NCBI GenBank assembly: GCA_006226345.1
Contig: SBHD01000131.1
Coordinates: forward strand, 1 to 36,816
Length of the DNA: 36,816 nucleotides
Source of the DNA: Bacteroidota bacterium
GTDB taxonomy: Bacteria; Bacteroidota; Bacteroidia; Chitinophagales; Saprospiraceae
Direction: 5' to 3'
Shown here: one piece after another, positions 1 to 36,816 of the stretch
How positions within the stretch are numbered: the stretch's first letter is position 1
How the letters are laid out: each line of letters begins with the position of its first letter
Notes under the pieces: model-generated
What the model was told of the DNA's origin: nothing
The model's database searches: none
Seen by the model: the letters and a program-made list of their open reading frames with translations, nothing else
Translations under genes and position numbers: made by a program

Positions 1-34
1 TTGCGGCCCCGCAGGCTTGCCAAGTGGTAAAGGA

Positions 35-3000
35 TTATCGCTGGATCGCCACTTTGACCTGCATAGCACTACGGCCGGACCGGATCTCCAGCGTGTAGAC
101 ACCAGCAGGATACTGGCTGTAATCAAACTGACGGGTCAGCGTACCGGTGCCAAAGTCAGCTGCCGAGCGCTCGGCAACCTGTCCAAGCAGGTTGTAGAAA
201 ACAAATTCTACCTCCTGCCGCGCATCACCGGTCATTTCCACCGTGAAAATACCGGTGTTCGGGTTGGGATAAAGCCGGAACTCCTCCACCCAGTCTGCCT
301 GGCCGGTAGCAGAAACCAGCGTGACCATTTGCTGCAGGGTACTGGCCCCGCAGTTGTTGATCACGGTAAGCTCAACCGTGTAGGTGCCCGGCGCGGTATA
401 TGTGTGCGTCGGATTCTGTTCTGTGCTGGTATTGCCGTCGCCAAAGTTCCAGGAATAATTAGTGCCGTTTTGCGAATTGTTGGTAAATGTGACGGTCAGC
501 TGATCTGCAGCGAAGGCGAACCCGGCTGTCGGGAGCGCCAACACTTCAATGTAGTCGTTCAATGTCAGTTCGTTATTGCCGAAAGCGTTTGTAACCTCCA
601 AGGTCACCGCATATGTGCCAGGGCTGCCATACGTAACTGTCGGGTTCTGATCCGTAGATGTTGCCGGGTTGCCGCCGGGGAATGTCCAGTTCCAGGCAGT
701 CGGATTCCCTGCGGACTGATCGGTAAACTGAACCGTTAATGGCACGCATCCCTTCTGTTCACTAACCGAGAACGCGGCGATCGGCGCAGAGCCCTGGATC
801 TCCACTTCCTGGCTGAATATAGTAGTGCCGCAGGCATTGGTCGCTTCCAGTGTAATTGTATAGGTACCAACGGCATCATAGGTATGCGTCGGGTTTTTTA
901 CAGTGCTGGTATTGCCATCGCCGAACTTCCAGAGATAGGTATCGGCGTTATTGGAGTTGTTTGTCAGTATTACTGACAAACCTGCCGTTTGCGCTGTAAA
1001 CGCCGCAGCGGGCGGACCCAAAACCGTGATCGTGCCAGTGGTCGTATTACTACCAACGCTATTGGTTGCAACCAAGGTAACAGTATATACCCCCGGGTTC
1101 TCAAATACTACAGTAGGCTCTGCTTCCATCGAACTGGCTGGCAAGCCACCTTCAAAGGTCCATTCAAAACTGGTCGCATTGGCACTGGATTCATTTGTGA
1201 ACTGAACTTCCAGGGGGGCACAACCCTCGTTTGCGCTGGGTGAAAATGCTGCAACGGGCGGCAGAATAACTGTAATTTCCTGCGTGATCGTTTCTGAACC
1301 ACAATTATTGGTTGCTGTAAGCGTGACCGTGTAGGTACCGTCTTCCGTGTAGGTATGTACCGGATTTGCCATACTACTGGTGCTGCCATCGCCGAAGTTC
1401 CACAAGTAGCTGGTAGCATTCTGGGATGTATTACTGAAGCTAACCACGCCAACGTTAATAACAGCATTGAAACCTGGTGTCGGCAAGGGGAGTACTGTAA
1501 TGAAATCCTCCTGTGTAAACGTGGTACTACCGGCCGCATTCGAGGCCACAAGTGTTACGTCGTACACACCAGGCGTATCAAAGACCACTACCGGATTCTG
1601 TTCGTTGGAGGTTGCCGGTGTGCCACCCTCAAATGTCCACTCCCAGCTGGTCGTATTGCCGGAGGACAAATCCTGGAACTGCACCGTCAATGGACCGCAG
1701 CCGCTTGTGGTGTTTGCAGTGAAGCCCGCCATAGGCGAGGTGATGATGACCACATTTTGGGTAAAGGTTGAAGTGCCGCAATCATTGGTGGCAGTTAACA
1801 CGACTGTATAGGTGCCATCTTCCGTATAGGTATGCTCAGGGTCAGACTCCGAGCTGGAATTCCCATCACCAAAATCCCAGGAATAGGAAGTGGCATTTGA
1901 TGATGTATTCGTAAATGCAGTGGTTGACCCATTCGTGCTGCTGGTAAACCCGGCAGTCGGTTCCGGATTCACTGTAATATAATTGGTCTGGGTAGATGAA
2001 TTGCTTCCTGCAGCATTGGAAACGGTCAGTGTGACCGTATAGGTACCCGGAACGTCATAGGTTACCGTTGGGTTTTCTTGCGTACTGCTGGAAGGCGTAC
2101 CTCCCGGGAATGACCACTGAAAATTCACGGCATTTGCCGAAGATTCATTCATGAACTGAACCGTCAGCGGGCCGCAACCACTCGTTGGTGAAGCACTGAA
2201 TCCAGCCGTAGGTGGCGTTATGATCGTAACGGTCTGCGAAGTAGTATCATTACCGCAGTCATTGGTTGCAATCAAGGTTACCGTATACACCCCGTCGGCA
2301 CTGTATGTGTGTTCCGGATTTGGATCCGAGCTGGAGTTGCCGTCGCCGAAGTCCCAGCTGTAGGAATCACTGTTGCTGGAGGCGTTGGTGAATGTTGCTG
2401 TAAATCCGTTGGTCGAACTGGTAAATCCGGCTGTTGGACCTGGATCAACCGTGATGTAACTCGTCTGCGTAATCGTATCGCTACCGGCAGCATTACTGAC
2501 AGCAAGCGTTACGGTATAGGTTCCGGGCGTTGAATACACTACTTCCGGATTCTCCTCCGTACTGCTGGAAGGCGTTCCACCCGGGAATGACCAGGCGAAA
2601 TTCACGGCATTCGCCGAAGAGGCGTTGGTAAATTGTACGGTCAGCGGGCCGCAACCAATCGTGGGCGAGGCAGTGAAGCCGGCTGTTGGTGCCGTAACAA
2701 TCGTTACAGTTTGGGTGACCGTATCGTTATCACAATCGTTAATAGCAATCAGTGTTACCGTGTAAACGCCGTCCTCGTCATAGGTGTGTTCCGGGTTGGT
2801 ATCCGAACTGGAATTACCATCACCGAAGTCCCAGTTGTACGACGTGCTGTTATTCGATGTATTGGTGAACATTGCCGTGAACCCGTTGGTTGAACTGGTG
2901 AACCCGGCCGTGGGATCAGGATTTACGGTAATATAGTTAGTCTGTGTTGCAGTGTTGCTACCGGCAGCATTACTGACGATCAACGTCACGGAGTATGTGC

Positions 3001-5809
3001 CGGAGGTATCGTAGATAACTTCCGGATTCTCCTGTGTGCTGCTGGACGGCGTTCCTCCCGGGAACGACCATTCAAAGTTGACTGCATTTGCCGAAGAAGC
3101 ATTGGTAAACTGTACGGTCAGCGGCCCGCAACCATTTGTCGGTGAAGCGGTGAAGCCGGCAATTGGCACCGTTACGATCGTAACAGTCTGAGTAGTGGTG
3201 TCGTTTCCACAGGCATTGATGGCGATCAAGGTCACCGTGTATACTCCATCCTCCGCATATATATGGACCGGATCGCTGTCAGCGCTCGAATTGCCATCGC
3301 CAAAGTTCCAGTTGTAGGATGTGGCACCGGCCGAGTTATTGGTAAATGCCACTGTATCCAGGTTTACGGCACTGCTGAAGCCTGCCGCAGGAGTGGTGTT
3401 TACTGTTACGTAGTTGTTGAGTGTGATCGTATCGGAGCCCTGGTTATTGAACGCGATGAGGGTTACGGTATAGGTGCCCGGATCATTGTACGTAACCGTC
3501 GGGTTCTGATCTGTAGAATTATCCGGAGAACCTCCGGGGAAGGACCACTCGAAGCTGGTAGGATTCCCGCCGGAGGTATTGGTAAATTCTACCGTCAGCG
3601 GTGCACATCCTTCTGTCGTATCTGATGTAAATCCGGCAACAGGCAGGGATATCAGTGTAAGCGTATCGGTGGCCACCGTGCTGCCACAATCATTGGTAGA
3701 CGTTAGGGTAACCACATAAACACCACCTTGCGCATAGGTATGTGTCGGGTTTTGTACATGGCTGGTGTCGCCATCCCCAAATTCCCAAAGTGTAGATGTT
3801 GCGCCAAAAGAGTTATTGGTAAACTGTACCGTAAGGCTGTCAATATCCGCACTGAAATTCGCAGAAGGAATGTTCTGGACCGTGATATAACCATTGTACG
3901 TAACGGAATTGGAGCCTGCACCATTATAGGCAGTAAGCGAGACGTTGAAGGTGCCGGAGTTTGTATACACAACAACCGGATCGGAAAGGTTAGACGTCGA
4001 GGGCTGTCCGCCTGGAAATTGCCACAAATAGGTATTGGCATTGGCAGAAGACTCATTGGTAAACTGCACCGTCATGGTGGCACAGCCGGTTGTTGGATCA
4101 GCGCTGAAGGCAGCAGTAGGAATAGTATTGACCAATAGTGTTTTGGTCGAAGCGCCACAATCGTTTTCTACAATGAGCGTAACCTGGTAAATGCCGGCTT
4201 CCGGGTAGGTATATACCGGATTTTGTTCATTGCTATAACCAAAACCATCACCAAAGTCCCAGTTGTACGATATCGCATTCTGGGAGGTGCTGGTGAAGTT
4301 ATACGTCAGATCATCGTATGTGTAGGTAAAGTTGGCCGTAGGCTCCGGCTGGACGGTGATCTGTTTGGTTAGCGAAACCGGTCCGCCAGGACCACTGAGG
4401 GTCAGGGTGATGTCGAAAGTGCCGGACGCTGCCCAGGTGACGGTTGGATTTTGCTGATTGGATGTCGGCGGGGAGCCAGCCTGGAAGGTCCAGTTCCAGG
4501 CACTGATATTGCCGGAGGACATATCATTGAACTGTACCGACTCATTTTGGCAGGGCGGGTCCGGCGACCAGTCGAAATCTGCCACCAAAGGGGGATTGCC
4601 GCCACATTGCTCCAGGCAACCGCTGGCAATTTTCTGGGTCATGTACGCATTCATTTGTGACTGGGACTGGCTGCTCCAGTCGGGGCTGCTGTTTACAAAA
4701 GGACACATGACAAAGTTAGGCGGGCAAACACCGCCACCGGTATCGTGTGTTGCCGTGAAATTATGGCCGATCTCATGTGCTGTCATGCCCCGCAGGAAAA
4801 GCGAATTACTGGTAAAGTCCTGCAGACAGTGGTATTTATTACTATTACAAAGGCCGCCCAGGTAAGCGATGCCAACAGTGGACCCGTTGAAGTCGCGGTT
4901 TGTCCAGAGTTCACCGTTGTCAAACGGAACACCAAAACCACCACCATTTCCCCAGCTTCGGAACGAGGCCAGGAGGACACCTGCATCATTCGAGTTGGTC
5001 CATGGATCAGCGCCGGTAACGACAAACTGGGTTACGATGACAAAGGTAATGTCATGGACAAAGTTGCCGGTGTACAGGCCTTCCACATCATTAATGACGG
5101 CCACGTTATGTGCTTCAACTGCACCGACGGAGCCATACTTGTCAAACATGGACTTGTCCGATGCAATCGCAATTTCAAGTTCGTAACACGCCGAAAACTC
5201 CGGATCTTCAAATTTCCCTTCCATGATTTCTTTCAGATGGGAAAGATCCTCCGAGCCGACCACCTCTTCACAGGCGGCATCCTGGTCTTTGATCACGGCA
5301 CTTTCCGGATAAACCAGAAACAGGTCGCGCTCGGCGTCTTTTTGATGATACCAAAGTGGCTCAATAAAATATGTTTCGTCAGAGCCCTGGATAAAACCAT
5401 GGATAAAGTTTTTGTCCATGGTCAGGCGTACCAGGCCACCAGAGCCCAGCTCATACCCTTTGAATGCTATATCTTTTGATCGGCCCCGGTTTTCTACTCC
5501 TTTGTCGGTCGATACCCGGAGGGAATATCCCGGTGCCAAAACAGTGCTGTGTTCGAGGGCAAGCGTCCAATGATGGGAGCCGAGCGTGAGCGTTACAGCA
5601 GAAGATTCCTCGGTTTGTTTAATATATTGTTGAATTTCAAGCGGATTAAAGCGATAAATTTCCCAGGAGGTCAAAATACTTTTCAGCGCCTCGGGTGTTT
5701 CCGCTTGCTGAAGGGTGCCCTTAAAATTTTGTGCCTGCACCGACAGGGACAATAAAACAACTAACAGAAACAGAGTAAGCCTTTTAAGCAGAGGTACGTA
5801 GTTGAGCAT
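35..5809 (-). CDS. Secreted reprolysin-like metalloprotease with 18 PKD domains and T9SS sorting domain
   Basis: Predicted extracellular zinc metalloprotease exported by Sec and then the type IX secretion system. I start it at ATG 5809 (1924 aa) rather than ATG 5833, because the signal peptide (LLKRLTLFLLVVLLSL, ending SVQAQ) then sits at the N-terminus. Residues about 210-400 form the peptidase domain. The zinc motif HEIGHNFTATHD (345-356) matches HExxHxxGxxHD of reprolysin/M12B enzymes, followed by a cysteine-containing segment. Eighteen PKD domains follow from about residue 408, alternating between two subtypes (W-x-FPGG and W-x-FGDG). The last ~80 residues begin with FRLYPNPNTG and end in a basic IQR tail, as in T9SS type A sorting domains. 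PKD tandems commonly act as stalks or glycan/protein-binding spacers. The substrate is unknown. The gene stands alone, divergent from the next gene. Its terminator, if any, lies at or beyond the window edge. Confidence 0.92.
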   Translation of the reverse strand: MLNYVPLLKRLTLFLLVVLLSLSVQAQNFKGTLQQAETPEALKSILTSWEIYRFNPLEIQQYIKQTEESSAVTLTLGSHHWTLALEHSTVLAPGYSLRVSTDKGVENRGRSKDIAFKGYELGSGGLVRLTMDKNFIHGFIQGSDETYFIEPLWYHQKDAERDLFLVYPESAVIKDQDAACEEVVGSEDLSHLKEIMEGKFEDPEFSACYELEIAIASDKSMFDKYGSVGAVEAHNVAVINDVEGLYTGNFVHDITFVIVTQFVVTGADPWTNSNDAGVLLASFRSWGNGGGFGVPFDNGELWTNRDFNGSTVGIAYLGGLCNSNKYHCLQDFTSNSLFLRGMTAHEIGHNFTATHDTGGGVCPPNFVMCPFVNSSPDWSSQSQSQMNAYMTQKIASGCLEQCGGNPPLVADFDWSPDPPCQNESVQFNDMSSGNISAWNWTFQAGSPPTSNQQNPTVTWAASGTFDITLTLSGPGGPVSLTKQITVQPEPTANFTYTYDDLTYNFTSTSQNAISYNWDFGDGFGYSNEQNPVYTYPEAGIYQVTLIVENDCGASTKTLLVNTIPTAAFSADPTTGCATMTVQFTNESSANANTYLWQFPGGQPSTSNLSDPVVVYTNSGTFNVSLTAYNGAGSNSVTYNGYITVQNIPSANFSADIDSLTVQFTNNSFGATSTLWEFGDGDTSHVQNPTHTYAQGGVYVVTLTSTNDCGSTVATDTLTLISLPVAGFTSDTTEGCAPLTVEFTNTSGGNPTSFEWSFPGGSPDNSTDQNPTVTYNDPGTYTVTLIAFNNQGSDTITLNNYVTVNTTPAAGFSSAVNLDTVAFTNNSAGATSYNWNFGDGNSSADSDPVHIYAEDGVYTVTLIAINACGNDTTTQTVTIVTVPIAGFTASPTNGCGPLTVQFTNASSANAVNFEWSFPGGTPSSSTQENPEVIYDTSGTYSVTLIVSNAAGSNTATQTNYITVNPDPTAGFTSSTNGFTAMFTNTSNNSTSYNWDFGDGNSSSDTNPEHTYDEDGVYTVTLIAINDCDNDTVTQTVTIVTAPTAGFTASPTIGCGPLTVQFTNASSANAVNFAWSFPGGTPSSSTEENPEVVYSTPGTYTVTLAVSNAAGSDTITQTSYITVDPGPTAGFTSSTNGFTATFTNASSNSDSYSWDFGDGNSSSDPNPEHTYSADGVYTVTLIATNDCGNDTTSQTVTIITPPTAGFSASPTSGCGPLTVQFMNESSANAVNFQWSFPGGTPSSSTQENPTVTYDVPGTYTVTLTVSNAAGSNSSTQTNYITVNPEPTAGFTSSTNGSTTAFTNTSSNATSYSWDFGDGNSSSESDPEHTYTEDGTYTVVLTATNDCGTSTFTQNVVIITSPMAGFTANTTSGCGPLTVQFQDLSSGNTTSWEWTFEGGTPATSNEQNPVVVFDTPGVYDVTLVASNAAGSTTFTQEDFITVLPLPTPGFNAVINVGVVSFSNTSQNATSYLWNFGDGSTSSMANPVHTYTEDGTYTVTLTATNNCGSETITQEITVILPPVAAFSPSANEGCAPLEVQFTNESSANATSFEWTFEGGLPASSMEAEPTVVFENPGVYTVTLVATNSVGSNTTTGTITVLGPPAAAFTAQTAGLSVILTNNSNNADTYLWKFGDGNTSTVKNPTHTYDAVGTYTITLEATNACGTTIFSQEVEIQGSAPIAAFSVSEQKGCVPLTVQFTDQSAGNPTAWNWTFPGGNPATSTDQNPTVTYGSPGTYAVTLEVTNAFGNNELTLNDYIEVLALPTAGFAFAADQLTVTFTNNSQNGTNYSWNFGDGNTSTEQNPTHTYTAPGTYTVELTVINNCGASTLQQMVTLVSATGQADWVEEFRLYPNPNTGIFTVEMTGDARQEVEFVFYNLLGQVAERSAADFGTGTLTRQFDYSQYPAGVYTLEIRSGRSAMQVKVAIQR
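1733..3163 (-). repeat. Three tandem 477-bp units encoding PKD domain pairs
   Basis: Within the PKD protein gene, three consecutive domain pairs start at 3163, 2686 and 2209, and the next pair starts at 1732. Each step is exactly 477 bp (159 codons). These three pairs are clearly more alike at DNA level than the flanking pairs, for example around 2083, 2561 and 3037. This indicates recent in-frame duplication of a two-domain unit. Such repeats are prone to copy-number change and assembly collapse. Confidence 0.85.
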
Positions 5810-6147
5810 AATACTGGCTTGGTTTGATTTCAATTTAAAACAGATAGCACGAGAAATTCAGTTGGAGGGTTGCTTACTTACTTCATTTAGTTCCCCTAAG
5901 GTTTTCGGCACATGACAATTTATTCAAAGAACAGATTACATACCGCATTCAGGCAGCGGAATTGAAAGAACGCCGTTTATTTACGGCAAAAATTTAAAAA
6001 AAATAGCAATTCGCCCAGAATTTAATGGGCGAAAGTAGCGCATGTTGGCAAGATTCGTTTTCGCTATTTGTAAAATTGATAATTTCGTCAAAAACCTGAC
6101 GCTGTTAACGTTAAACTACTTTTTCTCAGAAAAACTCAATTATTCCT
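5810..6147. other. Divergent intergenic region with two inverted repeats around an A/T tract
   Basis: No gene is seen here. The 338 bp must hold the promoters of the divergent metalloprotease and outer-membrane-protein genes, but neither strand has a perfect TAnnTTTG box; the best on the plus strand is TACTTTTT at 6117-6124. The notable structure is an A/T-only tract at 5988-6005 running into 6009. It is flanked by GCCGT/ACGGC (5972-5976 and 5983-5987) and by the perfect 8-bp inverted repeat TTCGCCCA/TGGGCGAA (6010-6017 and 6026-6033). On the minus strand the second hairpin is followed by a T-rich run, so it could act as an attenuator or terminator in the leader, or as an operator. Confidence 0.5.
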
Positions 6148-6780
6148 ATGCAGCATTTTCGCTTGAGTATTGTGTCCTTTTTACTGCTTACAGGACTTAC
6201 CCTGTGTACCTCTGCCCACCTGATTGCCCAAAACCGGTTGCAGTATTCGGCACCGGTTGCCGGATTTAACCTGCCGGACAAGAAAGACGCCCCGTCATTT
6301 AAGGACCGGCTCTGGTATGGGGGCGGGGTTACGCTCGGATTCTCCGGCGGTGCAGGTTACAGCCTTTTTGCATTCGGGGTTTCGCCCATGGTCGGGTACA
6401 AGATTGTCGGACCTTTGTCTGCCGGTCCGCGCTTGTCTTTACTATATACTTCACAAAAGTATCCGGGTGTTCAGACGTTTAACCTGTTCGATGTGGAGTT
6501 GAGTCTCTTTGCCCGCGTGCGGGTTTTTCGCGGACTTTTCATCCAGGGAGAATTGGGGACGTTATCTGATCAATATGTCTACCAGGATAACCTGGGGCAG
6601 TTGGGCAAGGATACCCGTACAAGGCCGGCTCAATATCTGGGGATAGGCTACAATTTTTCAAACGGTGCGGGAGGCGTCGGCCAGGAGATTGCAGTGATGT
6701 ACGACTTCTATGTCGGTAACGATATAAACTCGTATGAGCAACCGTGGCAGTATCGTCTGGCGTTTACATACGGCTTTTAA
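6148..6780 (+). CDS. Small outer-membrane beta-barrel-like protein, function unknown
   Basis: A 210-aa protein with an N-terminal signal peptide (hydrophobic IVSFLLLTGLTLCTSAHLIA, likely cleaved near AQN). The mature part is rich in alternating hydrophobic/polar strands and in Gly and aromatic residues, and it ends in an aromatic residue (AFTYGF), as outer-membrane barrels often do. A periplasmic or outer-membrane location is inferred. I do not recognise a specific family. ATG 6148 is chosen because the signal peptide begins there; a longer upstream frame (6042) is in a different reading frame. The gene is divergent from the metalloprotease gene and convergent with fdhD, so it is probably monocistronic. 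Confidence 0.72.
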   Translation: MQHFRLSIVSFLLLTGLTLCTSAHLIAQNRLQYSAPVAGFNLPDKKDAPSFKDRLWYGGGVTLGFSGGAGYSLFAFGVSPMVGYKIVGPLSAGPRLSLLYTSQKYPGVQTFNLFDVELSLFARVRVFRGLFIQGELGTLSDQYVYQDNLGQLGKDTRTRPAQYLGIGYNFSNGAGGVGQEIAVMYDFYVGNDINSYEQPWQYRLAFTYGF

Positions 6781-6828
6781 CCCGGGCACTATCTGTCTGA
6801 CAAACAACGCTTTGGCAAATCAGGAAAT

Positions 6829-6860
6829 CCCGGACATCCCTTATGATAAGGATGTCCGGG
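6829..6860. terminator. Hairpin between convergent genes
   Basis: Inverted repeat CCCGGACATCC...GGATGTCCGGG (6829-6860) extended by TTAT/ATAA, with one bulged C. It lies between the convergent outer-membrane-protein gene and fdhD, starting 8 bp past the fdhD stop. Neither side has a strong T run, so bidirectional termination is plausible but not certain. Confidence 0.5.
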
Positions 6861-6868
6861 CCGTCCTG

Positions 6869-7696
6869 TTATGCCGACCGGATCCGTTCGCCACCGGTAT
6901 AGATATTGAATTGTTCGCCGCGTAAAAAGCCAATTAGAGTCATGCCGGATTCTACAGCCAGTTCGAGCGCCAGGCTGGATGGAGCACCAACAGCAGCGAG
7001 TACTGGTATACCTGCCATGGCGGCTTTCTGGACCAGTTCAAAACCGGCGCGTCCGCTGACCAGGATCATCTGATCGCGGAAGGGTAGGGGGCAGGCGTTG
7101 CGCAAGGCGGCGCCTATCACCTTGTCTACAGCATTATGTCTGCCGACGTCTTCCCGTAAAATGCTTAACCTGCCTTCCGCTGTGAAGAGCCCCGCAGCAT
7201 GTAAGCCACCAGTGGTATCAAAGGTCTTTTGGGCTTGCCGTAGGGTTTCTGGCAGGCCATAGACTATTTCCGGAGTAACCACCGGAAAGTTTGCGGATGG
7301 ATAATAGCAATTGACAGTCTGAACATTTTCCAGCGCAGCCTTGCCACACACACCACAACTGGATGAGGTAAACAAGTGTCGCTTCAGCCGTTCTTCATCC
7401 ACCGGTATGTGCGGAACGATTTCGACCAAAATGGTGTTTTCTGCTAACCATTTGAATGCCAGTACCTGGCTATGGTCCATCACGATCCCTTCTGTAAACA
7501 GGAAGCCCATAGCGAGATCCTCATCTTCTCCCGGCGTGCGCATGGTAACGGCGACGGAGAAGTGCCGTCGCCGCTCTCCGGATCCGTGTGCGATCCGGAT
7601 TTCAAGTGGTTCTTCCCGAACCAGGGCATCTTGCCGTTCCTGAATACCAGCCGGTGTCCTGGTTTGCGTATGGATATGCTGTATACGCTTCGTCAC
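6869..7696 (-). CDS. fdhD: Formate dehydrogenase accessory sulfurtransferase FdhD
   Basis: FdhD passes sulfur from the cysteine desulfurase IscS to the molybdenum/tungsten bis-MGD cofactor, which formate dehydrogenase-type oxidoreductases need. The 275-aa product has the FdhD signature SSSCGVCGK, with the two catalytic-loop cysteines at residues 114 and 117. It also has the conserved C-terminal core (SGRAGFELVQKAAMAGIP, then VGAPSSLA), and its full length is typical. The start is GTG at 7696; the next in-frame Met lies inside the conserved domain, so GTG is the best choice. No formate dehydrogenase or molybdopterin gene lies in the window, so its client enzyme must be encoded elsewhere. The stop lies just before a hairpin at 6829-6860. 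The cytoplasmic location is inferred from family knowledge. Confidence 0.93.
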   Translation of the reverse strand: MTKRIQHIHTQTRTPAGIQERQDALVREEPLEIRIAHGSGERRRHFSVAVTMRTPGEDEDLAMGFLFTEGIVMDHSQVLAFKWLAENTILVEIVPHIPVDEERLKRHLFTSSSCGVCGKAALENVQTVNCYYPSANFPVVTPEIVYGLPETLRQAQKTFDTTGGLHAAGLFTAEGRLSILREDVGRHNAVDKVIGAALRNACPLPFRDQMILVSGRAGFELVQKAAMAGIPVLAAVGAPSSLALELAVESGMTLIGFLRGEQFNIYTGGERIRSA

Positions 7697-7800
7697 AAAC
7701 AGTGCTTTTAAGTATGGCGTTGAATTTGACTGAATCTGTCCCGGTTCGAACGTTTTAAAAACGCTGCACCGTGTAAATATTTAAACGTACAAACGGCAAA

Positions 7801-7834
7801 TTGTTTTCCGCGTGCGAGGTAAGCGATACCTTTG
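7801..7834 (+). promoter_or_regulatory. Bacteroidota-type promoter of argS
   Basis: A perfect -7 element TACCTTTG at 7827-7834 has TTG at 7801-7803 upstream with a 23-bp spacer, matching the TTG-N17-23-TAnnTTTG consensus. Transcription should start near 7841, which places the alternative upstream ATG (7812) outside the transcript and supports ATG 7854. Confidence 0.72.
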
Positions 7835-7853
7835 CGCGCTCAAATGTACAGAT

Positions 7854-9704
7854 ATGACAATAATTAATACCCTGCAGCAAGCGGTTTCACAGGCCGTCGA
7901 AACCTTGTATGGCGCTGCTGTAGAGGCGGAAACGATCCAGGTTAACACTACACCTGCCGAGTTTACCGGTGATTTTACCATTGTTGTGTTCCCAATGGTG
8001 AAGCTGGCCAGAAAAGCGCCGGATGTGGTAGGCGCGGAAATTGGCGCTTATCTGCAGGAGCGGGTTCCGGAAGTGCATCAGTATAACGTGATCAAGGGGT
8101 TTCTGAACCTTGAATTAACAGCAGACTTCTGGCAGCGGTTTTTACTGGAAGAAGCAAGTACACCTGAATTTGGTCGGCAGGCCAGGAAAGGTGAAAAGGT
8201 GATGGTGGAATACTCTTCCCCCAATACCAACAAACCCCTGCACCTGGGCCATGTCCGGAATTGTCTGCTTGGCTGGTCGTGCAGCCAGATCCTGGATGCG
8301 GTAGGGTATGACGTCATTAAGGTTCAGGTGGTCAACGACCGGGGTGTGGCCATTTGTAAAAGTATGCTGGCCTGGCAAAAATTCGGGAATGGTGAAACGC
8401 CGGAATCTTCCGGAAAAAAAGGCGATCACCTGGTTGGCGATTACTATGTACTGTTTGAGCAAAAAACCAAGGATGAATACGCCGATTGGCAAAAGTCGGA
8501 AGCAGCGCTTGCAGCCTATGCCGGCCGCCAGCAACAGGATCAGTCCGAGGAGGCTTTTTTTAAGGCATACAAAAACAAGTGGTTCAACGAACAATCCGGT
8601 CTGGGCGCCGAAGTGCGGGATATGCTGCTGCGTTGGGAAGCCGGCGATCCGGATACTATAGCGCTCTGGAAACAACTGAATAGTTGGGTATATGCAGGCT
8701 TTGACGCTACCTATGCCAAAATGGGAGTTGATTTTGACAAATTGTACTTTGAAAGCGACACCTATTTGCTGGGAAAGGATATTGTTGAAGACGGGCTGAA
8801 GAAAAAGGTGTTTTACCGGAAGGAGGACGGGTCTGTTTGGGTAGACCTGTCGGATGCCGGATATGACGAAAAGGTGGTACTTCGTGCAGACGGCACATCG
8901 GTCTACATCACGCAAGATCTGGGCACCGCCAGAATGCGGTACAAGGATTTTGGATGCGAACAAATGATCTATGTCGTCGCCGATGAGCAGAATTACCACT
9001 TTGCTGTCTTATTTGAGGTGCTCCGCCGGCTGGGAGAGCCTTATGCCAATGGCCTGCACCACTTGTCTTATGGCCTGGTGGAATTGCCGACCGGCCGGAT
9101 GAAAACCCGTGAAGGCACGGTTGTAGATGCCGATGACCTGATTGAGGAGGTCATTAGTATTGCGCGTGGACAGGCCGAAGAATATGGCGCACTGGAAGGT
9201 GTGACCGCCCCGGAAAGAGAAGATATTTTCCGGCAGATTGGATTGGGCGCACTGAAATTTTTCATGATCAAGGTCAACCCGAAGCGGAAGATGATCTTTA
9301 ATCCGGAAGAGTCCGTCGATCTGCAGGGCCAAACCGGGCCGTATATTCAGTATTCGGGTGTTCGGATCAATGGATTGATGCAACGGGTAGAGCAGGAAGG
9401 CGTAGATCTTACTCCGGCAAAGGCCTATACCGATTTTCAGCCCCAGGAGAAGGAATTACTAAAAGGGCTATATGAATATCCGGGCATTATTCAGACTGCA
9501 GCTGCTGAATACGATCCCTCTCATCTGGCGAACTATTGTTACAACCTGGCGAAAAGTTTTCACCGTTTCTGGCATGATCTTTCCGTTTTTAACGCTGCCG
9601 ATCCGGAAGCACGGGCATTCCGGCTGGAGCTGAGTCGCGCAGTGGGTCAGGTCCTGCGTTCCGGCATGGGGCTCCTGGGAATTGAAATGCCGCAAAAGAT
9701 GTAA
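7854..9704 (+). CDS. argS: Arginyl-tRNA synthetase
   Basis: Charges tRNA-Arg with arginine using ATP (class I aminoacyl-tRNA synthetase, cytoplasmic). From ATG 7854 the product is 616 aa. The N-terminal ~110 residues form the Arg_N additional domain. The nucleotide-binding HIGH motif appears as HLGH (130-133) inside SSPNTNKPLHLGHVRN. The KMSKS loop is replaced by GRMKTREG, as in most bacterial ArgRS. The C-terminal helical DALR anticodon-binding domain ends in GLLGIEMPQKM, a typical ArgRS ending. A longer frame from ATG 7812 was rejected because that ATG lies upstream of the TACCTTTG promoter box (7827-7834). No Shine-Dalgarno sequence is seen, as is usual for the phylum. The next gene, fhs, follows 87 bp later. 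Confidence 0.97.
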   Translation: MTIINTLQQAVSQAVETLYGAAVEAETIQVNTTPAEFTGDFTIVVFPMVKLARKAPDVVGAEIGAYLQERVPEVHQYNVIKGFLNLELTADFWQRFLLEEASTPEFGRQARKGEKVMVEYSSPNTNKPLHLGHVRNCLLGWSCSQILDAVGYDVIKVQVVNDRGVAICKSMLAWQKFGNGETPESSGKKGDHLVGDYYVLFEQKTKDEYADWQKSEAALAAYAGRQQQDQSEEAFFKAYKNKWFNEQSGLGAEVRDMLLRWEAGDPDTIALWKQLNSWVYAGFDATYAKMGVDFDKLYFESDTYLLGKDIVEDGLKKKVFYRKEDGSVWVDLSDAGYDEKVVLRADGTSVYITQDLGTARMRYKDFGCEQMIYVVADEQNYHFAVLFEVLRRLGEPYANGLHHLSYGLVELPTGRMKTREGTVVDADDLIEEVISIARGQAEEYGALEGVTAPEREDIFRQIGLGALKFFMIKVNPKRKMIFNPEESVDLQGQTGPYIQYSGVRINGLMQRVEQEGVDLTPAKAYTDFQPQEKELLKGLYEYPGIIQTAAAEYDPSHLANYCYNLAKSFHRFWHDLSVFNAADPEARAFRLELSRAVGQVLRSGMGLLGIEMPQKM

Positions 9705-9755
9705 AAGAGGAGCCAAAAAATCCGGTGATTCGTTCGGGCAAGTCCGATGAGGCCT

Positions 9756-9763
9756 TATATTCG
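9756..9763 (+). promoter_or_regulatory. Possible weak -7 element upstream of fhs
   Basis: TATATTCG differs from TAnnTTTG at one position and lies 28 bp before the fhs start codon. No clear -33 TTG is seen, so fhs may instead be read through from argS. Confidence 0.25.
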
Positions 9764-9791
9764 CCCCGCCTAATCAAAATAAAATCAAATT

Positions 9792-11468
9792 ATGCTCTCG
9801 GACATTGAAATCGCCCAACAAGCGACCCCCAAACGAATTGTTCCCCTCGCCGCTGATACACTTGGAATACCTGATGATGCGCTGGAGCCATTTGGCCATT
9901 ATAAGGCTAAAGTGTCATTGGAATACCTGGACAAGCTGCCGGCACGCACATCCAGCAAACTTATTTTAGTGACTGCGGTCAGCCCTACGCCGGCCGGAGA
10001 AGGCAAGACTACTACAACTGTCGGTCTTGGAGATGCCTTGAACCGTATCGGGAAAAAGACGCTCATTTGTCTGCGTGAGCCTAGCCTGGGCCCGGTTTTC
10101 GGAATGAAAGGCGGTGCAGCCGGCGGAGGTCACGCACAGGTGATCCCAATGGAAGATATCAACCTGCATTTTACCGGCGATTTCGGCGCTATTGGCCTAG
10201 CCAACAACCTGCTTGCTGCAATGGTGGACAACCACATCCATCAAGGGAATGCCCTGGACATTGATGTTCGCCGGGTGACTTGGAAACGGGTTGTTGATAT
10301 GAATGACCGCGCCTTGCGGGATATTGTGGTTTCGCTTGGCGGTATTTCCAATGGATACCCGCGGCAGGATGGTTTTGACATTGTTGTAGCGTCCGAAGTG
10401 ATGGCCATTTTTTGTCTGGCCACTTCCCTGACTGATCTCAAAGAACGGCTGGGCAATATTGTTGTCGGGTATACCCGGACAAGGAAACCGGTTCGTGCCC
10501 GGGATCTTAACGCACATGGAGCAATGACAGTGCTGCTGAAGGATGCGATCAAGCCCAACCTGGTACAGACACTGGAGCATACGCCTGCCTTTATCCATGG
10601 CGGTCCGTTTGCCAATATCGCACATGGTTGTAATTCTGTTATTGCTACCAAAAGCGCTCTGAAACTGGCTGATTATGTTGTGACGGAGGCTGGCTTTGGT
10701 GCGGATCTGGGAGCGGAAAAATTTCTGGATATCAAGTGCCGCAAGGCAGGCCTCCGGCCGGATGCTGTCGTGTTGGTGGCAACACTTCGTGCGTTGAAAT
10801 ACCATGGCGGTGCCGATCTGGCCGAACTCAACCAGGAAAACCTGGATGCCCTGGAAAAAGGCATTGTGAATATTGAACGGCATGTAAAGAACATCCGGGA
10901 GACGTTTGGACTGCCCTGTGTGGTCGGGATAAACCATTTCACCTTCGATACGGAAGCAGAGATCGATCTCTTAAAACAGAAGTTGGCTCCGTATGGTGTT
11001 TCAGTCGTGGTTTCAAAGCACTGGGCCGATGGAGGCAAGGGTGCAGAGGACCTGGCACATGCGGTAGTTAAAACGATCGACGATAGTGAAAACAATTTTC
11101 AGTTTGCCTATTCGGACGAGATGTCCCTTTGGGATAAAATGAAAGCTGTTGCCACCAAGATCTACGGTGCCGCCGATATTTCTGCTGATGCTTCGGTTAA
11201 ACGCCAGATCAAGAACCTGGAAGAACAGGGCTATGGCCATTATCCGGTTTGTGTGGCGAAAACCCAGTATTCCTTTTCAACGGACCCCAAGAAACTCGGG
11301 GCCCCCTCAGGCCATGTGGTCAATATCCGCGAGGTACGTCTGGCGTCCGGGGCGGAGTTTGTGGTGATGATCTGTGGAGCGATCATGACAATGCCCGGAC
11401 TCCCCAAAGTGCCCTCCGCGGAAAAGATTGATATTGACGAGCAGGGCAAGGTCGTCGGACTCTTTTAG
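9792..11468 (+). CDS. fhs: Formate-tetrahydrofolate ligase (10-formyl-THF synthetase)
   Basis: Joins formate to tetrahydrofolate using ATP to give 10-formyl-THF, feeding purine and formyl-Met synthesis. The 558-aa product has full family length. It carries the phosphate-binding loop TPAGEGKTT (from residue 66) followed by TVGLGDAL. It also has the family-typical stretches [20 protein letters not shown], then HFTGDFGAI, and ends with [18 protein letters not shown] 9792 gives the normal N-terminus. Placement between two tRNA synthetase genes suggests a housekeeping cluster, with argS possibly co-transcribed. A functional tie to the nearby fdhD through formate metabolism is possible but not shown. 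Confidence 0.97.
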
Positions 11469-11570
11469 GTTCCGGGCTTTATTTGCTTCTTTAGAGCAAC
11501 GATTTTCAATCTGACCGCAGAATTGGGTGGAATAACTCAAACTTCTGTGTACCCTTGTTAAGATAGTCGG

Positions 11571-11578
11571 TATCTTTG
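11571..11578 (+). promoter_or_regulatory. -7 element of glnS promoter
   Basis: A perfect TATCTTTG lies 24 bp before ATG 11603. Expected transcription start is near 11585. The -33 region is weak (TTCTG at 11543-11547, spacer 23). The box overlaps the upstream alternative start at 11576, arguing against that start. Confidence 0.65.
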
Positions 11579-11602
11579 CGGCTGCTTAACCCATTTCCAT
11601 TT

Positions 11603-13288
11603 ATGCGCACAGAAAACGATTTGTCCGGGGAAAAAGAATCCCTGAATTTTATTGAAGAGATTATCGAGGCGGATCTCCGGGAAGGCCGCCATTCCGTTAT
11701 CCAAACCCGGTTTCCGCCAGAACCGAATGGATATTTGCATATTGGTCACGCTAAAAGCATTTGCCTGAATTTCGGCCTGGCCGAAAAATATAATGGCAAA
11801 TGCAACCTGCGCTTCGACGATACGAACCCCACAGCAGAAGAGCAGGAATATGTCGATAGTATCATCGATGATATTCGCTGGCTGGGTTTCGAACCGGACC
11901 AGATTCTGTTTACGTCAGATTACTTCCAACAATTATATGATTGGTCGCTCCAACTGATCCGGGACGGCAAGGCATATGTGGACTTTTCCACTCCGGAAGA
12001 GATTGCAAAGTCTAAAGGCACTCCAACTGTTCCGGGTACGCCTACAAAGTATCGGGACACTGCCCCGGAAGAGAATCTGGCCATTTTCGAGCGGATGAAA
12101 AACGGGGAGTTCCCGGATGGCCACTGTGTATTGCGCGCGAAGATCGACCTCGCTTCTCCGAATATGCATATGCGGGATCCCTATTTGTACCGGATCAAGC
12201 ACGCACACCATCACCGTACCGGCGATACCTGGTGTGTATACCCGATGTACGATTGGGCACATGGGCAAAGCGACAGTATTGAGCATATCACACATTCTAT
12301 CTGTACGCTGGAATTTGTCCCGCACCGGGAGTTGTACGACTGGCTGATCACCCAATTGGGCATCTTTCCTTCCAAACAATATGAATTTGCCCGGCTCAAC
12401 CTCAATTATACCGTAATGAGTAAACGGAAATTGTTGCAGCTGGTCAGGGAAGGAAATGTGCGGGGCTGGGATGATCCGCGGATGCCGACCATTCGGGGAC
12501 TGCGCCGCCGGGGTTATACACCCGAAAGCCTACGCGAGTTTGCACGCCGGGTTGGTGTTGCCAAACGGGACAATATTATTGATGTGAGCCTCCTCGAGTT
12601 TTGCATCCGGGAAGATCTGAATAAGCGTGCGCTCCGGCGCTTTGCAGTGCTGAATCCCCTGAAAGTAGTGATTACCAACTATCCGGATGGCAAGGTGGAA
12701 TGGCTGGAAACGGAGAACAATCCGGAAGATCCGGATGCGGGTACGCGACAGTTACCCTTTTCCCGGGAATTGTATATTGAGCAGGATGATTTTATGGAAA
12801 ACCCTCCGCCAAAATATTTCCGCCTTTCTCCCGGAGGCATGGTTCGCTTAAAATCAGCCTTCATTATTCAGTGTACGGATGTGGTGAAGGATGCCGGCGG
12901 TTCGATTAAGGAGATCCACTGCACCTATGTGCCGGAAAGCCGTTCGGGCCAGGATACTAGCGGATTGAAGGTGAAAGGTGTCATCCACTGGTTGTCGGCT
13001 GCGCATGCCCGGGATGCAGAAGTGCGGTTGTACGACCGATTATTTACGGTGGAAGATCCGGCCGCTGAGGAGGATTTCAAGCAAGTTATAAATGCGGACT
13101 CCCTGGAAGTGATCAGCCAGGCTAAAATTGAGCCGGCACTTACCGAAACCAGTGAAGGGGAGCGTTATCAGTTCACCCGGCTGGGATATTTTGTGGTTGA
13201 TCCGGAGGCTACTGCTGAAAAAACTGTGTTCAACAGGACGGTTACCCTGCGCGACACCTGGGCGAAGGAGATGAAAAAGCAGTCCTGA
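11603..13288 (+). CDS. glnS: Glutaminyl-tRNA synthetase
   Basis: Charges tRNA-Gln with glutamine directly (class I synthetase, cytoplasmic). From ATG 11603 the product is 561 aa. The HIGH motif is HIGH at residues 46-49 within FPPEPNGYLHIGHAKS, and the KMSKS loop is VMSKRKL from residue 271. The GlnRS-specific FDDTNP motif follows the HIGH region, and the C-terminal part has the beta-barrel anticodon-binding domains. An earlier in-frame start at 11576 was rejected because it falls inside the -7 promoter box (11571-11578). Having glnS implies direct glutaminylation of tRNA-Gln, although GatCAB could also exist elsewhere. The gene lies 134 bp after fhs with its own promoter. Confidence 0.96.
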   Translation: MRTENDLSGEKESLNFIEEIIEADLREGRHSVIQTRFPPEPNGYLHIGHAKSICLNFGLAEKYNGKCNLRFDDTNPTAEEQEYVDSIIDDIRWLGFEPDQILFTSDYFQQLYDWSLQLIRDGKAYVDFSTPEEIAKSKGTPTVPGTPTKYRDTAPEENLAIFERMKNGEFPDGHCVLRAKIDLASPNMHMRDPYLYRIKHAHHHRTGDTWCVYPMYDWAHGQSDSIEHITHSICTLEFVPHRELYDWLITQLGIFPSKQYEFARLNLNYTVMSKRKLLQLVREGNVRGWDDPRMPTIRGLRRRGYTPESLREFARRVGVAKRDNIIDVSLLEFCIREDLNKRALRRFAVLNPLKVVITNYPDGKVEWLETENNPEDPDAGTRQLPFSRELYIEQDDFMENPPPKYFRLSPGGMVRLKSAFIIQCTDVVKDAGGSIKEIHCTYVPESRSGQDTSGLKVKGVIHWLSAAHARDAEVRLYDRLFTVEDPAAEEDFKQVINADSLEVISQAKIEPALTETSEGERYQFTRLGYFVVDPEATAEKTVFNRTVTLRDTWAKEMKKQS

Positions 13289-13377
13289 TTTTGTTCATTC
13301 AATGGCTTATTTTATATAAATGCAGCCAATATTGGACGATTGATAGCATTTTTACAGCCTGCTGATAATCCTGAAGG

Positions 13378-13385
13378 TATCTTTG
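13378..13385 (+). promoter_or_regulatory. -7 element upstream of T9SS cargo gene
   Basis: A perfect TATCTTTG lies 41 bp before ATG 13427. The leader after it is A/T-rich (a run of seven T, then CAACTAAATAAAT) with no Shine-Dalgarno sequence, typical of highly translated Bacteroidota genes. No clear TTG was found at the expected -33 distance. Confidence 0.6.
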
Positions 13386-13426
13386 ACACTCTATTGTCTA
13401 TTTTTTTCAACTAAATAAATCTACAG

Positions 13427-15274
13427 ATGAAGCAATTGCTTACCCAATCACTCGCTGTACTGGCCTTTTTGCTGCTTGGCAGCGCCGTACAGGCACAAAC
13501 CCCGTTTTGGAGTGAAGATTTTGCCGGTGGTATTCCTGCCGGTTGGACCAATGTAGACGCATCTGGTCAAGGTGCTGTCTGGACCTGGTGTAATGATCCG
13601 GCTGCCGGCAACAACCAGGTTGGTTGCCCGAGTATCTGGGACGATGGATTGAACGAACAGGAACCATTTGCCGCTACTACGGCCACCAATGGCTTTGTAA
13701 CGGTAGACTCTGACGAATACGGTAATATTCCGGCTAACCACGTTTCGGAACTGACTACAGATGCCATTGACTGTTCTGGTAAATCCGAGGTGTTTGTCAC
13801 TTTCCAGACCCACATTGGTGTATACACGGTCAATGCAGAATCTGGTGCGATCCTCCGTGTGAGCACGGATAAGATGAACTGGACGGACTACACCATCTTC
13901 CCGGGCCTGACCACCAGCATCCGCTGGTCTGCCAACCCGGAAACCCCGATCCTGGATATCTCGGCAGCTGCTGCCGGGAGCGCTACGGTTTATCTCCAGT
14001 GGCAGTGGACAGGCAACTATGAGTATCAGTGGAGCCTGGATGATATCGCAATTTACGACGCCAACCCGACACCGCGTCACGACGTTGCCATCGGTGAATT
14101 TTTCTATCCCGCATCCAGCATGGCAACACCCGAATCCCAGATCGGTACGGATACGTTTGGCTTTTTTGCCTACCTCTCGAATCAGGGTACAGAAACGCAG
14201 ACGAACATCAAGTTAAAAGCATATGTAACCACAGATGCTGACGACGTAATCTGGCAAGACAGTGTGGTGATCCCCGCGCTTGCTGCAGGTGTAGTTGACT
14301 CTGCTTTTGAAACACCGAATCAGTTTGCTCCCGAATTGCCTATTGGCGAGTATCGCATAAAGTACACAGTTTCGGCTGACTCTGTAGACCTGCGTCCGTT
14401 CAACAATGCAGTTGAAAGCACGTTCTATGTGACGAACAATCTGTTCTCCAAGGAAGACGGTCCGGAGCAAGGCTATCGCCCGTCGGGCGGTGGTGACTGG
14501 TACGTGGGCAACCTGTATACCATGAGTGCCGGCAGCATGGATTCGTATCGTGCAACGCTCGCTCAGTTTGCATTCGCTACGAATGCCAGTGAATTGCCGA
14601 CTGCCGATGTGGAAGCTACGATCTTCCTTTTCCGTGTAGGCGACAATGTCGTACTGAGCGGACCGGATTACAACTTCCAGGATGCAGACTTCCTCAACGG
14701 TGACCTGGAATGGTTGGGTGTCGGCACATATGATGCTCCGGATACTGTTGGCAACTATGAAATGCAAACAGTGGAGATCCTCGATTTCAACACCAGCTCC
14801 CCTGGAGTATTGCTGGAAAATGGCGCACGGTATATCCTGGCTGTCGGTTATGCCGGCCTGAGCAATGTAGCGTTCCATGCTTTCAATGACAATGTGAACT
14901 ACCTGTTCCCGTCGACCATGACGTACAGCGATCAGTGGTACACTGGTGGTTTTGGTGGTGATGTCAACGCTATGCTTCGTATGGCGATCAGCCTGGTGAG
15001 CACGACAGACAACACGCCGCTTCCGGATAACACGATGAAGATCTTCCCGAACCCGGTTAGCGAAACGCTGAACCTTGCTGTTAGCTTCGATCAGCCGACG
15101 GATGCAACGATCACGATCGCCGATCTTACCGGCCGTGTGATCATTGTTCAGGATCGTGAAGGCCTTACGCAGGAGAACCTCTCGTACCAGCTGCAAGTGG
15201 CTTCCGGTACCTACTTGGCCCGTATTGCTACGGCAGAAGGCACACTGACGAAGAAGTTTGTCGTACAGAAATAA
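13427..15274 (+). CDS. T9SS type A sorting domain-containing secreted protein
   Basis: A 615-aa exported protein. It has an N-terminal signal peptide (LAVLAFLLLGSAVQAQ). The next ~190 residues (WSEDFAGGIPAGW ... WSLDDIAIYD) resemble the jelly-roll (MAM or cleaved-adhesin-like) module of secreted Bacteroidota proteins. Residues about 215-330 look like a CARDB/Ig-like module (DVAIGEFFYP ... PIGEYRIKYTV). The final ~75 residues begin MKIFPNPVSETLNL and end TLTKKFVVQK, a T9SS type A sorting domain, so the protein is probably exported and anchored or released at the surface. No catalytic motif is recognised. The gene has its own promoter box at 13378 and a strong terminator right after it. It shares its N-terminal layout and sorting tail with the Omp28-like gene on the other side of lpxB. 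Confidence 0.88.
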   Translation: MKQLLTQSLAVLAFLLLGSAVQAQTPFWSEDFAGGIPAGWTNVDASGQGAVWTWCNDPAAGNNQVGCPSIWDDGLNEQEPFAATTATNGFVTVDSDEYGNIPANHVSELTTDAIDCSGKSEVFVTFQTHIGVYTVNAESGAILRVSTDKMNWTDYTIFPGLTTSIRWSANPETPILDISAAAAGSATVYLQWQWTGNYEYQWSLDDIAIYDANPTPRHDVAIGEFFYPASSMATPESQIGTDTFGFFAYLSNQGTETQTNIKLKAYVTTDADDVIWQDSVVIPALAAGVVDSAFETPNQFAPELPIGEYRIKYTVSADSVDLRPFNNAVESTFYVTNNLFSKEDGPEQGYRPSGGGDWYVGNLYTMSAGSMDSYRATLAQFAFATNASELPTADVEATIFLFRVGDNVVLSGPDYNFQDADFLNGDLEWLGVGTYDAPDTVGNYEMQTVEILDFNTSSPGVLLENGARYILAVGYAGLSNVAFHAFNDNVNYLFPSTMTYSDQWYTGGFGGDVNAMLRMAISLVSTTDNTPLPDNTMKIFPNPVSETLNLAVSFDQPTDATITIADLTGRVIIVQDREGLTQENLSYQLQVASGTYLARIATAEGTLTKKFVVQK

Positions 15275-15311
15275 TGACTTTTTAAAATGCCAGTGGGTGG
15301 CAACACCCAGA

Positions 15312-15347
15312 AAAAAGCCTGACCCGGATTACCGGGTCAGGCTTTTT
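15312..15347. terminator. Bidirectional intrinsic terminator overlapping the lpxB stop codon
   Basis: A perfect 16-bp stem AAAAAGCCTGACCCGG/CCGGGTCAGGCTTTTT (15312-15327 and 15332-15347) with a 4-nt loop. It has T runs in both directions, so it should stop both the T9SS cargo gene (+) and lpxB (-). The lpxB stop codon (15337-15339) and its last codons lie inside the right arm. Confidence 0.9.
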
Positions 15348-16446
15348 CTTTCAGGAAGTCCAGGATAAGTCGCGCAGCCCTGTCAGAAGCCCCTCCATCG
15401 CCCAGTTTGTGGCGCAATTCAGCATAGCCGGATTCTATTTCAGCTGCCCGTTCAGGAAGTAGGATATCGGCCAGGGCAGCCTGCAGGTTTCGGGTGTTTA
15501 ACTCCTGCTGGATAAGTTCCCGGACTAAAGGACGATCCAGGATAAGGTTGACGAGAGAAATATACCGGACATTTACCACACGGCGGGCAATGGCATAGGA
15601 AATGGCGTTGCCTGCATAACACACTACCTGGGGCGTACCTATCAAGGCAGTCTCCAAGGTAGAGGTGCCTGATTTTACCAAGGCTGCTGTGGCGCTGCGC
15701 AACAGGTTGTAGGTCTGTCCTTCCACTATTGAAACCTCAGGGAAAGGCGCTAAATATGGTTGGTAAAATGTGTTGGGCAGCGATCCGGAAGCGGCAACTA
15801 CGAAGCGATACTCCGGGAAAAGCGGGGTGACAGACAGCATGATGGGGAGGATACGCTGCACCTCTTGTTTGCGACTGCCAGGCAACAGTGCAATCACCTT
15901 TCGGTCATCCGCTACTCCTGTCTTTTCCAGTGTTCCAGACTGCTGCTGTAAGGCATCCAGCAATGGATGCCCTACAAAGTCGACCCGCATTCCGTATTTC
16001 TCGTAAAAGGCTGTTTCAAATGGAAGGATGACCAGCATTTTATCTACATCCCTTCGAATAGCATGTACCCGGGAGGAATGCCAGGCCCAGATCTGCGGTG
16101 AGATATAATAGATAACCGGGATCCCCTGTTGTTTGGCCCATTTAGCAATGCGAAGGTTGAAACCAGGGTAATCGATCAATATCAAAGCGTCAGGCCTGAA
16201 ATCCACAATATCGGATTTGCAGAACCGGAGATTCCCCATGATCGTGCGCAGGTTTTTTAAAACCTCCCAAAAACCCATAAAAGCCAGATCGCGGTAGTGT
16301 TTGACCAGTATACCACCTGCTGCCTCCATGCGATCGCCTCCCCATATCCTGCAGACAGATTCGGAACGCCCGGACCGGAGTGCCTTGATCAGGTTTGCGC
16401 CATGGAGATCTCCGGAGGCCTCTCCGGCGATGATGTAAAACTTCAT
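15337..16446 (-). CDS. lpxB: Lipid-A-disaccharide synthase
   Basis: Condenses UDP-2,3-diacylglucosamine with lipid X to make the lipid A disaccharide, a committed step of LPS synthesis at the inner face of the inner membrane. The 369-aa product (glycosyltransferase family 19) begins with the family signature FYIIAGEASGDLHGANLI. It also contains DYPGFNLRIAKWAK, YYISPQIWAWH, LPGSRKQEV and the late KSGTSTLETALIGTP, all typical of LpxB. ATG 16446 is the natural start. The gene is not next to other lpx genes. It is convergent with the T9SS cargo gene, and its stop codon sits inside their shared terminator. The 90-bp gap upstream holds the terminator of the preceding gene, and no clear promoter box was found there. 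Confidence 0.96.
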   Translation of the reverse strand: MKFYIIAGEASGDLHGANLIKALRSGRSESVCRIWGGDRMEAAGGILVKHYRDLAFMGFWEVLKNLRTIMGNLRFCKSDIVDFRPDALILIDYPGFNLRIAKWAKQQGIPVIYYISPQIWAWHSSRVHAIRRDVDKMLVILPFETAFYEKYGMRVDFVGHPLLDALQQQSGTLEKTGVADDRKVIALLPGSRKQEVQRILPIMLSVTPLFPEYRFVVAASGSLPNTFYQPYLAPFPEVSIVEGQTYNLLRSATAALVKSGTSTLETALIGTPQVVCYAGNAISYAIARRVVNVRYISLVNLILDRPLVRELIQQELNTRNLQAALADILLPERAAEIESGYAELRHKLGDGGASDRAARLILDFLKEKA

Positions 16447-16471
16447 ACAAACAGGGTTTTCAAACGACCAA

Positions 16472-16511
16472 TAAAAAAGCGGCGGCGGGCATGATCTTGC
16501 CCGCCGCCGCT
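16472..16511 (-). terminator. Strong intrinsic terminator of the Omp28-like gene
   Basis: A perfect 13-bp GC-only-core stem AGCGGCGGCGGGC/GCCCGCCGCCGCT (16478-16490 and 16499-16511) with an 8-nt loop is followed on the minus strand by a run of T (16478-16473). It lies 26 bp after the stop of the Omp28-like gene and separates it from lpxB. Confidence 0.92.
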
Positions 16512-16536
16512 AAAGTCGGTGGAATTTCCGACAATA

Positions 16537-18516
16537 TTAGTGTTGAACGACAAACGGCTTGGATACCATTTTGCCATTGGCAGTTGCTACCAATGTGTAC
16601 ATTCCGTTAGCCAGGTTGCCGGCCTGCAGCGGCAGGAATTGTTTGCCACTGATATTTGCATGGTTCTGTTCCGAAACAACGCGGCCGAAGGCATCGATCA
16701 GACGAATTTGCACGTCGGTCGTCTCTTCAACCTGCAGCGTGACTGTTGCCATTTCCTGAACCGGGTTCGGTGCAATAGAAACTTTGATCTCGTCCACAGC
16801 CAATGTCGGCGCAGCGGTCGAAACAAACGGGATCGGCGTTACTTCCGAGTTGATGATCCGGCCTGTAGCGTTATCGATCACCATCGTGACGGCATGCATA
16901 TTGTCGATGTTGTAAGCACTGGGAACAATATACGAGCTCGTATACGACATAACAGAGCCTGCCGGGTTGTTGGCCGGTACGCTACCGGCTTTTCCGGTGA
17001 ATCCACCTACTAGGGCACGGGCAACGTGGTTGTAAACCATTTGCGAGGCCGGTACCGGTGAGGGCAGGTTCTCAAAACCGCCCATCGGACCATTGCCGCC
17101 ACCGGAATAAGCATTTACTTGAGCATAGCCGCTGGCTGTGCCGCTCACGCCTTCTTCCGTGAAGACTACTGCAATGCGGAAGTCACCGTTCATCTCTTCC
17201 AGGAACTGGAGGGACGAGGTAACGTCAACTTTACGCAACGTCGGATTGAGGTCCACATTCTGCGTTACGATGATCTGTGCAGGCCAGGTCAGGTGTTCGA
17301 TCAGGGCTGCCTCAAAGTTCGGGCTGCCGAGCAGCGGATCAATGTCATCCTCCCGCTCAACAAGGCCACCCGGATAGCCACCGATCAGGCCGCTGATACC
17401 AATGTCATAGGCTGCAACACGCATCGGATCGGAGGTGCTGTTGTGTACCGCGATTGGAATAGCGACATCCGGATATTTGTCAGCAATGTAGTCCATGGCA
17501 ACAGCACCACGCGGGCACCAGGTGCACCAGGTACCGGTGCCTTCTTCCACAACTACCTTGCGGTTCGGCTGTGCTTCTACACCTTCAATGCTGGCTGTGC
17601 CGGAATTATCGGCCATGTCATCATCATCAGTGCCATTGATCTTCGAGATGGTCACCTCAAAGTCGTTAGCGCCCATATTCACCGGAATGGAGAACGAGAA
17701 GGACCCGGTGGAACCCAGATTGATGTTTTGATTGGAAATAGTCTCCGTGTATGTTTCCAGACCACGGGTCAACGTTACATCATACGACGTAATGGTCGGG
17801 AACCCGGCATTGGAAACGGTACCTGCAATACTAACTTCATCTCCTACCAGCAGTTTGGAATAACCAGTGTAAACGCGCGGAACAGCATCCACATATTTGC
17901 CTGCGGCAACAGTGTTCAGCTTGGCTTTGATCACGTTGTCCGGTTCAACAATCCGGACATTGTCCAGCATGGCACCCCATTCCCACTGGCCGCCGTCGTT
18001 ATAAAGAAAAGAGAACTTAACAGTCGACTGACCGGAGTAAGCAGAAATGTCTACCAGGTATGGGCTACGCCAACCGCCGGCTCCCGTGAAAGTTTCGATC
18101 AGCGTCCAGGTTGCGCCATCGTCTGTAGAACCAAACAACTGCAGGCTTTCCGTAACACCCTGGTAAGTACCGCGAATAAAGTATACGTCAAACAACAACC
18201 GGATCTCGCTTGGCGCGGTAGAGAAATCAAAGGTTGGTGAAATCAACCGTTCATTGCTTTTGTTACAATTGCAAGCATCATCGTTGGTGCCGATAATGTT
18301 GCCCGGACGGGCCGGAATAGGGAAGTACGTCGAAGACAGGAAGGACGTGGTGCCGATACGCCAACCACCGTCTGTAGCATTCGAGGCTTGTGACCAACCA
18401 ATAGCAGACAGGCTGGTCCCGCCGTCAAAATTTTCTTCCCAGATAAGAGTCCCCTGGGAAAACACAGTAGCGCCCATCGCTACCAGGCAAGCAGCAAAAA
18501 GTAGTTTTTTAATCAT
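16537..18516 (-). CDS. Omp28-related T9SS cargo protein with thioredoxin-like CxxC motif
   Basis: A 659-aa exported protein read from ATG 18516, where the signal peptide starts (IKKLLFAACLVAMGATVFSQ); the frame stays open to 18600 but that region holds the promoter. Residues about 22-190 form a jelly-roll-like module (WEENFDGG ... GAMLDNVRIVEP). A central Ig-like stretch follows, then an Omp28-related region. The latter starts with VVVEEGTGTWCTWCPRG, a thioredoxin-like CxxC at residues 331-334, as in Omp28-family proteins. The C-terminus (VSIAPNPVQEM ... VSKPFVVQH) is a T9SS type A sorting domain. A surface location is inferred. The CxxC suggests a redox or fold relationship to thioredoxins, but activity is unproven. 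Promoter box at 18550-18557, terminator at 16472-16511: a single-gene unit. Confidence 0.88.
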   Translation of the reverse strand: MIKKLLFAACLVAMGATVFSQGTLIWEENFDGGTSLSAIGWSQASNATDGGWRIGTTSFLSSTYFPIPARPGNIIGTNDDACNCNKSNERLISPTFDFSTAPSEIRLLFDVYFIRGTYQGVTESLQLFGSTDDGATWTLIETFTGAGGWRSPYLVDISAYSGQSTVKFSFLYNDGGQWEWGAMLDNVRIVEPDNVIKAKLNTVAAGKYVDAVPRVYTGYSKLLVGDEVSIAGTVSNAGFPTITSYDVTLTRGLETYTETISNQNINLGSTGSFSFSIPVNMGANDFEVTISKINGTDDDDMADNSGTASIEGVEAQPNRKVVVEEGTGTWCTWCPRGAVAMDYIADKYPDVAIPIAVHNSTSDPMRVAAYDIGISGLIGGYPGGLVEREDDIDPLLGSPNFEAALIEHLTWPAQIIVTQNVDLNPTLRKVDVTSSLQFLEEMNGDFRIAVVFTEEGVSGTASGYAQVNAYSGGGNGPMGGFENLPSPVPASQMVYNHVARALVGGFTGKAGSVPANNPAGSVMSYTSSYIVPSAYNIDNMHAVTMVIDNATGRIINSEVTPIPFVSTAAPTLAVDEIKVSIAPNPVQEMATVTLQVEETTDVQIRLIDAFGRVVSEQNHANISGKQFLPLQAGNLANGMYTLVATANGKMVSKPFVVQH

Positions 18517-18549
18517 TAGGATAAAGCATTTGATGTGAACTAGTAGATG

Positions 18550-18557
18550 CAAAAGTA
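18550..18557 (-). promoter_or_regulatory. -7 element of the Omp28-like gene
   Basis: The minus strand reads TACTTTTG, a perfect TAnnTTTG, with 33 bp between it and ATG 18516. CTG lies 19 bp upstream in place of the usual TTG. It supports the 18516 start over the longer frame. Confidence 0.62.
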
Positions 18558-18809
18558 GGAATTCGGGCTGTGTTCTCAGTTTTTTAGTTGAAAATGTCAT
18601 TTATTGGCAGACCGCATTTCCTTCAGCGAAAAATCGAAATGATGCGCTGAAAATGAAGCGGGTATATATAGCACTACCTGGTCAGGATCGGATATTCGAA
18701 TAATGGGTTGTAGCCCGACCAGAAACATCCAGGACATCATTTTTTGCATCAAATGCTATAAAAACCGGATTGAAGGAACTTCCACGCCCCAGATTTGTTA
18801 GGGGAGCGG

Positions 18810-18817
18810 TACTTTTG
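18810..18817 (+). promoter_or_regulatory. -7 element of mutS2
   Basis: A perfect TACTTTTG at 18810-18817. Expected transcription start is near 18824, so the possible TTG start at 18823 would have essentially no leader. ATG 18832 or 18838 is more likely. No -33 TTG was found at a proper distance. Confidence 0.6.
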
Positions 18818-18831
18818 CGCTGTTGCGATTG

Positions 18832-21228
18832 ATGATTATGAAATTTGAACCTCGGGACGTATTCCAAAAACTGGAATTCGACAAGATTCTGGAACTGCTG
18901 GAGCAGGAGGCCATCAGCCCATTGGCAGGCGAACGCCTGCGTTCATTAAAACCTTCAACTGCTTACAAGGATATCGATGTCCGGCTGCGGGAGGCCAGGG
19001 AATTTAAACTGACCCTGGAAAAAAATGACCGGCTGCCATTGGAGTCGTATGGCGACCTGACGCCTGACCTGCGCATGTTGGAAATTGCCGATTACACCTT
19101 GTCTGCAGAAGGCTTCCAACAGATTTTGCAGATCCTGCTGAATATGCGGGATATCTTCAAGTTTTTCAGCGGTGTAAAAAAAGAGATCTATCCCAACCTC
19201 TACAATATCATCCGGGACCTGTCCTTTGATGAGGCGTTGATCAGCGCTATCTCAGCTGTTTTTGACGAACAAGGCGAAATTCGACCGGACGCCTCCCCTG
19301 AACTGGTCCGTATCAACCGGGAGATCCAGCATAAGGTACGCGAGCTGGATATCCGGTTCCGACAGATCATCCAGGAGTCAAGGGCAAAAGGGTGGCTTTC
19401 CGATTCGCCGGAAAGTTTTCGAAATGGCCGCCGGGTATTATCGGTACCGGTTGAACACAAGCGGAAGATCAAGGGGATTATCCATGATGAAAGCGATACC
19501 GGTCGGACGGTGTTTATTGAGCCGGAGCCCGTGGTGGAGATCAATAATGATATTTTTGATCTGGAAAGCGAAGTGCGCCGCGAGGTGTTCCGCATCCTGC
19601 GTACGCTCAGTGCTACCATTCGGCCATATGGACATACCCTTGCCGCTTTTCAGGAGGTCCTCACCCGGCTGGATGTCATTCAGGCCAAAGCGCGACTGGC
19701 AATGAGCATGCGGGCAGAAATGCCGGTACTGAAAAACAAGCCCCTTATCGGTATCCGAAAAGGATACCACCCATTACTGTACCTGAAGAACAAAGCGATC
19801 AAACGAAAAACCGTCCCGTTTGAACTGCGTCTGAATGCGGAAAACCACATCCTGGTACTTTCGGGCCCCAATGCAGGAGGCAAATCAGTTGCCATGAAAT
19901 CCGTCGGCTTGCTTCAGCTGATGGTACAAAGTGGTTTGCTGGTGCCGGTGCATGAACTGAGTGAATTTGGTGTTTTTGAACAGGTCTTTGCTGATATCGG
20001 GGATCAGCAAAGCCTTGATGATGACCTGAGTACCTATTCTTCCAGGTTGCAAAATGCCCAGGTCTTTTTAAAAAATGCCTCTCCGCAAACGCTGGTGCTG
20101 ATCGATGAAATGGGCAGCGGTACAGATCCCAAACCGGGTGGTGCTATTGCAGAGGCTGTGCTGCGTGGATTATACCGGAAAGGAGTATTTGCGGTAGTTA
20201 CTACACACTATTCGAACCTGAAAGTTTTTGCGTTCCGAAATCAGGGGGTATTGAACGGTAGTATGCATTTCGACAAGGATACACTTTCGCCGACCTATGA
20301 ACTCAAGGTAGGACGTCCGGGCAGCAGCTATGCCTTTGAGATTGCTGCCAAAAGTGGATTGCCAAGGCATATTATTGATCACGCCCGTAGCCGCACAGGG
20401 AGTGAAACGGCTGTGGATGACATCCTGATCGAGTTGCAACGGGAAAAGCAGGAACTGGAAGAGCACCTGCAGGCAGTGCAGGAAAAGGAGAAATCCCTCG
20501 AACGCCTGATCAAGACCTATGACAGCATGCACCATGATCTGGAGGTCGGGCGAAAAAAGCTCAAGCTGGACCAGAAAGAGTTTGAACTCCGCCTGAGTGC
20601 CAATACAAGCCGGGAAATAGATAAACTCATGCGTCAGCTTCGGGAAGAGAAAAACCTGGAGCGCATGCAACAGGTAGCAAAGGAACTGCGACAGGAACGC
20701 ACAGAAAAGGCCCAGCAGGTAGATAACATTCACGAGGAGGTCGTCAAACTGGAAGAAAAAGCCAAGCCTGCAGCATCTAGTCGTCCGTTGCAGGTAGGGG
20801 ATTATGTACGGCTCCGCGCCGGAGGGGCTACTGGCCGAATCGAGGACATAAAGGGCAAGAAAGCCCAGGTAACGATGGGCGGGCTGACTGTTTCTGCAAA
20901 TGTCCGCGATCTGTTACCGGTGGCAACTCCATTGCAACAAACGGCTTATGTGGCGAATACGGATATTCAACAGGCTGCCGCTTTTGAATCGAAGATTGAT
21001 ATCCGTGGCATGAGCAAGGAAGAGGCTTTGCGTGTGCTGGAAAAATTTGTGGATAATGCCTTGCTATCCAATGCGGCCGCCCTTCGGATCCTGCATGGCA
21101 AAGGGGTGGGGATATTGCGGAAAGTAGTACGCCAGAAATTAAAGGAATACGGCGGGAATATTGCACGTGTATACCATCCGGAGCAGGAATCCGGCGGTGA
21201 TGGCGTTACGATCGTAGAACTGGCCTGA
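18832..21228 (+). CDS. mutS2: MutS2 family ATPase/endonuclease with Smr domain
   Basis: MutS2 proteins are MutS-like ABC ATPases without the mismatch-reading domain. They suppress recombination by acting on branched DNA and, in Bacillus, rescue collided ribosomes. From ATG 18832 the product is 798 aa. The N-terminal MutS core/lever region precedes Walker A GPNAGGKS (345-352). Walker B LVLIDEMGSG has D425 and E426, followed by the switch-like TTHYSNLK. Residues about 515-650 are a long charged coiled coil. A KOW-like linker follows (VGDYVRLRAGGATGRI). The C-terminal Smr nuclease domain has IDIRGMSKEEAL and the HGKG motif (His755). The alternative starts TTG 18823 and ATG 18838 change only a few residues. 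The MgtC-like gene follows 70 bp later and may be co-transcribed. Confidence 0.95.
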   Translation: MIMKFEPRDVFQKLEFDKILELLEQEAISPLAGERLRSLKPSTAYKDIDVRLREAREFKLTLEKNDRLPLESYGDLTPDLRMLEIADYTLSAEGFQQILQILLNMRDIFKFFSGVKKEIYPNLYNIIRDLSFDEALISAISAVFDEQGEIRPDASPELVRINREIQHKVRELDIRFRQIIQESRAKGWLSDSPESFRNGRRVLSVPVEHKRKIKGIIHDESDTGRTVFIEPEPVVEINNDIFDLESEVRREVFRILRTLSATIRPYGHTLAAFQEVLTRLDVIQAKARLAMSMRAEMPVLKNKPLIGIRKGYHPLLYLKNKAIKRKTVPFELRLNAENHILVLSGPNAGGKSVAMKSVGLLQLMVQSGLLVPVHELSEFGVFEQVFADIGDQQSLDDDLSTYSSRLQNAQVFLKNASPQTLVLIDEMGSGTDPKPGGAIAEAVLRGLYRKGVFAVVTTHYSNLKVFAFRNQGVLNGSMHFDKDTLSPTYELKVGRPGSSYAFEIAAKSGLPRHIIDHARSRTGSETAVDDILIELQREKQELEEHLQAVQEKEKSLERLIKTYDSMHHDLEVGRKKLKLDQKEFELRLSANTSREIDKLMRQLREEKNLERMQQVAKELRQERTEKAQQVDNIHEEVVKLEEKAKPAASSRPLQVGDYVRLRAGGATGRIEDIKGKKAQVTMGGLTVSANVRDLLPVATPLQQTAYVANTDIQQAAAFESKIDIRGMSKEEALRVLEKFVDNALLSNAAALRILHGKGVGILRKVVRQKLKEYGGNIARVYHPEQESGGDGVTIVELA

Positions 21229-21297
21229 TACTAATCCGGATCATTGCATGCTCAGGTACTAGCCCCTATATTGCAGGTCCATTTAGCACCTTCGTCT

Positions 21298-22569
21298 ATG
21301 GACACGGCCTGGCTTAATTTCTTACCGCCATTTTTACAGGGCTTGTTGGTATCTGCAGGGATCGGCTTGATCCTGGGTTTGGAACGGGAGCACCAGCAAC
21401 AGGCAAAAACCCTGCATTTTGCCGGCCTTCGCACCCACCCGTTAATAACGATACTGGGCTTTGTCGTAGGATTCATTTCTGACCATTATTTCCCCTGGCT
21501 GCTTCCAGCTATTTCGCTTGGGTTTGCCTTCATGGTGGCTGTCGCTTATTATGTACAGGCCAATGCAGGCAGTTTGGGGCTGACCTCTGAATTAGCTATT
21601 CTGCTGGCATTTGCCCTTGGTGTTCTGGTATCAGTTGGCCATCCTGGAGAAGCACTGGCTGTCGCTGTTGTGGCAACGGTACTGCTTTCCCTGAAGGATG
21701 AGTTCCAGTGGTTTATCAAACAGATCACCGAGTCGGAACTGACTGCTTTTATTCGTTTTTTTGTATTGGCCATCCTACTCCTGCTTTTGCTTCCGGACCG
21801 GCACTTTGGCCCGGAGGACCTGATGCATTACCGGGAGTTAGGCTGGATCATTATCCTGATCTCAACGATCAGTTTTGCCGGATACCTGATGTTGAAATTC
21901 ACAGGTTCCGAACGCGGGATCTTCCTCACTGCATTATTGGGTGGACTTTTCTCAAGCACAATGATTGCATGGGTATTTGGTTCCCGCAGCCGTGAACTGC
22001 CTGTACTGAGCCGCTCATTAGGGTCAGGCATCCTGCTTTCTTCTTCCATTTTGTATATCCGGCTGCCTCTGCTAACCAGTTTGTTCAGCAAAGCCGTTGC
22101 AGTGGAGCTTCTTCTTCCATGTGGGTTAATGCTGGTCGCCAGTTTGTTGTTTATCTGGTTTTATACCCGGCGAGAGGAGTCCAGGCGTACAGAGACGACG
22201 GCTTTGCCACTTGGGCATCCGTTGGATATCAAAAACGCGCTTTGGTTTGGTGTGCTGTACATAGGTGTATCGTACTTCATGTACTATTCCAGGGAGTGGT
22301 TTGGAGAATCCGGCTCATACTTTTCCGGTATTATTTCAGGTCTAGCTGACATGGATGCGATAACAATCAGTACCGCAAAGTGGGCCCAACAAACTGACGC
22401 AGTGGCGTATAGTGCGAACATGATCATCGTGGCCGCACTTTCCAACACGGTTTTTAAAGCACTGGTTTCGATAATTCGCGGCCATTCCGGAATGAGGCGA
22501 CAGATGATCCAGGGCTTTGGCCTGGCAATAATAATCGGCCTGCTCTGGCTGGCTGTACGATTGTTCTGA
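21298..22569 (+). CDS. MgtC/SapB-type membrane protein with DUF4010 domain
   Basis: A polytopic inner-membrane protein (423 aa from ATG 21298; a TTG start at 21244 would add 18 residues). The N-terminus has the MgtC/SapB pattern: a hydrophobic segment with GIGLILGLERE, then THPLITILGFVVG and further membrane helices. The C-terminal half is a second multi-helix block like DUF4010 (LKFTGSERGIFLTALLGGLFSSTMIAW ... GISGLADMDAITIS-like residues, here IISGLADMDAITIS). About a dozen membrane segments are visible. The role is unknown; MgtC itself is linked to Mg2+/acid adaptation and F-type ATPase control in Salmonella, and transferring that to this fusion is inference. The stop codon lies within an imperfect hairpin (22539-22587) shared with the convergent cotH-like gene. 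Confidence 0.85.
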   Translation: MDTAWLNFLPPFLQGLLVSAGIGLILGLEREHQQQAKTLHFAGLRTHPLITILGFVVGFISDHYFPWLLPAISLGFAFMVAVAYYVQANAGSLGLTSELAILLAFALGVLVSVGHPGEALAVAVVATVLLSLKDEFQWFIKQITESELTAFIRFFVLAILLLLLLPDRHFGPEDLMHYRELGWIIILISTISFAGYLMLKFTGSERGIFLTALLGGLFSSTMIAWVFGSRSRELPVLSRSLGSGILLSSSILYIRLPLLTSLFSKAVAVELLLPCGLMLVASLLFIWFYTRREESRRTETTALPLGHPLDIKNALWFGVLYIGVSYFMYYSREWFGESGSYFSGIISGLADMDAITISTAKWAQQTDAVAYSANMIIVAALSNTVFKALVSIIRGHSGMRRQMIQGFGLAIIIGLLWLAVRLF

Positions 22570-22587
22570 ACAACCGACCAGAGCAGG
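22539..22587. terminator. Large imperfect hairpin spanning the MgtC-like stop codon
   Basis: Outer arms CCTGCTCTGG/CCAGAGCAGG (22539-22548 and 22578-22587) enclose an inner TTGTT/AACAA hairpin (22561-22565 and 22569-22573). The gene's stop TGA (22567-22569) is at the tip. It lies between convergent genes but lacks a T tract, so intrinsic termination is only a possibility. Confidence 0.4.
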
Positions 22588-22617
22588 ATTAGAAGTGTGC
22601 CCGGGGGGTAATCAGTT

Positions 22618-24237
22618 TTACTTTACTTCCAGGTATTCCATAGAAGCCCGCTCCGGATACAAGGCCGCCGCAGAGGCATTTTCACCAACAATGTAGTAAT
22701 GGCGGGCTGCAGCAGCCGGCACTTTCATGCTGAAAATGCCATCGCCTGCTTTTGCATCCCCGTTTTCGCCGTTGTCATTCATGGCCACCCGGGTAAAGGC
22801 AAACATTTTGTGGTTCCGGTAAAACAGCCAGGCTTTTTCCGTATTCGATATAGCAGCGGTGATCAGCACCTGATCTCCTGCAACCTGATGTTTGACCGTG
22901 CTAATCTCCGGTTGCGGCCTGGTGACAGCAGGATGATTAAGCAGGTATTGTGTGCGTGGCTCCATTAATTGCCTTAAGCCGATCACCTTGTCCGGACCAT
23001 GTACCATTGTTTTGTCCAACCCGTTCTGAAAGTCTTCGTACGAGTAAAGCTTCAGGCTGTCTTTTTTTACCCAGGGGTCAATTCCCTTTATCATCGCCTC
23101 GGCCTGCTCCAACCACTTTGCGGTTTCGAAGAAATCCTTGGCGATGGTCCGAATGTGGGCAATGTATATCTTCCGGTACAACGGATTGACCAGCAGTTTG
23201 GAGATAAGTGGCCTTTTGACCACATTATAACCGGACATCGGGCTGAACTCTATCAATTCGTTGTCTTTCATCTCGGTGAAACTATAGTCCCGGCGCCAAC
23301 CGCCAAAAGACATATTCAGGTCCCAGATCAACGGATGACCTACACCGGTGGAATCGATCCAGAGATAATAGTTGTGGGAGAGCGCCCCCGTATAACTGTC
23401 GAGGTTGACCATTACATTATTGAGTGCGTGCATCCAGAGTGTCTGGTCGACATCAAGCACGCTTTCAATATTTTCCGGGTTTTTGTTTAGCACCTTCATC
23501 AGGTGCAGCAAGGGCTTCCAGCTTGCCGGGTCATCTACTTCGTAAAAGGCGTCATAACAACCGGGGCTGTCATTCAGATAAAGGAGCGATGCATTTTCTC
23601 CTTTAGGACATCCGCTTTGGCTACGCACTCGTTTCCAGTTGTCCGGATCGCATTTGACCAAATAACCGGCCGTAGATTCAAAATGTTTTTCCAGAAAGTT
23701 CTCGTCGATCGATTCGGTATTGATGTAAACACCATAAAAAACATCGTTAACGTACAATTTGGTAAAATTGCACAAGGGTGCTGGCATATACCGACGGATG
23801 ATCAGGTAGGACAGCGGGTCCCGGATAAAACTAGGGTCCAGGAAGGCATTAGAGAGCTTGATCGTTTCCTGGCCGTCTTCCATTTTCTGGGTTTTGATCC
23901 GGTAGTTCAGCTTGACATTCATCGGCAGTTTCCGGATCGTCATTTTCCGGGTTCGGAAATATGAGCTGTTTCCTTTGTACCGTATCCCTACACTGTCATA
24001 ACGGGTGCCATTAACCCAGGCTGTACCCAAAAGCCGCCCATCCGGGTTCACATTTTTGAGAGAATCCAGTTGGCCGTCCCAATCCCGCGCTTTGATTTCC
24101 AGCCGGACTTCCTGAATTCCCGGGCCGTAAAATCCCTGAGCGAAGGTTGTAGAGCCGGTAAGAAGCCCAAGCGCTAGTGTAAGGATGATTTTCAGGTTGT
24201 TTAGTCGAAGAAGCGGGAAGGGGGAGTTGGTAATCAT
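22618..24237 (-). CDS. CotH kinase family protein (paralogue A), secreted
   Basis: A 539-aa exported member of the CotH protein-kinase-like family (atypical kinases first known from Bacillus spore coats). A signal peptide lies at residues about 16-34 (IILTLALGLLTGSTTFAQ). N-terminal residues 40-130 match the CotH entry region (DSVGIRYKGNSSY, VKLNYR). The core has LYVNDVFYGVYINTE, LDVDQTLWMHALNNVMVNLD and HPLIWDLNMSFGG. The WDLN aspartate (D306) fits the metal-binding Asp of CotH kinases. Residues after ~440 form an Ig-like C-terminal domain. The substrate is unknown. It has no T9SS tail, so it is likely periplasmic. It shares this architecture with the next gene; a terminator (24309-24346) between them suggests separate transcription. 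Confidence 0.85.
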   Translation of the reverse strand: MITNSPFPLLRLNNLKIILTLALGLLTGSTTFAQGFYGPGIQEVRLEIKARDWDGQLDSLKNVNPDGRLLGTAWVNGTRYDSVGIRYKGNSSYFRTRKMTIRKLPMNVKLNYRIKTQKMEDGQETIKLSNAFLDPSFIRDPLSYLIIRRYMPAPLCNFTKLYVNDVFYGVYINTESIDENFLEKHFESTAGYLVKCDPDNWKRVRSQSGCPKGENASLLYLNDSPGCYDAFYEVDDPASWKPLLHLMKVLNKNPENIESVLDVDQTLWMHALNNVMVNLDSYTGALSHNYYLWIDSTGVGHPLIWDLNMSFGGWRRDYSFTEMKDNELIEFSPMSGYNVVKRPLISKLLVNPLYRKIYIAHIRTIAKDFFETAKWLEQAEAMIKGIDPWVKKDSLKLYSYEDFQNGLDKTMVHGPDKVIGLRQLMEPRTQYLLNHPAVTRPQPEISTVKHQVAGDQVLITAAISNTEKAWLFYRNHKMFAFTRVAMNDNGENGDAKAGDGIFSMKVPAAAARHYYIVGENASAAALYPERASMEYLEVK

Positions 24238-24308
24238 AAAGTATAATTATTTCGGATAGTTTGTCCAGATAGGCACCAATGTGCATTTACCCGGAATGCG
24301 TAACGCAC

Positions 24309-24346
24309 AAAACCACCGGGCGGCAAAACGTTCACCCGGTGGTTTT
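24309..24346 (-). terminator. Intrinsic terminator between the two CotH genes
   Basis: A 12-bp perfect stem AAAACCACCGGG/CCCGGTGGTTTT (24309-24320 and 24335-24346) with a 14-nt loop lies 21 bp after the stop of paralogue B. On the minus strand the stem ends in TTTT, so the T tract is short. Confidence 0.72.
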
Positions 24347-24367
24347 ATTTCATTGTTAATAAAGTAA

Positions 24368-25984
24368 TCACTTGTTCAGATCACTGAGTTTCACCTCATA
24401 TGGCTTGTTCATGTAATCTCTTGGAGCAAAGGCAACCGTGCCTGCATTTTCAGAGAGGATATAGTAATCCAATACAGCGTCTGCTCCCGGGGCATCAATA
24501 CTTATACCAAACATCTTAACACCGGAAGGCAGGTTTGCCGAGGCTTCCTCCTGCATAATCGCAGACTGGTAAGACTGGTTGGGAGAGAAGCGGTAGTAGA
24601 TGACCAGTTTTTTCGGGAAGCGATCCGCTTTTGCAACGATATTGAATGAGTTGACCAGCTCTTTTTCATACTTGCCGCGGCCCTGTACCGTAATATCGCT
24701 GACGGTGGACGGCAGCGCGGTCAGTTCGGGGTGTGTTTTCAGGAAACGCGTGCGCTTGGACATGAGCTCTGCAATGCCAGGGATCTTGCTTTTACGTCCA
24801 ATAGTCTCTTTAAGACTGTTCTGGAAATCCTCCAGCGTGTATTCTTTGTTCGGATCGTCATTGAATGGGACAACGATCATTGCCTGAAGTTCTTTTGCCC
24901 GTGTTTCATAGTCACCGTTGACGAAATAGTCATCATTGATCTGGCGCAGATGCGACAGGTAGATCTTCCGATACAAGGGGTCTTTAAGCAATCCGCTGAT
25001 CAGTGGTTTTAGCGGATTGTCAGCATGGAGGAGTGGGTCAAGCCGCTGCAGTTCACGCAGATCTAGGTCACTGCCACTGCCGGTGTTCTTGAAGCTTCCG
25101 AAACTCAGGTTGAGGTCCCAGTGAACGGGTTGAAAGCGTCCGTGATCATCCTGGTACAAATAGTAGTTTACACTCGGTTTGCCAGTGTAACTATTCAAAT
25201 TGACCATAACATTATTCAATGCAAGCATCCACAAGGCGCGGTCGACGTCGAGGATCTGTTCGATATTACCTGTTTCGCGGTTCAGTACACGAGTCAGCTC
25301 CCTGAGTTGAAGCCAGCCGTGTTCCGATTTCATTTCGAAGTTTTGAAGATAACAGTCCACATTTTCTTCATATTCGAGAGATCCGAAGATATTCTGTTTG
25401 CAATTTTCTGCCTCTATACTTGGTGGGTAAGCAACCCCGGCCTTGAAAAGCGCATTATCGCTGGAACCAAAGTGGTTTTGCAAAAACTGATCCCCGATAT
25501 TCTCCAGGTTGACGAAAATGCCGACATATTCATTATTTACAAATAACTTGATGTATCCGGCCTGCGGAGATGGCATGTACTCGTTTGCGATCTCGTGAAA
25601 CAGGACTTCGCGTACCAGACTGGGGTCACGAAGAGCGGAGGAGAGTTTCAGGGACTTGTACCCCTGGTGATTTTGGTCCGGATGAGTAAAATTGAGCTTG
25701 ATGTGGAAGGGGTTCCGTTTGCTGCCCAATTGATAGGAGTTGTTTCCGCGAAAACGCACACCAATACTATCATAAGCGACACCATCGATCTCCACACTTC
25801 CGAGTAGCATTCCTTCCCCATAAAGCCGCATCGAGTCGAGCGAGGCATTCCAGGTTTTACCGGGAAGGGTCAGGCGAATTTCCCCCAGGGTCTTTTTTTC
25901 AAAAAGGGGGCGAACCGATTGTGTATTCTGACCCGCCAGGAACAGGGGCGCCAGAAGGATCAGGGTAAAGAACAAATTTTTCAT
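24368..25984 (-). CDS. CotH kinase family protein (paralogue B), secreted
   Basis: A 538-aa exported CotH-type protein, tandem to and clearly homologous with paralogue A. A signal peptide occupies residues 1-19 (FFTLILLAPLFLAGQ). Shared motifs are DSIGVRFRGNNSY, IKLFVNNEYVGIFVNLENI, LDVDRALWMLALNNVMVNLN, SYTGKPSVNYYLY and VHWDLNLSFGS; WDLN is at 289-292 with D290 as the likely metal ligand. C-terminal residues from ~435 form an Ig-like module. Near-equal lengths (538 and 539) and shared domain order point to a local duplication that has since diverged. A periplasmic location is inferred. The nearest promoter-like box is TATCATTG (26031-26038, minus), one base off consensus. Confidence 0.85.
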   Translation of the reverse strand: MKNLFFTLILLAPLFLAGQNTQSVRPLFEKKTLGEIRLTLPGKTWNASLDSMRLYGEGMLLGSVEIDGVAYDSIGVRFRGNNSYQLGSKRNPFHIKLNFTHPDQNHQGYKSLKLSSALRDPSLVREVLFHEIANEYMPSPQAGYIKLFVNNEYVGIFVNLENIGDQFLQNHFGSSDNALFKAGVAYPPSIEAENCKQNIFGSLEYEENVDCYLQNFEMKSEHGWLQLRELTRVLNRETGNIEQILDVDRALWMLALNNVMVNLNSYTGKPSVNYYLYQDDHGRFQPVHWDLNLSFGSFKNTGSGSDLDLRELQRLDPLLHADNPLKPLISGLLKDPLYRKIYLSHLRQINDDYFVNGDYETRAKELQAMIVVPFNDDPNKEYTLEDFQNSLKETIGRKSKIPGIAELMSKRTRFLKTHPELTALPSTVSDITVQGRGKYEKELVNSFNIVAKADRFPKKLVIYYRFSPNQSYQSAIMQEEASANLPSGVKMFGISIDAPGADAVLDYYILSENAGTVAFAPRDYMNKPYEVKLSDLNK

Positions 25985-26030
25985 ATATAACAGCAGCGCG
26001 TGTTTAGTAAGTTATGCCCTATTGCGGGTG

Positions 26031-26038
26031 CAATGATA
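26031..26038 (-). promoter_or_regulatory. Possible -7 element of CotH paralogue B
   Basis: The minus strand reads TATCATTG, one mismatch from TAnnTTTG, 46 bp upstream of ATG 25984. CTG lies 21 bp further upstream in place of TTG. This is weaker than the perfect boxes elsewhere in the window. Confidence 0.3.
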
Positions 26039-26132
26039 CAAAAAGCTTAAACGAGTTCGCAGTTTGAGTATGTCGAAATACTTTTATGGCTGGTGCTGGC
26101 AAGTTATGCGCCGGGTTGCCAGAATAAACGGG

Positions 26133-26414
26133 TCAGATGATTTCCTCGAACGTCTCCGGGTGCGCTTCCGGGAATGCCCGGACATTGGCTGTTAACCGGG
26201 TTTGGTGAAGTGCGGCAAAAACAGCCATGACATCAGACAGAAGTTTTTCATCCACCCACTTCCTGACCTTTTCCGGATCATCAAACCGTTCATCAGTGCC
26301 CATTTTGAAACTGAGTTCGTACCCGGGATTCTCAAATTTTACCGAAACCCGGTTGTCCATTTTGAAAATAGTGATCTTTAGCTCAGGGTGGTTAATATTT
26401 CCAATAATTCGCAT
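26133..26414 (-). CDS. Small conserved-looking protein, function unknown
   Basis: A 93-aa acidic, probably cytoplasmic protein with no signal peptide or membrane helix. It has an N-terminal beta-rich half (LKITIFKMDNRVSVKFENPG) and a C-terminal helical half (FDDPEKVRKWVDEKLLSDVMAVFAALHQ). I do not recognise a named family. It lies 56 bp downstream of the aquaporin gene on the same strand with no promoter box between them, so co-transcription is likely. It reads as a real gene because the codon pattern is consistent and the region has no other use. Confidence 0.68.
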   Translation of the reverse strand: MRIIGNINHPELKITIFKMDNRVSVKFENPGYELSFKMGTDERFDDPEKVRKWVDEKLLSDVMAVFAALHQTRLTANVRAFPEAHPETFEEII

Positions 26415-26470
26415 AATCAGGAAATTGTGATTGTTTTACACCAATACAACCAGGCAGATGTTCAGGAAGA

Positions 26471-27103
26471 TTACTCTCCCTCTGGTTTCGAACTGCGGTA
26501 CACAGATACTGCTGCTGCTGCGCCGATAAAAGCGCCGATCATCGGTGCCCAGATCTCCCCCCAGGCTATCAGACCGGCAATCGCCAGGCCCAGGACCAGA
26601 GCGGGATTGAACATTGCCAGTGTGATACGCTGGAACGCGTAGGCAGCCCCAACCGCCATCGATCCAACTGCCAATCCGGCATGGTCAGTTTCAGTACCGG
26701 CTGGTACGGATGTATGCAGGAAAACCAGCGTGAGCATAAAACTCCCCAATGTTTCTGCAAAAAGCGCACAAAGCGGATCAAATGAAAGGGGAGGGAGGTC
26801 TACTGCAGTGCCATTACACCGGATCAGGAACGCCGCTAATAATGCCCCCAGGATGCTGCCGGAGAGTTGTGCGATCCAGTAATAAGGGAAGTCCCACCGT
26901 TCCAGGGAGGCACGCATCAGCGACGCAAGTGAAAATGCCGGATTGAAATGACTACCGGAAACCGTTTTACCAGCATATATGACCCCGGCCAATACTGTAC
27001 CATATACTAATGGCATACCGGTCTCTGGAGGATATACAATTGCTAAAATTACAGCAAGCACTAAAATGAAGGTTCCGATACCTTCCATCAGATATTTTTT
27101 CAT
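26471..27103 (-). CDS. MIP/aquaporin family channel with non-canonical selectivity filter
   Basis: A 210-aa inner-membrane channel with six membrane segments and two half-helix loops. Both NPA motifs are intact: HFNPAFSLA (N54-A56) after SGSH, and MFNPALVLG (N166-A168). Aligned without gaps to E. coli AqpZ around each NPA, the four ar/R filter positions are Tyr34, Ala154, Ala163 and Leu169. AqpZ has Phe43, His174, Thr183 and Arg189 there. The near-universal Arg after the second NPA is therefore Leu. This implies a wider, uncharged pore, so water or glycerol specificity cannot be assumed. ATG 27103 gives a typical N-terminus (MKKYLMEGIGTFILV). A perfect -7 box lies upstream at 27140-27147. Probably co-transcribed with the 93-aa protein gene. 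Confidence 0.9.
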   Translation of the reverse strand: MKKYLMEGIGTFILVLAVILAIVYPPETGMPLVYGTVLAGVIYAGKTVSGSHFNPAFSLASLMRASLERWDFPYYWIAQLSGSILGALLAAFLIRCNGTAVDLPPLSFDPLCALFAETLGSFMLTLVFLHTSVPAGTETDHAGLAVGSMAVGAAYAFQRITLAMFNPALVLGLAIAGLIAWGEIWAPMIGAFIGAAAAVSVYRSSKPEGE

Positions 27104-27110
27104 ATGCCCT

Positions 27111-27118
27111 TATTTTTG
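27111..27118 (+). promoter_or_regulatory. -7 element of the S9 peptidase gene
   Basis: A perfect TATTTTTG on the plus strand, 41 bp before ATG 27160; expected start near 27125. It lies in the leader of the divergent aquaporin transcript and faces that gene's own -7 box at 27140-27147. No -33 TTG is evident. Confidence 0.55.
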
Positions 27119-27139
27119 CCTGTTGTCATTCATCACCGC

Positions 27140-27147
27140 CAAAAATA
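27140..27147 (-). promoter_or_regulatory. -7 element of the aquaporin gene
   Basis: The minus strand reads TATTTTTG, a perfect TAnnTTTG, 36 bp before ATG 27103; expected start near 27133. Its -33 region would fall inside the start of the peptidase gene on the other strand. Confidence 0.55.
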
Positions 27148-27159
27148 TTGAAATTCTCT

Positions 27160-29181
27160 ATGCGCCCGTTACTCTTTCTTTTCACTCTGCTTTATATGAG
27201 CCAGATCTCTAGTTTGACTGCCCAGAAACAACTTCTCACGCCCGAGCTACTTTGGAAGGTAGGACGGGTCTCGCTGGATTGTGTTTCGCCGGACGGTTCC
27301 ATGGCCGTTTACGGTGTACGCAAATACAGTGCGGAGCACAACAACAGCAAGCGTGTTCTCTACCTGATCAACCTTAAAACAAAGGAGAGCCGCCCCCTGA
27401 CAGATGCCAGTAGTTCGGCTAGCGATGCGGCATTTAACCCTGCAGGAGACCGTATAGGTTTTATCCAGGGCGGTAAGCTGCATGAAGTTTCGCTTCAAAC
27501 GAACACGACCTCCCAGGTGACGGAGTTCGAACTGAACGGTTTTAAGTACGCCCCGGATGGAAAACATATCCTGTTCATTCAGGACGTCAAGTTCGATCAA
27601 ACTCCGACCGAACGGTATCCGGACCTTCCGTCTGCAACCGGCCGCATCTCGGACCAACTATTTTACCGGCATTGGAAGTCCTGGCATGACTATCAATACA
27701 GTAATGTGTTTTATATCCGCTATGCAGACGGCAAGGCAGTGGGCAGCCCGGTAAACATTATGAACGAGCCCTATGACTCCCCCCTGCGCCCAATGGGCGG
27801 CATGGAGCAGATCTCCTGGAGCCCGGATAGCAAATTCATTGTATATACCTGCCGCAAGCTGAAGGGTACGGCGGAAACACGGAGCACGAACTCCGATCTC
27901 TACCTGTATGATCTGGCCACTTCGAAAACACTCAACGTAACAGAAGGAATGGTGGGCTATGATCTGGATCCCGTATTTTCCCCTGATGGCCGCTACCTGG
28001 CCTGGACGAGTATGGAAACTGCCGGATATGAGGCCGATCGCCCACGCCTGATGTTGCTGGATACCCGGACCAATGACCGGACCGAACTGTCTGCAGGATG
28101 GAATTCCGAGGTTGTACATCCGCAATGGGCGGAAGACGGCAGCGGGCTATACTTCTTAAGTGCAACGGATTTTACCTATCAGATTTTCCGGGTCAACCTT
28201 TCTGACCGGAAGATCCGCCAGATCACTACCGGACAGCATGATTACAACAACTTTATGACTGCAGGTGATCAAATCGTTGCAACCCGGGTGTCCATGACGT
28301 ATCCGGCTGAATTGTACCTCGTAGATCCCACTTCAGGCAAAGCAGAACAGATCACTTCTGCCACTGCCGACCCATGGGCCTCTGTCGCCCAGTCAAAGGT
28401 GGAACGGCGTAATGTGAAAACAACGGATGGAAAGAACATGAATGTTTGGGTGGTACTGCCGCCCGACTATGAAGCCGGAAAACAATATCCGGCCTTGCTG
28501 TATTGCCAGGGCGGCCCACAATCGGCACTAAGCCAGTTTTTTTCCTACCGGTGGAACCTGCAGCTAATGGCAGCGCAGGGGTACGTGATCATCGCCCCCT
28601 GTCGTCGTGGTATGCCGGGCGGTCCGGAAGGACAGGCCTGGAATGCGGCCATAAGCGGTGATTGGGGCGGACAGCCTATGCAGGACCTGCTGGCGGCAAC
28701 GGATGCCCTGGTAAAGGAACCTTTTATTGATGCCTCCCGGGTAGGGGCAGTTGGCGCCAGTTTTGGCGGCTATTCGGTTTTCTGGCTGGCAGGTAACCAC
28801 AACAAGCGGTTCAAAACCTTTATCTCACACTGTGGAATGTTCAATACAACCAGCTGGTATGGCACAACGGAGGAACTATGGTTTGCCAATTACGATTTGG
28901 GCGGACCGTATTGGGAACACCCGACAGATGCCTCCTGGACTAAATTCAGTCCGCATTTGTACGTCCAAAATTGGGATACACCCATATTGGTCATGCATAA
29001 TGAATTGGACTTTCGTGTCCCGTTCTCGGAAGGTATGCAAGCCTTTCAGGCTGCCCAGTTACAGGGTATCCCGTCCCGGCTGGTAAGTTTTCCGGATGAA
29101 GGGCACTGGATGTCGACGCCACAAAACAGTTTGATGTGGCAACGGGAGTTTTTCCGTTGGCTGGAGACTTATCTGAAATAA
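27160..29181 (+). CDS. S9 family (prolyl oligopeptidase-like) peptidase, likely dipeptidyl peptidase 5-type
   Basis: A periplasmic serine peptidase that removes dipeptides or short acyl-peptides from peptide N-termini. The product is 673 aa from ATG 27160, where the signal peptide starts (RPLLFLFTLLYMSQISSLTAQ); a TTG start at 27148 would add only four residues. Residues about 40-400 form a beta-propeller with TolB/PD40-like blades (FSPDGRYLAWTS, ISWSPDSKFIVYT). The C-terminal alpha/beta hydrolase domain has the nucleophile elbow GASFGGYS (Ser534), Asp617 in NELDFRVPF and His649 in DEGHWMS: a complete triad. Length and layout match Porphyromonas DPP5, a periplasmic enzyme used in peptide nutrition; the exact specificity is inferred. 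It has its own promoter box and terminator. Confidence 0.92.
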   Translation: MRPLLFLFTLLYMSQISSLTAQKQLLTPELLWKVGRVSLDCVSPDGSMAVYGVRKYSAEHNNSKRVLYLINLKTKESRPLTDASSSASDAAFNPAGDRIGFIQGGKLHEVSLQTNTTSQVTEFELNGFKYAPDGKHILFIQDVKFDQTPTERYPDLPSATGRISDQLFYRHWKSWHDYQYSNVFYIRYADGKAVGSPVNIMNEPYDSPLRPMGGMEQISWSPDSKFIVYTCRKLKGTAETRSTNSDLYLYDLATSKTLNVTEGMVGYDLDPVFSPDGRYLAWTSMETAGYEADRPRLMLLDTRTNDRTELSAGWNSEVVHPQWAEDGSGLYFLSATDFTYQIFRVNLSDRKIRQITTGQHDYNNFMTAGDQIVATRVSMTYPAELYLVDPTSGKAEQITSATADPWASVAQSKVERRNVKTTDGKNMNVWVVLPPDYEAGKQYPALLYCQGGPQSALSQFFSYRWNLQLMAAQGYVIIAPCRRGMPGGPEGQAWNAAISGDWGGQPMQDLLAATDALVKEPFIDASRVGAVGASFGGYSVFWLAGNHNKRFKTFISHCGMFNTTSWYGTTEELWFANYDLGGPYWEHPTDASWTKFSPHLYVQNWDTPILVMHNELDFRVPFSEGMQAFQAAQLQGIPSRLVSFPDEGHWMSTPQNSLMWQREFFRWLETYLK

Positions 29182-29195
29182 CCAGGCCTAAAAAC

Positions 29196-29234
29196 AAAAT
29201 GGCGTTGATGTTTTGCACATCAACGCCATTTTTA
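29196..29234 (+). terminator. Intrinsic terminator of the S9 peptidase gene
   Basis: A perfect stem AAAATGGCGTTGATGT/ACATCAACGCCATTTT (29196-29211 and 29217-29232) with a 5-nt loop is followed by further T, 14 bp after the stop. It is a classic terminator for plus-strand transcription. Confidence 0.9.
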
Positions 29235-29248
29235 AATCTGTTTTTTGG

Positions 29249-29290
29249 AAAAAAAAGAGCCCCCATCCAGCATTACGCGGATAGAGGGCT
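29249..29290 (-). terminator. Intrinsic terminator on the minus strand downstream of the candidate small RNA
   Basis: On the minus strand AGCCCTCTATCC (29290-29279), a 10-nt loop and GGATGGGGGCT (29268-29258) form a stem with G-U pairs. C then eight T follow (29257-29249). It terminates transcription from the right and sits almost back to back with the plus-strand terminator of the peptidase gene. Confidence 0.82.
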
Positions 29291-29304
29291 ATCCCAAAAA
29301 CCGA

Positions 29305-29442
29305 TTACATCTTTATGCGGAAGGGCTTTAGACAAGCCCATGGCAAATCAAAATTACAAGTGACAGGTTGATTAAAACCTGATGTATGTCGGGAATAAAA
29401 GGAGGGCGACTCGACAAGGACTGTCACAATGGAATGATCCAT
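29305..29442 (-). CDS. Possible 45-aa micro-protein inside the small transcription unit
   Basis: ATG 29442 opens a 45-codon frame starting MDHSIVTVLVESPSF and ending FRIKM, with stop TAA at 29307-29305. The stop is 14 bp before the terminator stem, which is what a short gene would look like. The predicted leader is only about 5 nt, there is no Shine-Dalgarno sequence, and the peptide has no recognisable motif. Two RNA hairpins fall inside the frame. I cannot tell whether the frame is translated or a chance ORF in an RNA gene. Confidence 0.25.
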   Translation of the reverse strand: MDHSIVTVLVESPSFYSRHTSGFNQPVTCNFDLPWACLKPFRIKM

Positions 29443-29453
29443 ACGTTGCACTA

Positions 29454-29461
29454 CAAAGGTA
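29454..29461 (-). promoter_or_regulatory. -7 element of the candidate small RNA
   Basis: The minus strand reads TACCTTTG, identical to the argS box. It lies between the dynamin-like gene's 3' end and the candidate RNA, where no annotated gene would need a promoter. TTG occurs 9 bp and 30 bp upstream, not at the usual 17-23. Confidence 0.5.
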
Positions 29462-29580
29462 GACCAAAATCAAGAGAGCGAGGTATACCGACAAAACGGT
29501 AATTCTTCCAGGCAGGTTGCGGCCAGATAGTGTTCTGGAAATGTCCGAGGGATAGGGCGTTTAAATTCCAGACCTTTTTA
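29462..29580. other. Gap between dynamin-like gene and candidate small RNA
   Basis: No gene is seen. The only structure is a weak TACCG/CGGTA hairpin (about 29482-29497) without a following T tract. The dynamin-like operon therefore has no strong terminator of its own and may read through to the terminator at 29249-29290. With 29182-29461 this completes the 399-bp stretch between the S9 peptidase and dynamin-like genes. Confidence 0.4.
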
Positions 29581-31305
29581 TTAATTGATTTTCAGGTCCT
29601 TGTAAAGATGGCCAAAGCGCTCTACCAGTTCCAGATATCGGGAGTCAAAATGCGCGATTTGCTTTTCCTCGTTGGCCAACAGGGCATCTAAATCTCCAAA
29701 ATTGTCGTTGATGCGGCTTTTTATTGTACGCACATAGGTAAATAGTTTGTCGCGCAGGGTCTCTTCCATGCGGCTACGGCCCTGTGCGATCTCGTCGTAA
29801 TACCCTTTAACGATCTTACGTCGTTGAAGGCCAGCAGATATTCCGGCAAACAATAGCCCGACCCCTGTCAAGACCCCGCCGGTGATATCAAATACAGCAA
29901 CTTTGGTAACAGCAGCTAAAATAATTCCGATCACGGCAACACCGCTTCCTGCAGCAATGTTGGGAGATACGTTTGCATTTTCCGGAAACAACCGCGTATC
30001 GGTGAAATTTTCCGAGCGGGACATAAAACGGCCAAATGCTTCCTGGAGATCCTTTAAAACGGCCGCCCGTTTGTCTGATATGTCTTCAAAAATATAGGAG
30101 TCACTCTTCACGACAGTAGTGGTACTTCCCTTGATCTTCAAATCGATCATTTTTGCCATTTGCTGGATGCTGTCAGCCAGGTCTACGACACCATCACTAA
30201 GTTTTGCACGCAGTTCGGCATTAAGGTTTGTTTCCAGTTTTTTTGCCAACTCATCCAGCCAGTCCTTAATGGAAGACTGCTTACTGAATATCCCCATTAT
30301 CGACCTGCGGAGCATGGCCGGGAAAGAGAGTCCTCCTTCCAGTTCCTGCCCCACCTGACGGGTGATCCGGTCGTATCCATGGAGCAGATTCTCGATCAGT
30401 ATACTGCTTTGATGGTTGGACTTAGCCTCCTGATGGTCGAGTGTTTGTTGTACATCTTCCCGGAAACCCCGGTCTGCCTTAAACTGTGCATTTCGGGTGT
30501 CCAGATCTTGCCTGATACGATCCAGCAGGCCTTTTGAGGTGTCCAGGTTGTTTTGCAATTTCAATGCGGCGCCACGTCCTCCGGTCACATGTGTCCGGAT
30601 ATAATCCCGAACTGGTGAAAATCCACTTTCGTCAAACCGACCCTCCAATTCTGCCTTTGCGCTGGTAGCAAAGATCAGGGGATCCTGCATGCCTTTCTTT
30701 TGGGCATAGTCGAATAATCCACGCTCATTTACAGCCAGGTCCTCTTCGTTGAGCAGGTCTTTTTGTTGCAAAACAAAGATGATCTTCTTGTGCCAGTCCT
30801 GGTGAATGAATTCAAAAAAGTCCCAGGCAGACTGCCGGTATGGGTTTTTGGCTTCAAAAACGAATATGACGAGGTCGCTCGCGGGAATAAACCCTTCGGT
30901 GATCTCCTGGTGGCGCTCTACGATGGAATTAGTACCGGGGGTATCGACGATGGCAATGTCACGCAGGATATCCACCGGAAGAAAAACCTTTTTCAAATAT
31001 GGATTTACCGGCACTGTTTCTTCTTCTGCCCCGTATAGAATTTGCTGAATGGTGTCCGTCATCGGTTGCGGCGCCACCGGGCATATTTCCCTTCCGGCTT
31101 CCAGTAGTGCATTGACAAAACTGCTCTTACCTGCTTTGACTTCACCGACAATGACAAACATATACGGTTCGGACATCCGGTTGCGTAACTCACCTACCGT
31201 GGTTGCCAGTTCCTTGTGCCCGATCTCTTGCGTCAGATTATGCAGGTCCTTTACCGCATCTTCAACTTTTACCCGCAATGCCTGTGTGTGCTGGTTTAAC
31301 ATCAT
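29581..31305 (-). CDS. Dynamin-like GTPase with C-terminal membrane hairpin
   Basis: A bacterial dynamin-family protein of 574 aa, predicted to bind GTP and act on membranes. G1 P-loop GEVKAGKS (54-61), a G2 Thr in PMTDT (~83), G3 DTPG (121-124), and a G4-like QQKD (180-183) where NKxD/TKxD is usual. A long helical stalk follows (about 250-440). A hydrophobic pair of segments lies at about 449-494 (VAVIGIILAAVTKVAVFDI, then GGVLTGVGLLFAGISAGL), likely the membrane paddle or anchor. The last 80 residues are helical. Proteins of this type fuse or reshape membranes, and some protect against membrane stress or phage. Last gene of a six-gene minus-strand run, 23 bp after the WbqC-like gene. The exact function is unknown. 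Confidence 0.88.
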   Translation of the reverse strand: MMLNQHTQALRVKVEDAVKDLHNLTQEIGHKELATTVGELRNRMSEPYMFVIVGEVKAGKSSFVNALLEAGREICPVAPQPMTDTIQQILYGAEEETVPVNPYLKKVFLPVDILRDIAIVDTPGTNSIVERHQEITEGFIPASDLVIFVFEAKNPYRQSAWDFFEFIHQDWHKKIIFVLQQKDLLNEEDLAVNERGLFDYAQKKGMQDPLIFATSAKAELEGRFDESGFSPVRDYIRTHVTGGRGAALKLQNNLDTSKGLLDRIRQDLDTRNAQFKADRGFREDVQQTLDHQEAKSNHQSSILIENLLHGYDRITRQVGQELEGGLSFPAMLRRSIMGIFSKQSSIKDWLDELAKKLETNLNAELRAKLSDGVVDLADSIQQMAKMIDLKIKGSTTTVVKSDSYIFEDISDKRAAVLKDLQEAFGRFMSRSENFTDTRLFPENANVSPNIAAGSGVAVIGIILAAVTKVAVFDITGGVLTGVGLLFAGISAGLQRRKIVKGYYDEIAQGRSRMEETLRDKLFTYVRTIKSRINDNFGDLDALLANEEKQIAHFDSRYLELVERFGHLYKDLKIN

Positions 31306-31328
31306 ATTGATCTTGTGACGTCAGAATA

Positions 31329-31979
31329 TTAATTGGTCTCAGTGTCTGGTAAAATTAAGGACTCTTGCAATATGGCTACGGTTTGTTTGCCGCAACACAT
31401 AAGCAGGTCAAGAACGGACAAGTCTGGTATGAATCCATGCCGTTCGGTAAATACCTGCGGATAGGGCAGGGCCCTGTACCAAAGGAGTGGGGTAGCAGGC
31501 TTTGGGGTGATACTGTTTCGCAGATCCACAATAGTATCGGCCTCTAAGGCAAAGCGGTACGTTTCGGTCAACTGCAATGTGCCCTTCCAGCCAAGTCTGC
31601 CAAGCAGGTAGTGCAGAATATCCAGGTTGAGGTCAAATAGAAACCGGTATTTCCGCCTGAAGAAAGGCTCCAGATCTGCTATGAAGTGATCAAAGAAAGG
31701 CGCATTCCCGTATGCAGTCAAAATGCTGCGCCAATGGTTGACCTGCCAGTTTTCCCGGTATGCAATACGGACCTCCCGGATTGGTGATTGTTGGTGTTTT
31801 CCCTTTTCAAGTGGAATACTTAACCGTTGCAGACCATTCGGGCCTGCGATGTGACACCGGTTCCGGTAACTGCTTTTCTGAAAGTGCTCAGCGGATTCCA
31901 GGTGCAGGATCGAACTGTGCCAGGCTGCAGCCATCCATGGGACTGGCGGGAAATAGGCCAATTCGAGCAGGTATTGCAT
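31329..31979 (-). CDS. WbqC-like family protein
   Basis: A 216-aa cytoplasmic protein read from ATG 31979; an upstream in-frame ATG at 32087 lies inside the preceding gene and would add unrelated residues. It begins LLELAYFPPVPWMAA, the typical WbqC-family opening, and continues with YRNRCHIAGPNGLQRLSIPLE and NHWRSILTAYGNAPFFDHF, also family hallmarks. WbqC proteins occur in some O-antigen/polysaccharide clusters and as stand-alone genes across Bacteroidota; their biochemical activity is not established. Here no glycosyltransferases are nearby. The neighbours are TraB/GumN-like (28 bp upstream) and dynamin-like (23 bp downstream) genes, so an envelope role is only an inference. Confidence 0.85.
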   Translation of the reverse strand: MQYLLELAYFPPVPWMAAAWHSSILHLESAEHFQKSSYRNRCHIAGPNGLQRLSIPLEKGKHQQSPIREVRIAYRENWQVNHWRSILTAYGNAPFFDHFIADLEPFFRRKYRFLFDLNLDILHYLLGRLGWKGTLQLTETYRFALEADTIVDLRNSITPKPATPLLWYRALPYPQVFTERHGFIPDLSVLDLLMCCGKQTVAILQESLILPDTETN

Positions 31980-32007
31980 AGTGTTTTCTTGTAGTATGCC
32001 GGCAAGG

Positions 32008-32811
32008 TCACTTCCGGTGCTTAGGACCCGGAATTGCCTTGACTTTAAATCCGTTTTTCCGGAGCAACCGGAGCATGCCCTTTTCACCGGCTAGGTGGCC
32101 GGCGCCAACTGCACAAAACAGGCTTTCCTGCCGGGCAATCTCCGTAAAGCGCTGAACCATCAACCGGTTCCGGTCAAAAAGCATCGCCCGGCGCATTCCA
32201 CGCGCATCCTTTCGGGCCGACTGGTAGAGCCGCTGAATGTTGCCTGAACGATACCAGCGCATCATCTTTTTCAGGCGTTTTTTTTGGCGTCCATAGTTCT
32301 TCAGCAGCCAGGTCAAGCTTTTCAGGTGCTGTTTGTACGGGATCCGTTTCAACGTTTGTAACTGCTCTTCAAATGTTTCTACCCCTGCTGTTCTTTTCCC
32401 CTTGGACCGGGCATATTCCCACAAGGTTTCATCCAGAGAATAAGCAGCCTCTCCTGCCAGCAATGCATTGGTCAGGGCCAAGCTGACTGCCATAGGGTGG
32501 AGGTGCCGCAGGTTTTCAGCCGGAACGCCCAACTTCTTTTTACAATAAAACTGCATATTCTTCCAGACCCCTGCTTTCAGGGCCTGATCCAGTGGTAATT
32601 GGTCCGCCGGCTGCATTACAGCTGCCACTGCCTGATGGTCGGTCTCGGAAAATTCAAATTCAGTGGCAAAAACGGGGCATTTTTCCAGGTACACCTTGGC
32701 CAACTCAAACCATTCGAAAGCACGCAAATCACGCACGTGCATGGTTCCGAAAAGAAAGGAACTCGGCCCTCCCGACCTGGGAGTTAATTGCCACAATAAC
32801 GATTTTTTCAT
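32008..32811 (-). CDS. TraB/GumN-like family protein lacking a signal peptide
   Basis: A 267-aa member of the TraB/GumN (TIKI-like) superfamily, thought to be metal-dependent peptidases or peptide-binding proteins. Family motifs are visible: LFGTMHVRD near the N-terminus (GxxH), ATEFEFSE with the conserved Glu, and FCAVGAGHLAGEKGMLRLL near the C-terminus (second GxxH). A strongly basic stretch (RQKKRLKKMMRWYRSG) lies in the middle. Most bacterial relatives are exported. This one starts MKKSLLWQLTPRSGG with no signal peptide or membrane helix, so it appears cytoplasmic. ATG 32811 is 20 bp after the stop of the membrane-protein gene, in the six-gene operon. The substrate is unknown. Confidence 0.85.
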   Translation of the reverse strand: MKKSLLWQLTPRSGGPSSFLFGTMHVRDLRAFEWFELAKVYLEKCPVFATEFEFSETDHQAVAAVMQPADQLPLDQALKAGVWKNMQFYCKKKLGVPAENLRHLHPMAVSLALTNALLAGEAAYSLDETLWEYARSKGKRTAGVETFEEQLQTLKRIPYKQHLKSLTWLLKNYGRQKKRLKKMMRWYRSGNIQRLYQSARKDARGMRRAMLFDRNRLMVQRFTEIARQESLFCAVGAGHLAGEKGMLRLLRKNGFKVKAIPGPKHRK

Positions 32812-32831
32812 GTGTTGCGCCGGGGGGATTG

Positions 32832-33971
32832 TTACTTTTCAAGCAAGATAGTACATGGGATCTCTTCCCAGGATTCGGCATTGCGATTCCATCGCTCTAC
32901 CTGCAAACGAAGTAATCCGCCCGAACCTGGAAAGTCCCGGCACTTGCAAAGATAACGCGCGATTTGCTGATGTGTTCGTTTGCTGTCGTAAACCGGCACA
33001 TTCAGTTCCTCCATTGTCCAGTCACTGAGCAGGAGCTTATGTTTGTCGTCATAGGCATATTTGTTCCAGACCCGGTCCATTCTGGCACAGGGAACTTCCA
33101 GACTGAAGTAGCTGGCTTCTGCCTGTGTATTGCTATACATTTTCCAGGAAAGCGCCTCATCCCAGATATGAAAAACATTGAATAAGGGCATAATCCAGGC
33201 CAGCCCCTGAACAGCCCACAAAACAATCCGGGAGGAGTTGCCCGAGGAAGCCCTTTCCGGCTTCAATTGAGGATCAAACAGATACCATACCATAGCTCCC
33301 ATGGCAATATTCCAGGGGATCACGACCATATTCCAGTTTAAGCCCACTGGACTAAGCGCTACCACGATGAACAAGTGAAACCCTGGCACGATCCAACGAA
33401 AATATGCCCTGGAGCGGCTCCAGAGCAAACCAGGCGCAAATAGCAGCTCTGCCAGTGCCGTAGCATAGCCCAAAGCCGGTAACTGCCCCATGGGTTTTGT
33501 CCAGGAAAACGCCTCGCAGAACCAGGGAAAATTGTCTACTGCAAAATAAGGGGTAAGTTTGTTGAATCCGCCCCAGGCATACACTGCCGCCAGTAACCAT
33601 TGCCAATGCCGGAGCCTGGCATGATTGTCACCGGCACTTCCCAGATGAATCAGGAACACCAACAGATAAAAGTACAGCCAGGGTTGCAGGCGGTTCTGAT
33701 CTTGCACTACCAAAAGCACTGATAATACTGAAACTGCTCCGATGAGCCAACGCAGACCGGGAAACAGTACCAGCAGAAGAATGCCCGGCAATACCAGCAC
33801 AAAAGGCAAAATCCAATCCCAGGTAACTATCGGTGCTGCCGCTTCTCTCCATACCGGCAACAACGGAAAAGTACGATCCGCCCACGGGTACCATAATGCC
33901 CAGGACATGGCGACTTGCGCCAAAAGTGCCAATGCAAGAATTCGGACAACCCGGTTTGAAGTACGCTGCAT
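32832..33971 (-). CDS. Polytopic membrane protein, possibly HTTM/DoxX-like
   Basis: A 379-aa inner-membrane protein. About eight hydrophobic segments cover the first ~275 residues, including ILALALLAQVAMSWALW, ILPFVLVLPGILLLVLF, LIGAVSVLSVLLVV, LYFYLLVFLIHLG and VVIPWNIAMGAMVWYL. A soluble, aromatic-rich C-terminal domain of about 105 residues follows (after WDEALSWKMYSN). The stretch YAWGGFNKLTPYF resembles the core of HTTM and DoxX-like proteins, which suggests but does not prove that relationship. No catalytic residues are assigned. It follows the SPOR-like gene by 21 bp and precedes the TraB/GumN-like gene by 20 bp, so it belongs to the operon. Its first codon region also reads as a weak uncleaved signal anchor. 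Confidence 0.75.
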   Translation of the reverse strand: MQRTSNRVVRILALALLAQVAMSWALWYPWADRTFPLLPVWREAAAPIVTWDWILPFVLVLPGILLLVLFPGLRWLIGAVSVLSVLLVVQDQNRLQPWLYFYLLVFLIHLGSAGDNHARLRHWQWLLAAVYAWGGFNKLTPYFAVDNFPWFCEAFSWTKPMGQLPALGYATALAELLFAPGLLWSRSRAYFRWIVPGFHLFIVVALSPVGLNWNMVVIPWNIAMGAMVWYLFDPQLKPERASSGNSSRIVLWAVQGLAWIMPLFNVFHIWDEALSWKMYSNTQAEASYFSLEVPCARMDRVWNKYAYDDKHKLLLSDWTMEELNVPVYDSKRTHQQIARYLCKCRDFPGSGGLLRLQVERWNRNAESWEEIPCTILLEK

Positions 33972-33992
33972 CTGTTTTGCCAGTCAGCCAGT

Positions 33993-35504
33993 TTATGAAT
34001 TGATCCGCCTGACCAATAGAGTGCCTTGCAGCAACCCGTACCGCTCCATGGCCCTGGTATAATTTTCGGCTTTGTTAATCGCGTCCTGTTCCCCTGCTAC
34101 AGTGCCGCCCAGCTGCAAGATGTAGCCGGCGCCTTCCCCAAGACAATTTTTAGGTATAATAGTGCACTCAATACCTTTCCGCCGTAATGCATTGGCGCGC
34201 TCCCTGGCAAAGGCCAGGCTGGAGAATGAGTTGTCCTGGATGATCCAGCCTTTTAGCCGGCGGATTGCTACACATGGATCGGATGAGGACTCCGGCACTG
34301 CCACTCCGGTGGAGACGGGCTCCGGCTCCTCATCGCCGGACAGGTTGATTGTTGGTATCTCCTCCTGGTCATCCCTTCCGGAGAGGTTGATGGTAGGAAT
34401 TTCTTCCGGCGGCGGACTGACCGGATCCGGATATTGTTTGGGGATACCTCTTGGGTCACGGCGTGCAGACGATTCTCCTTCATATAGATAACCATATTGG
34501 TCTTCCGGATTGGTCTCCGGCCTTTCGATGACCTCCCGCACGTCGTCATCCCGAACCGTCAGCACTTCATATGCCATAGGAATAATAGCAGCCAGGGCAA
34601 GAAAAAACACCCACTTTTGAACACTTTGCCCCCGCATATACCGGTCGAAGGCAGTATTCCGGCGACTCAGGGGCTGACTGACTGCTTTGCTCAGGCTTTT
34701 ACTCACCTGATCAAGGAAAAGATACCGAAACGGACGCCAGACCTTGTTCCATGCCTGAGTCCAGTCTCCGGGAAGGGCTGACCGGTAGTTGGACAGGGTG
34801 GTTACATTTTGTGACATGGCCTGATACCAGGACCGTTTGGTTACCCAGTGTGCCATAGCACGGTCCTTTCCGTAAATACCCAGCCTGGATGGTGCATTTA
34901 ATACCCTGACTTCACTTTTATAGGAAACAAGTGCCAGTCCAAACCCATTGTAAATACATTGGCTGCGCAGCTCCGTCAGGTAGGGGTCGGTTTTAGACGG
35001 GAAAACGTCTTCCCCTAGCGCGATCCATTGCTCATGTGCAAAATATTGTTTAAACTGTTCAACAGCATAGATATACCGGTATTTTTTCCATCCCTGCATG
35101 GTGAAATACCAAAACAGGAATCCAATTAGCCCCATACCCAAAGCAAAACCCAGGTTGCCGGTCCACTGCAAACTGACCAGCCAGGGAAACCGGAATGCAA
35201 AGGCTACAGCATAGGCAATTGTAGCAGCCACGGCACCAAAAGCCAGGCAGTCCCAGGTGAAATAAAGCGTATTGAGTGTAAACTTAACCTCCTCTGCTTT
35301 TCCGACCGACGTGGCTTCATAGGTACATACGAATATAGTCCCATCCGCTTTCCGGAACGACAGCATGCCGTCGGCGATCAGTCCGCCGGCACTGACATTG
35401 TCCAATTCCGTTTTAACGGTATCGGCCCGGTATTCATACCTGAACTTGTAGAATTCCTTCAGGAAAGGGATAAATGCCCGCTTGATATCGTTCTCGGATA
35501 GCAT
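33993..35504 (-). CDS. Membrane protein with possible SPOR-like C-terminal domain
   Basis: A 503-aa protein of unknown function. Residues 1-80 are a soluble N-terminal domain. Two adjacent membrane segments lie at about 86-136 (CLAFGAVAATIAYAVAFAF and LGFALGMGLIGFLFWYF). A soluble middle region follows, then a third segment at about 300-320 (WVFFLALAAIIPMAYEVL). A Pro/Glu-rich linker contains two copies of EEIPTINLSG. The last ~90 residues (SLAFARERANALRRKGIECTI, then GYILQLGGT and QDAINKAENY) have the shape of a SPOR fold, which binds denuded peptidoglycan glycans; this is inferred from pattern only. ATG 35504 overlaps the upstream gene's stop in TGATG, which implies translational coupling with the lipoprotein gene. 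Confidence 0.75.
   Translation of the reverse strand: MLSENDIKRAFIPFLKEFYKFRYEYRADTVKTELDNVSAGGLIADGMLSFRKADGTIFVCTYEATSVGKAEEVKFTLNTLYFTWDCLAFGAVAATIAYAVAFAFRFPWLVSLQWTGNLGFALGMGLIGFLFWYFTMQGWKKYRYIYAVEQFKQYFAHEQWIALGEDVFPSKTDPYLTELRSQCIYNGFGLALVSYKSEVRVLNAPSRLGIYGKDRAMAHWVTKRSWYQAMSQNVTTLSNYRSALPGDWTQAWNKVWRPFRYLFLDQVSKSLSKAVSQPLSRRNTAFDRYMRGQSVQKWVFFLALAAIIPMAYEVLTVRDDDVREVIERPETNPEDQYGYLYEGESSARRDPRGIPKQYPDPVSPPPEEIPTINLSGRDDQEEIPTINLSGDEEPEPVSTGVAVPESSSDPCVAIRRLKGWIIQDNSFSSLAFARERANALRRKGIECTIIPKNCLGEGAGYILQLGGTVAGEQDAINKAENYTRAMERYGLLQGTLLVRRINS
34323..34406 (-). repeat. Two tandem 42-bp units in the SPOR-like gene
   Basis: Units 34406-34365 and 34364-34323 encode EEIPTINLSG-RDDQ and EEIPTINLSG-DEEP. 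The peptide core is identical, while about 29 of 42 bases match. The preserved peptide and drifted codons suggest selection on the protein sequence of this linker. Confidence 0.75.
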
Positions 35505-36568
35505 CAGACCTTTTTATTCATTTGATATTCGGCCTTGCGAGCGTCATTTTGCCGTTGCCGCAGGACATCAATGTATATGCGGGCCTTTTTATTGCCATAG
35601 GAGGTCCAGGCTTTTTCCGCCCACTCCAGTGCAATTTCCAGGTTGCCGTTCACTTCTGCAAATACGGCCATGTTATAGGCAGCCCTGCCGGCCGCCTTTG
35701 GGTTGTCTTGCGCGATAGCTTCTATCTTTTTCCAGATCCCGGCGGCACGGTCCCAGTTGCTGCCCTGCGCAAACCGGGCGGCCTGTTTCATCTGTGTTTT
35801 AAATCCTTTCGCCTTGGTGTAATATTCCCGTCGGACCTGGATGTATACAGGGGCTATCCGCATACCATATTCTCCGCCCACCAGAAAGGCAACCTTCCGG
35901 GTGACGGATACCTGGGATGGCAGGTTCGCAACGGCGCGGCGTTCCGTGTCGGCGCTGGCATCGTTGCGGAGGAAATCGTCGGTAACAACTTCATCAAAAA
36001 TGATCTTTGAAGCGGGATCGTAAAAACGCCAGCCCATGCGTACACTGGTGCGCATTTCGGCCAGGTAGTCAATAGTGATAGTGGTGCTGCCGTCCTTATT
36101 CTTCTTTTTATTCTCCCGGCGATTGGTTGTGGTCATATTGTCTGAATCAAAGGACTCGATGGCCACAACGGCATCTGCACCATAATCCGCGCAGACTCGT
36201 TCGACCTCCTGCCAGGGCAAGGGCGGCGGCAATCCGCCACCTGCTTTGCTGCCGGTCATTTCAATCCCGGTGCTGAGCACCCGGAAACGCGGGGTTCGCT
36301 GGAGTGCATCGGTCAGACCCCGGACGGCCTCCTGCCGGCTTTGCCGGTCCTGCCCGATCGCCTCGCCGGTGAATAACCCCTCCAGCACATTAAGCCAGCC
36401 GTTTGAAGGTTTGCTGCGATCGACAACAGCAATTTTCGAGATATGGTCCGGCACTTTGAATTGTGCGGGCTGTAATACGGTAAGACTGGTTGAAGTGGTA
36501 CAGCCGGAAAGAAAGGCAAGCCCAAGGATGGCCCCGGGCAAATAGGTTAGCAGGTTTCGGATGTTCAT
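35504..36568 (-). CDS. DUF6340-type lipoprotein with C-terminal TPR-like repeats
   Basis: A 354-aa predicted lipoprotein read from ATG 36568, which places a lipoprotein signal at the N-terminus (LLTYLPGAILGLAFLSGC, lipobox LSGC, Cys23). The longer frame from 36616 starts inside a promoter-like box and was rejected. Residues 30-240 (FKVPDHISKIAVVDRSKP, then ALQRTPRFRVLSTG and ADYGADAVVAIESFDSD) match the layout of Bacteroidota DUF6340 lipoproteins. Residues about 270-335 form TPR-like helical pairs (AARFAQGSNWDRAAGIWKKIE, AAYNMAVFAEVNGNLEIALE). It probably sits in the inner leaflet of the outer membrane or in the inner membrane facing the periplasm. First gene of the six-gene operon; its stop overlaps the next start (TGATG). 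The function is unknown. Confidence 0.82.
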   Translation of the reverse strand: MNIRNLLTYLPGAILGLAFLSGCTTSTSLTVLQPAQFKVPDHISKIAVVDRSKPSNGWLNVLEGLFTGEAIGQDRQSRQEAVRGLTDALQRTPRFRVLSTGIEMTGSKAGGGLPPPLPWQEVERVCADYGADAVVAIESFDSDNMTTTNRRENKKKNKDGSTTITIDYLAEMRTSVRMGWRFYDPASKIIFDEVVTDDFLRNDASADTERRAVANLPSQVSVTRKVAFLVGGEYGMRIAPVYIQVRREYYTKAKGFKTQMKQAARFAQGSNWDRAAGIWKKIEAIAQDNPKAAGRAAYNMAVFAEVNGNLEIALEWAEKAWTSYGNKKARIYIDVLRQRQNDARKAEYQMNKKV

Positions 36569-36613
36569 GATTTCAACATTTAGGTAGTGACAGGACAAGG
36601 CAGGTAGTCTGGA

Positions 36614-36640
36614 CAAAAGTCGCAGATTTTAGCGACTTTT
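36614..36640 (-). promoter_or_regulatory. Promoter-like box overlapped by a perfect inverted repeat, upstream of the lipoprotein operon
   Basis: The minus strand reads GACTTTTG (36621-36614), one base off TAnnTTTG, 45 bp before ATG 36568. It coincides with one arm of AAAAGTCGC/GCGACTTTT (36615-36623 and 36632-36640, 8-nt loop). The repeat could be an operator for the operon, or a terminator for transcription entering from the right or left. Confidence 0.4.
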
Positions 36641-36816
36641 TCCCGACCCGCTCATTTCCCGGCTATTCTCACTTCTGAAAACCAAGATGAACAACGTCAG
36701 CAACGAAATCCGGATTTGATTGTTAGAGGATATTGCTGTATGCCAGAAAGTGAATGCGACAGGATAGCCGGGGGCCTGGCAGGTAAGATTGAGGTTTTAT
36801 GAAAAAGTATGATATA
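36641..36816. other. Right edge of window, no gene supported
   Basis: The last ~175 bp show no terminator or perfect promoter box. An ATG at 36799 on the plus strand (MKKYDI to the edge) could begin a gene that continues outside the window, but six codons are not enough to call it. Confidence 0.3.

Follow-up and report, generated by a model that had tools for sequence, protein, structure and literature searches.

What does a bacterium of the family Saprospiraceae make from a stretch of about 200 nucleotides that has a promoter box and a terminator, and that no frame of at least 80 codons in the ORF list spans? The stretch lies on the minus strand of the window analyzed here, the 36,816 nucleotides of contig SBHD01000131.1 (assembly GCA_006226345.1). 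The initial annotation described it as a stand-alone transcription unit, a candidate small RNA or micro-gene, and the minus-strand sequence bears out the box TACCTTTG, the terminator and the run of eight T (Table 1). The unit also finds support in relatives, which keep its 3′ part: a BLAST search with positions 29150-29700 matched 38 of 42 genomes of the window's genus, often at several places per genome and mostly over the last ~70 nt only (29321-29249). A 91-codon minus-strand frame at 28991-29266 merely touches the 3′ end. Judged by its sequence, the unit is real and most likely a small-RNA gene: sequence and comparison give it its own promoter and terminator and no conserved frame, and its conserved seed beats shuffled seeds, more weakly in its own genome. 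We propose, with a probability of roughly 0.65, that its product is a trans-acting base-pairing sRNA of the Saprospiraceae that tunes an adhesin operon. The gene structure, distribution, contexts, boxes and complementarity set out below are established by sequence.

The −7 box was assigned by its agreement with TANNTTTG, which we take to be the Bacteroidota consensus. A terminator scan of 701 bp found 2 terminators against 0.7 expected, and the stem-loop is backed by the covariance-model alignment described below, where in 6 of 12 consensus pairs both partners have changed at least once. The predicted RNA fold has z = −2.2, with 7 of 200 shuffles equally stable. The second box, TAATTTTG, could possibly give rise to a short RNA of about 105 nt. 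A strong hairpin at 29196-29232, between the S9 peptidase gene and the sRNA, is placed by the scan on the minus strand and is possibly a bidirectional terminator.

Table 1. The minus-strand unit and its neighbors, by position in the window.
Feature	Position	Strand	Basis or remark
−7 box TACCTTTG	29454..29461	−	Bacteroidota type TANNTTTG
Predicted sRNA, ~200 nt	29249..29449	−	start predicted from the −7 box
TACC-N8-GGTA dyad TACCGTTTTGTCGGTA, proposed response-regulator box	29486..29501	−	24 nt upstream of the −7 box
Conserved core AATCGGTTTTTGGGAT, proposed seed	29291..29306	−	distribution and pairing with operon start regions
Whole conserved 3′ element	29253..29324	−	covariance model R1 match, 62.4 bits
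Intrinsic terminator stem-loop with G-U pairs	29260..29287	−	10 pairs with G-U included, 5 being G-C
Terminator T8 run	29249..29256	−	read from sequence
5′-region hairpin	29364..29381	−	present; not conserved among 22 aligned copies
Second hairpin GGGCTT/AAGCCC	29323..29339	−	present; sequence not conserved among aligned copies
Second TANNTTTG box, TAATTTTG	29349..29356	−	same place as the only box of L004, L005, L007 and L009
45-codon ATG frame, probably not coding	29305..29442	−	ends at a TAA inside the conserved core
Dynamin-like GTPase gene, upstream neighbor	29581..31305	−	Dynamin_N, E 1.8e-19
S9 peptidase gene, convergent neighbor	27148..29181	+	Peptidase_S9, E 1.5e-50

The conserved part centers on a core of 16 nucleotides, AATCGGTTTTTGGGAT, which occurs exactly in 41 of the 42 genus genomes, and its reversed form, used as control, in none. 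Across the order the exact core was found in 70 of 298 sampled genomes, by our count in 70 of 87 Saprospiraceae and in none of 211 genomes from other families; the reversed core matched once in the 298. A scan of named records yielded at least 120 stretches, and among the 80 records listed most are titled Saprospiraceae, Lewinella or relatives; one copy (L140) belongs to the cultured Neolewinella agarilytica DSM 24740. From 69 representatives we dropped 4 (cut or tandem copies), aligned 36 of the remaining 65 and built from these 36 the covariance model R1, which at E ≤ 1e-5 matches 73 of 86 genera and 119 of 149 family genomes, a completeness of 95% or higher having been requested, and leaves 30 of the 149 without a match. 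In a sample of the phylum the model matches 57 of 395 genomes at E ≤ 1e-3: the best scores lie at 68-77 bits for five of the six genomes from the family, and the 52 matching genomes outside the family reach at best 38.8 bits, which we take as background. Most of the genomes are metagenome assemblies, and the samples were drawn by the search tool. A terminator follows 160 of 168 distinct copies among the matches listed (by script); contig ends truncate three of the other eight, a tandem array (L098) accounts for two, and the remaining three are chance-like (L100, L107, L121). The core is constant in many genera while the preceding bases vary in the alignment of 36 copies, an invariance that is partly by construction, because the copies were collected by exact core. 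The array just mentioned, in a Bacteroidetes MAG (L098:7334-7536), consists of three copies of core plus hairpin spaced 91-92 nt apart, with a strong T run behind the last copy only. One record titled Thermoanaerobaculia (L161, 4623 bases) is apparently identical to a contig from a genome of the window's genus (G025:C645) and is probably mislabelled or from a mixed bin.

The copies differ in what precedes them. Among the matches listed, the set from named records (L091-L210) comprises 118 distinct copies, 89 of them with at least 300 nt of sequence upstream; a frame ends within 300 nt upstream in 55 of these 89 listed copies, and none does in 34. The last 100 residues of the 55 frames match Por_Secre_tail in 45 cases and PorP_SprF in 3 (E ≤ 0.01, again among the matches listed); with such frames just upstream, those copies are the 3′ ends of mRNAs related to type IX secretion (T9SS). 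Both counts kept L100, L107 and L121 where they qualified, chance-like as these are. In three upstream proteins taken whole, all of them giants, HYR, P_proprotein, dockerin and Por_Secre_tail domains were matched in varying combination, several of the matches falling below the curated cut-off, and many copies sit behind paralogous genes. If a copy is called free when no frame ends within 130 nt of it, 89 of 148 copies among the matches listed are free, and a TANNTTTG box lies 40-260 nt upstream of 39 of these 89 as against 4 of the 59 gene-end copies listed (L098, L100, L107 and L121 left aside); three control patterns were found upstream of 7, 12 and 6 of the 89. Judging from these contexts, some copies end mRNAs of T9SS surface proteins, and others stand free with a predicted promoter.

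Some free copies have a further feature, one that the initial annotation does not mention for the window's unit. Among the matches listed, a TACC/GGTA dyad precedes 24 of 81 free copies, and 25 of its 26 occurrences have a spacer of 8; each of eight control dyads was found at 0-5 of the 81, and only 4 of 54 gene-end copies have the dyad, one of them with a spacer of 8. The distance from dyad to TANNTTTG is 22-24 nt in all 18 copies that have both within 10-45 nt, some of which are close relatives. We read the dyad as a NarL/LuxR-type box on the basis of what we take to be the NarL 7-2-7 consensus. Across the 42 genus genomes the pattern of dyad plus box has 35 matches, and its control has 18. 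Of the 35, 12 lie ahead of this sRNA, and two others led to the adhesin operon.

That operon is about 12 kb long and encodes, in order, a T9SS protein of ~1470 aa, a cohesin protein of ~265 aa, an SprB-like adhesin of ~1500-1700 aa and a PorP/SprF protein. In the window's own genome it lies on a different contig from the window's copy (C163; locus L407), where the gene before it encodes Response_reg and GerE domains and its own products carry, in order, Por_Secre_tail with HYR, Cohesin, SprB repeats with Cohesin and CHU_C, and PorP_SprF. The gene for the GerE-domain regulator is a neighbor of the operon and not of the window's sRNA. A response-regulator gene was recognized by sequence motif in 8 of the 15 operon loci scanned, and its domains were checked in L407 and L439. 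At the eight loci showing the regulator gene, the dyad before the operon's first gene is exact in five (L399, L400, L406, L407, L415) and has one mismatch in L403 and L414; L412 has none between regulator gene and operon. TANNTTTG lies 22-23 nt past the dyad in L399, L400, L403 and L414, hence after only two of the exact dyads (L399, L400); L407 has TGTTTTTG in its place, and the scan found nothing like TANNTTTG after the dyads of L406 and L415. Inverted TACC...GGTA half-sites at a fixed promoter distance are therefore a property of the sRNA that the operon shares only in part. No dyad was found in the 1.5 kb scanned ahead of two T9SS giants that carry a gene-end copy (L401, L402). Apart from this, the sequence TTTAATCC(C) follows the promoter in the operon leaders of L399, L400 and L403 and recurs in the 5′ parts of many free sRNAs; it could pair with the GGGAU of the core.

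The operon also ends in the element. In the genus operon loci fetched, a variant, CAATTGGTTTTTGGGATGGCC, lies 20-927 nt past PorP/SprF, and this variant occurs once each in 26 of 42 genus genomes (control, 0). Outside the genus, a dyad stands between PorP/SprF and the last core at 12 of 14 loci (5 of the 12 had been seen earlier); the two Lewinella-type loci, L435 and L436, have no dyad in that place. Twelve loci from nine genera (L439-L450), nine of them known beforehand to follow PorP/SprF, have TANNTTTG 20-26 nt from the dyad in nine cases. At L439 the whole arrangement can be followed, from the regulator and a dyad through the T9SS protein (in two frames), the cohesin-type protein, the SprB-like adhesin and PorP/SprF to a second dyad and the sRNA; the regulator, T9SS and SprB proteins are recognized by their domains, and the cohesin-type and PorP/SprF proteins are judged from size, ends and position. 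The sRNA gene presumably stood at the operon end originally, and the window's copy, beside a dynamin-like gene, would have been moved or duplicated. The giant T9SS gene of L439 (6607-11464, in a 4-contig genome) consists of two overlapping frames of 1160 and 480 aa, which may reflect a frameshift, an error or phase variation.

The start regions of the operon's cistrons contain complements of the core. At the 14 loci outside the genus, AACCGATT is found at 9 PorP/SprF starts and AACCGA at 12, AATCCC at 13 cohesin-gene starts, and CCCAAATTCCG at 9 SprB starts and CCCAAA at 12; within the genus, ATGA-R-R-CCGAT is found at 12 of 15 SprB starts, and ACCAATTGTT, the complement of the operon-end element AACAATTGGT, at 10 of 13 cohesin-gene starts. 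We calculated duplex energies for the core against the segment from −30 to +18 around each start, the gene starts being picked by script. Outside the genus the means are −20.3 kcal/mol for SprB (Mann-Whitney p = 6e-10), −15.8 for PorP (p = 4e-9) and −11.6 for the cohesin gene (p = 9e-4), against −9.7 kcal/mol for a background of 153 other genes. Within the genus they are −17.0 for SprB, −13.6 for PorP and −9.75 (not significant) for the cohesin gene, whose start reaches −16.1 when the operon-end element is used instead. These p values are optimistic, because the target loci are orthologues and the sites were noticed before testing. A stronger argument is the shuffled-core control: with the mean difference pooled over the three genes and 60 sampled background genes, none of the 200 shuffled cores came up to the real value in any of the three tests, which include the genus.

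Along the scanned stretches, the SprB start outranks every other site at 12 of the 14 loci outside the genus; at L436 the strongest site falls within the 51 nt before the PorP start, and at L435 it lies elsewhere. When 13 genus loci are scanned with the operon-end element, the top site is the SprB start in two (L406, L416) and the cohesin start in one (L407). In the duplex energies, the genus loci L410 and L418 show no good SprB or PorP site. In a ranking of 475 genes of the window's own genome, with the best of at most three starts taken for each, the window's element places PorP 12th, SprB 17th and the cohesin gene 104th, and the operon-end element places the cohesin gene 2nd, SprB 8th and PorP 11th. 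The target sites are not unique in the window's own genome, and the picture in the genus is weaker than outside it. The only matched sequence change, AATTGG with ACCAATTG, has both its sides in a single transcript and leaves the window's copy out. Because this C-to-T change affects the end of the operon itself, it supports pairing by the element and an effect in cis equally. No matching cohesin start accompanies the AATTGG elements found outside the genus (L441, L449).

Other places to which the core might pair gave less. Simple antisense targets across the genome were considered and set aside: the 12-mer complement is frequent in the genus, yet no conserved start site emerged, and of 20 places outside the core that were read most lie in or opposite longer frames (L346 is intergenic, and L340 is an AATTGG element). 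Pairing with the AATCTC-ATG context of giant genes was likewise rejected, the duplex energy being no better than background (23 genes, p = 0.33) and 30 of 300 shuffled cores doing as well as the real one. The context itself, (A)ATCTC-ATG, is common at the starts of giant T9SS genes; it occurs in exact form (ATCTC-ATG) at 8 of the 156 ORFs of the window and genus loci, all of them first operon genes, and similar contexts are found at several giants of other genera (loci L399-L415, L421-L432). One gene of the window's own genome (L453, contig C62), presumably a 6-phosphofructokinase from its N-terminus, has in its start region CCCAAAAACGAATTTTT, a near-full core complement that ranks 23rd of 475, and may possibly be a further sRNA target.

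How might such an RNA work? We infer the transcription of the sRNA, its pairing in the cell, the identity of its activator and the repressive sign of its action, and suggest the following course of events. A LuxR/NarL-type response regulator encoded beside the operon probably activates both operon and sRNA through the TACC-N8-GGTA boxes. The core, AAUCGGUUUUUGGGAU, immediately ahead of the terminator, would serve as the seed and pair with the translation-start regions of the cistrons, above all those of the SprB-like adhesin and PorP/SprF, and this pairing would tune, most likely lower, translation of the operon's cistrons. An inducer would then switch on the operon while the sRNA represses SprB and PorP/SprF, an arrangement that would amount to an incoherent feed-forward loop. 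Since the core stands at the ends of T9SS messages and complements the operon starts, the sRNA probably sets the amount of the system. In the window's genus the operon mRNA would end in the core variant AAUUGG, and the start of the cohesin gene fits this operon-end variant rather than the window's sRNA.

Because the core or its variant stands at the ends of the operon mRNA and of the mRNAs for giant T9SS cargo, these mRNAs may carry the seed too. We can therefore imagine, as a tentative and on balance unlikely extension, one seed shared by the free sRNA, the operon mRNA end and the giant-cargo mRNA ends, through which cargo mRNAs would regulate translation of their own scaffold and secretion partner. 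If so, cargo, cohesin/SprB scaffold and PorP/SprF would be kept in balance, and the level would be set by the free sRNA, itself induced by the operon's response regulator; regulation of message by message, free of Hfq, would reside in mRNA 3′ ends across the whole family.

Much of this evidence bears on other readings as well. The 3′ end of the operon mRNA could fold back on its own cistron starts, leaving the free copy as a by-product or competitor. The element at the end of the genus operon would be explained in this way, as would the confinement of the only matched change (AATTGG with ACCAATTG) to one transcript, but free copies have a promoter and box of their own, and the window's copy and the operon are on separate contigs; we consider action in cis unlikely, if a serious candidate. 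Less probable still is that the core is a site for an RNA-binding protein and the free RNA a CsrB-like decoy that titrates this protein from T9SS mRNAs. In its favor, the free RNA and mRNA 3′ ends have one sense sequence in common, and the core has only 3 predicted pairs in the consensus fold; against it stand the complementary sites at operon starts and searches for two types of protein, which found neither an RRM protein in the window's own genome nor Hfq in 21 genomes. We are more doubtful again that the element does no more than terminate or stabilize transcripts, its conserved sequence having multiplied as gene ends were duplicated. The terminator behind 160 of 168 distinct copies among the matches listed, and the position of many copies behind paralogous genes, would suit that origin; against it stand the core, unchanged across many genera while the bases ahead of it vary (in part a result of exact-core selection), the promoters of the free copies, and the failure of shuffled cores to reproduce the start complementarity.

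The remaining readings concern the window's unit by itself. Transcription only by read-through, as the 3′ UTR of the dynamin-like gene, is suggested by the common strand and by a gene end 274 nt upstream of the core, but the element stands behind other genes in relatives (T9SS genes, PorP/SprF and others) and a box-promoter pair separates it from the dynamin-like gene, making this very improbable. A switching RNA or a 45-aa micro-gene, as raised by the initial annotation, we find hardly credible. The alternative 7-bp pairing exists, 29427-29421 matching 29366-29360 perfectly, but by our own rough estimate about one such pairing is expected by chance in 200 nt, and the switching role falls with the 5′ part that contains the pairing and both hairpins: BLAST matches in relatives begin only at 29321, this part aligns poorly among 22 copies, the window's included, and across those 22 the alternative pairings expected of a riboswitch are not conserved. 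The 45-codon frame is likewise present, but not as a conserved small gene or as part of a dual-function RNA: a frame of at least 25 codons ends at this stop in 10 of the 22 copies (window included; 29-88 codons) and in 12 there is none, and the ten are unrelated apart from the codons of the conserved nucleotides just before the stop. A kinship with 6S-Flavo (RF01685) found no backing, with no match in the window at the gathering threshold and none in the locus at E < 5; a search for the family was blank in 20 of 20 genomes, the control genomes being equally blank. Other Rfam families fared no better (nothing in the window at gathering; matches in the locus at E < 5 far below gathering scores), and 20 related loci gave one tRNA only. 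An rRNA-operon terminator, suggested by copies near contig ends, was dismissed, no rRNA being present in the 20 scanned loci, as was a phage origin, a 20-base pattern having 0 matches in viral contigs.

A trans-acting sRNA, the reading we prefer, invites comparison with known RNAs. In enterobacteria, 3′-UTR-derived and feed-forward sRNAs have a seed next to the terminator in mRNA 3′ ends, with one regulator for sRNA and target, and many of them depend on Hfq. The placement of the seed is alike, but Hfq was found in none of the 21 genomes of the window's genus searched. RRM_1 was not found in the window's own genome (the control was positive in Bacteroides ihuae and Synechococcus elongatus), and a search there for an RRM partner like RbpB, of which more below, ended with none. 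These two negative results leave the sRNA with no known chaperone. 6S-Flavo is an RNA of the same phylum and of a similar order of size, but the window's unit has no Rfam match. We know of no report that either FopS/GibS or Rfp18, the two closest known cases in the published excerpts we draw on, shares its seed with the 3′ ends of its targets; the kind is a known one, that of multicopy base-pairing sRNAs. A search of one literature collection found no sRNA circuit described for SprB/PorP-SprF adhesin loci in Saprospiraceae, no paper containing the core sequence and none combining Saprospiraceae, small RNA and type IX secretion.

FopS and GibS of Bacteroides thetaiotaomicron are, according to excerpts of their description, multicopy sRNAs with a single-stranded seed followed by a terminator, whose pairing sites are the start codons of mRNAs for surface proteins, namely SusC-like transporters; FopS, which has been deposited in Rfam, works together with the RRM protein RbpB (PMC11697453). 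The Saprospiraceae sRNA resembles them, as far as those excerpts go, in being multicopy in one Bacteroidota family, in having its seed before the terminator and in having the starts of surface proteins as proposed targets. It differs in its family, in its proposed targets (SprB and PorP/SprF) and in a core that also ends operon and cargo mRNAs; no RRM protein was found in its own genome, and the distinction is one of published description, not of sequence. The window's unit has no FopS/GibS-type match in Rfam, in a copy of that database that possibly lacks the FopS model. In Flavobacterium psychrophilum, a gliding, T9SS-bearing bacterium, excerpts of a second report describe Rfp18, a conserved sRNA with one region predicted to pair with protease and secreted-adhesin mRNAs, and a remFG-sprCDBF operon with two sigma-factor promoters, one of them sigma-54 (PMC9723704). 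There too, going by those excerpts, a conserved sRNA of a T9SS-bearing bacterium has one seed for several mRNAs, as FopS/GibS do; the targets differ, and the comparison is one of descriptions and not of sequences.

Saprospiraceae are named as abundant in wastewater plants in one abstract (PMC9304909). The present analysis makes available conserved pairing sites that are open to compensatory mutation, and it brings together, within a single possible regulon, a LuxR-type regulator, a surface cohesin system and the 3′ ends of mRNAs. As to the proteins themselves, cohesin domains occur in the SprB-like proteins and in the small operon protein, and dockerin-like domains in the giant T9SS cargo (L407, L446, L163, L183), so that a cohesin-dockerin system at the cell surface is possible.
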